Source: Accumulibacter sp.
GTDB taxonomy: Bacteria; Pseudomonadota; Gammaproteobacteria; Burkholderiales; Rhodocyclaceae
Direction: 5' to 3'
Length of the DNA stretch: 64,000 nt
Assembly: GCA_031257115.1 (NCBI GenBank)
Contig: JAIRPF010000075.1
Span: 1 to 64,000, forward strand
Shown: positions 1 to 64,000 of the stretch, piece by piece
How positions within the stretch are numbered: position 1 is the stretch's first letter
Layout: each line of letters starts with the position of its first letter
Translations under genes and position numbers: made by a program
Notes under the pieces: generated by a model
Told to the model about the DNA's origin: nothing
The model's database searches: none
Seen by the model: only the letters and a program-made list of their open reading frames with translations

Positions 1-122
1 TGGAAGGGGTTGGCACCCCTCCCAAGTAGCTACGGTCGAAACCCCGGCCTTCCAGGCCGGGGTTCCAGCCTTCGCACCGCCCTAAAGGGCGGGGTTTCAA
101 ACCGGAGTCAGTTTTACGATGA
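1..122 (-). repeat. Copy A (truncated by window edge) of multi-hairpin dispersed element
   Basis: Reverse complement of the sequence at 56452-56616 and 57831-57995: shared 'ACTCCGGTTTGAAACCCCGCCC..GGGCGG..CCCCGGCCT..AGGCCGGGG' blocks. Confidence 0.9.
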
Positions 123-521
123 ACGGCAAGGTTATGATCCGAGCATAGTTTGGATCAATGTCGCATCCTGTTACGGCCAGGCGAACCAAGGCATCCCCAA
201 GATATCCTTATGCGATGCGGTCGCACCCTTTTCGAATCATTTTTTCCCTCGCAAGACATGAGGAGTCCATATACGGCTGTTGGTTTTTCCCCGGTAAATA
301 TGGATATAAAAAAATAATCGTATCCTTTTCTTCGAATGGTATCTATCGTTGTTCCTCGATCAATGGCAGATTCACCAAGGCGCGTGGTCACGTATTCATT
401 TCCAGTTTTTTCTCGCTGGCGCGGATGTGAAATGGTATGGGGCGGAAACGATAGATATTGCCAAGCGCGCCGATGAGTATCCCGTTTCAATCAAAGCCAG
501 TCTATGGATAGGAGATCAGCG

Positions 522-3020
522 ATGCTACACAAACTCAAAGAGGTCGGATCGGATGGAACGCAATACGAATGGAGCGATGCCTCCGATGGGGGCTCCGGAT
601 TATTCGACGAATCGGGGAAACTGATCCGCCGTGTCCAGCGTGAACGCTGCCATGCCGCGGCGAAGGCGGCCAAGGAATTCCTGCTCAACGCACCGCAGAA
701 GATCGATACCGAACGCTTGTCCTATTTGCTCGAAGCCTACCGGGAATTCGACTACGAGCCGCCGGTCGTCCTGCGCGCGCGGCTCTTCGACAACCTGCTC
801 CGGGGCAAACGGCTCTTCCTCGACGACAATCCGATCGCCGGCACGGTCACCAGTCACCCCGCCGGCGTCTATATCTATCCCGAATGGGATTCGGAGTGGA
901 TCATCAAGGAAATCAACCAGGCGATGATGAGCCACCTCGGCAAGATCGACATTTCGAAGGAAGAAAAACAACTGATGCTCGAAGCCTCGCGCTTTTTCAA
1001 GGATCGGAGCGCCTCGGCCAAGGCCAAGCGGCTCGCCAAACAGCTCTACGGCTGGAGTCCGCACGATTTCACCGAGGCCGGGCTGTTCACCGAGGGCGCG
1101 ACCTTCACCAAGGGCGCGGGCAACGTCGATTATGAGAGTTTCATCAACCGCGGACTCGGCGCGATCATCGAGGAGACGGAAGAGCGCCTGCGTGCGCTAA
1201 GCGTCACCGCCAAGAACAGCCAGAAAATCGACTTTTATCGCGCGGCGCTCATCACTCTGCGCGCCGTCATCCATCTCGCGCACCGCTATGCCGACCTGGC
1301 CGGGCAAACGGCGGAGGCCACCGGCGACCCGGTGCGCAAGGCCGAGCTGCTGGAGATCGCCGAAGTTTGTCGGCATGTGCCCGAAAATCCACCGCGCAAT
1401 TTCCGCGAGGCCGTGCAGTCATGGTGGTTCCTGCATCTCGGCATCCAGATCGAACAGGGCGGCTGCGGTTCCTCGCCGGGACGCATCGGCCAATATCTCG
1501 ACCGCTATTACCAGCTCGACAAGGCGGACGGCGGCACGCCCGATGACGCCGTCGGCTGGCTCAAGTGCCTGTTCGTCAAGATTCTCGAATTCGGCTATTA
1601 CCAGGGGATCACCTATTCCAAGATACTTTCCGGGCATACGGGGCATACGATCAACGTCGGCGGCTTCGACGCGCGCGGCGAGGACGCGACGACCGATCTC
1701 GACTATCTCATCCTGGATACGCAGATCGATCTGCGCAACATTCAGCCGACGATCACCGTGCTGTATCACGACAAGCTAAAGGAGGATTTCCTGCTCAAGG
1801 CCATCGACCTCGAACGGACGGGCCTCGGCCAGCCGCAGTGGATGAACACGCGCGTCATCACCGAACGATTGCTCGCGCGGCACGCCAGGAACGGCATCAC
1901 GCTCAAGGACGCGCGCAACTGCATCAACATGAGCTGCGTCGGCACGGGCGTTGCCGGCAAGACGGCCTTTGTCTCCGAAAACATGACCTTCAACCTAGCC
2001 AAGTGCTTCGAACTGGCGATCAATGATGGCTTCGACCCATTGACCCAAAAGCAGCTTGGCCCACACACCGGCGGCGCCGAATCCTTTGCCGATTTCGAGT
2101 CTTTTTTCGCCGCCTATAGCGCGCAGGTCAAGAATCTCTTCGAACGCATCCGCCCCTACGGCTCGATCGGTAGCAAGGCGATCGGCGACACGGTCCCCGG
2201 CGCGTTCCGCTCGGCGATGTACGGCGGCTGTCTCGAACGCGGCGAGGGCGAACAACAGGGCGGCACCGATTATTACCTCTATTTCGTCATCAGTACCGCC
2301 GGTGTCGATGCCGCCAACTCGCTGGCGGCGGTCAAACATCTGGTGTTCGATACCCGCCAGTTAAGCATACGGCAACTCACCGAGGCGCTGGCCGCCGACT
2401 TCGAGGGGCATGAAGACATCCGCCTGCTGTGCCTCAACGCGCCCAAGCACGGTAATGGCGATCCGGAAGTCGATGCGCTCGTGCGCCGTGTCTATGACGA
2501 TGCAATAGATCGTTTCCACGAGGTGGGCGGTGGTTTCTTCGGGGATCACATCGCCAACATCGAAGCCTATTCGTTGACCATTCACAATTACTTCGGCATG
2601 TTGACCGGCGCCCTGCCGACGGGGCGGCGGAAAGGCAAACCGCTGACCGACGCGAGCGTCTCGGCGATGCCGGGGACGGACAAGAAAGGCCCGCTGGCGT
2701 TGATCGCCTCCGCCGCGCAGGCGCTCGATACCGTCCGTTACGGCTCCAACCATTTCAACATGAAATTCCATCCGGGCGCGATCCAGGGGATCGCCGGCGC
2801 GCGCAAGCTGCTGGCGCTGATAAAAACCTACATGGATCTCGGCGGCTCCCACATCCAGTTCAATATCGTCAGTTCCGAGACATTGAAGAACGCGCAGGAA
2901 ACGCCGGAGGAATACCGCGACCTGACGGTGCGGGTGGCGGGATTTTCGGCGTATTTCACGCGCCTGCACGAAGGCGTCCAGGACGAGTTGATCGCCCGGA
3001 CGGAACTTTCGTTTTCCTGA
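522..3020 (+). CDS. Glycyl radical enzyme (pyruvate formate-lyase-like superfamily), substrate unknown
   Basis: C-terminal glycyl radical motif VRVAGFSAYF; candidate thiyl Cys in NCINMSCVGTG; activase gene downstream; AGGAG Shine-Dalgarno 7 nt before ATG at 522 (the track start at 504 is less likely). Confidence 0.9.
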   Translation: MLHKLKEVGSDGTQYEWSDASDGGSGLFDESGKLIRRVQRERCHAAAKAAKEFLLNAPQKIDTERLSYLLEAYREFDYEPPVVLRARLFDNLLRGKRLFLDDNPIAGTVTSHPAGVYIYPEWDSEWIIKEINQAMMSHLGKIDISKEEKQLMLEASRFFKDRSASAKAKRLAKQLYGWSPHDFTEAGLFTEGATFTKGAGNVDYESFINRGLGAIIEETEERLRALSVTAKNSQKIDFYRAALITLRAVIHLAHRYADLAGQTAEATGDPVRKAELLEIAEVCRHVPENPPRNFREAVQSWWFLHLGIQIEQGGCGSSPGRIGQYLDRYYQLDKADGGTPDDAVGWLKCLFVKILEFGYYQGITYSKILSGHTGHTINVGGFDARGEDATTDLDYLILDTQIDLRNIQPTITVLYHDKLKEDFLLKAIDLERTGLGQPQWMNTRVITERLLARHARNGITLKDARNCINMSCVGTGVAGKTAFVSENMTFNLAKCFELAINDGFDPLTQKQLGPHTGGAESFADFESFFAAYSAQVKNLFERIRPYGSIGSKAIGDTVPGAFRSAMYGGCLERGEGEQQGGTDYYLYFVISTAGVDAANSLAAVKHLVFDTRQLSIRQLTEALAADFEGHEDIRLLCLNAPKHGNGDPEVDALVRRVYDDAIDRFHEVGGGFFGDHIANIEAYSLTIHNYFGMLTGALPTGRRKGKPLTDASVSAMPGTDKKGPLALIASAAQALDTVRYGSNHFNMKFHPGAIQGIAGARKLLALIKTYMDLGGSHIQFNIVSSETLKNAQETPEEYRDLTVRVAGFSAYFTRLHEGVQDELIARTELSFS

Positions 3021-3033
3021 AAGGAGGAGAAAA

Positions 3034-3330
3034 GTGGAAGTGACGAAAGAAGCGCGCGAGAAACTGCTGGAATTCCTCGAAGATTATGGAGACGGTGGTT
3101 TCGTGCGCGTGGCGAGGCTTGTTACCGGCGGCGGATGTTGCGCCAATATCCGTCTCGGTGCCAGTCTGGATGAAGACCATGACGAGGAAAAAGACATGCT
3201 GTTCACGCTCGAAGGACTGCCGGTCGTGATCGAAAAAAGCGTCCATGCGGCGTTTTCGGAGATACGCATCGCCTTCGACGAAAACGATGGCATCGTCGTT
3301 TCGAGCGGCGGGCCGGCGGCCGTGAAATGA
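3034..3330 (+). CDS. HesB/IscA-like small protein, divergent
   Basis: TGGGCCANIRLG and LPVVIEKSVHAAFSEIRIAFDENDGIVVSS resemble the HesB/IscA fold; strong RBS AAAGGAGGAG; GTG start; C-terminal CGCG motif absent. Confidence 0.6.
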   Translation: MEVTKEAREKLLEFLEDYGDGGFVRVARLVTGGGCCANIRLGASLDEDHDEEKDMLFTLEGLPVVIEKSVHAAFSEIRIAFDENDGIVVSSGGPAAVK

Positions 3331-3376
3331 CAGTCAAGGGGCGGGCACGCCGGTCCGCCCCCGAGGATTCCACGAT

Positions 3377-4282
3377 ATGAGTGCCACGGAAGGCATCGTC
3401 TTCGACATCCAGCATTTCAGCCTGCACGACGGCCCAGGTGTCCGCTCGACGGTCTTTCTCAAAGGATGCCCGTTGAGCTGCCTGTGGTGCGGCAACCCGG
3501 AATCGCAGGACACGCGGCCGCAGCTGATGTTCTTTCCACATCTTTGCGCCGCCTGTGGCGCTTGCATGAAGGTCTGTCCGCGGCAAGCCATGACGCTCGG
3601 CGAAAACGGCCCGCGCTTCGATCCCGGCCGATGCGCCGCCTGTGGGAGTTGTGTGCCCCATTGTTTACGCGGCGCGCGCAGCCTGTCCGGAAAATCGATG
3701 GACGTAAAAGAGATCGGTGAAGAAGTGCGCCAGCACTGGCGCATCTTCCAGCAGAGCGGAGGCGGAGTCACGGTGAGCGGCGGCGAGCCGCTCGCGCAGA
3801 AAAATTTCCTGCACGCATTGTTAAGAGAGTTGCACGACGAAGCCGGCTTGCACACCTGCCTGGATACCTGCGCCAAGGCCCCCTGGCCGGTACTCGAACA
3901 CCTGCTGCCCCGCCTCGATCTGGTATTGCTCGACATCAAGCACATGGACGATACCGCGCACCGGAAATGGACCGGCGCCGGAAATACCGACATCATTGCC
4001 AACGCGAGAAAACTTGCCGAAAGCTCCGTCGATGTGCTGGTACGCATTCCGCTGATTCCGGATTTCAACGACAGTGACGAGAGCCTCTCCGCATTCGGAA
4101 AATTCCTGCGCGAGATTGGCCTCGACCGCATCGAAATCATGCCCTATCACACACTCGGTCTTTCCAAATACCGGGCGCTGGACAAGGATTACGCGCTTTC
4201 GCCAGGCGTGAAACCCAGGCTTGACGAAGCCGTCGATATGCTGACCGGGTTCGGGCTTGAAATCACGGTCCATCGGCATTGA
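3377..4282 (+). CDS. Glycyl-radical enzyme activating enzyme (radical SAM with ferredoxin insert)
   Basis: DGPGVRSTVFLKGCPLSCLWCGNPES radical-SAM CxxxCxxC plus two CxxCxxCxxxC clusters (CAACGACMKVCP, CAACGSCVPHC). Confidence 0.95.
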   Translation: MSATEGIVFDIQHFSLHDGPGVRSTVFLKGCPLSCLWCGNPESQDTRPQLMFFPHLCAACGACMKVCPRQAMTLGENGPRFDPGRCAACGSCVPHCLRGARSLSGKSMDVKEIGEEVRQHWRIFQQSGGGVTVSGGEPLAQKNFLHALLRELHDEAGLHTCLDTCAKAPWPVLEHLLPRLDLVLLDIKHMDDTAHRKWTGAGNTDIIANARKLAESSVDVLVRIPLIPDFNDSDESLSAFGKFLREIGLDRIEIMPYHTLGLSKYRALDKDYALSPGVKPRLDEAVDMLTGFGLEITVHRH

Positions 4283-4541
4283 ACCGGACGGAATGCCATT
4301 TGTTTATAAAATGAATATCAATATTATCCTGCCGCATGGAATTGCTCGTATTTGTTTATAGGAAATTAATCTTTTACTTGATTTTCACTCCGCTGTAGTC
4401 TTTTCGATACCGGCCGATTTCATGGCGTGGCAGGCCGTATTGCCCGATATCTTTTCGGGGCCGCTTCAAATCAGGACATGATTCGATTGAAGCGGACTGG
4501 ATTTCCGATCAATCCGTTTCATTCGTATCGACAGGAGTGAC

Positions 4542-5630
4542 ATGATGAAAGCAAGACAACGACGGTTCGCGCCAATCCTTTTGGCAAGCGCCTTCTGGGT
4601 GTTCACGGGGATGGCCGGGGCGGAGGACAAGCCCCCTGAAAGCATCAATCTGCAATTGCAGACCTGGACAGCGATCGCGGATGCCAGAGGCATTCTCAAG
4701 GAAGAATTCGGCAAGGTTGGCGTCAACAGGGTCAACCTGATCGCGCAGTCGTCGGGCGAACTGCTCGGCGCGGAAAGCGCGGCGGTCGGCGGCGGTACGC
4801 TGGCCTTCGCCCAGCGCATGGTCTATCCCGCCTTCGTGCAAAAGGCCAATGGCATCCCGGCGGTGATCGTCTGGCTCTCCGAGGCGTCCAACCGCTACCG
4901 CACGCCGATCTTCGTCTCGGCGGCGAACAAGGACATCAACACCATCGCCGACCTCGACGGCAAGAAGTTCGGTTCGTCGCGTATTTCGTGCTATTGGTCG
5001 GCGCCGTTCGAAATTCTCAACAACGCCGGCATTCCGCTCGACAGCCGCCTGAAAAAGGGCCGCGTGCGCTATGAAAACATCGAAAGCCCGGCGGTGGCCA
5101 TCCAGGCGCTGCTTTCCGGCGAAAAGGACGCGACGGCCGGGCATCTGGCGGCGAATCACTTCACCGCCGCCTACCTGCAAGGCAAGTTCAAGAAAATCGG
5201 AGGGCCTTCCGACACGGGCGTTTACGTAAATTACGGCGGACGGGTGAGTTATTTCGCGCACAAGGATTTTGCCGCCAAATACCCGAACGTGGTCAAGGCT
5301 TTCCTGGCCAGCCGGGAACGCGCGCGGGATTGGACTTATGACAATGTCGACGAGGCGGCCAAGATCGTTTCCAAAGCGCTGCGCATTCCTGAAGACGTGG
5401 CGAAATTCCAGATCACCCACCTGGGGCAGTGGGATTTCATGGCCGGCGAGCCTGACGCGGACAAGGCGCGCCACGCGATCAAGGAATTCCAGAAGTGGTA
5501 CGTGGCGAACGGCGACGACATTCTCGTCGACAAGCAACTGAGCGATGCCCAGATCGACGAATTCATCGACGGGAAGTTCTTCGCGGGCGGCTCGCATTCG
5601 ATCTACAGCGACAAATACTCGGCGTATTGA
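4542..5630 (+). CDS. NitT/TauT-family ABC transporter substrate-binding protein
   Basis: Signal peptide, SBP-like translation, followed by permease and ATPase genes. Confidence 0.8.
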   Translation: MMKARQRRFAPILLASAFWVFTGMAGAEDKPPESINLQLQTWTAIADARGILKEEFGKVGVNRVNLIAQSSGELLGAESAAVGGGTLAFAQRMVYPAFVQKANGIPAVIVWLSEASNRYRTPIFVSAANKDINTIADLDGKKFGSSRISCYWSAPFEILNNAGIPLDSRLKKGRVRYENIESPAVAIQALLSGEKDATAGHLAANHFTAAYLQGKFKKIGGPSDTGVYVNYGGRVSYFAHKDFAAKYPNVVKAFLASRERARDWTYDNVDEAAKIVSKALRIPEDVAKFQITHLGQWDFMAGEPDADKARHAIKEFQKWYVANGDDILVDKQLSDAQIDEFIDGKFFAGGSHSIYSDKYSAY

Positions 5631-5678
5631 AATGCCGTCGGGATGATCCTGGAGAAGGCGGACAACGACTGATAGGAC

Positions 5679-6566
5679 ATGGAGAACATGGAGAAAAAAC
5701 AGCAACTCGGTTACGCGGTTCCCTCTGGGGTGCTTTATGTTCCCACGGTCTCCGCGCCGAAAGTGGTCACGGCCGCGCTTTCCAGGATAAAGACTTTTTT
5801 TACCGGACAGCGCTATGTCGGCGCGCTCCTGCCGCTGCTGATCCTGGGCCTGTGGCAGGCGTCGGCGAGCTTCGTCTGGATCGAGCCGGTTTTCCTGCCC
5901 GCGCCGGTCAAGGTCGTCGAAGCTTTCTGGTACATGCTGATCAAGCAGGATTTGCTCAGGGACATCTGGGCCAGCGTATTCATCATCGCGCAAGCCTTCG
6001 CCTACGGCACGCTGCTCGGCGTCGGCCTGGGCTTCGCGGCCGGGCTGTCGCGCAAGATGGAACTGTTCTTCAGCGGCACGATCAATACGATCCGCCATAT
6101 CCCGACGGTCGCCTGGATTCCCCTGGTCGTCATCTGGCTGGGATTGGGCGCGCCCGCCAAGATCGTGGTGCTCGCCAAATCGATCTTCATTCCGGTATTC
6201 CTGAACACCCTGCAAGCCATCCGTGGCGTCGACCATAACTTCATCGAACTGGCGCGGGCATTGAAACTGACCAAGCGGCAATTGATCCGCCGCGTGATCC
6301 TGCCGGCGATCCTGCCCGTGGTCATGGTGACGCTCCGCTATTCGGTGGGACTGTCCTGGGCATTGGTGGTGGTTGCCGAGGGCATCAGCGGCCTGGAGGG
6401 TCTGGGCTTTCTCATCTTCCGCGCTCAGAACCTGCTGATGACCGACCAACTCCTGGTGTGCATGGTTCTGATCGGGGTGATCGGCTACGCCCTCGACCGT
6501 TTGCTGTACCTGGCGCAACAACGGCTTTTGCGCTGGCAGCGCGGTTTTGGGGGCAGCTATGCTTGA
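5679..6566 (+). CDS. ABC transporter permease (NitT/TauT family)
   Basis: Hydrophobic protein with permease motif (TVAWIPLVVIWLGLGAPAKIVV...NTLQAIRGVDHNFIELARALKLTKRQLIRRVILPAILP). Confidence 0.9.
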   Translation: MENMEKKQQLGYAVPSGVLYVPTVSAPKVVTAALSRIKTFFTGQRYVGALLPLLILGLWQASASFVWIEPVFLPAPVKVVEAFWYMLIKQDLLRDIWASVFIIAQAFAYGTLLGVGLGFAAGLSRKMELFFSGTINTIRHIPTVAWIPLVVIWLGLGAPAKIVVLAKSIFIPVFLNTLQAIRGVDHNFIELARALKLTKRQLIRRVILPAILPVVMVTLRYSVGLSWALVVVAEGISGLEGLGFLIFRAQNLLMTDQLLVCMVLIGVIGYALDRLLYLAQQRLLRWQRGFGGSYA

Positions 6567-7323
6567 AGCGCGCAACGTCACCCGGCGTTTCGGTGATTTC
6601 GTCGCCCTGCATGACACGGCGCTCGACGTCGGTGAAGGCGAATTTGTCACCATCGTTGGCGCGAGCGGCTGCGGCAAGACGACGCTCCTGCGGCTGATCG
6701 CCGGACTCGATCAGGACTATACGGGTGAAATCACACTGAACGGCCAGCGGATCGTGGGTACCAGCCTGGAGCGCGGCATCGTCTTCCAGGAGCCGCGCCT
6801 GCTGCCTTGGCTGGACCTCTGGGACAATATCGCCATCGCGCTCGACAACGCGCCGCTCTCGAACACGGCAAAAAAAGAGGCCGTCGCCGCGCAAATCGCG
6901 CTCGTCGGCCTGACCGGTTTCGAGCGCGCCTATCCCTCCGCGCTGAGCGGCGGCATGGCGCAACGCGCCGCGATTGCCCGCGCCTTGGTGGGTCATCCTT
7001 CGATCCTGTTGCTTGACGAGCCGCTCGGCGCGCTCGACGCGATTACCCGTATGCGCTTGCAGGAAGAGTTGCTGCGCATCTGGCGGCATGAAGGCGTCAG
7101 CATGATCCTGGTCACGCATGACGTTGAGGAGGCCATCTTCCTGAGCAAGAAGATCGTCGTGATGGATTCGAGGCCGGGCCGGGTAACGGCGAATATCGCG
7201 GTAGACCTGCCCATGCCCAGGGATCGCTCGTCGGCGGACTTCGGCGCGCTCAAGCGCAAGATTTTTGACGCGCTGCACGACAATGCGGCCGTGCGGTTGC
7301 CGGAAGCCGAATACGCTATCTAA
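6559..7323 (+). CDS. ABC transporter ATP-binding protein (NitT/TauT family)
   Basis: Walker A GASGCGKTT, signature LSGGMAQR, Walker B SILLLDEPLG; ATG at 6559 overlaps permease end. Confidence 0.95.
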   Translation: MLEARNVTRRFGDFVALHDTALDVGEGEFVTIVGASGCGKTTLLRLIAGLDQDYTGEITLNGQRIVGTSLERGIVFQEPRLLPWLDLWDNIAIALDNAPLSNTAKKEAVAAQIALVGLTGFERAYPSALSGGMAQRAAIARALVGHPSILLLDEPLGALDAITRMRLQEELLRIWRHEGVSMILVTHDVEEAIFLSKKIVVMDSRPGRVTANIAVDLPMPRDRSSADFGALKRKIFDALHDNAAVRLPEAEYAI

Positions 7324-7523
7324 GGCTGAAGCGGTTTGGAAAAGGTAGTCCTTCCAAAAGACCGCAAATGATTTTACGCGCCGCGACCGCTTGCCGCGTT
7401 GGCATCAAGGCGTCAACGCATTCGGCGCGGACGATGTGGTGATTGGCGGCTCGGCGGCGAGAGGGTTATAGCGCCCCCCAAAACCGCGGTCATCGAGAAG
7501 CGTCGACGCCATCGCGCGATGGG

Positions 7524-8429
7524 TTACCGGCGCATTTCGCCCACCGCCGCCAGGTAAATCCCGGCCAGCAGCAGAACGAAACCGGCGGCCTGGAGCGGGG
7601 CGAAGGATTCGCCGAAGAACAGCCAGGCCAGGAAGGCGCTGCCCACCGGCTCGCCGAGCGTGACCACGGCGACGAAGGTCGGCGAGACGTAGCGCAGCGA
7701 CCAGTTGTAGGCGGTGTGGCCAAGCAGTTGCGGCGCCAGCGCCAGGGCCAGCGCCACGAGGTAGGCCGGCGCTTCGTAGCCCGTCACCGCGACGCCGCCG
7801 GCCCGGCACGCCAGCAGAAGAAACAGCGCGGCAACGCCGTAGGCCAGCCAGACGTAGGCCGGCAGGGGCATTCCCGCGCGCAGGCGGCGGCCGACCAAGA
7901 GATAGGCCGAGAAACACCAGCTTCCCGCCAGCGCCAGCGCGTTGCCCAGCAGCGCGTTGCTTCCGCCCGCGCCGGCGCGGCCGTCGCTCCAGAAAATCAG
8001 GGCGCTGCCGGAGAGCGATACGGCGATGCCCGCCACGGTCAGGCGGCTCGGCCTTTCGCCGAACAGGGCGAGCGAGGCCAGGCTGATCCACACCGGGTTG
8101 GTCGTCACCAGCGCCGTGCTGCTGGCGACCGAGGTGTATTCGAGCGAGCTGATCCAGGTTGCGAAATGCAGGGCCAGGAAAAATCCCGCGCCAGCCGCCA
8201 GCGCCATCCGCCGCCGGTCCAGCGCCCGCAGCGCCTGCCGCGACCGCCACCAGGCGATTGGCGTCACGATCAGCGCCGCCAGGCCCAGGCGCAGCGCCGC
8301 GACCGCCAGCGAGGGCAAGCCGTGGCCCTGGGCGAAACGCGCGAGGATCGCGCCGAAGGAAACCGCCAGCAGACCGACGCCGAGCACGACGAACGGAAGC
8401 CAGCGGGGCGAGGGAGAAGTCGAATTCAT
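7524..8429 (-). CDS. EamA/DMT family transporter
   Basis: About ten TM segments, EamA-like duplicated architecture. Confidence 0.85.
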   Translation of the reverse strand: MNSTSPSPRWLPFVVLGVGLLAVSFGAILARFAQGHGLPSLAVAALRLGLAALIVTPIAWWRSRQALRALDRRRMALAAGAGFFLALHFATWISSLEYTSVASSTALVTTNPVWISLASLALFGERPSRLTVAGIAVSLSGSALIFWSDGRAGAGGSNALLGNALALAGSWCFSAYLLVGRRLRAGMPLPAYVWLAYGVAALFLLLACRAGGVAVTGYEAPAYLVALALALAPQLLGHTAYNWSLRYVSPTFVAVVTLGEPVGSAFLAWLFFGESFAPLQAAGFVLLLAGIYLAAVGEMRR

Positions 8430-8524
8430 GCGTGAAAGGCCGGTTTATTCACCGTGAATACATTTCGAATCCGGAGAAAGGCAAGTGGGGTTTCACCACG
8501 GCGGGCGCGGCGGAAGGCGAAAAG

Positions 8525-9090
8525 CGTTGACCACGACGGATATGGTGAACACGGCGAAAGACATGAAAGCAGAAGATTTTCTGGTTTTCGCCCATGACAG
8601 TTCCATTTGCAATGACCCGCAAGGGGCGGCACCCCTCTCCCGTCATTGCGAGGCGCGCGGCGCCGTGGCAATCCAGAATGACCGGGATCGGGAAGGGACT
8701 GGATTGCTTCGCTTCGCTCGCAATGACGGCCGGGGCGTTTCATATTACATATCGGATGATTTCGAATGAACTTGTCATGGTTTTCTTTCGTCGTATCCTC
8801 CGTGGCTGGAAAGCGTTAACCACGGCGAACACGGCGAAAGACATGAAAGCAGAAGATTTTCTGGTTTTCGCCCCTGGCGATTCCATTTGCAATGACCCGC
8901 AAGGGGCAGCGTCCCGCTCTCGTCATTGCGAGGCGCGCGGCGCCGTGGCAATCCAGAATGACCGGGATCGGGAAGGGACTGGATTGCTTCGCTTCGCTCG
9001 CAATGACGGCCGGGGCGTTTCATATTGCATATCGGATGATTTCGGGTGAACTTGTCATGGTTTTCTTTCGCCGCATCCGCCGTGCTTTCA
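8525..9090. repeat. Direct duplication of ~290-bp composite intergenic unit
   Basis: 8525-8811 and 8815-9090 nearly identical; each contains CGTCATTGCGAGGCGCGCGGCGCCGTGGCAATCCAG...GGATTGCTTCGCTTCGCTCGCAATGACGG. Confidence 0.95.
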
Positions 9091-9115
9091 AGCGAACTCA
9101 CGGCGGGCGGCGTCC

Positions 9116-9928
9116 TCATCGGCTCTGGCCGCTTTCATCCATGCCCCGGCGCAGTTCGGCGACGAGGCGCTTGACCCTCGCGCAAACCTCGCCGGGCTGG
9201 GATTGCTCGATTTCCTCGATGATGCGGCTGCCGACGATCACGGCGTTGGCGAAGCGCGCGATCGCGCCGGCCGTTCGCGCGTCGCGGATGCCGAAACCGA
9301 CGCCGACCGGCACGCCGACCGCCGCGTGTATTTCGGGAACGCGCCGGGCCACGGCGGCCACGTCGAGATCGCCCGATCCGGTGACGCCTTCGAGCGAGAC
9401 GTAGTACACGTAGCCGCTGGCGAGTTTGGCGACCAAGGCGACGCGCGCCTCGGTCGAAGTCGGCGCGAGCAGGAAGATCGGGTCGAGCGCGTTGGCCCGC
9501 ATGGCCCTAGCGAAATCGGCGCTTTCTTCCGGCGGATAGTCGACGGCCAGCACGCCGTCGACGCCGGCGTCGAACGCCGCCGCGGCGAATGCATCGACGC
9601 CCATGGCCTCGATCGGATTGGCGTAACCCATGAGCACGACCGGCGTTTCGTTGTTGTCGGCGCGGAAGTTGGCGGCCATTTCCAGCGTCCGGCGCAGGCT
9701 GACGCCTTTTTTGAGCGCGCGCTCGGAGGCGCGCTGGATGGTCGGCCCATCGGCCATCGGGTCGGAGAATGGCACGCCGAGTTCGATGATGTCCGCGCCG
9801 GCTTCGACCAGCGCGTGCATCAGCGGCACGGTCAGCGCCGGGTCGGGATCGCCGGCGGCGATGAAAGGAATGAGCGCCTTGCGCCCTTGCGCTTGCAGGC
9901 GCTCGAATGTGGCTTGGATCTTGGACAT
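9116..9928 (-). CDS. trpA: Tryptophan synthase alpha chain
   Basis: [30 protein letters not shown], upstream trpB. Confidence 0.97.
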
Positions 9929-9943
9929 TTTGCCTTCCTTTTT

Positions 9944-11149
9944 TTAAAGCCGGATGCCCGATTTTTCGGCGACGGTGTGCATGTCCTTGTCGCCGCGGCC
10001 GGACAGGTTGACCAGCAGGATGCCGTCTTTCGCCATCGACGGGGCGATCTTGATCGCATGCGCCACGGCGTGGGCGGATTCCAGGGCCGGGATGATGCCT
10101 TCGAGCCGGCACAGGGCGTGGAACGCCCGCAGCGCCTCGGCGTCGTCGATCGCCACGTATTCGGCGCGGCCGGTGTCTTTCAACCAGGCGTGTTCGGGGC
10201 CGACGCCGGGATAGTCGAGACCGGCGGAAATCGAATGCGCCTCGACGATCTGGCCGTTCGCGTCCTGCAGGAGGTAGGTGCGGTTACCGTGCAGCACGCC
10301 GGGACGACCGGCGGTCAGCGAAGCCGCGTGGCGGCCGGTTTCGATGCCATCGCCCGCCGCTTCGACGCCGATCAGCCGCACGTCCCCGTAGGGGATGTAG
10401 GGATGGAAAATACCGATGGCGTTGGAGCCGCCGCCGACGCAGGCGATCACCGCGTCCGGCTGACGGCCGCGCAGTTCGGGCATTTGCGTCAGGCACTCCC
10501 GGCCGATCACCGACTGGAAGTCGCGCACCATCATCGGATACGGATGCGGACCGGCGACGGTGCCGATGATGTAGAAGGTCGTCGAAACATGGGTCACCCA
10601 ATCGCGCATCGCCTCGTTGAGCGCGTCCTTGAGCGTCCGGGAACCGCTCTCGACCGGCATGACATCGGCGCCGAGCAGCTTCATGCGTTCGACGTTGGCC
10701 GCCTGCCGCCTGATGTCCTCCGATCCCATATATACGACGCATTCCATGCCGTAACGCGCGGCGACGGTGGCCGCCGCCACGCCGTGCTGACCGGCGCCGG
10801 TCTCGGCGATCACGCGCTTCTTGCCCATGCGACGGGCGAGCATGGCTTGGCCGACGCAGTTGTTTATCTTGTGCGCGCCGGTGTGGTTGAGATCCTCGCG
10901 CTTGAGGTAGATTTGCGCCCCGCCCAGTTCGTCCGACAGGCGTTTGGCGTGGTAGATTGGACTGGGCCGGCCGACGTAGTGCTTGAGATCGGCGTCGAAC
11001 TCGGCGATGAATCGGGGATCGCGTTGGGCCGCCGCGTAGGCGTCCCTCAATTCGGCGAGCGCGGGAATCAGCGTTTCGGCGACGAAGACGCCGCCATACG
11101 GGCCGAAATGGCCGCGCGCGTCGGGTAAATCGTAAATCGTGGCAGTCAT
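9944..11149 (-). CDS. trpB: Tryptophan synthase beta chain
   Basis: [45 protein letters not shown] at 11149. Confidence 0.97.
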
Positions 11150-11384
11150 GGGATTTTTTCCTTGAGGCAAAGATTGAAGAAGGGGGATGATCGGATCGAT
11201 CATCGGCCTCATTCCATTTCCGGATCGTCCGCGCCTTTGTCGACTTCGCCTCGCCGTGCCAAACAGCACTATCCGGGGCGCGTCTTCGCGGCGCAATCGA
11301 TTTGGCAATGGAACCACGGGCGGCCGGCAAGAAATCGCCGCCAGCAGGTACGGGTACGTCCGCCACAGGTCTTGCGCATTGCTC

Positions 11385-12026
11385 CTATCCCGTTTCCGAA
11401 AACGATCGATCGGTCGCCGCCGCGCGCGCGGCGGCGATGAAAGCGTGAATCTTCGCCGCGTCCTTGACGCCCCTGGCCGACTCGACGCCCGACGAGACGT
11501 CGACGGCCGCCGGTCTCACCCTGGCGATGGCCTCGCCCACGTTCCCGGCGTCGAGTCCGCCCGACAGAACGAGCGGCCCTGGCAATCCGGGAGGAATCAG
11601 ATTCCAGTCGAACGTCCTGCCGCCGCCGCCGTAGGCGTCGACGAAAGCGTCGACCAGAATGGCCTGCGCCGAGGGAAAACGCGCCGCGTATTGTAGCAAA
11701 TCGAATCCGGGCCTCATCCGCGCCGCCTTGATGTAAGGGCGGCCAAACTGCCGGCAATACGCCTCGTCCTCGTCGCCGTGGAATTGCAGCAGATGCAACG
11801 GCGCGGCGGCGAGCGTTTCATGGACGCGGCACGGCTCGGCGTTCACGAATAGGCCGACCACGCTGACGAACGGCGGCGCCAGCCGCGCCAATCGCGCCGC
11901 CCGATCCGGTTCGACATGACGCGGACTCGGCGGATAGAAAACGAAACCCAACGCGTCGGCGCCCGCGTCGACCGCCGCCCGGACATCCTCGTCGCGCGTC
12001 AGGCCGCAGATTTTGATTCGGAGCAT
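11385..12026 (-). CDS. trpF: Phosphoribosylanthranilate isomerase
   Basis: [40 protein letters not shown]. Confidence 0.97.
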
Positions 12027-12378
12027 GGAAACGGAAAAGCATGGCGAAAAACCGAGAAAAGCGATTTAACCACAACGAACACGGCGAGCGCGAAGAAAAA
12101 GCGAAAAAGCGTTAGCCACGAAGAGCCTGGAGCGCACTGAGAAAAGCGAAGATTTTCAAAAGGATCCCCTTCGATCATCCAATCTACGATCCACCACTGG
12201 ATTTTCGCTGTTCCCATCCAGCCCGCGAGGCGGAGGGAGTCGGGCCGTCGAGGAAGGAATCGGGTGGCGGTTTTTCCCGGCCGCATTCAGGAATTCCACC
12301 GATCAACTCTCCAGGAGCGGGATGGGGGCCGCGAATCGAGAAGAAAGCGGAATCGACGAACCCCGACGAATGCGCTTT

Positions 12379-12453
12379 TGGCCTCCTCGACAGGAATCGA
12401 ACCTGTATCTCACGCTTAGGAGGCGCGTGCACGATCCATTATGCTACGAGGAG
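12379..12453 (-). tRNA. tRNA-Arg(CCU)
   Basis: Hand-folded cloverleaf: acceptor CTCCTCG/CGAGGAG, D stem GCAT/GTGC, anticodon loop CTCCTAA, T arm ACAGGTTCGATTCCTGT, encoded CCA. Confidence 0.93.
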
Positions 12454-12602
12454 GTCGGAGCGTATTTTAGCACCGCGCGGGAGGCTTTCGTCTTCCGGTC
12501 TCCGAACGGACGGCGCGGCGCGTGGAAGCGCGCGGACTTGAAGCGCCATCCCGCTGGCGCGCGGGGACATCCGCCTCTCTTTCCGCGTCTCGTGGACGGG
12601 CG

Positions 12603-12851
12603 CTATTTCGTGTCGTCCTCGCCCGAAATTTTTTCGCCGATCTCCTTGCCGGCTTTCCTGGCCTTGCCGTAGACTTCCGCCGCGCCTTCTTTGGCGGCGT
12701 CGACGGCGTTGCCGCCCGCTTCCTTCAAGTTTCGTCCGACCTTTCCGGCTTTTTCCGTGAAGCTCTCATCCGCGCACACGGCGGGCCGGACGAACGCCGC
12801 CAGGGTCAAAAACAGGACGGCGACGACAAGACGGGGAAGAACGGTGTTCAT
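12603..12851 (-). CDS. Small exported alpha-helical protein of unknown function
   Basis: MNTVLPRLVVAVLFLTLAAFVRPAVCA signal peptide then Lys/Glu/Ala-rich helix. Confidence 0.6.
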   Translation of the reverse strand: MNTVLPRLVVAVLFLTLAAFVRPAVCADESFTEKAGKVGRNLKEAGGNAVDAAKEGAAEVYGKARKAGKEIGEKISGEDDTK

Positions 12852-12983
12852 GAAAATTCTCCTGAAAATAACGGCGGTATCCACGCGCCCGCCGACGGAA
12901 TCCGGACGACGCCCGCTCCCGACTCCACAGTGAAAAACCGGCCGGAACGCAAGCATGGCATCTCGCGCGTTTTCCTTCCCGTT

Positions 12984-13667
12984 TTACCAGCGCGAAGAAT
13001 TCACTTTTTCCGCCCAGAACAGCGCGCCGATGGTCTTGGCGTCGGTGATTTCTCCGTCGCGCACCGCCGCGGCGGCTTCTTCCGGCGTCAGTTCCATCAG
13101 ATCGATGAATTCGCCTTGATCGAGGTTTTGCCCGCCGCGCCGTTCCAGTTCGCGCGCCAGGAATATTTCGATGCGTTCGTCCGAATATCCGACGCAGGGA
13201 TGCAGGACGCCCAGGCGACGCCACTGCCCGGCGACGAAGCCGGTTTCTTCGAGCAATTCCCGTTTGGCCGCGTTCTCGGCAAGCTCTCCGGGGTCGATTT
13301 TCCCGGCGGGAAACTCGATCATGACGCGGCCGATGGGGTAGCGGAACTGGCGCTCGAAAACGAGCTTGCCGCCGTCGAGCACGGGAATCACGACGACGGC
13401 CCCCTGGTGCCTCACGTATTCGCGCGTGGTTTCGCTCGCGTCCGGCAGGCGAACCCGATCCAGGCGGACGTCGAGGAGCCTGCCCTTGAAAACCCGCGAA
13501 CTTTCGATCGTCGTTTCGACGAGATGGTTCTCGTCGTGGTTAGCCGCCGTGGCTACGGAGTCCACGGAGAAAGTCTTCTGAAAATTTTCGCTTTTCTCCG
13601 TGTTCTTCGTGGTTGAAGTTCTTGCTTTGTTTCTCGTCGCGCCCGTCGTGGTTGCTTGCTTTTTCAT
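12984..13667 (-). CDS. NUDIX hydrolase, ADP-ribose pyrophosphatase-like
   Basis: Nudix box GKIDPGELAENAAKRELLEETGF; N-terminal ~50 aa coincide with dispersed repeat, so the start is uncertain. Confidence 0.85.
   Translation of the reverse strand: MKKQATTTGATRNKARTSTTKNTEKSENFQKTFSVDSVATAANHDENHLVETTIESSRVFKGRLLDVRLDRVRLPDASETTREYVRHQGAVVVIPVLDGGKLVFERQFRYPIGRVMIEFPAGKIDPGELAENAAKRELLEETGFVAGQWRRLGVLHPCVGYSDERIEIFLARELERRGGQNLDQGEFIDLMELTPEEAAAAVRDGEITDAKTIGALFWAEKVNSSRW
13555..13655. repeat. 9-nt-periodic dispersed repeat (CACGGAGAA/CACGACGGG type)
   Basis: CTTTTCTCCGTGTTCTTCGTGGTTGAAG...CGTCGCGCCCGTCGTGGTTG. Confidence 0.8.
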
Positions 13668-13677
13668 GGCGTCCCGG

Positions 13678-15231
13678 TCAGAAGACGATGGAATCGACCA
13701 GGCTTTTTGCGCAGAGCATCATCAGGGCGTTCGGGAAGATGCCGATCAGGGCGATGGCCAGGCCGTTCGCCGACAGGAGCAGCTTGGCGTCCGTCGCCGC
13801 CTCGATCGGCTCGGCGCTGGCCGGCGGATCGAAGTACATGACCTTGACGACGCGCAGATAGTAGTAGGCCCCCACGAGCGAGAAGAAGATGGCGGCGAGG
13901 GCCAGCCACAGCCGCCCGGCGGCGACGGTGGCCTGGAGCACCGAGAATTTGGCGAAGAAGCCGACGAAGAACGGGATGCCGGCCATCGAGAACATCATCA
14001 TCATCATGATCGCCGCATACCAGGCGTTGCGCTTGTTCAGGCCGGCGAAGTCGCTGATTTCGTCCGCCTCGAAGCCCGCGCGGGAGAGCATGAGGATCGT
14101 TCCGAAAGCGCCGAGGCTGGCGAGGACGTAGGTCACGACGTAGAACATCGACGAGCCGTAGGCGCTGAAGATCAGGCGCGGATTTCCCGCGACGACGCCG
14201 GCCGACATGCCCAGCAGCATGAATCCCATGTGCGAGATCGCGGAATACGCCAACATGCGCTTGATGCTGGTCTGCGCGATGGCGGCGAAATTGCCGATCG
14301 CCATGGAGAGCACGGACAGGATGATGAGCATCGTCTGCCAATCCGGGGAAGCGACGATCAGCCCGTTCACCAGCACACGGATCACGACGGCGAACGCCGC
14401 CAGCTTCGGGGCGCTGGCGATGAACAGGGCCACGGCGGTCGGCGCTCCGTGGTAGACGTCGGGAATCCACATGTGGAAGGGCGCCACGCCCAGTTTGAAG
14501 GCAATCCCGGCGACCAGGAAAACCAGGCCGAAGGAGACGATGATTCCGTTCGCCTCATCGGCGAACAGGCGTTGGGAGAGCGCCTGGATTTCGAGCGTCC
14601 CGGCCGCGCCGTAGAGCATCGACATGCCGTACAGCAGCAGGCCGGAGGCCAGCGCGCCGAGCACGAAATATTTCATGGCGGCTTCCGTCGCGGCCACCGA
14701 ATCGCGGTTCATCGCCACCATGGCGTAGAGCGACAGCGACAACAGTTCGATCCCGATGTAGACCGTGAGGAAGTGGCTGGCCGAAATCATGACCATCATG
14801 CCGAGGGTGGCGAACAGCCCCAGCGCGTAGAATTCGCCCCGGGCCATGTCCGGCCGCCCCTGGACGTAGGCGCGCGAATAGGAGAGCGTGACGGCGACGC
14901 TGACATAGACCAGGAATTTCAGGAGACTGCCCATCAGGTCGCCGACGTACATTTCGCCGAACGTGTAGGAAATCTGCTTCACGCTGCCGCTCGCCGGGTC
15001 GTCGGCCAGCACCTGGCCAAAAGCGTGGAAAAGCTGCCCGGAGTTGCCCGCGAGGGTCAGGATCGCGGCTCCGGCCAGCGCGAGCTGCGTCAGGGCGTAA
15101 GCGGCGGTCCTGCGCTTGTCCCTGGCGAACGCGTCGACGATCAGGATCAGGCAGGCCATCGCCAGCACGAAGATCTCGGCGCTGGCGATGCCCAGATCGG
15201 GCACGGAAAATTGCATTTCGGCGAGCGTCAT
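13678..15231 (-). CDS. nuoN: NADH-quinone oxidoreductase subunit N
   Basis: Operon position; proton-channel family translation. Confidence 0.95.
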
Positions 15232-15243
15232 AGCGAATACCAA

Positions 15244-16740
15244 TTATTGGATCTTGCTTACGGAGACGTGGCGCAACAGCTCGTCGACCGAGCTGTGCAT
15301 GATTTCGGTGAATGCCTGCGGATAAAGCCCCATGCCCAGCACGCCGGCCGCCAGCAGCGCGAGCACCAGGAACTCGCGCCCGGTGACGTCGCTCAATCCG
15401 GCGACGTGGTGGTTGCCCACGGCGCCGAAAACCACTCGCTTGTACATCCACAGGGTGTAGGCGGCGCCCAGGATCATCGTCGACGCCGCCGCGAAACCGA
15501 CCCACAGGTTGAACTTGACCGACGAGAGGATGACCATGAATTCGCCGACGAAGCCCGAAGTCGCCGGCAGGCCGGCGTTGGCCATGGCGAAGAGCATGAA
15601 GAAGGCGGCGAACTTCGGCATCGTGTTGACCACGCCGCCGTAATCCGCGATCTGGCGCGAGTGCACCCGGTCGTACATCACGCCGATGCAGTAGAACATC
15701 GCGCCGGCGACGAAACCGTGCGAGATCATCTGCACCAGCGCGCCCTCGACGCTCAGGGCGCTGAACAGGAAAAAGCCGAGCGTCACGAATCCCATGTGCG
15801 CGATGGACGAATACGCCACGAGTTTCTTCATGTCCTCCTGCGCCAGCGCGACGAAGCCGATGTAGATGACGGCGATCAGCGACAGCGCGAGGATCAGGCC
15901 GGAGAAGGCGTGCGAAGCGTCGGGAGCGATCGGCAGCGAGAAGCGCACGAAACCGTAGGCGCCGAGCTTCAGGGCGATGGCGGCCAGCACGATCGAGCCG
16001 CCGGTCGGCGCCTCGACGTGAGCGTCCGGCAGCCAGGTGTGCACCGGCCACATCGGCACCTTGACGGCGAAAGCGGCCAGGAAAGCCAGGAAAATCCACT
16101 TCTGCGTTTCCAATGGAATCGGCATCCGCTGCCAATCCAGAATGGCGAAGCTGCCCGAATCCAGGTACAGGTAGATCAGCGAGACCAGGAGCAGCAGCGA
16201 TCCCATCAGGGTGAACAGAAAGAACTTGAAGGCGGCGTAAACGCGCCGGGGGCCGCCCCAGACGCCGATGATGAGATACAGCGGGATCAGGGACGCCTCG
16301 AAGAAGATGTAAAACAGCATTCCGTCCAGCGCGGCGAAGATGCCGTTGAGCAGCCCCGACATGATGAGGAAAGCGGCGTTGTACTGGGCCACCTTGCTCT
16401 CGATCACTTTCCACCCGGCCAGCACCACGATGACGGTGATGAAGCTGTTGAGAATGATGAAAAGCATCGAAATCCCGTCGACGCCCAGATGGTAATCGAC
16501 GTCGAACCGCCGGATCCACGGAAGGCGCTCCACGAACTGCATCGCGGGCGTCGCCGTGTCGAAACCGGCGTACAGCGGCAGGGTCCCGAACAAGCCCGCC
16601 AGCGCGCCGAAAAGAGCCAGCTTGCGCGCGAGCGGCGAGTTGCGGTCCGCGCCGAAAAACAACACGATGAGGCCAGAGAAAATCGGCGTCCAGACGGCAA
16701 GCGAGAGAAGCGGCAATCCTGACATAGTGGTCCCAGTCAT
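15244..16740 (-). CDS. nuoM: NADH-quinone oxidoreductase subunit M
   Basis: Operon position; ATG at 16740 overlaps nuoL stop. Confidence 0.95.
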   Translation of the reverse strand: MTGTTMSGLPLLSLAVWTPIFSGLIVLFFGADRNSPLARKLALFGALAGLFGTLPLYAGFDTATPAMQFVERLPWIRRFDVDYHLGVDGISMLFIILNSFITVIVVLAGWKVIESKVAQYNAAFLIMSGLLNGIFAALDGMLFYIFFEASLIPLYLIIGVWGGPRRVYAAFKFFLFTLMGSLLLLVSLIYLYLDSGSFAILDWQRMPIPLETQKWIFLAFLAAFAVKVPMWPVHTWLPDAHVEAPTGGSIVLAAIALKLGAYGFVRFSLPIAPDASHAFSGLILALSLIAVIYIGFVALAQEDMKKLVAYSSIAHMGFVTLGFFLFSALSVEGALVQMISHGFVAGAMFYCIGVMYDRVHSRQIADYGGVVNTMPKFAAFFMLFAMANAGLPATSGFVGEFMVILSSVKFNLWVGFAAASTMILGAAYTLWMYKRVVFGAVGNHHVAGLSDVTGREFLVLALLAAGVLGMGLYPQAFTEIMHSSVDELLRHVSVSKIQ

Positions 16741-18773
16741 ATTCTCGGCAGAAGCCAAATTGTAAGCAGCGCGCAGACACCAAAGATCATCGTGAAGGCG
16801 TACTGGTAGACATGGCCGGATTGGAACAGGCGCGCCAGCAGGGCGATGCAATTGACGACGCGCACGGAACCGCCGACGATCAGGCCGTCGATGATCCCGG
16901 CGTCCCCGCCCTTCCACAGCCCGCGGCCAAGGAGGCGCGCGCCGGCGGCGAGCACCCGTTCGTTGAATTCGTCGAAATAGTATTTGTTTTCGAGCAGGGA
17001 ACGGAGCGGCCCGCACGCGGCCCCGATCGCCGCCGGAATTTCGGGCCGCTTGAGGTAAAAGACCCAGGCCACGGCCACGCCGGCGGCGGCCAGCCAGAAC
17101 ACCGGCGAGATCAACGCATGTACCGCCATGGCAAAAACGCCGTGGAAATCGCGCGCCAGTTCTTCCATCACCGGATGGGCCGACCCGTCGACGAAAATGG
17201 CCTTGCCGAAGAAATCGCCGAAGAGCATCGGCTCGATGGTGGCGTATCCGATGAAGATCGACGGAATCGCCAGCAGGACGAGCGGCAGCGTCACCACCCA
17301 GGGCGTCTCGTGCGGCTTTTGCCCCGGCGCGAGGCCGTGATGTTCCTCCGCGGCGGTTTTGCCGTGGCCGTCTCCCGAAGCGCGCGCTTCGTGGCCGTGC
17401 GCCTTGCCGAAGCGTTCCTCGCCGTGGAACACCAGAAAATACATGCGGAACGAATAGAAGGCGGTGACGAACACGCCGGTCATCACGGAGAAGTAGGCGA
17501 ATCCCGCCCCCGGAACGTGCGACAGCCTGACGGCCTCGATGATCGAATCCTTCGAATAGAAGCCCGAAAAGAAAGGCGTTCCGATCAGCGCCAGCGAGCC
17601 GATCAGCGAGGTCAGCCAGGTAATCGGCATGTATTTGCGCAGCCCGCCCATGTTGCGGATGTCCTGGTCATGGTGCATGCCGATGATCACCGAGCCGGCG
17701 GCCAGGAACAGGAGCGCCTTGAAGAAAGCGTGTGTCATCAGATGGAAAATGGCCACCGAATAGGCCGACGCGCCAAGCGCCACGGTCATGTAACCCAGTT
17801 GCGACAGGGTGGAGTAGGCGACCACCCGCTTGATGTCGTTCTGGATCATGCCGAGGAAGCCCATGAACAGCGCGGTGATCGACCCGATGACGATGACGAA
17901 CGAGAGCGCCGCGTCGGAAAGCTCGAACAGCGGCGACATGCGCGAGACCATGAAGATGCCGGCGGTCACCATGGTCGCCGCGTGGATCAGCGCGGAGATC
18001 GGGGTCGGGCCTTCCATCGAGTCGGGCAGCCAGACGTGCAGCGGCACCTGCGCCGACTTGCCCATCGCGCCGATGAACAGCAGGATGCAGGTGACGCCGA
18101 GCAGCGAAACCGCCGAGGAATCGCAGCCCGGAATCAGGTTGAGCGTGGCGCCGATCTGGCTCCTGGCCTGGTCGAACACCGGCTGGTAATCGAGCGTGCC
18201 GAAATTGGCCAGCACCAGCCCGATGCCGAGAATGAAACCGAAATCGCCGACGCGGTTGACCAGGAACGCCTTCATGTTGGCGAAAATGGCCGTCGGGCGC
18301 GTGTACCAGAAGCCGATCAGCAGGTAGGACACCAGGCCGACGGCCTCCCAGCCAAAGAACAGCTGCATGAAGTTGTTGCTCATCACGAGCATCAGCATGG
18401 AGAAGGTAAACAGCGAGATGTAGCTGAAAAACCGGTTATAGCCGGGATCGTCCGCCATGTAGCCGATGGTGTAGATGTGCACCATCAGCGAGACGAAAGT
18501 CACCACGAGCATCATCGTGACCGTCAGGGAATCGATCAGGAAACCGACCTGGAAAGTGTAATCCCCCGACGAGAGCCATTGGTAGACCGGGCCGTTGAAG
18601 GTGTTACCCGCCGCCACGTCGTTCCAGATGAAGAGCGAGGCCACGAAGGCGATGCCCACGCCCGCGATGGCCGCGCAATGGGCCAGACGGCGGGAAATCA
18701 CGCGGCAAAGGAGGCCGGCGACGATGGCCCCGGCGAGCGGAGCCAGGGGGACGAGCAGGTAAAGTGTTTGCAT
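16737..18773 (-). CDS. nuoL: NADH-quinone oxidoreductase subunit L
   Basis: FFGWEAVGLVSYLLIGFW, WLPDSMEGPTPISALIHAATMV. Confidence 0.97.
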   Translation of the reverse strand: MQTLYLLVPLAPLAGAIVAGLLCRVISRRLAHCAAIAGVGIAFVASLFIWNDVAAGNTFNGPVYQWLSSGDYTFQVGFLIDSLTVTMMLVVTFVSLMVHIYTIGYMADDPGYNRFFSYISLFTFSMLMLVMSNNFMQLFFGWEAVGLVSYLLIGFWYTRPTAIFANMKAFLVNRVGDFGFILGIGLVLANFGTLDYQPVFDQARSQIGATLNLIPGCDSSAVSLLGVTCILLFIGAMGKSAQVPLHVWLPDSMEGPTPISALIHAATMVTAGIFMVSRMSPLFELSDAALSFVIVIGSITALFMGFLGMIQNDIKRVVAYSTLSQLGYMTVALGASAYSVAIFHLMTHAFFKALLFLAAGSVIIGMHHDQDIRNMGGLRKYMPITWLTSLIGSLALIGTPFFSGFYSKDSIIEAVRLSHVPGAGFAYFSVMTGVFVTAFYSFRMYFLVFHGEERFGKAHGHEARASGDGHGKTAAEEHHGLAPGQKPHETPWVVTLPLVLLAIPSIFIGYATIEPMLFGDFFGKAIFVDGSAHPVMEELARDFHGVFAMAVHALISPVFWLAAAGVAVAWVFYLKRPEIPAAIGAACGPLRSLLENKYYFDEFNERVLAAGARLLGRGLWKGGDAGIIDGLIVGGSVRVVNCIALLARLFQSGHVYQYAFTMIFGVCALLTIWLLPRI

Positions 18774-18799
18774 ATCGTCGGAGTTCAGGAGCCAGCAGT

Positions 18800-19261
18800 T
18801 TATTGACGTCCCCCCGCGACGGAGGGGTTGAGGACAAAAACATTATGGCAACGATGACACATGTACGAATTGTCCCAAGCGGCTTTTAGCGGAGGCCAAG
18901 TTTTTTTGTTGTATTGGAACGCGAAATAGACATACAACGCAGAACCTCCCACCCATACCAAGGTAAACAGGCCTTGGATCCAGACAGACGTAGTAAACAT
19001 CAGCACGATCATGTACAAAACGAAAACTACCATGAGAGGCTTTAAGTAAGGCAGCTTTGCCGGTGGAGCCGCTCGTTGTGACGCAGTTGTTTGGGATTTT
19101 CCCTTGGTCTTAGTGGTAGCAACTCCAACACCGAGGCCGTTACGAGTACCGCCAACACCTGAAGTCGACGAGGTAGTGTTAATTTCTGATAACCCTCCTT
19201 CATAAATGACAGAGAGGCGTTGAATGTTATCGCTTTGGCACTGCGGGCAAATATAACTCAT
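18800..19261 (-). CDS. Zinc-ribbon membrane protein inserted within the nuo operon
   Basis: N-term CPQCQSDN and C-term CHRCHNVF, two TM helices; visibly lower GC than flanks; RBS GGAG before ATG at 19261. Confidence 0.7.
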   Translation of the reverse strand: MSYICPQCQSDNIQRLSVIYEGGLSEINTTSSTSGVGGTRNGLGVGVATTKTKGKSQTTASQRAAPPAKLPYLKPLMVVFVLYMIVLMFTTSVWIQGLFTLVWVGGSALYVYFAFQYNKKTWPPLKAAWDNSYMCHRCHNVFVLNPSVAGGRQ

Positions 19262-19343
19262 GAAACTCTCCAACTTAGCTGGGTTGCTTTACAACTGTAC
19301 GGGATGACAAAGAAAAATGTGAATGAATCCTGAGCACTATCGT

Positions 19344-19649
19344 TTACCCCTTCAAACTGTCCAGATCATCCACGTGGATGGTCTTCAGGTTGCGGAACAG
19401 CGCGACGATGATGGCCAGGCCGATGGCCGATTCGGTGGCCGCCACGACGAGAACGAAAAAGACGAAAATCTGCCCGGCCAAATCCTGCAAATAATGCGAG
19501 AAGGCGATGAAGTTGATGTTGACGGAAAGCAGCATCAATTCGATCGACATCAGGATGATGATCAGATTCTTCCTGTTCAGGAAAATCCCGACGATGCCGA
19601 TGGCGAACAGGATCGCGGCCAGTATCAGAAAATGGGACAGTGTCAACAA
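19344..19649 (-). CDS. nuoK: NADH-quinone oxidoreductase subunit K
   Basis: [16 protein letters not shown]; operon position. Confidence 0.96.
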
Positions 19650-19715
19650 GATGCCTCCCGCGCGACATTTCTCGCTTCAATGGCCCGTGGCGTGAAAAGA
19701 TATGCCGCCACGGCC

Positions 19716-20318
19716 TCAATCTCCCTTTTCGGCCGGCATCCGCACGAGGCGCACGCGATCCCTGGCCTTGACGAAAACCTGCTGCGACGGGCTGACCGAT
19801 TTGGTCTTGCGCTTGCCGCGCAGCGTGAGCGCGACCGCCGCGACGATGCCCACCAGCAGCACGGCCGAAACCAGCTCGAACGGATAGACGTACTCGGTAA
19901 ACAGCAGCCGGCCGAGTTCCCGCACATTGCTGTAGCCCGCCCCGGCCGGCGGAACGGCGCTTTCCGGGACGCCGGAATAGACGTAGAACAGGACCAGCCC
20001 CATTTCGGCGACCACCAGCAGGGCGACGATCGAGCCGAGCGGCAGATAACTCCAGAATCCCTCGCGCAGGCGGTCGAGATCGACGTTGAGCAGCATGACG
20101 ACGAACAGAAACAGCACCATGACCGCGCCGACGTAGACCAGGATCAGGGCGATCGCCAGGAATTCGGCTCCCAGCAGAATCCACACGCCGCACGCGCTGA
20201 AAAACGCCAGTATCAGATGCAGGGCCGCGTGCACGGGATTCTTCAGGGTCACCACGCGCAGGCCGGCGTACACCAGGATCACCGCCAGAAAATAAAAGAC
20301 GAAGGTTCTGAATTCCAT
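19716..20318 (-). CDS. nuoJ: NADH-quinone oxidoreductase subunit J
   Basis: Family translation, operon position. Confidence 0.95.
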   Translation of the reverse strand: MEFRTFVFYFLAVILVYAGLRVVTLKNPVHAALHLILAFFSACGVWILLGAEFLAIALILVYVGAVMVLFLFVVMLLNVDLDRLREGFWSYLPLGSIVALLVVAEMGLVLFYVYSGVPESAVPPAGAGYSNVRELGRLLFTEYVYPFELVSAVLLVGIVAAVALTLRGKRKTKSVSPSQQVFVKARDRVRLVRMPAEKGD

Positions 20319-20332
20319 CGTATCGACGCCCG

Positions 20333-20821
20333 TCAGCGGTATTTCGAATCAAGCTCGCGGTCGGCGGCGATCTGCGTTTCGTAACGATCGCCGTTGGCCA
20401 GCAGCATGGGTTTGGTGTAATACAGATCGCTCTGTTTCTCGCCGTGATACTCGAAGAGGCGCGTCTCGACGATCGCGTCCACCGGGCACGCCTCCTCGCA
20501 AAAACCGCAGAAAATGCACTTGTTCCAATCGATGTCGTAGCGCGTCGTCCGCCGGGAGCCGTCCTCGCGCTCGGCCGATTCGATGGTGATCGCCATCGCC
20601 GGGCAGGCGGCCTCGCACAGCTTGCAGGCAATGCAGCGCTCCTCGCCGCCGGGATAGCGCCGGAGCGCGTGCAGGCCGCGAAAACGGAACCCCTGCGGCG
20701 TTTTTTCCTCGGGATATTGCACCGTGATCTTGCGCGCGAAGAGATGACGCCCGGTCACGGACAAGCCCTTGAGCAGCTCCTTGAGCAAGAGGCTGCCGAA
20801 TATTTCCTTCATCGAACCCAC
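20333..20821 (-). CDS. nuoI: NADH-quinone oxidoreductase subunit I
   Basis: Two 4Fe-4S motifs [24 protein letters not shown]. Confidence 0.97.
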
Positions 20822-20831
20822 GGATCGCCTC

Positions 20832-21941
20832 TCATTTCCAGATGTTCAACGGCGACAGCATCCAGCACGCGACGACCGCCAGCCAGACCAGGCAGACCGG
20901 AATGAACACCTTCCAGCCAAGACGCATGACCTGGTCGTAACGATAACGCGGAAAGGTGGCGCGCACCCAGAAAAACAGCACCAGCACGCAGAATATCTTG
21001 ACGAGCAGCCAGAGAATGCTGTCGGGCAGGAAGGACACCGGCGAGAGCCAGCCGCCCAGGAACAGCAGGCTGACCAGTGTGCAGCCCATGAGCATCGCCG
21101 TGTATTCGGCGAGCTGGAACACCGCGAAGGCCATCCCGGAATATTCGACGTGGTAGCCGATGATTTCCGATTCGCCTTCCGCCAAGTCGAAGGGCGCGCG
21201 GTTGCATTCGGCGAAAATCGACGTGAGGTAGACCACGAACATCGGCAGCAGCGGCAGCCAGTTCCACGAAAGGAACTTCAGTCCCATCCCGGCGAACAGT
21301 CCGCGCCCCTGCCCCTGGACGATGTCTACCAGGTTGAGGCTGTTGGAAACCATCAGCACGACCACCAGCGACAGCCCCATCGCCACTTCGTAGGAAATCA
21401 TCTGCGCCGCGGAGCGCATGGAGCCGAGAAAGGCGTATTTGGAGTTCGGCGCCCAGCCCGACAGGATGACGCCGTAGACGCCGATCGACGTCACCGACAT
21501 CACGAACAGCAGGCTGGCGTCGATGTTGGCCAGCACGAGGAAGTCGTTGAACGGAATCACCGCCCAGGCGATCAGCGCGGGCGCGAAGGAAAAGAGGGGC
21601 GCCAGGAGGTAGACGGGCTTGTCCGCCTTGGCGGGGATCACGATTTCCTTGAGCAGCACCTTCAGGCCGTCGGCCAGGGGCTGGAACAGCCCCCACGGCC
21701 CGACGCGGTTCGGCCCGATGCGCACCTGCATCCAGCCGATGACCTTGCGTTCGGCGAACGTCTCGTAAGCCACGACCAGCAGCAGGGGCGCGATGATCAG
21801 CATCACCTTGACGACCGTCCAGACGAGCGTGACGAGATCCGGCCACGCGGCCCCGAACGTATCCTGCCCCATCCGCATCAGGGCGTCGAAAGGCGGAATC
21901 AGGAATCCCGGCAACAATTGATGCAGCGTCTCGACCATCAT
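20832..21941 (-). CDS. nuoH: NADH-quinone oxidoreductase subunit H
   Basis: [21 protein letters not shown]. Confidence 0.97.
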
Positions 21942-24286
21942 GCGCGCTCCACGTCGATCGGTCCGAACATTCCGCCCAGCGAGGCGGTCGTCGCGTGCGC
22001 CGCCGCCACCCGGACGCAGTCCGGAGGCACCAGGGCGTCGGCGCGGGCCGTGAGAACGGCTTCCCCAGGCCCCTGCCTCACCCTCACCCTTTCCCCTGCG
22101 GCAACGCCGAGCCGATCGAGCGTTTCCGGATGGATGCGCGCGACGGGTTCGGCGGCGTCCCGCGTCTTTTGCAGCGCGCGCGCCCGGCGCGCCAGGGCGT
22201 CGGCGAAATGGATCGGCACGTCGGCGATGCGCTCCAGCCCCCCGGCGGACGCCGCCGGAAGCGGCGCCAGGGGCAAATCGACGCCGTTGTCCAGGTTTTC
22301 GGCGAACGGCGCGCCGGCCGGAATGAATTCGTCCCGCACCGCCTCGCTCGATTCATGATCGAACCCCGGCAGCGCCAGCGTGTTGCCGAGAACGCGCAGC
22401 ACCTTCCAGCCGGGACGCGCTTCGCCCGGCGGCCTGCAGACGCCGCTCACGCTCTGCACGCGCCCCTCGGTATTGACGTAGGTGCCGGAGGTTTCGGTGA
22501 AAGCCGCCAGCGGCAGGAGCGCGTCCGCGTAGTCCATCGCCGCCCCGTCGCGGAACGGCGTCATCACCGCCACGAAATCCGCCTGTTTGATCGCGGCGAC
22601 GGCCTCGCGCGGGTTGGCGCAATCAAATTCCGGCTCGACGCCCAGCAGGAGATAGGCCTTGCGCGGCCGGGCGAACATCTCGCGCGCGTTGAGACCGTCG
22701 AGACCCTCGCCGCCGGGCAAGGCGCCCGCGACATATCCGCCGACGCTGTTGGCGGCTTCCCCGATGAAGCCCAGCGACGCGCCGGTCAGCCTGGACAGAT
22801 CGGCGGCCAGCGCGTGCAACTGCCCGGCCTGATCCACCTGCTCGGCCACGTTGCCGAGGAAGATGGCTTTTTTCCCGCCCGTCGTCAGACTTTCGGCGAT
22901 GGCTTGCGCCTGCGCGCACGGCTCGACCGTTTCAAGCCCGGCGGGAACCGCCGCCCCAAGCCGCGTCGCCGCCGCCTTGAGCACGCCCGCCAGGGCGCGG
23001 GCCAAATTGCGCGGCGCGACCGAAATCCGCGCGTGCAGGTCGATCAGCGATTCGTCGCCCGTCACCGAAACGACGCTCACCTTGCCAGCCTTTCTGGCCA
23101 ATTGGCGCAACCTTTGCGCGAAAAGCGGATGATCCTTGCGCAGGAAACCGCCGACCACCAGCGCGGCGCTCAAATTCTGGATTTCCGCGATGCGCAGCCC
23201 TAGCCAGGGGATGCCAGCGCGCTTGCCGTCGCTGGAAAAATCACTGCGGCGCGGACGGAAATCGACGTTGCCGGAACCCATCGCGCGCATCAGTTTCCGC
23301 AAAAGATACAGCTCCTCGGCGGTCGAATGCGGCGACGCCAGCGCCGCGAGCGATCCAGCGCCGTGCTTGCCGGCGACGTCCTTCAGGGCGTGGGCGACGT
23401 AATCGAGCGCGACGTTCCATTCGACCTCGCGCAAGGCGCCGTCGACGCGAACCATCGGCTTTTGCAGGCGTTCCGCCGAATTCAGCGCCTCATACGAAAA
23501 ACGATCCTTGTCGGAAATCCAGCACTCGTTGATTTCTTCGTTCTCGCGGGGCAGCACGCGCATCACGCGGCCGTTTTTCACCTGCACGATCAGGTTCGTC
23601 CCCAGGCTGTCGTGCGGACTGACCGACCCGCGGCGCGACAATTCCCAGCTCCGCGCCGAATAGCGGAAGGGCTTCGAGGTCAGCGCGCCGACCGGGCAGA
23701 GGTCGATCATGTTGCCCGACAGTTCGGAATCGACGCTCCGCCCGACGAAGGTCAGTATCTCCGAATGCACGTTGCGGTTGGCCATGCCCAGTTCCATCAC
23801 CCCGGCGATCTCCTGGCCGAAGCGCACGCAACGGGTGCAATGGATGCAGCGCGACATTTCCCGCATCGAGATCAGCGGCCCGACATCCTTGGCCACGACG
23901 ACGTGCTTGGCTTCCCTGTAGCGCGACGCCGTGCCGCCGTAGCCGACCGAGAGATCCTGCAACTGGCATTCGCCGCCCTGGTCGCAGATCGGGCAATCGA
24001 GCGGATGATTGATGAGCAGGAACTCCATCACGCCTTTCTGCGCCTTCACCGCAAGCTCGGAGTGCGTGAATACCTTCATTCCATTCGCCGCCGGCGTGGC
24101 GCAGGCGGGCAGCGGCTTCGGGGCCTTTTCGACCTGAACCAGGCACATCCGGCAGTTGGCCGCGATGGACAGCTTCTTGTGGTAGCAGAAATGGGGAATG
24201 TAAGCGCCCAGCGCCCTGGCCGCGTCCATGATCGTGCTGCCGGGAGGCACCTGAACCTGTTTGCCGTCAATCTCGATGTCTAGCAT
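21938..24286 (-). CDS. nuoG: NADH-quinone oxidoreductase subunit G
   Basis: [38 protein letters not shown]. Confidence 0.96.
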
Positions 24287-24305
24287 ATCGCCGCCCTAAA
24301 TCGCC

Positions 24306-25634
24306 CTATTCCGCCGCCTTGAAGAACGTGCTGCCGGCGCGTTGCACCTCCGGCGGGACGAGGCATTTTCCGTGTTCGACGTGGTACGCGAATTCGTCCC
24401 GGAAATGCTTGAGAAACCCCTGCACCGGCATCGCCGCCGCGTCGCCCAGGGCGCAAACGGTCCGCCCCATGATGTTCGCCGTCAGGCTGGAGAGGAGTTC
24501 CAGGTCTTCCGGACGCCCCTCTCCGTGTTCGATCCGATGCACGATCCGGTACATCCAGCCGGTGCCTTCGCGGCAGGGCGTGCATTGCCCGCAGGATTCC
24601 TCGTGATAGAAATACGACAGGCGCTCCAGCGCCCTGACCATGCAGGTCGTCTCGTCCATCACGATGACCGCGCCGGAACCCATCATCGATCCCGCCTTGC
24701 CGATGCAGTCGTAATCCATGGTGCAATCCATGATGATTTCCGCCGGCAGGACCGGCGCGGACGATCCGCCCGGAATGCAGGCCTTGAGCTTGCGCCCGCC
24801 GCGCACGCCGCCGGCCATTTCGAGCAGGGTGGCGAACGGCGTGCCGAGAGGAAGCTCGTAATTGCCTGGCCGGTTGACGTGCCCGGACACGGAGAACAGT
24901 TTCGTGCCGCCGTTGTTCGGCTTGCCGGCTTCGAGATAGGCTTCCGCGCCCATGTTCAGGACGAACGGCACCGCGGCAAACGTCTCGGTATTGTTGATGG
25001 TGGTCGGTTTTCCGTACAGGCCCACGCTCGCCGGGAACGGCGGCTTGAAGCGCGGCTGGCCTTTCTTGCCCTCGATCGATTCGAGCAGCGCCGATTCCTC
25101 GCCGCAGACGTAGGCGCCGTAGCCGTGGTGGGCGAACAGCTCGAAGCCGAAGCCCGATCCGAGGATGTCCCTGCCGATGAATCCGGCCTCGCGCGCTTCG
25201 TCGAGCGCCTCCTCGAAACGCTTGTAGATTTCCCAGATTTCGCCGTGGATGTAGTTGTAGCCGCGTTCCGCGCCCACCGCGTAGGCGGCGATCGCCATGC
25301 CCTCGATCACCGCGTGCGGGTTGTTGCGCAGGATGTCACGATCCTTGAAAGTGCCCGGTTCGCCCTCGTCGGTATTGCAGACGATGTATTTGCCGTCCTT
25401 GAAGTCCTTCGGCATGAAGCTCCACTTGAGGCCGGTGGGAAAGCCCGCGCCGCCCCGTCCGCGCAGGCCGGATTTCTTGATTTCGCCGATGACCTGATCC
25501 GCCGGAATCTTCTCTTCGAGAATTTTCCTCAGAGCACCGTAGCCGCCCCGTTTCACGTAATCCCGCAAGCGCCACGCGGCATCGCCGTTCCAGCCGACGG
25601 TCAGTATCGGGTTGATCGCGCCGAGGATGGCCAT
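24306..25634 (-). CDS. nuoF: NADH-quinone oxidoreductase subunit F
   Basis: [26 protein letters not shown]; start [11 protein letters not shown]. Confidence 0.96.
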
Positions 25635-26107
25635 TATTCGAGCTCCTCCAGCAGTTTGTCGATTTCCTCCGGCCGCATGTGGCCGCACATGCGCCGGTTG
25701 TTCACCAGCATCACCGGCGCGTCGCCGCAAGCGCCCAGGCACTCGCCTTCCTTGAGCGTGAACTTTCCGTCCGGAGTCGTTTCGTCGAAGCCGATGCCCA
25801 GTTTTTCCTTGAGATACCCGGCGGCGTCGCCGCCGCCCGACAACGTGCACGGCAGGTTGGTGCACACCGTCAGCTTGTATTTGCCGACCGGCTTGAGATC
25901 GTACATGTTGTAGAAACTCGCGACCTCGTAGGCGGCGATCGGCGCCATGCCCAGGTAGGTCGCCACGAACTCGATCGCCTCGCTCGGCAGCCAGCCCAGT
26001 TCCTCCTGGGCGATGGCCAGCGCCGCCATGACTGCGGACTGCTTCTGGCCGGCGGGATACTTGGCGATCTCGCGGTCGATCTTTTGGATGGATTCTGTGG
26101 TCAGCAT
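25634..26107 (-). CDS. nuoE: NADH-quinone oxidoreductase subunit E
   Basis: [22 protein letters not shown]. Confidence 0.96.
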
Positions 26108-27360
26108 CAGCGGTCTATCTCGCCAAAAACGATATCGATGGTCCCCATCATGGTCACCACGTCGGCGATCATGTGGCCGCGCACCAGTTCGTCCATGGCC
26201 GACAGATGGACGTAGCCGGACGAACGGATTTTCAGCCGGTAGGGCTTGTTGGCGCCATCGGAAACGACGTAGACGCCGAATTCCCCCTTGGGATGCTCGA
26301 CGGCCGAGTAGACCTGCCCTTCCGGGACGTGGAAGCCTTCCGAGCACAGTTTGAAATGGTGGATCAGCGCCTCCATGTTCGTTTTCATGTCGACGCGGCT
26401 CGGCCGGGCAACCTTGGCGTTGTCCGAGACGACCGGCCCCGGATTGGCGCGCAGCCAGTCGATGCACTGCTGGAGGAGGCGGTTCGACTGGCGCATCTCG
26501 TTGATCCGCACGAGATAGCGGTCGTAGCAGTCGCCGGCCGTCCCCACCGGAATGTCGAAATCGAGGCGGTCATAAACCGCGTAGGGCTGTTTCTTGCGCA
26601 GATCCCAGGCGAAGCCGGAGCCGCGCAGCATCGCCCCGGTGAAACCGAGCTGCAACGCCCGGTCGGGCGGCACGACGCCGACATCGACCAAGCGCTGCTT
26701 CCAGATGCGGTTATCGGTCAGCAGGGTCTCGTAATCGTCGACGATCTTCGGAAAACGGTTCACGAAGTCTTGCAGGAAATCGAGGAAGGTCCCGCTCCGC
26801 GCCTCGTTCAGCTGCTTGAGCCTGGCGCCGTTTTTCCACTTGGATTCCTTGTATTGCGGCATGCTGTCCGGCAGGTCGCGGTATACCCCGCCGGGGCGAT
26901 AGTACGCCGCGTGCCAGCGCGTTCCGCTCACCGCCTCGTAGCAATCCATCAAATCCTCGCGCTCGCGGCAGCCGTACAGCATCATGGTCATCGCGCCGAC
27001 GTCGAGGCCGTGCGAGCCGATGAACATCAGGTGATTCAGTATCCGGGTGATTTCGTCGAACATCACCCGGATGTACTGCGCGCGAACCGGAACCTCGATG
27101 CCGAGCATCCGTTCGAGCGCCAGGCAATAGGCGTGCTCGCTCGCCATCATCGACATGTAGTCGAGCCGGTCCATGTAGGGGAGCGACTGGATCCATGTTC
27201 TCGTTTCCACCAGCTTCTCGGTGGCCCGGTGCAGAAAGCCGATGTGCGGATCGGCGCGCACGACGACCTCGCCGTCAAGCTCCAGCACCATGCGCAGCAC
27301 CCCGTGCGCCGCCGGATGCTGGGGACCGAAATTGAGAGTGTAATTCTGGATGTCAGGCAT
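26107..27360 (-). CDS. nuoD: NADH-quinone oxidoreductase subunit D
   Basis: [22 protein letters not shown]. Confidence 0.97.
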
Positions 27361-27958
27361 TTTTCACGCCCCCGTAGTTCTCCTCGCGGACGATCCGGGG
27401 CGTGATCTCCCGCGGCTCGATGGTGACCGGCTGGTAGACGACGCGCTTTTGCTCCGGATCGTAGCGCATTTCGACGTGGCCGCTGACCGGGAAATCCTTG
27501 CGGAAGGGATGCCCGATGAATCCGTAATCGGTGAGTATCCGGCGCAGGTCGGCGTGCCCCGGAAAGACGATCCCGTAGAGGTCGAAAGCCTCCCGCTCGA
27601 ACCAGTTGGCCGAATTCCAGACGGAAACGACGGACGGCACGGCGGGAAAATCGTCGTCGGGCGCGAAGCAGCGCACGCGCAGACGCCAGTTGTGGGCGAT
27701 CGAGAGCAGGTGGACGACGACGGCGAAGCGCCTGCCCTGCCAGCGCCCGTCGCCGTAGGCCGAATAATCGACGCCGCAAAGGTCGATCAACTGCTCGAAA
27801 CCGAGTTCCGGCTCGTCGCGCAGCGTCAGCATCGCCTCCGGGTAGGCGGCGGCGTCGATGTCGACGGTGATCTCGCCCAAAGCCGTTTGCAGCCCGGCGA
27901 TCCGGTCTCCGAAATGCTTCCGCAGGTTCTGGCTCAGCAGTTCGATCTTGGCGGACAT
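27353..27958 (-). CDS. nuoC: NADH-quinone oxidoreductase subunit C
   Basis: [39 protein letters not shown]. Confidence 0.97.
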
Positions 27959-27976
27959 GGGGTTCCTCGGATTGGA

Positions 27977-28471
27977 TTAGCGGGCGATGACGCTGGCGCG
28001 GGCGATGGTGCTGGTATGGCGAATCTTGTTCTGTAGTTGCAGCAGGCCGTAGAGCAGCGCCTCGGACGTGGGAGGGCAGCCGGGAACGTAAATGTCGACC
28101 GGCACGATACGGTCGCAGCCGCGCACCACGGAATAGGCGTAATGGTAATAACCGCCGCCGTTGGCGCAGGACCCCATCGAAACGACCCAGCGCGGCTCGG
28201 CCATCTGGTCATAGACTTTCCTCAGCGCCGGCGCCATCTTGTTGGTCAGCGTCCCCGCGACGATCATCACGTCGGCCTGGCGCGGACTTGGGCGGAAAAC
28301 GATGCCGAAGCGGTCGAGGTCGTAGCGCGAGCAGCCCGTGTGGATCATCTCGATCGCGCAGCAGGCCAAGCCGAAAGTCATCGGCCACATCGAGCCGGTG
28401 CGCATGTAGTTGATCAGCTTGTCGGCGGTCGTGGTGATGAAGCCTTCCTGGAGGATTCCTTCGATACTCAT
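27977..28471 (-). CDS. nuoB: NADH-quinone oxidoreductase subunit B
   Basis: [46 protein letters not shown]. Confidence 0.97.
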
Positions 28472-28478
28472 GGCCCGG

Positions 28479-28853
28479 TCACTCCCAATCCAGCGCGCCC
28501 CTGGCCCAAGCGTAGACGTAGCCCACGAGCAGGATCGCCAGGAACACAAGCATCTCGATGAAACCGAACCACCGCACGGAATCGGTTTGCGCGATTTCCT
28601 TGAAGATCGTCGCCCACGGCACCAGGAAGGCAACTTCCAGATCGAAAAGGATGAACAGGATCGAGATCAGGTAATAGCGGACGTCGAATTTCATGCGCGC
28701 GTCCTCGAACGCATCGAAGCCGCACTCATAGGGGGAAAGCTTTTCTTCGTTGGGGCGGCGCGGGGCGACCAGCGTCCCGGTGATCACGGGCGCGACTCCG
28801 AAAACGATGCCGATCAGGACGAAGACAAATATCGGGAAGTAATTTTCCAACAT
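28479..28853 (-). CDS. nuoA: NADH-quinone oxidoreductase subunit A
   Basis: [41 protein letters not shown]. Confidence 0.97.
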
Positions 28854-29039
28854 GATCCATCGCGCCTAAGTTTCAAACCGAAATCACCCTTTTCGGATGA
28901 CGGTGCCTGGTGGATACCAAAAACCTGCCTGAATTCACCAACTTACCCAATCCTGGGCGGGAGAAATGTGAGAACGTTCAAGGGCATTATATTTCGGATT
29001 CTACGGAGATACAAATACCCAAGTATTTTGTGCCTGGGT

Positions 29040-29458
29040 TAAATGGGGTGTCCTGGGTGAAGCACGTTACTTTCGCGCGCTATCTCGGCGTCGTGAATTT
29101 TCCCAACGGGAACGCCTACGCCGACCCCAACGTGGCCTTGCCCGACGAGATGTATTTCGTCGATCGCAAGGCCACGGAAAATTCCGTGATGATCGAGTGG
29201 GAACTCACGTCCGCCATCGACCTTGTGAACATCAAGCTGCCGCGCCGCCAGGTCATCGCCAATACCTGCCCCTGGAAGTATCGCGGCGTGGAGTGTGGGT
29301 ATACCGGCGGCGCGGTGGCGGACGAGTACGACAAGGCGACCACGGACGTGAGTAAGGACAAGTGTGGAAAGCGTCTTGCTTCCTGCAAGCTGCGCTTCGG
29401 CGCCGCCAGTGACAACCTGCGCTATGGCGGTTTCCCCGCCGCGCAACTCGTGAAGTGA
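29040..29458 (+). pseudogene. Phage minor tail protein L, N-terminally truncated
   Basis: IANTCPWKYRGVECGYTGG...CGKRLASCKLRFG..LRYGGFPAAQL is the lambda gpL-type C-terminus; N-terminal part missing. Confidence 0.75.
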
Positions 29459-29463
29459 CTCTC

Positions 29464-29742
29464 ATGGACGACGCGATCCTTCAATCCTCCGCGCTCCCCG
29501 GCATCATTGACGCCGTGGCGAGACACGCCGCCGGAGTGGCTCCGCACGAATGCTGCGGGCTTGTCGCCGAGATCGATGGGAGATATGCCTATCTGCCCTG
29601 CGAGAACGTGGCGCGTCCCGATCCGGAGACCCGCTTCATGATCGCTCCGGAAGCCTGGATCGAGGCGGAGGAACGCGGGCGCGTCGTCATGATCTGCCAT
29701 TCGCACGTGGGCAAGCCGCCGCTCCGCGTGTCTCGCTTGTAA
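29464..29742 (+). pseudogene. Phage tail assembly protein K-like (JAB/Mov34 domain), C-terminally truncated
   Basis: HECCGLVAE...MICHSHVGKPP; NlpC/P60 domain missing; adjacent to L. Confidence 0.65.
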
Positions 29743-30154
29743 TTCGTACTTGCAAGCTGCTGAGTGCCAACAAATATCAAGAGGAGGAACAGCAATCTTT
29801 TGTGGAGTCCTTGGGTGTTATTCCAATAGACCCAATTAAGTTAAACAAAACTGACGCCAGTAAAGCCATTGAGTCGATGCTTAGACTTGCCCAGTCTACA
29901 GGAGGCAGCCTCCGTGTTGAGCTAGTCCCAAATAAGGACCAAGGGTTTGAATTGAGGGAGGTTTAGATGTGCGTTTAAGCGGCTCAGGGAAGCATGAAAC
30001 AAAATGACGCCATAGCTTTCGTCCCACGTTCCACGAACCGGCGGGTAGGAGTGCCTAGAAAAATCCGGGGTGTATTTTCAAACTTTTGTATGGACTTTCC
30101 ACTACTCTTAGTGTAGGATACTTCTTGTAATGTCTATTTTAGTGAGTGTGTGCC

Positions 30155-30490
30155 ATGAATGATATGCCGATTGTAAGTGTGAAAGTCCCCCAAACAGCTA
30201 TACCCGCTATTAAGCAAGGGGCTTATAGAAATCTTAGGAATAAGTCAGAGGTCATTCGCGGATTGATGAGTCTATACGCCAATAACCCTACCCGCATCCT
30301 GAGTCTTATCCAAGACCGTTTAACCTATTGGGATGGGGAAGATATTCCTTGTGTTGACACCACAGTGAGGATGCCAACTGATTTATTGGAGTCATTCAAA
30401 CAGGTAGCCAAGATGGCGGGGTATCCATTTGACCGCCTATTGCCAATGGTCGTCGAAAGAGAGGTATTGAATTACCAGAGAACTCTATGA
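30155..30490 (+). CDS. Hypothetical protein (possible ribbon-helix-helix-like N-terminus)
   Basis: ORF in low-GC island; IVSVKVPQTAIPAIKQGAYRNLRNKSEVIRGLMSLY. Confidence 0.45.
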   Translation: MNDMPIVSVKVPQTAIPAIKQGAYRNLRNKSEVIRGLMSLYANNPTRILSLIQDRLTYWDGEDIPCVDTTVRMPTDLLESFKQVAKMAGYPFDRLLPMVVEREVLNYQRTL

Positions 30491-30596
30491 ATAACCTTGT
30501 GTGAGAGGAATCACAGGCCAACATGGAACCGCAAGCGGATATTGAATTACATGCCCTGCGTGGAGTATTGGAACCACAGGATGCGTTATAGGCCCC

Positions 30597-31100
30597 ATGT
30601 CCTCTATCTACAGCCGAAAACGTAACCGGTCACGCATCAAGAATGCCACGGTTCCAAAAGCCACTGAGGCTGTCAAGGAGATTCAGACTGTCAGGGTGGC
30701 CGCAGTTAAATCCACGCAACCCGTCAAGAGGCGCCAGCTCAAGGCTGTGTGGCCAGTAAAAGTCCCTATAGCCACACTTAGGGCTGGGCGTAAGCGTAAA
30801 AAAGTAGCCAGCAAGAAAACTCCTAAGGCGCCGCCACCACCTTTCAAGGATATTTCTGATATCAGTGACGATGCTGTACGCACGGAGATGGAGGTTTGGA
30901 AAGCCGTGAATGACCATAGATTCACACCTAACCTGTTTGACCCTCCGAATAGAAACCCTGCGCCCCAAGAAAGCCGCCCCACGGTGCGTGAAATGGTGCT
31001 GCCGAAGTCCCGAACCATGTCACGTTTTCTTGACCGTAAGATAAAAGTTGTACCACACTACGAATGGTTCAGGGACTTTGACCCTATCCGCTCCAAATAG
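30597..31100 (+). CDS. Hypothetical basic protein, no recognised family
   Basis: 167-aa ORF rich in Lys/Arg/Pro. Confidence 0.4.
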   Translation: MSSIYSRKRNRSRIKNATVPKATEAVKEIQTVRVAAVKSTQPVKRRQLKAVWPVKVPIATLRAGRKRKKVASKKTPKAPPPPFKDISDISDDAVRTEMEVWKAVNDHRFTPNLFDPPNRNPAPQESRPTVREMVLPKSRTMSRFLDRKIKVVPHYEWFRDFDPIRSK

Positions 31101-31340
31101 CCTTGTTTAGTTTAGCCACAACCGTATCCCGCAAAACCTGCCGTATCTCGTAAAACCTGCGGATGTCTTGACAACCTGCAATTATGATTGCCGGCGATAG
31201 ATTAGGTAAATTTGCCCCTCCAGATGTATAAAACACTCTATAAACAATAAGTTACTGATGGCGAGCATGGGTTTCTTGTCGAGCGCCCTACCAAAAATTG
31301 GTACTCCTTGGTACAATCAGAAATTACTGGAGGAAACCGC

Positions 31341-31595
31341 ATGAGCCGGAATACGTCCGTGGCCCTTGGACCACACTTTGCCAGTTTTATCGAAGCCCAG
31401 GTACAGAGTGGGCGCTATGGCACGGCCAGCGATGTAGTCCGGGCCGGGTTGAGGCTCCTGGAGGAGCATGAGACCAGGGTGAAAGCCTTGCAGGATGCCT
31501 TGATTGCTGGAGAGAAATCAGGTGAGCCACGGCCATTCAACAGCGACGACTTCCTGAACAGGATGCACGCACAGCATGTTGCTGAACATGCCTAG
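31341..31595 (+). CDS. parD: ParD-family antitoxin
   Basis: MSRNTSVALGPHFASFIEAQVQSGRYGTASDVVRAGLRLLEEHE. Confidence 0.85.
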   Translation: MSRNTSVALGPHFASFIEAQVQSGRYGTASDVVRAGLRLLEEHETRVKALQDALIAGEKSGEPRPFNSDDFLNRMHAQHVAEHA

Positions 31596-32400
31596 CAAGA
31601 CCTATAGACTATCCCCGATGGCTGTTGCCGACCTTGAAGGAATCTGGTTATACACGCTGGAGAACTGGTCGATAAAGCAAGCTGACGCCTACCACCACAA
31701 TTTTGTCGAAGCGTTTGAGGGCTTGGCGGCGGGTACGAAACGAGGAAGGTCAACGGATGTGCGGCCTGGCTATCAAAAGTACCTGTGTGGCTCGCATGCG
31801 CTCAGGCAATCACTGGACTACTGGATGGGCCGGGTGAAGGAAGCCAGGGAGCGCGTCAACGCCGTGAACAAGGAGCGCGCGGACGAGGAACTCCGCTGGA
31901 AGCTGGAGGAGGCGGAGTACAGGTCAGGCATGGAGGCGCTGGAGGCCATGCGGGGCCGCCTCGCGGGGATGGAAGGCGATCTGCGCGAAGTCTCCTTCAA
32001 CAACGCGCTTCTCAAGAAGATTCGCTCGATCCGCCCGCTGGTGGCCGACAAGCTGTGGAACAAGCTGCTCGCCGCCGTGGGGTCCATGTTCTCCCGCGTG
32101 CGCGGCGCGGACTCACTCATCGTCAAGACGCCCAAGGGCTTCCTGTGCAACGGCGAGGCCATCGAATCCCTTTCGGGTTCAACCCTCGACGCGCTGGGAC
32201 TTGCCATCCGCGCCGCCCTTTGCAAGACCTTCCTGCCGCACTGCGGGTTCATCGTCCTCGACGAACCCGCCGCCGCGTGCGACCCGGAACGCACCGCCAA
32301 CCTGCTCGGATTCCTCGCCTCCGTGGGCTTCGAGCAGACCCTTTTGATCACGCATGAAGAAATCAGTGAAACCTTCGCGGATTGTCTGATTGCCCTTTGA
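31588..32400 (+). CDS. Chimeric ORF: truncated ParE toxin fused in frame to C-terminal half of an SMC/RecN-like ATPase
   Basis: N-term MPSKTYRLSPMAVADLEGIWLYTLENW...YLCGSHA is ParE; C-term SGSTLDALGLAIRAAL (ABC signature-like) and FIVLDEPAAACDPERTANLLGFL (Walker B); no Walker A. Confidence 0.7.
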   Translation: MPSKTYRLSPMAVADLEGIWLYTLENWSIKQADAYHHNFVEAFEGLAAGTKRGRSTDVRPGYQKYLCGSHALRQSLDYWMGRVKEARERVNAVNKERADEELRWKLEEAEYRSGMEALEAMRGRLAGMEGDLREVSFNNALLKKIRSIRPLVADKLWNKLLAAVGSMFSRVRGADSLIVKTPKGFLCNGEAIESLSGSTLDALGLAIRAALCKTFLPHCGFIVLDEPAAACDPERTANLLGFLASVGFEQTLLITHEEISETFADCLIAL

Positions 32401-32513
32401 GGAGAAGCAAGGATGACCCATGACCATGAAGCGCCCAAGGAAGCCGTGGCGGCTTGATCCCTAACCAGGGCGCGGGAACCACGGCCCGCGCCCAATTCAA
32501 GGAGAGCGTTCCC

Positions 32514-32816
32514 ATGCCACAAGGCACTGAATCCAAGGGCGGCGTGATGATCCGCTACATCACGCTCCCCGATGGCAAGCTCGAAGACATGCTCCACCAG
32601 GCGGCTCGGCGCGGCGCCGAGGAAGCCCTGCGGAGGATGTCCGTCTACGACCTCGCGGGCGCCTCGAAGCGCCTTGGAATGTGTGAAAACACGCTCCGCA
32701 AGCGCATCCGCGACAAGAAGATCATCCCCGTGGACGGGAGGATCACGGAAATCGAGATACTGCGCTATCTCGGTGTTGTTCAACAGGAACCGGAAAGGAT
32801 GGAGGTGAGAGCATGA
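32514..32816 (+). CDS. Small helix-turn-helix / excisionase-like protein
   Basis: MSVYDLAGASKRLGMCENTLRKRIRDKKIIPVDGRITEIEILRYLG. Confidence 0.55.
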   Translation: MPQGTESKGGVMIRYITLPDGKLEDMLHQAARRGAEEALRRMSVYDLAGASKRLGMCENTLRKRIRDKKIIPVDGRITEIEILRYLGVVQQEPERMEVRA

Positions 32817-32823
32817 AATGAGG

Positions 32824-33201
32824 CTACTTACCCCCAAGCCTTAGAAAAGCCACAGCCAGGGTCCCGATAGTTACGGAAGCCACCACGCCTCCAAGCCAAT
32901 CGTGGCCCTGCAAGGCCGCATATATTCCTCCACCAATACCACAGAAACCCATGACCGTGGAGAAAATGTAGGCGATGACCCGCTCTATGAAAACGAACTT
33001 GTTTACACGGCACTGTTCCGCCCGGCGATGCCCTGCTTCGATTTGTGTCTGCTCGAAAACCCAATCCACACGATCGGGCCTGATGGCATGAAGCCTTTCT
33101 ATCCCGGCAATGGGCAGGATAGGCGCGTCGGATTGCGTATCCTGCAAGGCTAGTTCGGACCCGTCCTTATTTCTGGCGAGCGCGTTTGTCTGTCGGCTCA
33201 C
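32824..33201 (-). CDS. DUF2335-like membrane protein (phage-associated)
   Basis: Two TM helices after a charged QTQIEAGHRRAEQ segment. Confidence 0.55.
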   Translation of the reverse strand: MSRQTNALARNKDGSELALQDTQSDAPILPIAGIERLHAIRPDRVDWVFEQTQIEAGHRRAEQCRVNKFVFIERVIAYIFSTVMGFCGIGGGIYAALQGHDWLGGVVASVTIGTLAVAFLRLGGK

Positions 33202-33416
33202 GTTTCAGCGTATTTTCAAGGTCACGGCAAATGGCGGCATGATCCCCGCGCAGATTACGCGCGTCAGTGGCAAAACCAGAGCGATCCAGGTGATAACTTC
33301 GGGGTGTCAGGTCGAACACGCCAGCCAAATCGCGGAACAGGTCATGTTTCATGCGAGTATTCAGAGTCCACATGCCATTCAGTCTATCAACTCGGCACGC
33401 TCTGTGTCAAAGCTAT

Positions 33417-34412
33417 TCACAACTTCGCCGCCAACTCGTCCGCCGTCGGGTTGAAGTAAGTCAGGCAACGTTTCAAATCCTTCCAACCAAACATCTTCGC
33501 AAGCTCAAGCGCGGAGAGCCTGCCTGACAGGCCAATCCGCGTGGCGGCGGAGTGTCGGGTGTCGTGGAAAGTGAACCCGTCGAGGCCCGCGCGCTGGCGG
33601 TACTTGCGGAACAGCGCGTCGAGGGAGGCCGTGGTCAGGCCGAACACGAGCACGGGGTCGAATCCCCGCATCCGATCGATGATCCGGCGAGCTGGCCCGG
33701 ACAAGGGCACGTGCCGGGAATCCCCCGTTTTGGTCGTTGGCAGAAAAACGGAGGATTCCCCAACGTTCTCCCACGTCAGCCCGCACAATTCCCCCGCCCG
33801 CATTCCCGTCGTCAGCGCCATCAGGAAGCAGTACGCCAGCGCCTGCGTCACCGAACGCGGTTCCCGGCGGGGTTTGTAACCCATTGCCCGCAGCATGGCG
33901 CGAATCTCCCATGGGTGGATCACCCGCTCCCGGTGAGGCGTCGCGCCAGGCTTGCGGATGTCCTTGATCGGATTCTCCCGCATCCATCCCCACTCCCGCC
34001 GGGCGGTATCCATCACGCCGCCCAGGACCGCCAACTCACGGGAAACCGTGGCGGGCTTGACGAGGCGCAAGCGTCGATCCCTGTACTCCCCGAACACGGA
34101 CGGCGACAGGCCCGCCAGCGTGGAATCGAGCGGCAGCCCGTAGCGTCCGGAAAGCATCGCGTCAATACGGATCGTCTCCCATCGCCAACCCCGCTTTCCG
34201 GGCGTCACCTCGTCCCGGTAGCGCGTCAGTATCTGCCTGAGTGTATGCAAGTGGGACGGGTGGGTCGTCTCTTGAGCCATGATCTCCGCCTCGCGCCGCG
34301 TCGCCCAGTCCAATGCCTCGCGCTTCGTGGCGAACACGCGGCTATCCCTCACCTTGAGTTTTTCAACCTGGGCGCGGTACTTCCCATTGTCCAGCTTGCG
34401 TAGGCTCGCCAT
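33417..34412 (-). CDS. Tyrosine-type site-specific integrase
   Basis: TGMRAGELCGLTWENV, FTFHDTRHSAATR, C-terminal Tyr (LTYFN). Confidence 0.92.
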   Translation of the reverse strand: MASLRKLDNGKYRAQVEKLKVRDSRVFATKREALDWATRREAEIMAQETTHPSHLHTLRQILTRYRDEVTPGKRGWRWETIRIDAMLSGRYGLPLDSTLAGLSPSVFGEYRDRRLRLVKPATVSRELAVLGGVMDTARREWGWMRENPIKDIRKPGATPHRERVIHPWEIRAMLRAMGYKPRREPRSVTQALAYCFLMALTTGMRAGELCGLTWENVGESSVFLPTTKTGDSRHVPLSGPARRIIDRMRGFDPVLVFGLTTASLDALFRKYRQRAGLDGFTFHDTRHSAATRIGLSGRLSALELAKMFGWKDLKRCLTYFNPTADELAAKL

Positions 34413-34565
34413 GTCGTGCGGGATTTGTGCGGGATTTCTGCGGGAAACATGTTGCGGTTTTTGAGATTATATCCTCAAGACCAAGGAGGTCAATACCCGG
34501 AAACCCTCACTGCTACTAGGTGCTGAAGGAATTTTACTTCAGGACTTCAATTTTCCGCATTGCGT

Positions 34566-34650
34566 TGGTGCCGACGATGAGACTCGAACTCATACGACCG
34601 AAGTCACTACCCCCTCAAGATAGCGTGTCTACCAATTCCACCACGTCGGC
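34566..34650 (-). tRNA. tRNA-Leu(GAG)
   Basis: GCCGACG/CGTCGGC acceptor, anticodon loop CTTGAGG, long variable arm, encoded CCA. Confidence 0.95.
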
Positions 34651-34711
34651 ACAACCACATCATGACGGCGGGAATGACGCGGAGAGACATTCCAGCCATC
34701 GATCGAGCATC

Positions 34712-35086
34712 CTACTTGGGAATGTCCCCGGCCCTGGAGTCAGGATCCGCCGGACTTTCCGCCGCCTTTCCGCCGTCCGCCGGGGCGGACGCCGAAACCG
34801 GCGGCGATTGTACTGCATTCTGCATCACGCTGCCAGACGTTTTCGGCTTGCTGGAAGCCACGTAAGCCAGCGAAAGACTGGTCAGGAAAAAGACGACGGC
34901 GAGGATCGCCGTCGTCCGGCTAAGGAAATTGGCCGAGCCGGTCGCGCCGAACAGGCTGCCGGACGCCCCGCTGCCGAAGGCCGCGCCCATGTCCGCACCC
35001 TTGCCGTGCTGCACCAGGACAAGCCCGATGACGCCCAGCGCGGACAACACATGAACCGTCAGGATGATCGAGAAGAAATATTCCAT
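34712..35086 (-). CDS. secG: Preprotein translocase subunit SecG
   Basis: GLVLVQHGKGADMGAAFGSGASGSLFGATGSANFL. Confidence 0.95.
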   Translation of the reverse strand: MEYFFSIILTVHVLSALGVIGLVLVQHGKGADMGAAFGSGASGSLFGATGSANFLSRTTAILAVVFFLTSLSLAYVASSKPKTSGSVMQNAVQSPPVSASAPADGGKAAESPADPDSRAGDIPK

Positions 35087-35096
35087 TTTTTTCCGA

Positions 35097-35852
35097 TTAC
35101 CGCGCTGCGGCGGCACAGATGGAAAGGAAATCGGCGGCCACCAGCGAAGCGCCTCCGATCAGGCCGCCGTCGATGTCCGGCATGGCGAAAAGTTCCGCCG
35201 CGTTGCCGGGTTTCACGCTTCCGCCGTAGAGAATCCGCAGTTCGTCGGCCACCTTGGCGTCGTCCTTCGCCAGCCGGGCGCGAATCGCGGCGTGGACCTC
35301 CTGGGCCTGCGCCGAGGTCGCCGTCCGTCCGGTGCCGATGGCCCAGACCGGCTCGTAGGCGACAACCGCCCCGGAAAACGCCGCGACGCCGACGCGGTTC
35401 TTCACCGCGTCGATCTGCGCCGCGACCACGTCGAGCGTCCTGCCCGCGTCGCGCTGCTCCAGGGTTTCGCCCACGCAAAACACCGGACTCAGGCCCGATG
35501 CCAGCGCGGCGGCGAATTTTTCGGCGACCAGTTTGTCGGATTCGCCATAAATCGCGCGCCGCTCGGAATGTCCGACCAGCACGTAGCGGCAACCGAAATC
35601 CTGCAACATGGCGGCGCTCACCTCGCCGGTGAAAGCGCCCTGCGCCTGCTCGCTGAGATTCTGCGCGCCCCACGCCACCGGCGTCCCGCTCAAGACCGCC
35701 TGCGCCTGGGCCAGATAGGGAAAAGGCACGCACACCGCGACGGCCACGCCGCGCAAGCCCGACGCTCCGGCAACGACATCCTGCAACAAGCGCTGGTTGA
35801 CCTTGAGTCCGCCGTGCATCTTCCAGTTCCCTGCAACAAGTTTCTGACGCAT
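35097..35852 (-). CDS. tpiA: Triosephosphate isomerase
   Basis: MRQKLVAGNWKMHG, VLVGHSERRAIYGE, AYEPVWAIGTG. Confidence 0.97.
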   Translation of the reverse strand: MRQKLVAGNWKMHGGLKVNQRLLQDVVAGASGLRGVAVAVCVPFPYLAQAQAVLSGTPVAWGAQNLSEQAQGAFTGEVSAAMLQDFGCRYVLVGHSERRAIYGESDKLVAEKFAAALASGLSPVFCVGETLEQRDAGRTLDVVAAQIDAVKNRVGVAAFSGAVVAYEPVWAIGTGRTATSAQAQEVHAAIRARLAKDDAKVADELRILYGGSVKPGNAAELFAMPDIDGGLIGGASLVAADFLSICAAAAR

Positions 35853-35934
35853 AAAACACCTTGTGCGAAAAAAAGGAATTATAGCCGTGGGCGCCGCGGG
35901 CGGTCAATCGAACGGAGAGCCGGAAGAAGCGATG

Positions 35935-36245
35935 ATCGACCACGGCGGGCATGGCGAAAAGCGAGGGAAAGAACCCGTCATTTCCTTGGCAAGCGGGAAT
36001 CCGGTTCGTCGCCTTTGGCCCGGAAGGGCCGCGAATTCAACGGGGATCGCGTGCGTCTCGCCCGCTTCGTTCGTTTTTTTTGCGGTCGGGACGCCCGCGC
36101 TCCAATAGGAAAACCTCCCTCAAAAGGGAGGCCTGGCTTGCGGCGCTTTGCGCCTGAAGGTACACGCTGGATTCCCGCGTTCGCGGGAATGACGGGGATA
36201 TGGGGCGTCGCCTGAATCGGAAACGCTCCAAAGCATTCCGTTTTT
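35935..36245. repeat. Intergenic repeat mosaic
   Basis: CCACGGCGGGCATGGCGAAAAGC, GTCTCGCCCGCTTCG..GGGACGCCCGCGCTCCA, CCTCCCTCAAAAGGGAGG, CTGGATTCCCGCGTTCGCGGGAATGACGG. Confidence 0.85.
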
Positions 36246-36330
36246 CGTCGTGCCCGTCGTGGTTGATGCCTCGTGGGTGATGCCTTTTGCCGCGCCCGCC
36301 GTGGCTGGCCTGTTTTTCCAGGCTTTTCGG

Positions 36331-36615
36331 TCAGCGGTCGGCTGTCAGGCTCGCGGCGAAGGCGGCTTCCATGCTTTCGGGGAACTGGAAGCGGGCGAAG
36401 GCGTCACGGATACTGTCGCGGTCGGTATCGACGCCGCCGTTCTTGAAGCGGATTCCCAGCGAGCGGCCGTTCGAGGCCAGCGTGGAGAAGGCGTAGCGCC
36501 AGCGTTGCGCTTCGGCCAGGCGTTCGCGCAATTCACATTCGTTGCTGATGGCGACGCCCGCGCGCTTGAGAGAGTCCAGGAATTCGACGAAAGATTCGCT
36601 GCTCAGGCTGGCCAT
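36331..36615 (-). CDS. Hypothetical protein (94 aa)
   Basis: MASLSSESFVEFLDSLKRAGVAISNECELRERLAEAQRWRYAFSTLASNGRSLG; coding-like composition. Confidence 0.5.
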   Translation of the reverse strand: MASLSSESFVEFLDSLKRAGVAISNECELRERLAEAQRWRYAFSTLASNGRSLGIRFKNGGVDTDRDSIRDAFARFQFPESMEAAFAASLTADR

Positions 36616-36808
36616 GATTCACTCCGCTTGCCGGTTCGGTGGATGATTGTCATGGAAGCAATAACGCGCCGCTTTCCTCGCGGTTGACACGTTCCGGCGA
36701 AACGCCCCGCCCGCGCCGGGAAGCGCGCCGGGGAAACGAAATTCACATTCCAATTCAACGGGTTAAAATCATGGTTTTTGTGCTTCCGAAAAAGATCGGC
36801 CCGCCCTG

Positions 36809-38713
36809 ATGCTCGCCAGCGACACCCTGGAACTCCTCGCCCCCGCCCGCAACGCCGACTTCGGCATCGCGGCGATCGATCACGGCGCCGACGCGGTGTA
36901 TATCGGCGGCCCCGCGTTCGGCGCGCGCGCGGACGCCGGCAACGCCGTGGCCGAGATCGCGCGCCTGGCCAGCTACGCGCACCGCTACGACGCCCGCGTG
37001 CTGGTGACGCTCAACACCCTCCTGCGCGACGACGAGCTGGAAGCGGCGCGAACGCTGGCGCGCCAGGTCTGCGACGCCGGCGCCGACGCGCTGATCGTGC
37101 AGGACATGGGCCTGCTCGAACTCGATCTGCCGCCGGTCGCGCTGCACGCCAGCACGCAATGCGACATCCGCACGCCGGAAAAAGCGCGTTTCCTGGCGGA
37201 CGCCGGATTTTCCCGGCTGGTGCTCGCGCGCGAACTCTCGCTCGACGAGATTCGGGCGATTGCCGCGCGGACGTCGGCGACGCTCGAATTCTTCGCGCAT
37301 GGCGCGCTGTGCGTCAGCTACAGCGGCCAGTGTTATCTCAGCCACGCGCGCATGGGGCGCAGCGCCAATCGCGGTGAATGCGCGCAGCCCTGCCGCCTGC
37401 CCTACGACCTGACCGACGCCCAGGGACGGGTGATGGCCCGCAAGCGCCATTTCCTGTCGCTCAAGGACAACGACCAGACGGACAACCTGTCCGCGCTCAT
37501 CGACGCGGGCATCCGCGCGTTCAAGATCGAAGGCCGCCTGAAGGATCTGGCCTACGTCAAGAACGTCACCGCGCATTACCGGCGGCGGCTCGACGCGATC
37601 ATCGAAGCGTCGGGCCGTTACCGGAAAAGTTCGTCCGGGCGCTGTACCTTCCTGTTCGCGCCGCGTCCCGAAAAAACCTTCAATCGCGGCGTCACGGACT
37701 ACTTCGCGCGCGGACGCCGCGCCGACATCGGTGCGTTCGACTCGCCCAAATTCATCGGCGAACGGATCGGAGAAGTCATCCGCGCGGCGCGCGGGCATTT
37801 CGAAGTCGCCACCGCAACGGCCCTTGGCAACGGCGACGGCCTGAGCTGGTTCGACGCCGGCGGCGGCCTGATCGGCGCGCGCGTCAACCTCGCCGAGCGC
37901 ACCGCGACCGGCTACCGGCTGCATTTGGCGCGGGAAGGCGGCTCGCCGCCCGCCGGGCCGGCTCCCGGAACCGTCATCCATCGCAACCGCGATCAGGCGT
38001 TCATCCGCCTGCTGGAGAAAAAAAGCGCCGCGCGGCGCGTTTTCCTGCGCCTGCGTCTCGAAGAAAACGCCGGCGGATTCGCGCTGACGCTCACCGACGA
38101 ACGCGGCGTTTCCGCCACGGCGACCCTGCCATGCGCCAGGGAAATGGCGCGCGATCCCGGACGCGCGCCGGACGCGCTGCGGGAGGGCCTGGGCAAGCTG
38201 GGCGGCACGATCTACGCCGCCGGATCGATCGAACTGGCCCTGTCCGCGCCCTGGTTCATTCCCGCGTCGGCGCAAAACGCCCTGCGCCGCGAAGCCATCG
38301 CCGCGCTCGACGCGGCGCGCGAAACCGCCCGGCGTCCCCTGCCGCGTCGCCCGCCCGCCGAACCTCCATCCCCCTATCCCGGCGATGCCCTGAGTTACCT
38401 CGGCAACGTCTACAACCGGAAAGCGCGCGCCTTCTACGAAAAACACGGCGTCAAGACCATCGCGCCGGCTTTCGAACAAGGACAGGAGCGCGGCGAGGTA
38501 TCGCTGATGATTACCCGGCACTGCCTGCGCTACAGCCTCGATCTCTGCCCGAAACAGACCAGGGGCCTTCGCCCCGACCCGCTATGGCTGATCGACGGCA
38601 AGCACCGGCTCACGCTGCGTTTCGACTGCAAACGCTGCGAAATGCACGTCGTCGGACAACCGCGAAAACCGGGAAATCCTGGTTACGGAGAAAAACAAGG
38701 GAAAAGCGATTAA
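36809..38713 (+). CDS. Peptidase U32 family protein, RlhA-like
   Basis: LELLAPARNADFGIAAIDHGADAVYIGG, FAHGALCVSYSGQCYLS, RGECAQPCR; length ~635 aa. Confidence 0.88.
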   Translation: MLASDTLELLAPARNADFGIAAIDHGADAVYIGGPAFGARADAGNAVAEIARLASYAHRYDARVLVTLNTLLRDDELEAARTLARQVCDAGADALIVQDMGLLELDLPPVALHASTQCDIRTPEKARFLADAGFSRLVLARELSLDEIRAIAARTSATLEFFAHGALCVSYSGQCYLSHARMGRSANRGECAQPCRLPYDLTDAQGRVMARKRHFLSLKDNDQTDNLSALIDAGIRAFKIEGRLKDLAYVKNVTAHYRRRLDAIIEASGRYRKSSSGRCTFLFAPRPEKTFNRGVTDYFARGRRADIGAFDSPKFIGERIGEVIRAARGHFEVATATALGNGDGLSWFDAGGGLIGARVNLAERTATGYRLHLAREGGSPPAGPAPGTVIHRNRDQAFIRLLEKKSAARRVFLRLRLEENAGGFALTLTDERGVSATATLPCAREMARDPGRAPDALREGLGKLGGTIYAAGSIELALSAPWFIPASAQNALRREAIAALDAARETARRPLPRRPPAEPPSPYPGDALSYLGNVYNRKARAFYEKHGVKTIAPAFEQGQERGEVSLMITRHCLRYSLDLCPKQTRGLRPDPLWLIDGKHRLTLRFDCKRCEMHVVGQPRKPGNPGYGEKQGKSD

Positions 38714-39560
38714 CCACGACGGGCGCGACGAGGAACAGGAGCGAAAACCAGAAAACTTCGGGCACGAAGGACATGGAGGATGCGAAGAAAAGCAAGGAAA
38801 GCGAATACGGCAAATCCGCTTGAAGTCATCCGATATGCGGTATAAACGCCCCGTCGTCATTGCGAGCGAAGCGAAGCAATCCAGTTCCTTCCCACCCGAT
38901 CCCGGTCATTCTGGATTGCCACGGCGCTGCGCGCCTCGCAATGACGAGCGTGGGGGTATCGCCTTTTGTGGATGATTGCAAAGGGAATCGCCATATCTGC
39001 GGGGCGCGGAGGATTCGTGCGTTCCCTTACCACCGTCATTCCCGCGAAAGCGGGAATCCAGGGCGTACCCCCGGCGCGAAGCGCCGCAAGCCAAGCCTTC
39101 CTCTTGGGGGAGGTAGCTCGCGGCGTAGCCACAAGTCGGAAGGATTCGTGTGGTTGAATTTCAGGTGCGGATGTTTGATAAACGGGGTTTTTCTTTGCTT
39201 TTCGTTGTGCCCATCGTGGTTAACGATTTCTAACCACGATGGGCACAACGAAAGAAAAACTATGGCGAGTTCACTTGAAATCATCCGATATGCAGTATGC
39301 CCCCATCGTTGCAGTATGCCCCCATCGTTGCAGTATGCCCCCATCGTCATTGCGAGCGAAGCGAAGCAATCCAGTTTTCGCTCGATCCCGGTCATTCCGG
39401 ATTGCCACGGCGCTGCGCGCCTCGCAATGACGAGCGAGGGGTGTCGCCTTTTGTGGATGATTGCAAAGGGAATCGCCATATCTGCGGGAAGGGCGCGGAG
39501 GATTCGTGCGTTCCTTTCCTACCGTCATTCCCGCGAAAGCGGGAATGACGAGAGTGATGG
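38712..39560. repeat. Large intergenic repeat mosaic with palindromes and a short tandem repeat
   Basis: Two copies of CATTGCGAGCGAAGCGAAGCAATCCAG...GGATTGCCACGGCGCTGCGCGCCTCGCAATGACGAG; CGTCATTCCCGCGAAAGCGGGAATCCAG; perfect 20-bp inverted repeat 39203-39222/39231-39250; 3x 19-bp tandem at 39292-39347. Confidence 0.92.
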
Positions 39561-39588
39561 AATCGTCATCGGCTGAATCGAAACCGCT

Positions 39589-40377
39589 TCATTGTTTCCT
39601 TTTGCCGCCGAACATTTGTCGATTGGCGTCGATGAGGAGTTTCAGTTGTTCGGTTGTTTTGCGGTATTGCGAGCAGGGGTTGACTTTTTCGATCTTGCCG
39701 CTCATCACGCATTCAAACGGCGCGGCTTTTGGGCGGTGGTATTTTTCGATCGCGCATATGCCGGTGTAAAACGAGATCCGTTTGATTTGCGGCGCGTAGC
39801 CGTGCAGGAAATTCATGACTTCGATGTTGTCGATGACATCGTTCATTTCAAAATGGTCGACATTCAGCGCGTCCACCAGGCGCTTGAAAAATTCGACCGA
39901 CGATCGCGGACGGCGGAAGCCGCCGCCGGAGTTCGCGTAATAGCTGTGTTCCATGTCCTCGATCAGATAGATGCCTCCTTCCGACAGCATCGGGAACAGG
40001 TTGAAAAAGGAACAGACGACTTCTCTCGATTGGTGCGATCCGTCGTCGATCATCAGATCGAATTTCATGCCGCCGAAGGTACGGGCAATGAAACCGCTGT
40101 CCGCCGCGTTGCCGAGATGGAAATGGATGTTGGGTGAAAATCGCAGGGCGCCGCAGCGCGGATCGATGTCGACGCCGTGGATTTGCGAGCCGGTGGGCAG
40201 ATATTTTTCCAGGATTTGCAGGGAACCGCCGTTTTGCACGCCAATTTCCAGGACCGTCATCGGTTTGCCGGCCTCGATCGAGGGGCGCAACAATTCGTCA
40301 TAAACGCAGGGGTAGTGCGTCCATTTCTGCGATACGTAGTCGGCATGGCCGATGAAAAGTTCGTCATAGTCGCGCAT
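39589..40377 (-). CDS. Class I SAM-dependent methyltransferase
   Basis: VLEIGVQNGGSLQILEKYLP, IHGVDIDPRC, FDLMIDDGSHQ. Confidence 0.8.
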   Translation of the reverse strand: MRDYDELFIGHADYVSQKWTHYPCVYDELLRPSIEAGKPMTVLEIGVQNGGSLQILEKYLPTGSQIHGVDIDPRCGALRFSPNIHFHLGNAADSGFIARTFGGMKFDLMIDDGSHQSREVVCSFFNLFPMLSEGGIYLIEDMEHSYYANSGGGFRRPRSSVEFFKRLVDALNVDHFEMNDVIDNIEVMNFLHGYAPQIKRISFYTGICAIEKYHRPKAAPFECVMSGKIEKVNPCSQYRKTTEQLKLLIDANRQMFGGKRKQ

Positions 40378-40423
40378 CGTTTCGTCCTTTCAAAAATGTT
40401 TCATTCCGCCAGCTTTGGCGACG

Positions 40424-41855
40424 CTAAAAATTTTTTTCACGGGCATGAAAGGTCGGAAAGAGTGAACCTACATGCACGACATTCTCTTCGCATACGATGG
40501 CGTCGAGAGCATTTTTCATCATTTTGACCAGTTCTCCGGAGGAAATGGCGGCGAGGGAAGAGGATCCCCGGCGAACCAGCGAGGCCGCCAGTTCCGAAAC
40601 GCATCGGTTGACAAACGCGGTCAATTCGCGCTCGTCCGCCGTGGTGTCCGCCGGGGCGAAGGTCTTGATCCGCGCGCCGGAAGCGTCGTCGCGGCGAAGC
40701 GTGACGACGCTCGCGTGGCCTGGATCGAGCAGCATCTCAAAGATGTAATGCGACGCGGGGAAATCCGCTGTCGGAAAGAGTATCGTCAGCCGGCCTTCAC
40801 TCACACGGCGGGCGCGATCGTCACGTTGTTCCTGTGGAAGGAGCTTGTCGAAGTATAAGAAGAAAAGACATTCCCGTTCCACGCCGGCGCGTCGGAAGAA
40901 GCGGTATATCGAATGGCCGGAGGACAACATGTCGACGATCAGGCAATCCGGTTCCAGACGATCGAGGAACACGGCGTCGGCTTCTCCCGACAGCATCAGG
41001 GCGCGCGTCATGTCCAGTTGCTCGGATTCGATTTCCGGGCAGAGGACGCGAAATACGTGGGATACGTGACAGCAATCGCGGCTGACGAAAATCAGTTTGC
41101 GGCGCGGCGCGGCAAGCGCGAGTTGCCGCAGATAGAACGCGGCGCACAGCAGGAAGGTCAGGTAGGGGCCGACGACGGTCGCGTAGAACTCCCCCCCCCC
41201 CGAACAGCGGCATCGCGCGCAGGCGCACTTCGCGGACGATATGCGCCAGATGCGTCCAGTCCGGGCCGGCGTCCGCCAGCCGTTGTTCCCAGTCCGTCAA
41301 TTTCGTGTCGGCGATCATTTCGGTCCGAATCCCCAACAGGTGGGGCATCATATGGTCCGAACGCGGATTGTCGCCGTGGTGAATCCGGATGATGTGATCC
41401 GCCGACAGATGATGCCAGACGCTGCCCGTTGCCTTGCCCCAGTTGCTGACGACCGGCGGGCGGGCGGTATGCAAGCCGCAAATGCGCCGGAGGATGTCCT
41501 GCACCTGGTCTACCGACAGATACATGTCGGAAACGATCAGATCGAGCGGGGCCACGCGCTCGATCTGGCGGCGCACCGGAATCAGTTGATCCATTTCGAC
41601 GGACAGTTCCAGCGAGATCAACTGGCCGCTCAGTTCGGGCGATATGTCGAACAGTTCTTCCATGCACCGATAGATGCGATGGAGCGTGTAAGGCTTGCGC
41701 TGGCCGTCGAGCACGCGCTGCGCCTGCTGCCTCGCCTGCGCGTAGCCGGTCACGCCGCTTACTTCTTCCACCAGGTCGAAAACGCGGAGCGGGTCGACCA
41801 GGAAACGGCCGGCCAGCGTGTCAAACAAGTCCCAGGTGTCGATGGCGGTTTTCAC
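40424..41855 (-). pseudogene. HAD-superfamily hydrolase-like (COG5610-like) gene, frameshifted at an 11-nt G tract; candidate phase-variable locus
   Basis: N-term DTWDLFDTLAGR, VSDMYLS in one frame; frame switch at 41191-41201 (11 C on + strand); downstream frame EFYATVVGPYLTFLLCAAFYLRQ...MTRALMLSGEAD continues to 40424. Confidence 0.75.
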
Positions 41856-42064
41856 GGGTTTTCTCCGGCAATGGGAAATGGAATGGAAAATAGAATGGAA
41901 ATGGAAATACGATCACTCTCCTTCGATTTTTCCCGCTCTTTCCGAATACTCGCCTCCATCGCTTCATTCTCCGCAAGGTCATGTAAAAGTATGGAAGTAT
42001 ATATTTATCGACGGTTTTCATCGAAGGCGCGCGCGAGGGAGCGGGAAAACCTCCGGCGCCAGGG

Positions 42065-43219
42065 TCAGCGCATCCGGCGGCGGAAGAGCCAACTGGCCAG
42101 CGCCAGCGCGGTCGCGCCGATCAGGGCCATCGGCCAGAACAGGTGGGTCAGGACGTCGAAACCGGCGCCTTCGAGAAATATCTTACGCAGGACGGCCATG
42201 AAATAGCGCAGGGGGTCGATCAGCGTGATGGCCTGGACCGCCGGCGGCATGTTGGAGATCGGCGTGGCGAAGCCGGAAAGGATGACCGCCGGCACCAGAA
42301 ACAGGAACGCGCCGAGCAGTCCCTGTTGCTGCGTGACGGCGAGCGAGGAGATGAACAGCCCGAAACCGACGCCGGAAAGCAGAAACAGCGCCAGGCCGCA
42401 ATAGAGCGCCGGCAGGCTGCCGAGCAGCGGCACGCCGAACCAGAGGGTGACGATCAGCAGAATCACGGAACCCTGCGCCATCCCGATCACGAAACCGGGC
42501 AGCGCCTTGCCGAGCAGGATTTCGCCCGGCCGCAGCGGAGTGACCAGCAATTGGTCGAAAGTGCCTTGCTCGCGCTCGCGCGCCACGGTCATCGCGGTGA
42601 CGAGAATGGCCGTGATCAACGCCAACATGCCGACGACGCCGGGAATGAAAAACCATTGGCTTTCGAGGTTCGGGTTGAACCAGGCGCGCGATTCCAGGGT
42701 CGCGGGCGCGCCGGCCTGCCCGCGTTCGCGCAGCCAGCGCGAATTGAATCCGTCGACGATGCCGCGCACGTAGTTCAGCGCCACCAAGGCCGTGTTCGAA
42801 TTGCGGCCGTCGACGATCACTTGCAGCGGCGCGTCGACGCCGCCCGGCGGAACGGACAGCAAGCGTTCGGAAAAACGCGGCGGAATGTGGATCACCAGCA
42901 ACGCCTCGCGGCTGTCGATCAGGGGCGCGATTTCGCCCTCGGAAGCCAGCGACGCGACCCGCCGAAACGCCGGCGCGCCCGAGAACGCCGCCTCGAAACC
43001 ACGCGCCAGCGCGCCGCGATCTTCGTCGTAGATGGCGTAAGGGATGTATTTCAGGTCGAAACTGGCGGCGTAGCCGAAAATGATGAGCTGAATGAGCGGC
43101 GGACCGATCAGCACGGTACGGCTTTTCGGATCCTTGAAGAGCGCCAGGAATTCCTTGACGATAAGCGCAAAAATCCGGGTCAGGGCAGGGGGAGGAGAAA
43201 ACACGATCGAATCAGCCAT
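42065..43219 (-). CDS. ABC-2 type transporter permease (YhhJ-like)
   Basis: IVKEFLALFKDPKSRTVLIGPPLIQLIIFGYAASFDLKYIPYAIYDED; EREQGTFDQLLVTPL. Confidence 0.88.
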   Translation of the reverse strand: MADSIVFSPPPALTRIFALIVKEFLALFKDPKSRTVLIGPPLIQLIIFGYAASFDLKYIPYAIYDEDRGALARGFEAAFSGAPAFRRVASLASEGEIAPLIDSREALLVIHIPPRFSERLLSVPPGGVDAPLQVIVDGRNSNTALVALNYVRGIVDGFNSRWLRERGQAGAPATLESRAWFNPNLESQWFFIPGVVGMLALITAILVTAMTVAREREQGTFDQLLVTPLRPGEILLGKALPGFVIGMAQGSVILLIVTLWFGVPLLGSLPALYCGLALFLLSGVGFGLFISSLAVTQQQGLLGAFLFLVPAVILSGFATPISNMPPAVQAITLIDPLRYFMAVLRKIFLEGAGFDVLTHLFWPMALIGATALALASWLFRRRMR

Positions 43220-43235
43220 CAAACCGCCACGAAGC

Positions 43236-43625
43236 GGCGGTTGCAATTTAACCACGGTGGGGGGGTGGGAGAGTCGTCAAATGCGGTCAAACAGAAAAAC
43301 CGCCGTTCCCGCGCGGGCAGAAGTTCAATGCCCACACCTCACGTCATTCCCGCGAAAGCGGAAATCCAGTTCGGGTCCCCAATCCGAAGGGCCGCAAACC
43401 AAAAATGGAGCGCGGGCGTCCCGCCCGCAAAAAAGCGGATGAAGCGGGCGAGACGCCCGCGCTCCATATCCCGGCCCGGCCTGCCGCGTTCGGCCGTCGC
43501 ACCGCGCCGGAGTCTACGTGCTGGATTCCCGCTTTCGCGGGAATGACGGGGATTTTCTTTCGCTTTTTGCCCTTCACCATGCCCACCGTGCTCGCCGTGG
43601 TCAAAGCTTTTCGCCTCCGCCTTCA
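43236..43625. repeat. Intergenic repeat mosaic
   Basis: CGTCATTCCCGCGAAAGCGGAAATCCAG; ATGGAGCGCGGGCGTCCCGCCCGC..GCGGGCGAGACGCCCGCGCTCCAT; GATTCCCGCTTTCGCGGGAATGACGG; GTGCTCGCCGTGGTC. Confidence 0.9.
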
Positions 43626-43704
43626 ATGGCGACACGGTGCCAGGGAGATTTGTTTTTGAACAAAAAATATGAAAGAAAATGTGTCCGCCCCCTTTTGTCT
43701 TCAT

Positions 43705-44260
43705 TTATCGGTTGTGCTGTCTGAAATGTGCTTCAAAATCGATCCCGCGTTCCGGCAGTCCGGCAATCAATTCTGTTTCAAACGTCTTTGTGTCGTAATG
43801 AATCTCGCCGGCGTCCGGGAGCAGGCGCGTTTCGGGTATTCGTCCAATGAGGTCGTTCAGGATCGACAGTTCGCCGGAGAAGCGGACAAATGACTCTCTC
43901 GGCTCATCCGCTTCTGTCAGCCAGGCGGCGTATTCTCTGTCGAAACGCGCGGATGGACAGGCCCCGATCAAAAGGGTCATCGTCCAAAACCTCATGGGCC
44001 AGATGATACAACCCATGCGCGAACGGAACGATAGAGTCCGCAAGCGGGCTTGCCGAGGGATGGAGCCAGCTCTCTTTATCGCGGCCAATCGTCCGGCACG
44101 GTTCTGTCAAGGCGGCGCTTGCGCTGTCCGCGTCTTTTTCCGAAAGCGCAATCAGGAAAAGAAGGGCGGTCTTTGCGGGCGCGGTTTCGCTTTTTATCGT
44201 TTGCCGTTCGCGGGCAAGTTCAAGCCCGTCCGCGAGGATTCCCCCGCTTTCGTGCCACAC
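43705..44260 (-). pseudogene. Hypothetical protein gene, apparently frameshifted near 43975
   Basis: ORFs 43904-44260 and 43705-44088 overlap; both halves look coding and would join around CCTTTTGATCGGGGCC. Confidence 0.45.
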
Positions 44261-44403
44261 CCCATAGCGATATTCGCAATCGCCCTATTGACGGAATGCC
44301 CCTGTTTTGTCGCTCCGATATGTTCCGGCAAAATTTTTTCAAACAAATATCAGAGCCATTTATCGTTTTCCCTGAACGATCCCTTTTTCAAAGTGAAAAC
44401 GCC

Positions 44404-45429
44404 CTATTGCCCGGTTTGCGACCGTTTGTATTCCCGTTCATTGAGCAAATCCCCCCGCAGCAGCGAGAGCGCCGCGCCGAGGCAGTTGCCTTTTTCTTCC
44501 AGTTCATACGCCGTGCCCGGCGTCCGGCCCCAGAGGTCGTCGCCTTCGGAGGCGTACACCAGTCTGCCGCGTGTCGCGCACAATGCCGCCCGCAGGTCGT
44601 CGTCTTGCAGGAATTTATGGCGGTTGGCGCCGTAGAGCCGGCCGATTTCCCACCTGCGGGAATGGAGGTCCGCCGGAGCCGCCATACGCCGCGCGCGCAG
44701 GGCCGCGAAAGAGGAGTCATCGGGCGCGGCGGCATACGCGGCTTCCGCCAAATCCACGCGCCCTGTCCATGTCGCCCGCAGCCACTCAAGATGATGCCCG
44801 GCGGAATGGAATTTCAGACCATAGGCGCGAAAGGTACAGGGAAACCACAGTGAGAAGGGCGAATCGTCACCGAAAACCGTTTCGCCGTCCGTCTCCAGTT
44901 CTCCGCGTTCTCTGGCAAAGGATTCATGGAATTTCTCGATCTTGAGGAACTGCGCGTCGGTCAGGTCTTTCCCGGCATCCTCGCGCACCGGATAATAATT
45001 GTCGCCCCAGCCAACTCCGCGCAAGTTTTCCAGGGAGCTGATTTGCCGGTTATGCCGGAAATATTCCCGCTCCCTGCGATCATGGTCGCCGGGAATTTTC
45101 GGGTCATAGCCAAAGCCGATGCCGACGCTGTCGAACTTGCGCGTCTCGCCCGATTCCAGAATGGCGTAGAAGCTCGGACTGGTCATCCTGTGGTTATCGG
45201 CAACATAGAGGCAGGGCGCGCCGTCGTCGTCCTCGCCCAGGGCGTAGTCGATGCTCCAGCCGGTCATCCCGTCGCAGTCATCGTCCGGCTCGCCGCTCGG
45301 CGCGGGATGTTCCGGCAGGGTGATGCCCCAGTAGTCATAGCGCTTGTTGAAAGTCCGCCGGATTTCGTCCAGGCGGATGTAGCGCAGATGCATCGGCAAA
45401 TCCGGGGGATATGGGTTGGCATGGGGCAT
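44404..45429 (-). CDS. Hypothetical protein
   Basis: 341-aa coding-like ORF; family not recognised. Confidence 0.5.
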   Translation of the reverse strand: MPHANPYPPDLPMHLRYIRLDEIRRTFNKRYDYWGITLPEHPAPSGEPDDDCDGMTGWSIDYALGEDDDGAPCLYVADNHRMTSPSFYAILESGETRKFDSVGIGFGYDPKIPGDHDRREREYFRHNRQISSLENLRGVGWGDNYYPVREDAGKDLTDAQFLKIEKFHESFARERGELETDGETVFGDDSPFSLWFPCTFRAYGLKFHSAGHHLEWLRATWTGRVDLAEAAYAAAPDDSSFAALRARRMAAPADLHSRRWEIGRLYGANRHKFLQDDDLRAALCATRGRLVYASEGDDLWGRTPGTAYELEEKGNCLGAALSLLRGDLLNEREYKRSQTGQ

Positions 45430-45543
45430 GGCGTTTATTCCGTGTGGCGAATGGGAAAGATTACCGCATTGCCCAACCGCGTCAAAAAATATGCTTCGTG
45501 GTCGTAAGGTCACAGTCACGAACTGATCGTAGCCCCACGCCAC

Positions 45544-45843
45544 TCACGCTCGCACTTGCTCGATGCTGGCGTCACGCCCGTTGCAGATCACGCAGGCCGT
45601 CAGCGTCTGACCGTAGCGATCCGTGCCCTGCGCCCGGATTTCCGCCTGGACGCCGAAACACAGGTCGGCGAGCGCCTGCCTGGATCGCTGGCCGTGGGGT
45701 TGCTTGCGTTCAGGGGCATCGATCTCGGCGAGTCTGACCTTGACTTGCCGATACTGTCCGGGCTGACCGCATCGCGCGGTCAGCGTGTCACCGTCGGCCA
45801 CGGCGACGACGAGGCAGAAGAGGATGGCGGCGGTGGCGGGCAT
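45544..45843 (-). pseudogene. Thermonuclease (SNase)-like protein, truncated by in-frame TGA
   Basis: VADGDTLTARC..VRLAEIDAPERKQPHGQRSR; QVRA-TGA-VAWGYDQFV, where SNases typically read VRAGxAW. Confidence 0.65.
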
Positions 45844-45854
45844 GAAACCGTCGA

Positions 45855-46208
45855 TTATTCTACATCACCGGTGTAAGGCTTCCATCCTTTCGGTATTGGA
45901 TCAGGTTCGTTGTATAGCACGTTACATGCTATGAAAATCAATCTCCCAGCTTCTTCGCTTTGAGTTTTTGCCGCCAGTTTTGCCGCGCACTTTGCGCCGC
46001 TATCATAACCAAACCATCCCCTTCCCGATCCTCTAACGATATTACTTAACCCTCCAGGATATTCGTTTTCGCAGATTTGTATGATCGCCTTTGCGGCAAT
46101 GTTATTTTGCACGTCTGGAAGTTTGTCGAGCAAACAGGTTGCGAAGTTCCCAGCGCTGGATGACATCGACACGAGCGATAAAAAAATTGTCACCACGGTT
46201 CTTTTCAT
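45855..46208 (-). CDS. Hypothetical secreted protein
   Basis: Signal peptide MKRTVVTIFLSLVSMSSSAG; 117 aa. Confidence 0.45.
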   Translation of the reverse strand: MKRTVVTIFLSLVSMSSSAGNFATCLLDKLPDVQNNIAAKAIIQICENEYPGGLSNIVRGSGRGWFGYDSGAKCAAKLAAKTQSEEAGRLIFIACNVLYNEPDPIPKGWKPYTGDVE

Positions 46209-46939
46209 TGGATCAAACCAAAATTGTTGATGTACATGTTGATGTCGTGCGTTCCGTTCAAATTATACTGCTTTCCTTTGTTGTCACGGCTAATCTGAAT
46301 TGACAACGCTTTCCCCTGGATTATTCCCGTGGTGCGAAGATGCTGGAGATGGCTTGAAGGAATAACGGCGTAATCCAGGCGAGTTCCTTGGCGCATGGCA
46401 AAAACATACCACGGATTAAACTTTTGGCAATCAATAAATGGCTTTTCCTGAATCGTGAATCCGAACGGCCTCCCATCAGAAACCCCGGAAGTCTTGACTT
46501 GAATGTGATGAAACTTGCCGTTTTTCTCCGCCACCATATCAACGCCTTGGTCAACGGCCATCAAGGAAACATTGAATCCCCAAAAAAGCAACTCGCTCGC
46601 CACGGCGTATTCGCCCGCTTTCCCAAGAAACAGGGTATTTGTCGCCGGGGGTGTTTGGGCAACTATGTGTACTATGGGCGCTGATGCGGATTTTTTGAGG
46701 GCGTAAACGCCTTTTCGTGGTTTTCTTTGTTTGTTCAATGGCTTGAAAAATATTTGTTTCTGCGTCTTGAGATTAGCCGCCATCGCGGCGTTCAATTTTT
46801 TTACAAAATCTTCCTCGGACAATCCAAGGTTCTTGTTTTTCTCCATCGCCAACTTCGTTATTTCGTTGACGTGCATTTCCTTCCTTGTTTCTGAAAGTAT
46901 GTCCTTTGCCACTTGAAGAATTGGTGATAATTCAGGCAT
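46205..46939 (-). CDS. HARE-HTH domain protein with PD-(D/E)XK-like nuclease domain
   Basis: N-term ILQVAKDILSETRKEMHVNEITKLAMEKN...GVYALKK (HARE-HTH-like); C-term GKAGEYAVASELLFWGFNVSLMAVDQGVDMVAEKNGKFHHIQVKTS (E...D...QVK). Confidence 0.6.
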   Translation of the reverse strand: MPELSPILQVAKDILSETRKEMHVNEITKLAMEKNKNLGLSEEDFVKKLNAAMAANLKTQKQIFFKPLNKQRKPRKGVYALKKSASAPIVHIVAQTPPATNTLFLGKAGEYAVASELLFWGFNVSLMAVDQGVDMVAEKNGKFHHIQVKTSGVSDGRPFGFTIQEKPFIDCQKFNPWYVFAMRQGTRLDYAVIPSSHLQHLRTTGIIQGKALSIQISRDNKGKQYNLNGTHDINMYINNFGLIQ

Positions 46940-46956
46940 GATCGATCAATCTCCAT

Positions 46957-47544
46957 TCAATTCAAACAAAAAAAATCCCTTACTTGTTTGTCCAATCTTC
47001 GGCTTATATCCGATAAAGGACATTGAAATCCCTTGGCGTATACTCTGGCACAAGACAAAGATATAGGCTTCAATCCGTGCGTATGTTCATGAATCGTTTT
47101 AACGCCTCCTGGCACACCATAAAAACGCGCGAAATTCTGATGATTCTTTACCCCATCGAAACGTTCTCGCAAATTACTTGCTTCTTCAAGAAGAACCGTA
47201 TCGAATAATTGCTGCTGTTCCTGTTTTTTTGTAGCATTCCACTTCGTCGACTTTTTTGTTTTTGATGTCGTGTTGCCATCCATCTCTATATCCACGACAG
47301 CGCCTATCTTTTTTGTTATATACGAAAATATTTCTGTCTGTTCTTGCGTAAATCCCTTTGCTAATACATGCTTTTTTCCGTTAAACAACGGAACGTGAAT
47401 AAGCGTAGGATGAAAATGCTTGAAAATTTCAATCAAGCCGGTTTTTACATCATGTTCTGAAAATCCATTCAGGACATGACCGGAGAATACGATCCTGTAT
47501 GTTGTTCCCCGCGATTTAATCACATCGCTTGATTTATTTTTCAT
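46957..47544 (-). CDS. Fusion of an ~80-aa uncharacterised N-terminal domain with a C-terminal XRE-type HTH
   Basis: TYRIVFSGHVLNGFSEHDVKTGLIEIFKHFHP... then NFARFYGVPGGVKTIHEHTHGLKPISLSCARVYAKGFQCPLSDISRRL. Confidence 0.55.
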   Translation of the reverse strand: MKNKSSDVIKSRGTTYRIVFSGHVLNGFSEHDVKTGLIEIFKHFHPTLIHVPLFNGKKHVLAKGFTQEQTEIFSYITKKIGAVVDIEMDGNTTSKTKKSTKWNATKKQEQQQLFDTVLLEEASNLRERFDGVKNHQNFARFYGVPGGVKTIHEHTHGLKPISLSCARVYAKGFQCPLSDISRRLDKQVRDFFCLN

Positions 47545-47592
47545 CTATATCACGAATATCGATAATTGACGAACAATATTCACGTTCATGAT

Positions 47593-48093
47593 TCATGATT
47601 TCACCTTTTTTATTATCTCTTTTGACGCTTGCATCGCTATTTCTTCTGAATCCTTGATTTTGCATTTTTCTTTCTGCAACCCTTCGCACGAAGCGACAAG
47701 CAGCGATTGATTGGCTTCCATCTCCAATGTTCTAATGGCAAGCTGGATGTGTGCGTCGAGTTTTTTACGGCGTTCTTCAGGCAAAAGAAGGGTACGAATG
47801 ATTGCCGTGGTTACGGGACATTTTGTCAGCCCATAAATTTCCTGTATATTTTTTTCATCCCTTGGGTTTATTGACTTGGGGCTGTACATGCTTCCGATCC
47901 CCTTGACAAGCCAACTAATTTCTATTTTATAAAAGTCGGCAATGTTTAACGCAGGCTCGCCAAGAATATTCTTGGTTTTCCCGCTCAACCATGCTGAAAC
48001 CGAAGACGGTTTAACCTTGGCGGCTCTGGCAAGCTGGGCTTGCGTTGCTCCCGTCTTTTCAAGCAACTGTTTAATTCTGTCGGATAAATTCAT
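47593..48093 (-). CDS. cI-like XRE-family repressor
   Basis: LSDRIKQLLEKTGATQAQLARAAKVKPSSVSAWLSGKTKNILGEPALNIADFY; divergent from a cro-like gene. Confidence 0.8.
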   Translation of the reverse strand: MNLSDRIKQLLEKTGATQAQLARAAKVKPSSVSAWLSGKTKNILGEPALNIADFYKIEISWLVKGIGSMYSPKSINPRDEKNIQEIYGLTKCPVTTAIIRTLLLPEERRKKLDAHIQLAIRTLEMEANQSLLVASCEGLQKEKCKIKDSEEIAMQASKEIIKKVKS

Positions 48094-48163
48094 TAGACAA
48101 GTCTAAATTCATTGGATGAAGATATGGCTTGCTTTTTTGTTAGATATATCTACCATAACGGGC

Positions 48164-48388
48164 ATGGAAGCTCGAAAAATTGTTGAATATCTAGGCGGGA
48201 CGTGCAAAACGGCAAAAATTCTTTGTGTAGCCCCGCCGTCCGTAAGCAAGTGGATTGCTCGTGGGTTCTTCCCAAGAGCAAGACAGATGTATCTCGAATT
48301 GAGATTTCCGGAACTACGCGACGAAATCCTACCCCCTCCCCCCGCCACGGCCCGTGATGGAGTTGACACGGAGTCGGCTAATGCCTGA
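48164..48388 (+). CDS. Cro/YdaS-like HTH protein
   Basis: MEARKIVEYLGGTCKTAKILCVAPPSVSKWIARGFFPRARQMYLELRFPEL. Confidence 0.75.
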   Translation: MEARKIVEYLGGTCKTAKILCVAPPSVSKWIARGFFPRARQMYLELRFPELRDEILPPPPATARDGVDTESANA

Positions 48389-48506
48389 TATCCACGCCAT
48401 CCTCGACCCGTGCCGCGGCAGCCGGGCGTTTTACTTCGGCCCGCGCGCCGTGTTCGGCGACCGGTGGCGGGAAACCGCGACCGTCACTGATCAGCCTTCC
48501 TCCTGA
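48381..48506 (+). pseudogene. N-terminal fragment of phage DNA adenine methylase-like gene
   Basis: MPDIHAILDPCRGSRAFYFGPRAVFGDRWRETATVTD, then ends within the dispersed repeat. Confidence 0.5.
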
Positions 48507-48830
48507 GGAAGGTGGCTCGCGGCAAAGCCGCGGGGCGGAAGGAGCCAAGAGGTCGAAGAGGAAAATGGAGCGCGAACGTCCTGCCCGCAAAATAAACGAA
48601 GCGGGCGTGACGCCCGCGCTCCATTTTTGAATTCGCGGCCCTTCGGGCCAAAGGTCATGAACTGGATTCCCGCATTCGCGGGAATGACGGGTTCTTTTTT
48701 GTTTTTCGTCGTATTCGTCGTGCTTATTGCTTTTCGCTCTTGTCTTTCTCCGTGGTTAATCGCTTTTTCTTTTAGTTTTCTCTCCGTGCCCTTCGTGGTT
48801 GAAGTTTTTGGCAAGAAAATAAATGGGAAC
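48490..48830. repeat. Intergenic repeat mosaic
   Basis: CTTCCTCCTGAGGAAGGTGGCTCGCGGCAAAGCCGCG; AATGGAGCGCGAACGTCCTGCCCGC..GCGGGCGTGACGCCCGCGCTCCATT; CTGGATTCCCGCATTCGCGGGAATGACGG; 9-nt-type repeats. Confidence 0.9.
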
Positions 48831-48837
48831 ACTCCAA

Positions 48838-48915
48838 TCCCCGGTTTGAAAATCCACCTTTCAGGGCTGTGCGAAGGTTGCAATTCACAGTTTGAAGGCC
48901 GGGGTTTCGGTTGTG
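48838..48915 (+). repeat. Degenerate copy D of multi-hairpin element
   Basis: GGTTTGAAAATCCACCTTTCAGGGCTGTGCGAAGGTTGCAATTC..GAAGGCCGGGGTTTCGGTTGTG aligns to copies A-C with loss of pairing. Confidence 0.7.
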
Positions 48916-48975
48916 TCCGCGCGGAAGGCGAGGCAACTCGCTTCCGGGATCGTCTACAGCGCCAATTCTCGCGGG

Positions 48976-49683
48976 TCAGGAAACGCAGCGCAGCAATCCG
49001 TCGAGGACGAGCGTTTCCTCCATCCGGTACGGAATGTTCAGGCAGGGCGCGATGCGGCGGGCGGCTCCTCCCGTCAGCAGGCAGACCGCCTCGCCTTCGG
49101 CGTGCGCGAACATCCGTTCGATGGCCCCGGCTTGCGCGTGCAGGCAGCCGGACACGATGGCGTCCTCCGTGTTGCGCGGCTCGCCGCGATACTCGCCCTC
49201 GGCATAGGGCAGCTGGGCGGTATGGCGGGAAAGCGCCGCGCACATCAGGCGCATGCCCGGCAAAATCAGCCCGCCGTGGAAAAGCCCGTCCGCGTCCAGC
49301 CAGTCGATCGTCGTCGCCGTTCCCGCGCAGACCACCAGGGACGCGCCCGCCGTTCTGGCGCGCGCGCCGATCATCGCCGCCCAGCGGTCCGCGCCGAGCC
49401 GCTCCGGCGGCTCGTAGGCGTTGCGCACTCCGTGCGCCGAGGCCGTGGAACGCAGCCAATGCAGCCGGCGGCCGGACGCCGCAGCGGCCGTTTCGACGAC
49501 CGCTTCGACCGCCGGCCCCGCGACGCAACACGCCACCACGTCCGCGCCTTCCGGCCAGCCGGCGGCGGCCTCGGTGAGCCGGGACGCTTTTTCGGTGGGC
49601 AGAGCGCCCATCGCCCGCCACGCCGAGCCGTCATGGATGCCCCACTTGATGCGCGAATTGCCGGCGTCGACGGCGACGATCAT
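48976..49683 (-). CDS. coaX: Type III pantothenate kinase
   Basis: MIVAVDAGNSRIKWG, LGADRWAAMIGAR, GTATTIDWLDADGLFHGGLILPG. Confidence 0.95.
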   Translation of the reverse strand: MIVAVDAGNSRIKWGIHDGSAWRAMGALPTEKASRLTEAAAGWPEGADVVACCVAGPAVEAVVETAAAASGRRLHWLRSTASAHGVRNAYEPPERLGADRWAAMIGARARTAGASLVVCAGTATTIDWLDADGLFHGGLILPGMRLMCAALSRHTAQLPYAEGEYRGEPRNTEDAIVSGCLHAQAGAIERMFAHAEGEAVCLLTGGAARRIAPCLNIPYRMEETLVLDGLLRCVS

Positions 49684-50489
49684 CGCGGCCTCAACGATAC
49701 GTCGCCGGACAGGCAGCGTTCCAGCCCGCCCGCCGTGCGCAGCAGCAGCGCCCCGTCGGCGTCGGCCCCGGCGCAGACGCCCTCTTTTTCGACCCGGCCG
49801 TCGCGCAGCAGGCGCACCGGCCTGTCTTGCCAGGCATGGAGCGCCTGCCAGGCGTCGCGCAATCCGGCGAACCCCTCCCGCTCGAAACGGTCGAAGGCCC
49901 GCGCCAGTTCGTCGAGCAGCGCGGCCAGCAAAACGTGCCGGTCGGGAAGCGCGGCGACGATTCCATCGAGCGCCGCCGGCGGTAACCCGGCGGCCCCGGT
50001 CTCGCCGACGCCTCGCGGCAGGCGCAGATTCAGCCCGACGCCGACCACGGCGCGGGCCGTTTCGCCGTCGGCGCCCAATTCGACGAGAATGCCGCCCAGC
50101 TTGGCCTCGCCGTGAAGAACGTCGTTCGGCCACTTGAGCGTGACGCCGGCCGCCCCGCAACGCGCCAGCGCGCGCGCGACGGCCACGCCGGCCGCCAGCG
50201 AAAGCCCGGAAAGGCGCGCCAGACCTCCGGAAAAAGTCCACAGAACGGAGAAAGTCAGGCTCGCGTCGGGCGAGGACGTCCATGACCGCCCCCGGCTGCC
50301 GCGCCCGGCGGTCTGCCGGTCAGCGACGAGCGCCGTCCCCGAAGGCGCGCCCGCCGCCGCTCGCCGCATCAATTCGGTGTTCGTGGACGCGCACTCGGTC
50401 ACGGCAACGACGTCGAACCGCCCGCCCGCCTCCGTCAAGAGGCCGTGCAGGCGGCGCGGATCGATCAGCAACGAAGAAGATTCGGACAT
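49680..50489 (-). CDS. birA: Biotin--[acetyl-CoA-carboxylase] ligase
   Basis: ECASTNTELMRR, ADRQTAGRGSRGRSW, LKWPNDV, KLGGILVE. Confidence 0.95.
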   Translation of the reverse strand: MSESSSLLIDPRRLHGLLTEAGGRFDVVAVTECASTNTELMRRAAAGAPSGTALVADRQTAGRGSRGRSWTSSPDASLTFSVLWTFSGGLARLSGLSLAAGVAVARALARCGAAGVTLKWPNDVLHGEAKLGGILVELGADGETARAVVGVGLNLRLPRGVGETGAAGLPPAALDGIVAALPDRHVLLAALLDELARAFDRFEREGFAGLRDAWQALHAWQDRPVRLLRDGRVEKEGVCAGADADGALLLRTAGGLERCLSGDVSLRPR

Positions 50490-50583
50490 GGGAGCGCCTT
50501 TCGAGGCCGCCATTATCCTTAAAAACCGGAATCCGGGTAAACGGAAACCCGGCGAGCGGAGCGGCTTTTCGAGGGGGCTTGTT

Positions 50584-50790
50584 CAACCACGACGGATACG
50601 ACGAAAAACAAGGGCAAAAAGCCTTGACCACGGCAGACACGACGTGCACAGCGAAAAGCAAAAAGCGAAGAAAATCCCCGTCATTTCCTTGATAAGCGGG
50701 AATCCAATTCGCCGCCTCCGGCCCGAAGGGTTGCGAATGCAAAAGACGCGGTGCTCCGCGCCGGAATCCACACTCTGGATTCCGGCTTCC
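50584..50790. repeat. Intergenic repeat mosaic
   Basis: AACCACGACGGATACGACGAAAAAC; CGTCATTTCCTTGATAAGCGGGAATCC; CTGGATTCCGGCTTCCGCGGAAATGACGG. Confidence 0.8.
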
Positions 50791-50889
50791 GCGGAAATGA
50801 CGGATGCTTGTGCCGTATCTTGTATTTACGCGCCGGGTTGATAGTACAATCGTCCGCCATTCGTCCACCACTCCCCCGCCGCCGAAACC

Positions 50890-51819
50890 ATGTCGCCTCT
50901 CATCTGTGGATCGATCGCCTACGACACGATCTTGGTTTTTCATGACCGTTTCGATAACCATATCCTGCCGGAGCAGAATCACAACCTGAATTTCCTGGCG
51001 CCCGAAATGCGCCGCGAGTTCGGCGGGTGCGCCGGAAACATCGCGTATGGCCTCAAGCTGCTTGGCGACGCGCCGAGGATCATGGCCACGGTCGGCGACG
51101 ACGCCGGCCCGTATCTCGACCGGCTCGACAGCCTGGGACTGTCGCGGGAGCACGTGCGGCGCGTCGAGGGCAGCCATACCGCGCAGGCGTTCATCACGAC
51201 CGATCTCGACGGCAACCAGATCAACGTGTTCCACCCCGGCGCGATGATCTTTTCGCACCTGAATCGCGTTTCCGACGCCGGGGATGTCACCCTGGCCATC
51301 GTGGCGCCGGACGGGCGGGACGGCATGTTGAACCACGCCGGGGAACTCGCCGCCGCCGGGATTCCGTTCGTTTTCGACCCGGGTCAAGGCCTGCCGATGT
51401 TCTCCGGCGACGAAATCCTGCATTTCCTCGATCAGGCGCTCTGCGCCTGTTTCAACAACTACGAAGCGAGGCTCGCCTGCGAGCGGACCGGCCTTTCGCT
51501 GGAGGCGCTGGCCGGAAGGACCGAGGCGCTGATCGTCACGCGCGGCGCCGACGGCTCCCACATCCATGCCGGCGGACGCCGGATCGACATTCCCTGCGTG
51601 CCCGCGAGCCAGGTCGTCGACCCGACCGGCTGCGGCGACGCCTACCGGGCCGGCCTCCTGTACGGCATCGCCAGGCATTGGGATTGGGAGCGCGCCGGGC
51701 GTCTGGCCGCCGTCATGGGCGCGATCAAGGCCGCCAGCCGCGGAGGGCAGAATCACGCCCCAAGCCGCGACGAAATCGCCGACCGCTTCGCCGCCGCCTT
51801 CGGCCAGACGCCTTGGTAG
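50890..51819 (+). CDS. PfkB-family carbohydrate/adenosine kinase
   Basis: ICGSIAYDTI, GGCAGNIAYGLKLLG, VVDPTGCGDAYRAGLLYG. Confidence 0.93.
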   Translation: MSPLICGSIAYDTILVFHDRFDNHILPEQNHNLNFLAPEMRREFGGCAGNIAYGLKLLGDAPRIMATVGDDAGPYLDRLDSLGLSREHVRRVEGSHTAQAFITTDLDGNQINVFHPGAMIFSHLNRVSDAGDVTLAIVAPDGRDGMLNHAGELAAAGIPFVFDPGQGLPMFSGDEILHFLDQALCACFNNYEARLACERTGLSLEALAGRTEALIVTRGADGSHIHAGGRRIDIPCVPASQVVDPTGCGDAYRAGLLYGIARHWDWERAGRLAAVMGAIKAASRGGQNHAPSRDEIADRFAAAFGQTPW

Positions 51820-51878
51820 CTTCCTTGGGCAATTCCGTTTCCGGGATGTTTCTGGATCGAGAGATGGCAGTTCCATTG

Positions 51879-51918
51879 CCCCCGTCATTCCCGCGAACGC
51901 GGAAATGACGGGGGTTTT
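51879..51918 (+). terminator. Repeat-derived stem-loop followed by short T run, downstream of the PfkB gene
   Basis: CCCCCGTCATTCCCGCGAACGCGGAAATGACGGGGGTTTT. Confidence 0.55.
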
Positions 51919-52019
51919 CCTTGCTTTTCGTCGTGTTTGCCATGTTCGTTGCGGTTAATCGCTTTCCGTTCTTGTTTTCCCCGCGTCCTCCAAGCTACCC
52001 CTGCGAACGCGCCGCCGTT

Positions 52020-53516
52020 TCAATCCCTGGTGAATCGCCGGTACTGGATGGCCTCGGCGATGTGCGCGGGCTGGACGGCGCGGCTGCCGGTCAGGTCGGC
52101 GATGCTGCGCGCGACGCGCAGTATCCGGTGATAGGCGCGCGCGGAAAGATTGAGGCGGGCCACGGCGTTTCTGAGCAGCGCCGCGCCGCTTTCGTCGGGG
52201 CGGCAATGGGCGTCGATCTCGCGCGGTTCCAGGCGGGCGTTCGGCTTGCCCTGGCGCTGGAGCTGGCGGCTGGCCGCCTCGGCCACGCGCGCGCGCACGG
52301 CGGCGGACGATTCTCCCTCGGGCGCGCCTTGCAGGGCTTCGGGCGAGAGCGACGGGACTTCGATTTGCAGGTCGATGCGGTCGAGCAGGGGGCCGGAGAG
52401 CTTGCCCCGGTAGCGGGCGATCTGATCCGGCGTGCAGCGGCACTTGCCGCGCGGATCGCCATGATGTCCGCACGGACAGGGGTTCATCGCCGCGACCAGT
52501 TGGAATTGCGCCGGAAATTCGGCCTGCCGCGCGGCGCGGGAAATATGTATCCGGCCGCTTTCCATCGGTTCGCGCAGCGCCTCAAGGACGCGGCGGTCGA
52601 ATTCCGGAAACTCGTCGAGGAACAGCACGCCGCGATGCGCCAGCGATATTTCGCCGGGGCGCGGAATGCCGCCGCCGCCGACCAGCGCGGCGGTGGAGGC
52701 CGTGTGATGCGGCGAGCGGTAGGGATGACGGCCGAATTGCTCCGGCTTGAACTGGCCGGCCAGCGACAGAATGGCCGCCGATTCCAGCGCCGCTTCCCGC
52801 GTCATCGGCGGCAGCAGGCCGGAAAGGCGGCTGGCGAGCATGGATTTTCCGGTGCCGGGCGGGCCGGCGAGCAGGATCGAATGCCCTCCGGCCGCGGCGA
52901 TTTCCAGCGCCCGCTTGGCCTGCGCCTGGCCGCGCACTTCCGAGAGGTCGAGCGTCGCGGCGGCCGGCGCGGCGTCGCCGTCCAGGGGCGGACAGGTTTC
53001 CAGCGGCCTCTGCCCAGTCAGATGGGCGCAAACGTCGAGCAGCGTGTCGGCGGCCAGGATGCGCGCGCCGTGCGCCAGGGCGGCTTCCCGCGCGCTCTCG
53101 CGCGGCAGGATGAATTCGCCCTCGCGCCGCGCGGCGGCCAGCACCATCGCCAGCGCGCCGCGAATCGGCCGCAGGTGGCCGGACAGGGAGAGTTCTCCGG
53201 CGAATTCGCAATCGCCGAGACTGGGCGGAATCTGGCCCGAGGCGGCGAGGATGCCGAGCGCGATGGGCAGGTCGAAGCGCCCGGATTCCTTGGGCAGATC
53301 GGCGGGCGCCAGGTTCACGGTGATGCGCCGGGCGGGAAATTCGAATCCGGAATTCTGCAACGCCGCCCTGACCCGGTCGCGGGCCTCCTTGACTTCCGTG
53401 TCCGGCAGGCCGACCAGCGTGACGCTCGGCAGCCCTCCGGCCAGATGCACCTCGACGGCGACCGGCGGCGCGCCCAGTCCGTCGAGTCCCCGGCTATTGA
53501 CGATGGCGAGCGACAT
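52020..53516 (-). CDS. comM: YifB/ComM family Mg-chelatase-like AAA protein
   Basis: AIVNSRGLDGLGAPPVAVEVHLAGGLPSVTLVGLPD; GPPGTGKSMLASRL; AMNPCPCGHHGD. Confidence 0.95.
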   Translation of the reverse strand: MSLAIVNSRGLDGLGAPPVAVEVHLAGGLPSVTLVGLPDTEVKEARDRVRAALQNSGFEFPARRITVNLAPADLPKESGRFDLPIALGILAASGQIPPSLGDCEFAGELSLSGHLRPIRGALAMVLAAARREGEFILPRESAREAALAHGARILAADTLLDVCAHLTGQRPLETCPPLDGDAAPAAATLDLSEVRGQAQAKRALEIAAAGGHSILLAGPPGTGKSMLASRLSGLLPPMTREAALESAAILSLAGQFKPEQFGRHPYRSPHHTASTAALVGGGGIPRPGEISLAHRGVLFLDEFPEFDRRVLEALREPMESGRIHISRAARQAEFPAQFQLVAAMNPCPCGHHGDPRGKCRCTPDQIARYRGKLSGPLLDRIDLQIEVPSLSPEALQGAPEGESSAAVRARVAEAASRQLQRQGKPNARLEPREIDAHCRPDESGAALLRNAVARLNLSARAYHRILRVARSIADLTGSRAVQPAHIAEAIQYRRFTRD

Positions 53517-53552
53517 GGCGGCGCGGCCGGGGCGCGGCGGGCGAAAGCCGGA

Positions 53553-53804
53553 TCATTCGCCGCCGTCCGGGTCGACGGGCTTCTCCAGCCGCGCGACGCG
53601 CTCTTCCAGCGCCTCCAGTTTCTCGCGCGTGCGTTGCAGGACTTGCGCCTGTATGTCGAACTCCTCGCGGCCGACCAGATCGAGCCTGGCGAAAAATCCG
53701 GAGAGCAGGGCGCGGACGTTTTTCTCGATGTCGGCGGCCGGACTGGCGGCGAGCAGCGCGCTCAGGCGGGCGCCGAGTTCTTCGAAAATCTTGGAGTCGG
53801 GCAT
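53553..53804 (-). CDS. ubiK: Ubiquinone biosynthesis accessory factor UbiK (BMFP/YqiC family)
   Basis: Small coiled-coil protein [46 protein letters not shown]; next to comM. Confidence 0.85.
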
Positions 53805-53894
53805 GGCGGCGATCCTCGGAAAGGTGGATCGAGTTTATCACAGCGCTCCTGCCCGTCATGAACGCGCGGGCAGGACAGAGCCATCGCATCAAAC

Positions 53895-54385
53895 CACGGT
53901 CGCATGGCGAAAATCTTTTGATCACGGCGAATACGGAAAGCCACGGCGAAAAGTAAAAATCATCAACCACGGCGAACACGGCGGGCACGACCGATACGAT
54001 GGATACGACGAAAAACAAGAAACCCCGTCATCCCCGCGAACGCGGGAATCCAGAAACGTACTTTCCGGCGCGCAGCGCCGCATCCTTTGAATTGGCGGCC
54101 CTTCGGGTCGGAGATCACGAACTGGATTCCCGCGTTCGCGGGAATGACGAGGGGGAGGGCGCGCATGGGTCGGGGCGAGCCAGGCGAACCCCAACCTATT
54201 GTCCTGAACAAGCCCCTCCTGAGGGAGGCGGCCCGCGCGGCGGCGCGTTTCTTGAATCAACCGCCCGCGAATCCCCGTCATTCCCGCTTTCGCGGGAATG
54301 ACGGGGGGTTTCTTTGCCTTTCACCGTGTCCGTCGTGGTTGCTGCTTTTCGCTCTTGTCTTTCGCCGCGCCCTTCGTGGCTTTCG
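53895..54385. repeat. Intergenic repeat mosaic
   Basis: Several 9-nt-type repeats and three GGATTCCCGC..GCGGGAATGACG-type palindromes. Confidence 0.9.
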
Positions 54386-54398
54386 GAGCGTCGGGCGG

Positions 54399-55622
54399 TC
54401 AGACCGTTTGGCGGGCCGAGGGGACGACGGGGGCTTCGCGGATCGGCAGGTTGACCAGGGCCGCGAAGCCGGCCAGCGCCATGTCGGCGTACCACATCCA
54501 CGACAAATCGCCGAAACGCGCGATCGACAGCCCGCCCAACCAGGCGCCGAGGAAGCCGCCGGTCTGGTGCGAGAGCAGCGTGAGTCCGAAAAGCGTGCCC
54601 AGGTAGCGCACTCCGAACAGTTTGCCGACGATCGCCGCGGTCGGCGGCACCGTGGCCAGCCAGGTGAAGCCGAGTCCGACGGCGAACAGGTAGAAATTCA
54701 GGTCGGTGCGCGGCGCGGCGAGAAAGATGGCGATCATCAGCGCGCGCGAGCCGTACATCCAGAACAGGATGTGCTTGCCGCGATAGCGGGCGACGCAAGC
54801 GCCCGCCATCAGGCTGCCGAAAACGTTGGTCAATCCGATGATGGCGAGCGACCAGCCGGCCACGGACGGGGGCAGGTGGCACAGGCCGATCTCGCCGGGC
54901 AGGTGCGTGACCAGAAAGGCGACGTGGAAGCCGCAGGTGAAGAATCCGGCGTGCAGCAGCAGGTAGTCGCGGTTTTTCATGGCTTCCACGATGCTGCGCC
55001 ACGGCCCGGATTCGCCGCCGCCCGCGTCCGGGCGGGCGCGGACGGCGGCGCCGGAGGCCACGTTGCGCACCAGCGGCAGGGCGAGGAGCACCATCAGCGC
55101 CAGCGACATCATGCCACCGATCCAGCCGACGGCCTGGATCAGTTTTTGCAGGATCGGCGCGAAAATGAACTGGCCGAAGGAACCGCCCGCGTTGATGACG
55201 CCCGATGCGGTTCCGCGCGCCGCCATCGGCAGGCGGTTGGCCGCCGCGCCGAAAAGCACGGAAAAGCTGCTGGCGCCGGAACCCGCGGCGGAGAGCAATC
55301 CCAATGACGCGATCAATCCCGAAACGCCGCCGAGCCACGGGGTGATCGCGCTGCCCAGAGCCATCAGGCAGATGCCGCCGTACAGGATGCGCGCGGGGCC
55401 GAAGCGGTCGGCCAGCGCGCCGGCGAGCGGCTGGACGGCGCCCCAGACGAACTGGCCGATGGCGAGCGCCAGGCTGATCGAGGCGATGTCGACGCCCAGC
55501 CCGGCGTTGAGCGGCATGACGAAGAGTCCGAGCGACTGGCGCGCGCCCATGGTAATGAGCAGGATGCCGGCGGCGGACAGCGTGACGATCCACGCTTGCG
55601 GCAGTTTGGGGAGGCGGGGCAT
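54399..55622 (-). CDS. MFS transporter
   Basis: Twelve-TM translation; GALADRFGPARILYGG. Confidence 0.88.
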   Translation of the reverse strand: MPRLPKLPQAWIVTLSAAGILLITMGARQSLGLFVMPLNAGLGVDIASISLALAIGQFVWGAVQPLAGALADRFGPARILYGGICLMALGSAITPWLGGVSGLIASLGLLSAAGSGASSFSVLFGAAANRLPMAARGTASGVINAGGSFGQFIFAPILQKLIQAVGWIGGMMSLALMVLLALPLVRNVASGAAVRARPDAGGGESGPWRSIVEAMKNRDYLLLHAGFFTCGFHVAFLVTHLPGEIGLCHLPPSVAGWSLAIIGLTNVFGSLMAGACVARYRGKHILFWMYGSRALMIAIFLAAPRTDLNFYLFAVGLGFTWLATVPPTAAIVGKLFGVRYLGTLFGLTLLSHQTGGFLGAWLGGLSIARFGDLSWMWYADMALAGFAALVNLPIREAPVVPSARQTV

Positions 55623-55636
55623 GGGCGGCGGCCTGG

Positions 55637-56044
55637 TCAATACGGTTCGTTGAAGCGGTGGATCAGACGCCGCGCCTTCTTGGTCGGGCGGCCCTTGAGA
55701 TCGCTGCCCGGCGCGGGCGCGAGGCGCAGGTTTTCCTTGAGGGTTTCGCGCCGCGCGCGGCTCTCGGCGGTTTCCTCGTAAAGCCGTTGCGCTTCGGCGG
55801 CCGGCCCGCGCCGTTCGTCGAGCGCGCGCACGATCACCGTCCAGCGCATCGGGCCGATGGCGATGTCCAGCGCGTCGCCGGGACGGATTTCCCGCGCCGG
55901 TTTCGGTATTTCGCCGTTCCAGCGAACGTGCCCGGCGCGGATGGCCTCGGTGGCGAGCGAGCGCGTCTTGTAGAAACGCGCGGCCCACAGCCATTTGTCG
56001 ATGCGCAGGCTGTCCATCCCGTCGGATCCGGTCAGGCGTGGCAT
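55637..56044 (-). CDS. hslR: RNA-binding S4 domain heat-shock protein Hsp15-like
   Basis: LRIDKWLWAARFYKTRSLATEAIRAGHVRWNGEIPKPAREIRPGD. Confidence 0.9.
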   Translation of the reverse strand: MPRLTGSDGMDSLRIDKWLWAARFYKTRSLATEAIRAGHVRWNGEIPKPAREIRPGDALDIAIGPMRWTVIVRALDERRGPAAEAQRLYEETAESRARRETLKENLRLAPAPGSDLKGRPTKKARRLIHRFNEPY

Positions 56045-56324
56045 TATTCGGAAGTCGGTTTCGAGAACAATTTTCGGTTCAAGGATCGGGCCCAAGGATC
56101 GGGGCCGTCTCCCCCGTTTTTCGCGGCGCGTATCGGTATCGCGCGAAAGCCGCGCGTCACCCGGTCGACGGCCGGCATGATAGCACCGGCGGAACACCCG
56201 GCGGTATCGAAGGCGCGGGCCGCGAAGATGACCGGCGTCCCGGCTTGCCCGACGCATCGGCGCGGCGGTCTGGGTTGGAGCGACGCGGGAGCCAGGCAGC
56301 GCGCAGGATCGGAGGCGAGAGCTT

Positions 56325-56450
56325 TTCAACCACGACGAACACGACGGGCACGGCGAAAAGCCAAAGCGAGAACAAGGTAAAAGCCAATGGATTTCCTGCT
56401 TTCGTTGTGTCCGTTGTGCTCGCCGCGCCCGTCGTGATCGATCGCTTTTT
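56325..56450. repeat. 9-nt-periodic dispersed repeats, both orientations
   Basis: CAACCACGACGAACACGACGGGCACGGCGAAAAGC ... GTTGTGTCCGTTGTGCTCGCCGCGCCCGTCGTG. Confidence 0.85.
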
Positions 56451-56451
56451 C

Positions 56452-56616
56452 ATCGTAAAACTGACTCCGGTTTGAAACCCCGCCCTTCAGGGCGGTGCGA
56501 AGGCTGAAATCCCCGGCCTGGAAGGCCGGGGTTTCGACCGTAGCCACTTGGAGAGGGGTGCAAACCCCTTCCAAGTTCGTTCACAGCGGCAGGCATGAAT
56601 GCCTGCCGCTAATGAG
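56452..56616 (+). repeat. Copy B of multi-hairpin element (full length)
   Basis: Four successive hairpins: CCGCCCTTCAGGGCGG; CCCCGGCCTGGAAGGCCGGGG; AGGGGTGCAAACCCCT; AGCGGCAGGCATGAATGCCTGCCGCT. Confidence 0.93.
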
Positions 56617-56622
56617 TTGCTC

Positions 56623-57585
<963 letters not shown>

Positions 57586-57830
57586 GGAATTTCGCTTTTC
57601 AGAGGGGACAGGGACATGAAAGACTGGCGCGGCCAAAATCGACAGAAATATCAGACTCGCGCCTCACCGCCGATTCGCCCGCGATTCTATCAGAAGCCGT
57701 GTTTGCCCACGGGGCGATCCTGCCCGCGGCGCTCATCCCGATCCATATGAGCTTCGCGCGAGTTGAAACTATCGCGCGAGCCTCTTTCCTCAAGAATGTC
57801 GTTATTTCCTTGATTGCGGAAATCCAGTTC

Positions 57831-57995
57831 ATCGTAAAACTGACTCCGGTTTGAAACCCGCCCTTCGGGGCGGTGCGAAGGCTGAAATCCCCGGCCTGGA
57901 AGGCCGGGGTTTCGACCGTGACCACTTGGGAGGGGTGCCAACCCCTTCCAGGTTCGTTCACAGCGACAGGCATGAATGCCTGTCGCTAATGAGTT
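57831..57995 (+). repeat. Copy C of multi-hairpin element (full length)
   Basis: Same architecture as copy B; last hairpin AGCGACAGGCATGAATGCCTGTCGCT shows a paired substitution. Confidence 0.93.
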
Positions 57996-58004
57996 GCCCC
58001 ACCA

Positions 58005-58180
58005 AAAATGGAGCGCGGGCGGGATGCCCGCGCTCCAATATCAAAGCTTCCCTCCCGAGGGAGGTATCGTGCGGCGTAAGCCGCATGACGGAAGGAGTTG
58101 GGCAGTTGAATCATCAAACGCGGATGAGCAGACACACAAACGGAAAACCCGTCATTCCCGCTTGCGTGGGAATGACGAGG
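58005..58180. repeat. Intergenic repeat mosaic
   Basis: AATGGAGCGCGGGCGGGATGCCCGCGCTCCA; CTTCCCTCCCGAGGGAGG; CGTCATTCCCGCTTGCGTGGGAATGACG. Confidence 0.85.
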
Positions 58181-58214
58181 GGGATGGAAGCGGCGCGGGC
58201 GATCCGGGGTGGAA

Positions 58215-59087
58215 TCAGGGCGCGCGCGATTCGCCGGTCAACAGGCGGAAAGCCGCGTAACGGTTTGGGTCGATGGCGCCGGCTTCGACGGCGGCGCGGA
58301 TCGCGCAGCCTGGTTCGCGGTCGTGGCGGCAGTCGCGGAACCGGCAGCTTTCGAGCAAGGGGCGGAATTCGCGGAAGCCGCGTTCGATTTCCGGGCGGGA
58401 CAGGTGGCGCAGACCGAATTCCTGCAATCCCGGCGAGTCGATGAGCGGCGATCCGTCCGGCAGGCGGTAGAGCGTGGTGTGCGTCGTGGTGTGCCGGCCC
58501 GCGCCGAGCGCCTCCGAAATCTCGCGGGTGCGCGCGTTGGCGCCGGGCGCGAGCGCGTTGATCAGCGTCGATTTGCCCGTGCCCGACGGGCCGGCCAGGA
58601 CGCTCGCCTGTCCCGCGAGATGCGGGCGCAGGGCCTCCGCGCTCGCGCGCGCGGACAGGCGGAGCAACGGATAGCCGAGACGGGCGAACGGGGAGAGCGC
58701 GGTTTCGGCGGCGGGCAGGCGGTCGGCGAGATCGCATTTGTTGAGCACGATCAACGCGCCGATGCCCTGGCTTTCGGCGGCGGCGAGGCAGCGCGTGACG
58801 AGGTTTTCCGAAAAGCCGGGTTCCGTCGCGACGACGATGACGACCTGGGTGACGTTGGCCGCGATCAGTTTTTGCCGCAGGGCGTTGGAGCGGTAGAACA
58901 GGGAGCGGCGCGGCAGGACGGCGTCGATGACGCCTTGCGCGTCGCCGCTGCGCGCGATCGAGACCCGGTCTCCGCAGGCCAGGCCGCTTTTCTTGCCGCG
59001 CGGAAAGCAGGGCAGCGCGCCGCCATCGGGCAATTCGACGAGGTAATGCCGGCCGTGCGCGGCGACGATCGTTCCTTCGAGCTTCAA
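58215..59087 (-). CDS. rsgA: Ribosome small subunit-dependent GTPase RsgA
   Basis: LAGPSGTGKSTLINAL (circularly permuted GTPase), DSPGLQEFGL, CRFRDCRHDREPGCA; start uncertain (only TTG candidate seen at 59087). Confidence 0.92.
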   Translation of the reverse strand: MKLEGTIVAAHGRHYLVELPDGGALPCFPRGKKSGLACGDRVSIARSGDAQGVIDAVLPRRSLFYRSNALRQKLIAANVTQVVIVVATEPGFSENLVTRCLAAAESQGIGALIVLNKCDLADRLPAAETALSPFARLGYPLLRLSARASAEALRPHLAGQASVLAGPSGTGKSTLINALAPGANARTREISEALGAGRHTTTHTTLYRLPDGSPLIDSPGLQEFGLRHLSRPEIERGFREFRPLLESCRFRDCRHDREPGCAIRAAVEAGAIDPNRYAAFRLLTGESRAP

Positions 59088-60376
59088 GTCGGGCCGGACG
59101 GCGAAAGGGACGGAGAAGGCGACAGGGAAAGCAGGCGCGAGACGCGCTGCGCCGCCGGCGGATGCGAGTCGTAGAACAGGGAGTGCAGGGGATCGGGCGT
59201 CAGCGTCGCGGCGTTGTCCTCGTACAGCTTGACCAGCGCCTGGACGAGATCGGCCGCCGAGGCGTGCTCGGCCGCGTAGCGGTCGGCCTCGAACTCGTGG
59301 CGGCGCGAAAGCAGGCTGGCCAGCGGCGTGGCCAGAAAGGCGAATACCGGGACGATCTGGAAGAACAGGATCAGCGCCATCGCCGTGTTGCGGGCGCTCT
59401 CCGAGGCGACGCCCAGGCCGGCGTAGAACCAGCCGGCGTCCATCAGCCGGGCGAGGATGTAGAGCAGGAACAGCGTCGCGGCGAAAATCAGCGCGATGCG
59501 CTTGGCGATGTGGCGGCGCGCGAAATGCCCCAGTTCGTGCGCCAGCACCGCCTCGACCTCCGGCGCTTCGAGCCGGCCGAGCAGCGTGTCGAAAAAAACG
59601 ATGCGCTTGGTTCTGCCAAGGCCGGTGAAATAGGCGTTGCCGTGGGCGGAGCGCCGGGAGCCGTCCATCACGAACAGGCCGGAACTGGCGAATCCGCAGC
59701 GGGCGAGCAGGGCTTCGATGCGATCTTTCAGCGCGTCGTCGTCGAGCGGCGCGAAGGTGTTGAACAGGGGAGCGATCCACGCCGGGTAGGCGAACAGGAC
59801 CAGCAGGTTGAAAGCGCACCAGAACAGCCAGACGTACAACCACCACGCCTCGCCCATGCGCGCCATCAGCCACAGGACGGCGAGCAGCGCCGGCGCGCCG
59901 ATGGCCAGACCCAGCGCGACTTGCTTGGCGAGGTCGAGCAGGAACAGGCGAAGGGTCATGCGGTTGAAACCGAAACGCTGCTCGATGACGAATTGCGCGT
60001 ACAGCGACATCGGCAGATCGACGGCGCCCGAAAGGAACATCACGCTGAAGATCAGGGCGACGCCGTACCACAGGCCGTCCAGGCGCGCCGACCAGAAGGC
60101 GTGCAAGGCCTCCAGCCCGCCGCCGAACGTGAAGGCCAGCAGCACGGCGATCTCGATGACCAGCGCGAGCCGGCCGAAACGGACGCGGACGACGCAATAG
60201 TCGGCCGCCTTCTGGTGGGCCGCGAGCGGGACGCGGCCGGCGAACCGCTCCGGCACCGCCGCCCGGTGCGCGCGGATGTGCGCGATCTGCCGGAAACCGA
60301 GCCACAGGCGCAGGATCGCCATCAGAAGCAGCGCGCCGAGAAAGGCCACGGAAAAGGAGTTGAGGGAAGCGGACAT
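59084..60376 (-). CDS. M48 family metallopeptidase (Ste24-like)
   Basis: HELGH zinc motif in [14 protein letters not shown]; multiple [13 protein letters not shown]. Confidence 0.93.
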
Positions 60377-60506
60377 CGAGCTGTGCCAAAATGCGGTTTT
60401 GGAGAAGGAACGGATTATCCCAAAAAAGGCGGGACGTGAAATACGGGCCATGAAGGACGTTTCGCGTTCCGCCTTTCCCCCGATCACATTTCACCCAGGA
60501 TATGAC

Positions 60507-61052
60507 ATGGCACGGAACGATAATCATCTCGTCTGGCTGGACATGGAAATGACCGGCCTCGACCCCGAACGCGAACGCATCATCGAACTGGCGATGATCG
60601 TCACCGACAGCCATCTCGAAACCGTGGCCGAATCGCCCGTGTGGGCGCTGCACCAGTCCGAGGCGACGCTCGGCGCGATGGATAAATGGAACAAGGCCAC
60701 GCACGGCAAATCGGGCCTGATCGAACGGGTACGCGCGTCCACGCTCGACGAAGCCGCCGTGCAGGCGGCGGCGCTCGCGTTCATGCGGGAATACGTGGCG
60801 CGGGGAATCAGCCCGATGTGCGGCAACTCCATCGGCCAGGACCGGCGCTTCATGGTGCGCTACATGCCGGCGCTCGAAGCGTGGTTCAATTACCGCAACA
60901 TCGACGTCAGCACGCTCAAGGAACTCTGCCGGCGCTGGAAACCCGAAGTGGCCAAGGGCTTCGAAAAAGCCTCGGCGCACACGGCCCTCGCCGACATCCG
61001 CGAATCCATCGAGGAACTGAAGTATTACCGGGAACATTTCATCAGAATATGA
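60507..61052 (+). CDS. orn: Oligoribonuclease
   Basis: [37 protein letters not shown]. Confidence 0.97.
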
Positions 61053-61094
61053 TCCGGCGTCCCTGCGCGAGGCTTTCGATGCGACAAGGTGCGA

Positions 61095-61500
61095 AACTTT
61101 TTGACCGTGGCGGGCGCGGCGGAAGGCGAAAAACATTGACCACGGAGAACACGGAGAAAGGCGAAAACCCTTTTGACCGCGAAGAGCGCGGCGGAAGGCG
61201 AAAAGCGAAAGAAATTCCTCGCCGCTCTCACGCTCACCCCGTCACTCCCACGAAAATCCCCCCGTCATTCCCGCGAAAGCGGGAATCCAGCGCGTAAACT
61301 CCGGCGCGAAGCGCCGCAAGCCAAGCCTCCCTCTTGAGGTAGGTGGCCCGCCAAAGGCGGGTCGGAAGGAGTCGGGCGGTCGTTCTTCCAATCACGCCGC
61401 GCCGCCGAAAAACCTTGGGCCACGGAGTTCACGGAAAAACACGGAGAAAAATCTTTTGAAAGCTTTCACCTTCCGCCGCGCCCGTCGTGGTCGACCGTTT
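61095..61500. repeat. Intergenic repeat mosaic
   Basis: TTGACCACGGAGAACACGGAGAAAGGCG; CGTCATTCCCGCGAAAGCGGGAATCCAG; CCTCCCTCTTGAGGTAGG; 9-nt-type repeats. Confidence 0.9.
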
Positions 61501-61526
61501 CTCCGGCGTTCGGCTAGAATCCGCCG

Positions 61527-62216
61527 ATGTCCAGACATTATGCCCTTGTCCCCGCCGCCGGAAGCGGCGTCCGCTTCGGCGGGGGGATTCCCAAGCAATA
61601 CCTGCCCTTGGCGGGGCGGCCGATGATTCATCACGCGCTGGCCGCGTTGTGCCGTTGCGAGCGCATCGAGCGGGTGTGGGTGGTTCTCGCGCCGGACGAC
61701 GCCTGGTGGGAAACGTATGACTGGTCGGACCTTGGCGGGAAGCTGGAGGCGCTGCGCCGTGGTGGGGCGACACGCGCCGAGAGCGTGGCCAACGGTCTCG
61801 CCGCCGTCGAACGCATCGTTTCGCGGGACGACTGGATGCTGGTGCACGACGCGGCCCGGCCCTGCCTGTCGCGGGCGCTGCTGGATCACTTGTGCGAGGC
61901 GTTGCGGGACGATCCCGTCGGCGGCCTGCTGGCGGTTCCCGTCGCGGATACCCTGAAGCGCGCGGACGCCGGGCGGCGCGTGGCGGCGACCGAGCCGCGC
62001 GAGGGGCTGTGGCAGGCGCAGACGCCGCAGATGTTCCGCTACGGCCTGCTGCGGCGGGCGCTGGACGGCCGGCCGGCGGTCACCGACGAAGCCGGCGCGC
62101 TCGAAGCGATGGGCTGCCGGCCGCTGTTGGTGCGGGCGGACGCGAGCAATTTCAAGATAACCTACCCGGCCGACCTGGAACTGGCCGAACGGATGCTGAA
62201 GGCGGGAAATCCATGA
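61527..62216 (+). CDS. ispD: 2-C-methyl-D-erythritol 4-phosphate cytidylyltransferase
   Basis: [39 protein letters not shown]. Confidence 0.96.
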
Positions 62217-62692
62217 TCCGCGTCGGACAAGGCAGCGACATCCACGCGCTCGCCCCTGGGCGCAAGCTCATCGTCGGCGGCGTCGAGATCGCGCACGAAT
62301 CCGGCCTGCTCGGCCATTCCGACGCCGACGCGCTGCTGCACGCGATCATCGACGCGCTGCTGGGCGCGGCCGGGATGGGCGACATCGGGCGGCTTTTCCC
62401 GGATACGGACGAACGCTATCGCGGCGCGGATAGCCGCGTTCTCCTGCGCGCCGTCCGCGACCGGCTGGCCGGCGCGGGCTGGCGCATCGTGAACGTGGAT
62501 GCGACGATCCACGCGCAGCGCCCGAAAATGGCCCCGCACATCCCGCGCATGGCCGCGCTGATCGCGGACGACTTGGGCATTCCGGCGGAACGGGTAAACG
62601 TAAAGGCCAAGACGGCGGAAAAGCTGGGTTTCGTGGGACGTGAAGAAGGTATCTCGGCCGATGCCGTGGCGCTGATCGAAAACCGGACGTAA
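62213..62692 (+). CDS. ispF: 2-C-methyl-D-erythritol 2,4-cyclodiphosphate synthase
   Basis: [42 protein letters not shown]. Confidence 0.97.
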
Positions 62693-63359
62693 AAAGCGGA
62701 TAACCGCGACGGCGCGGCGGGCACGGCGAAAAACAAAAGCGGGGATGACACATGGTTATGTTGTGTCCTGTATTCACGCACCGGAATGATATGAACACCC
62801 CCTTCTTTCCCCCCAACCGTCATCGCATTTGTTGAGGCCCATGAGCAAGTTCGAGTCTGCCACGTCGCCGGGGAAACGGGCGAGAGATCACCAACAAGCA
62901 GATCGAACACGCCAGACTGCTTGAGTGCTTCGCCAACCGCGGGCCACGCTTCATCGGCGGAGGCGTGCGGCGGCTCACACCGCCGGGCGTGGAAATTAAG
63001 AAAGCCCGGCCACGAGGCCGGAGAAGGGATACGCAAGCGCGGCGGCAAGCCCGAAAGACGCAGGACGGCCAAACCCGCCCCCGCCGCCGGTTTGCATCCG
63101 CGACTCGACAGGAACGCCCAAGTCCCCCTCGATCTTCTGGAAAACGCCAGCGCACCGGTCGGTGAAGACCGTTTCACTTACAAGACCCGCATAAATCGGG
63201 GTGAGCAAAGCGAATCCCAGCATTCACGCCTGCCGTGTTTTTCAATCATGGCGCGGCGAATTTCACAAGGGCAAATATCATCCGCCCGTCGCGCCCTACT
63301 ATTTGTACCTCTTGGCTCAACCACTCGTGGTGGGATTCGCTCCGCTATCCCAGCCCATG

Positions 63360-63640
63360 ATCTGGACAATCCCCCCTCTCGATGAAGGTGGCTCGCGGCA
63401 AAGCCGCGAGCCGGAAGGAGTCGAACCGCCGAGGGAAGAGCCGGGGGGGTCTTCCAAACCGTATTTGGGAATTCGACCGCCCAACTCCCTCCGTCACGCC
63501 TTCGGCGCGACATCTCACTCAAGAGGGAGGTTTTGAATGGAGCGCGGGCGTCGTGCCCGTTGCGGTTGATTCGCTTTTCTCCGTGTTTCTCCGTACCCTC
63601 CGTGGCCGACGTTTTGCCTTTCGCCGCGCTCCGTGGGTGG
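63360..63640. repeat. Intergenic repeat mosaic
   Basis: CTCTCGATGAAGGTGGCTCGCGGCAAAGCCGCGAG; AATGGAGCGCGGGCGTCGTGCCCG; TTTTCTCCGTGTTTCTCCGTACC. Confidence 0.8.
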
Positions 63641-63694
63641 TCGTTTTGGTCTTTCGTCTGCTATGCTTGTGCGCAATCGCGCAAAATTCAGGCC

Positions 63695-63922
63695 ATGAGA
63701 TATTTGCTTCTGATCGGGCTGGTTCTCGTTATCCTCTGGTTTTTTCGCCGTTCGGGGAATCGCCGCCCGCGCGGGAGGGAGCGCGTGGCAAATCCGCCGG
63801 AGCAGATGGTCAGGTGCGCCCGGTGCGGCGTTTATCTTCCTGAAAGCGAGAGCTTCCGGAAAGGCGCGGCCCATTATTGTTGCGCCGAGCATCAGCGCGC
63901 GGCGCAGGACCGGACGAACTGA
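63695..63922 (+). CDS. PP0621-type small membrane-anchored Cys-rich protein
   Basis: MRYLLLIGLVLVILWFF TM helix then MVRCARCGVYLPESES...HYCCAEHQ. Confidence 0.7.
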   Translation: MRYLLLIGLVLVILWFFRRSGNRRPRGRERVANPPEQMVRCARCGVYLPESESFRKGAAHYCCAEHQRAAQDRTN

Positions 63923-63928
63923 CCCGCC

Positions 63929-64000
63929 ATGCCGGACGCAACGAGCGCGAACGCTTCGCCGATTTCGCCAACGCACTGGAAGGCCCTGCGCTATTTCGGC
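63929..64000 (+). CDS. Start of a CDS running off the window, possibly PilS-like sensor kinase
   Basis: ATG, MPDATSANASPISPTHWKALRYFG; position after a PP0621-type gene; only 24 aa visible. Confidence 0.25.
   Translation, partial: MPDATSANASPISPTHWKALRYFG

Follow-up and report, generated by a model that had tools for sequence, protein, structure and literature searches.

Glycyl radical enzymes (GREs) count among the principal catalysts by which difficult bonds are broken in the absence of oxygen; in one of them, the isethionate sulfite-lyase (IslA/IseG), the sulfonate-binding residues are Arg189, Gln193 and Arg678. A CxE motif, in which a Glu lies two residues past the thiyl-radical Cys, is a conserved feature of the GRE eliminases; in IslA the motif reads Cys-Ile-Glu, and Glu470 is needed, E470Q being inactivating (PMC8473560). 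Among Fe-S proteins, the A-type carriers IscA, SufA and ErpA combine a conserved N-terminal Cys with a C-terminal CxC. Exchange of Cys for selenocysteine (Sec) is described for a HesB-like selenoprotein family, TIGR01911, with the motif UxGP (PMC1794560, PMC13188914); the 2026 review of prokaryotic selenoproteins describes HesB-like proteins by that motif, and the family NF033940 is absent from its text (PMC13188914). We found no literature tying a GRE to HesB or a HesB-like protein, nor any assigned reaction for the GRE clade described here.

The window, a stretch of 64,000 nucleotides from Accumulibacter sp. (GCA_031257115.1 JAIRPF010000075.1:1-64000), carries three genes in order on its plus strand: a GRE of 832 residues (522-3020), a HesB/IscA-fold protein of 98 residues (3034-3330) and a radical-SAM GRE activase of 301 residues (3377-4282). 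The gaps are 13 nt between the GRE and the HesB-like gene and 46 nt between the latter and the activase gene. The best start for the GRE is the ATG at 522, preceded by AGGAG; the HesB-like gene starts with GTG at 3034 behind a strong GGAGG, and the activase with ATG at 3377. The activase scores 323.6 bits for the GRE-activating-protein subfamily (cut-off 174), and CxxxCxxC plus two ferredoxin-like Cys groups can be read in its sequence. The first-pass annotation had described these genes as tightly packed, in this order and with ribosome-binding sites, which coordinates, profiles and fold bear out. Chance overlap was rejected as an explanation, because the same gene order recurs in independent genomes and because the GRE and the HesB-like gene were found in the identical 6 of 29 genomes of the window's genus. 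Downstream on the same strand lies an Ssu/Tau-type ABC importer (4542-7323) absent from that annotation. By profiles it comprises an NMT1/SsuA-like substrate-binding protein (4542-5630), a conserved neighbour whose signal peptide was recognised by eye; by profiles and neighbourhood, a SaoP/SsuC/TauC-like permease (5679-6566) and a TauB/SaoA/SsuB-like ATPase (6547-7323). Two 261-bp direct repeats farther along (8544-8804 and 8824-9084), 94% identical and spaced 280 bp, contain a CGTCATTGCGAGG...CGCAATGACGG motif. A sigma-54 site was sought ahead of the window GRE and not found; a perfect sigma-54 consensus precedes the GRE at three other loci (L007 at 7863, L009 at 7896 and L098 at 8227).

The GRE belongs to the PFL-like superfamily: a profile search matched the PFL-like (E 5e-148) and Gly_radical (E 2e-27) domains, and the protein has the RVxGF/Y glycine motif and a thiyl Cys. 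Its structure model (pLDDT 88) comes closest to glycerol dehydratase among solved structures, with the whole fold of 1r8w superposing at TM 0.93 and about 32% identity. No NCBIfam GRE equivalog (HypD, CutC, HpsG/HpfG, IAD, HPAD and others) was reached, the best score being 461.6 of 1100 bits, and IslA is not the nearest relative by score. In a FastTree tree the GRE falls in a clade of 38 sequences (support 0.992), none of them a characterised member. Its close relatives come from MAGs named Accumulibacter and Azoarcus, from Telmatospirillum siberiense and Rhodomicrobium udaipurense, and from Desulfovibrio and Solidesulfovibrio MAGs; the GRE of Candidatus Formimonas warabiya DCMF is a relative at 47%. 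The MAGs with isolate codes presumably come from termite guts; hosts of the clade comprise these proteobacteria, purple bacteria and Desulfovibrionales. In the order to which one Desulfovibrio MAG belongs, a sister group (about 50% identity) is common, and 35 of 247 sampled genomes, roughly one in seven of the sampled Desulfovibrionales, hold a member of the wider clade. Because a sample of 399 genomes from the window's phylum held the GRE in the window's own genome only, clade members were drawn from genome contigs and orders of relatives. In a plasmid search all GREs were below 60% identity, at about 24-41% among the matches listed. A group neighbouring the clade (L018, L019, L020 and L021) has CVQ or CIQ loops and sometimes two GREs per locus; by eye, its GREs adjoin acyl-CoA dehydrogenase, amidohydrolase-like or Bcr-like genes.

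The active site separates this clade from the CxE eliminases. With glycerol dehydratase (B12-independent) and the CxE eliminases (HypD, CutC, diol dehydratase) it shares the glycyl-radical motif, the position of the thiyl Cys and the activase type. By profile and alignment the radical-bearing residue is Gly807 (codon 2940-2942, within RVAGFSAYF), and by alignment the thiyl-radical residue is Cys472 (codon 1935-1937). In contrast to the eliminases, the loop reads CVGTG instead of CxE: all 38 clade members have Gly, Ser, Ala or Thr two positions past the thiyl Cys (Gly in the window), so that the Cys-Ile-Glu of IslA becomes CVG/S/A/T and its catalytic Glu470 has no counterpart. Since CxE is conserved in GRE eliminases and its Glu is replaced throughout the clade, the clade does not appear to be an eliminase. 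Moreover, Cys315 (codon 1464-1466) aligns with His281 of glycerol dehydratase, an active-site residue of that enzyme, and this position is Cys in 38 of 38 members. C315 is thus a second invariant Cys at an active-site position, and from the alignment it is predicted to face the substrate. A further difference from the CxE eliminases is the extra HesB-like gene.

Of the 38 clade loci, 31 have that gene beside the GRE, as determined by profile search of the loci together with the tree. Six loci without it (L008, L011, L012b, L013, L099 and L100) group together in one nested sub-clade (support 1.0), pointing to one loss event; the seventh, L006, ends directly after the GRE. In ten loci whose GREs lie outside the clade (L018-L027), a profile search found no HesB-like gene. 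The usual order in Desulfovibrionales is GRE, activase, partner, at times with two partners. The nested sub-clade does without the HesB-like gene, so the chemistry does not depend on the partner. The two claims on which the first-pass annotation staked the locus held up: the GRE lies far under every equivalog cut-off and outside every characterised clade, and the small gene is kept in most loci with an orthologous GRE. We are highly confident that these GREs form a conserved clade that is uncharacterised and has a dedicated partner. Such a small, Cys/Sec-exchanging partner is unusual for a GRE, and through it a family with the IscA fold would acquire a role beyond Fe-S delivery.

The partner is recognisable mainly by its fold. 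It scores 20.6 bits with Pfam Fe-S_biosyn (below the 26.3 cut-off) and 50.7 bits with NCBIfam ErpA_rel (NF033940; below the 65 cut-off), and phmmer against PDB sequences gave chance matches only, so a fold search was needed. The AlphaFold2 model (pLDDT 86) has Escherichia coli IscA (1s98) as its closest solved fold, at TM 0.79; the matches also include the IscA-like DsrR of Allochromatium. Two other identities were considered and rejected: a spare glycyl-radical domain, for which there was no match, and a Bss-type small subunit, the fold being that of IscA. (By eye, neither the window nor the loci showed a recognisable gene for a Bss/Ass/Mas-type small accessory subunit near the GRE.) With the A-type carriers the partner shares the fold and the N-terminal conserved Cys, Cys35 in the window (codon 3136-3138), but not the C-terminal CxC. 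Indeed, across 36 aligned homologues a single column is Cys (24) or TGA (12), and neither a second invariant Cys nor a CxC motif is present. The partner of L096, which is weak and lacks the Cys, enters the presence count solely on its profile match and stands outside the 36; that of L016 (1875-2147), a pseudogene or assembly error with an in-frame TAG close to its start, was excluded from the counts.

The TGA codons occur in the partner genes of L082-L092 and of DCMF (L028), where a mid-gene stop falls at the position of the window Cys35 and is TGA in 12 of 12. The Sec-type partner reads VGGG-U-HAKIVLGLG, compared with TGGG-C-HSKIVLGLG in one of the Cys paralogues. All 12 genomes with a TGA partner have a tRNA-Sec, at 65-88 bits, whereas genomes with the Cys form only, such as G855, G706, G711 and G713, reach about 50 bits at most. 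The in-frame TGA at the Cys position and the genomic tRNA-Sec thus mark the partner as a predicted selenoprotein in these 12 relatives; the window genome has a tRNA-Sec as well (76.4 bits), yet its partner gene has a Cys codon at this position. Downstream of the TGA, at a distance of 18 nt in 11 of 12, lies a hairpin whose loop is GGUCU, but the hairpin also stands in two Cys paralogues, so it supports a SECIS element weakly. The Cys/Sec exchange resembles that of TIGR01911; the motifs, in contrast, differ, being U-H-A-K, U-H-C-K, U-G-S-K or U-A-S-K in the GRE-linked forms instead of UxGP. A scan of three Sec forms from Desulfovibrionales gave no match to TIGR01911 and 134-145 bits with NF033940, whose cut-off is passed by 7 of 7 scanned partners of the sister sub-clade and not by the window protein. 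In two genomes, tandem HesB-like paralogues stand apart from the GRE (G709:C101:43633-44598 and G708:C28:13976-14560), and one per genome has an in-frame TGA.

These residues bear directly on what the partner might do. Because the C-terminal Cys pair is missing and the one invariant Cys is TGA in 12 relatives, we consider the HesB-like protein probably a Cys/Sec protein of redox or sulfur handling. The first-pass annotation had raised an A-type Fe-S carrier maturing or repairing the clusters of the activase. The IscA fold, the position beside a cluster-rich activase and the NF033940 name (ErpA-related iron-sulfur cluster insertion protein) are what one would expect of such a carrier, but the partner's residues do not support Fe-S insertion. 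Exchange of the remaining Cys for TGA, in genomes with tRNA-Sec, is atypical for a cluster carrier, and the six loci without the HesB-like gene have the same kind of activase. To judge from its sequence, then, the partner is unlikely to be a classical Fe-S carrier, and maturation or repair of the activase is quite unlikely as its role; what stands of the earlier interpretation is an uncharacterised GRE with a real, conserved partner. It could also be a safety device whose thiol or selenol quenches or repairs the glycyl radical after oxygen exposure or mis-turnover, as the reactive Cys or Sec and the tight linkage to the GRE might suggest. A protective function of this kind would be improbable for a protein without a GrcA-kind glycyl-radical domain that accompanies a single GRE clade, one whose active site is altered, and not GREs generally.

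All the evidence on the substrate comes from the gene neighbourhood. The window importer has the three-gene ABC layout of the Ssu/Tau aliphatic sulfonate importers and its best family-level similarity to them, its genes resembling SsuA, SsuC, TauB and Sao types; every match is below the curated cut-off, and it is partnered with an anaerobic GRE, not with SsuD/TauD. At E 0.001, no relative of the substrate-binding protein with a solved structure was found. Sulfur genes vary between loci, the window itself having the importer only. In L002, where the GRE is 86% identical, the ATG of a Cys/Met PLP enzyme lies 13 nt past the activase stop; in L013 a fusion of an Fe-S domain with O-acetylhomoserine sulfhydrylase is found downstream of the activase; and in L003 a DszC/SfnB-like gene follows the ATPase. 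A TauE/SafE exporter and an amino-acid permease occur in 9 of 16 Desulfovibrionales loci. Importer orthologues (61-63% identity) also occur in two genomes of the same order without a GRE match at E 1e-150; an NtaA/DmoA-family monooxygenase and a serine acetyltransferase (CysE) are nearby in one, and a DszC/SfnB-like gene in the other. On this neighbourhood evidence the balance tips slightly towards an organosulfur substrate. Counting against it, SsuA/TauB-type importers carry other small molecules too. The importer could instead bring in another small anion for decarboxylation, fumarate addition or a further reaction of the non-eliminase kind, which would fit a substrate-binding protein of generic NMT1-like character, the neighbours of the CVQ-loop sister clade and a DCMF locus in which no sulfur gene was recognised. 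Set against the sulfur-related neighbours in L002, L003, L013, the nine Desulfovibrionales loci and the two GRE-less genomes, such a substrate is possible but doubtful. The PLP enzymes beside the operon in L002 and L013, together with DsrR among the fold matches, might also make the partner a sulfur carrier, its Cys35 or Sec accepting the released sulfite, sulfide or thiyl for transfer to a PLP enzyme or a reductase. This is unlikely, as L013 has the PLP enzyme without the HesB-like gene.

Taken together, these features would be consistent with anaerobic C-S cleavage of an organosulfur compound by the GRE, aided by its partner, a combined reading that we advance tentatively from sequence comparison. 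The ABC importer would take up a small anion of organosulfur type, most probably one of the sulfonates, and the activase would place the glycyl radical on Gly807, giving a thiyl radical on Cys472. As in IslA, with which the GRE fold is shared, the C-S bond of an imported sulfonate would then be cleaved, here without the Glu base of the CxE eliminases; the second invariant Cys, C315, may serve instead. The one-Cys partner (one-Sec in relatives) would most likely restore the reduced Cys pair or the radical-competent GRE, or accept the released sulfur. The freed sulfur could enter Met/Cys synthesis in proteobacteria like that of the window and, possibly, sulfite respiration in Desulfovibrionales. 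For a sulfonate or thioether substrate, the system would be an oxygen-free counterpart of sulfur scavenging of the SsuD/DszA type. A more specific proposal, by rough analogy with class III ribonucleotide reductase, is a reductive, non-eliminase GRE whose C315/Cys472 pair would be oxidised in C-S cleavage and re-reduced by the dedicated Cys/Sec IscA-fold protein. We regard this as rather unlikely; if true, the GRE would have its own selenoprotein reductase, and the partner would found a new IscA-fold redox protein family.

Several loci show further arrangements of transport genes. A TRAP transporter adjoins the activase in L007 and L097. The nine Desulfovibrionales loci in which TauE/SafE and an amino-acid permease stand beside the GRE are L091 (789-4466) and eight that resemble it, six of the nine also having DUF4125; a limonene GRE whose paper mentions DUF4125 was considered and rejected, as it is a succinate synthase, 61% identical to BssA, and lies outside the clade. 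In L012 (1941-14132), one importer is flanked by two GREs, one from each sub-clade, along with two activases and a sigma-54 regulator.

Follow-up and report, generated by a model that had tools for sequence, protein, structure and literature searches.

A poly-G tract between the two domains of a predicted ribofuranosyltransferase-type gene in Accumulibacter: a probable phase-variable locus assembled in the OFF state

Introduction

Phase variation by homopolymeric tracts has been described mostly in pathogens and commensals adapted to a host. The closest described systems are the poly-G/C contingency loci of Campylobacter, together with those of Helicobacter and Neisseria, in which a G/C homopolymer lies inside the coding frame of a surface-glycan gene, one third of the tract lengths keep the frame, and many such loci are present per genome (PMC6321876, PMC8355987, PMC5953494). 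G/C tracts are regarded as prone to slip from a threshold of 7-8 or more (PMC6321876). On the enzymatic side, the known architecture is bipartite: one domain, phosphoribosyltransferase-like, uses PRPP as the donor for transfer of ribose-5-phosphate, and the other, a HAD domain, takes off the phosphate (PMC10299916, PMC11127046). The HAD phosphatase comes first and the phosphoribosyltransferase-like domain second, both in the Thermobacillus composti protein (PDB 7SHG) and in CrpP-CriT of the Haemophilus capsule polymerase Bcs3 (PDB 8A0C/8A0M; PMC10299916, PMC11127046).

Here we analyse a 64,000-nt stretch of an Accumulibacter genome (the window), in which a run of 11 G splits a gene that resembles both kinds of system. 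The organism belongs to the Rhodocyclaceae, which are Betaproteobacteria in traditional naming. In the open literature that we searched, the coverage of which was incomplete, we found no report of phase variation in the Rhodocyclaceae (the Rhodocyclales came up only in passing), nor any that brings ribofuranosyltransferases and phase variation together. Like the Campylobacter loci, this one combines a homopolymer in the coding frame with a putative surface-glycan gene, has one third of the tract lengths in frame, and stands among many long tracts in its genome. It differs from them in lineage, in that the tracts of the genome are often longer (10 to 18, against a typical 9-10), and in being known from one assembled tract length.

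A run of 11 G separates two open frames

The locus comprises the following elements, by position in the window:

42065-43255: ABC-2 transporter permease, upstream of the split gene
41202..41855, minus strand: first half, predicted HAD phosphatase domain (motifs DLFDT, SDMYLS, GK, HHGDNPRSD), with a GTG start at 41855
41191..41201, minus strand: G11 tract, lying at the frame break in the interdomain linker
40821..41201, minus strand: aberrant post-tract frame at 11 G, ending with a stop at 40821 in the ORF list
40424..41190, minus strand: second half, predicted phosphoribosyltransferase-like domain (VSRDC, IVDMLSSGHS), out of frame at G11, with a stop at 40424
39589..40377, minus strand: methyltransferase (Methyltransf_24, family match E 4e-8)

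The minus strand reads CGCTGTTC-G11-AGTTCTACGCG, with TTC directly before the tract. The ORF that opens at the GTG comprises 344 codons and ends at 40821, while the other frame 3' of the tract (EFYATVVGPYLTF...) contains no stop in 254 codons, a stretch over which 0.04% of base-shuffled trials remain free of stops. The flanks of the tract both score as coding sequence, each in another frame. By frame arithmetic, tracts of 7, 10 or 13 G join the two frames and a tract of 11 G does not. The preliminary description of this DNA, which had placed an 11-nt poly-G in a HAD-like gene, read the 11-G frame to 40821 and the frame restored by 10 (or 7, 13) G to 40424, and put a methyltransferase gene 46 bp past the latter stop, is accurate on all these points. 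A chance origin of the tract is unlikely, since dinucleotide shuffles of the window yield on average 0.04 expected G11 runs per window. All remaining G/C runs in the window are of 7 or shorter. The tract is thus long enough to slip and lies inside a coding frame.

The methyltransferase and the split gene may share one transcript. Several kinds of repeats were also seen: an imperfect GGAAAT-type repeat (41874..41908, no strand assigned) just 5' of the GTG start; tandem repeats at 39291-39347 (19 bp x 3, perfect), 8547-9084 (280 bp x 1.9) and 61094-61204 (37 bp x 3.1); and GGGAATGAC-type palindromic repeats that recur in the intergenic DNA of the window.

The two frames are one gene in orthologs

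Single ORFs matching both halves were found in Paraburkholderia silviterrae (L072), P. eburnea (L080) and Burkholderia sp. (L073), with identities of 47-49% for the first half and about 31-36% for the second. Two further orthologs, L071 (51%) and L074 (37%), are likewise continuous across the junction. Because the orthologs are single intact ORFs, the two frames represent one gene, and the length of the tract sets the frame of what is otherwise an intact ORF. The G-run is absent from the junction in all five. The preliminary description had looked to orthologs for both the tract and the downstream domain: the downstream half is indeed part of the one-piece proteins, but the G-run is not there. 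From the conserved RLR/RLS motif to the V-x-G motif, likewise conserved, the linker has 12 residues in all five orthologs, and by codon count it would have 12 in the split gene at G7 and 13 at G10. It looks as if an ancestral G7 had lengthened, although the count depends on a linker that is short and variable.

The ortholog comparison bears on another explanation, namely that expression changes while the DNA does not, with RNA polymerase or the ribosome slipping on the G-run to give a mixture of full-length and truncated products. Transcriptional slippage can arise on long homopolymers, and both frames are open here. Yet no slippery site is conserved at this position in the orthologs, so that any frameshift here is not a conserved programmed one, and we consider this explanation very improbable.

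The gene was absent from all 28 congeners searched and is therefore accessory. No close ortholog was found in 399 genomes of the family, the homologs there having at most 38% identity, and a search of plasmid records for a second allele gave no match. Homologs of the downstream methyltransferase are present at the ortholog loci L075, L076, L078, L079 and L081; the same query had no hit at L072 or L080, the two Paraburkholderia loci. Upstream of the gene, locus L076 encodes GT41-like and GT25-like glycosyltransferases, and locus L077 has an FkbM methyltransferase directly 5' of it.

The product is probably a bipartite PRPP-dependent enzyme

Pfam and NCBIfam gave a confident family for neither half, and we drew the functional assignment from sequence and fold matches in the PDB. 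For the first half, the match is to the HAD phosphatase region of Bcs3 (E 2.4e-6; about 1e-32 with the ortholog profile), and the HAD motifs of this half are invariant in the ortholog alignments. The second half is conserved among orthologs. Its sequence profile alone remained below significance (7SHG, E 0.085), so that its assignment rests mainly on the fold: structure prediction from the out-of-frame sequence of the window and the ortholog alignment gave a pLDDT of 86.7 and a pTM of 0.88, and the only PDB matches at E <= 0.001 were chains of 7SHG and Bcs3. The fold search with the intact ortholog L072 returned the same two. With a more distant homolog, L087, the matches extend over both domains, at 1.7e-58 to Bcs3 and 5.8e-16 to the Thermobacillus ribofuranosyltransferase 7SHG.

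These matches suggest that the gene product is probably a bipartite PRPP-dependent ribofuranosyltransferase, with a HAD-family phosphoribose phosphatase domain and a transferase domain of phosphoribosyltransferase-like fold, split by G11 exactly between the two. The earlier label of a HAD-like gene thus holds for the first half and is sharpened to a two-domain protein of ribofuranosyltransferase type. Its SRD motif corresponds to S678-R679-D680 of Bcs3. Unlike Bcs3, the protein is short and has no ribitol-phosphate transferase; compared with 7SHG and Bcs3, the sequence identity of the second half is very low and the activity is a prediction.

The state of the two domains is also relevant to the possibility that a recent break has turned the gene into a non-reverting pseudogene, in which the G-run grew by chance under no selection and has no regulatory role. 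The gene is accessory, the DNA 3' of the two-gene unit is rich in repeats, and a fresh single frameshift would look alike. Nevertheless, about 470 codons carry no second lesion, the catalytic motifs of both domains are intact and the second half is still confidently folded, and G-runs are in excess across the genome and occur in other surface genes (see below). We therefore find a dead gene unlikely.

Long G/C runs abound in the genome and in some congeners

The source genome (3.36 Mb in 212 contigs) was surveyed by pattern counts and in selected sequence stretches. Among its 60 G/C runs of at least 8, 25 reach at least 10, against about 6 expected from the rate in 20 low-tract congeners combined (54 of 566). 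The binomial P is 6e-11, and it is 2e-8 when four runs close to the ends of contigs are set aside; these values are descriptive, because the grouping of congeners into low and high was drawn after seeing the counts. The other eight congeners (G001, G004, G007, G011, G012, G019, G020, G025) also show an excess, with 11-42 runs of at least 10 each, part of those in G011, G019 and G020 being clustered or near contig ends and possibly artefacts.

On a partial classification of the genes, the excess of the source genome includes surface functions. Tracts lie in frame in an Acyl_transf_3 protein (G10), a UDPG/GDP-mannose dehydrogenase (G13) and an LPS kinase (G12), at the signal peptide of a subtilase (G11), and after that of a pectate lyase (G11). 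The LPS kinase (Kdo/WaaP; L044, contig C112) has three orthologs of 79-84% identity without a run at that site, and a fourth, in congener G004, with a G14 at a different site of the gene (loci compared, L120-L127). Four similar autotransporter-like ORFs, L019 (contig C6), L022 (C21), L036 (C71) and L053 (C151), carry runs of 10 to 18 C near their 5' ends, before a signal-peptide-like segment; an upstream ATG is in another frame for three of the four, and a Pfam match (PATR) exists for L019 alone. Further long runs are intergenic, so that not every run is a switch. In congeners, where genes were named by reading the sequence, runs directly follow an ATG that precedes glycosyltransferase-like ORFs (L104, L109) and occur in an LPS kinase (L100), close to the start of a TonB-receptor-like ORF (L096) and within an aminotransferase-like ORF (L115).

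Other observations concern single runs. At loci L021, L063, L042, L049, L047 and L017, genes of the following kinds contain or adjoin a long run: acyltransferase, UDPG/GDP-mannose dehydrogenase, subtilase, pectate lyase, beta-helix lipoprotein-like and CapD-like. A G10 was seen 5' of a Y-family DNA polymerase-like ORF (L030, contig C58). The start of contig C6 (L018) and the end of C164 (L055) present the same context with G10 and G11, respectively, plus one substitution, and are either repeat copies or strain variants. Loss of mismatch repair was considered as a cause of the long runs and rejected for the source genome, where open frames of both mutS and mutL are present.

The survey also informs on the quality of the assembly. 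Were the count of 11 a mistake of sequencing or assembly, and the real length one that keeps the frame, the gene would be intact. A draft of 212 contigs could misreport an 11-base run, and lengths such as the 23 and 61 G recorded where contigs end, or close by, are untrustworthy. Against this, the five coding runs of 10 to 13 G listed above are all in frame in the same assembly, and an in-frame G10 would remain a slippage-prone tract. We regard a length error as improbable, at about the level of the pseudogene or slightly below it.

Discussion

The most plausible reading, and one that we consider probable, is that this is a phase-variable gene of ribofuranosyltransferase type that was assembled in its OFF state, slippage and reversibility in living cells being what we infer. 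The preliminary description had already proposed a contingency locus captured OFF. A number of arguments favour this: the gene is broken at the G-run, its halves are intact, it has the look of a glycan enzyme, and the genome-wide tract context favours phase variation; the switching itself is the conjectural part. The proposed mechanism would involve 1) use of PRPP by the C-terminal phosphoribosyltransferase-like domain to place ribose-5-phosphate on a surface glycan; 2) removal of the 5-phosphate by the N-terminal HAD phosphatase; 3) possible decoration of the product by the neighbouring methyltransferase; and 4) gain or loss of single bases in the G-run of the linker by replication slippage. 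Tracts of 7, 10 or 13 G would keep the frame and correspond to the ON state. With the 11 G of the assembled allele, the frame would be lost after the phosphatase, a stop would follow about 120 codons on, and no transferase would be made, which corresponds to the OFF state.

A broader reading is that a poly-G phasome has evolved in some species of the genus with mismatch repair retained; in this organism it would include phase-variable ribofuranosylation of a surface glycan. Such a phasome would hold dozens of long G/C runs, some of them in glycan, LPS, secreted and autotransporter-like genes. We see this broader reading, with its content, as evenly poised between right and wrong. If it is true, the presence of tract-dense and tract-poor species in one genus would reveal a rapid rise of the strategy in a new lineage, and would offer a natural comparison between closely related species that have dense tracts and those that lack them. 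It would also make the addition of ribose to surface glycans subject to random on/off switching, which may provide an escape from phages, predators or host recognition.
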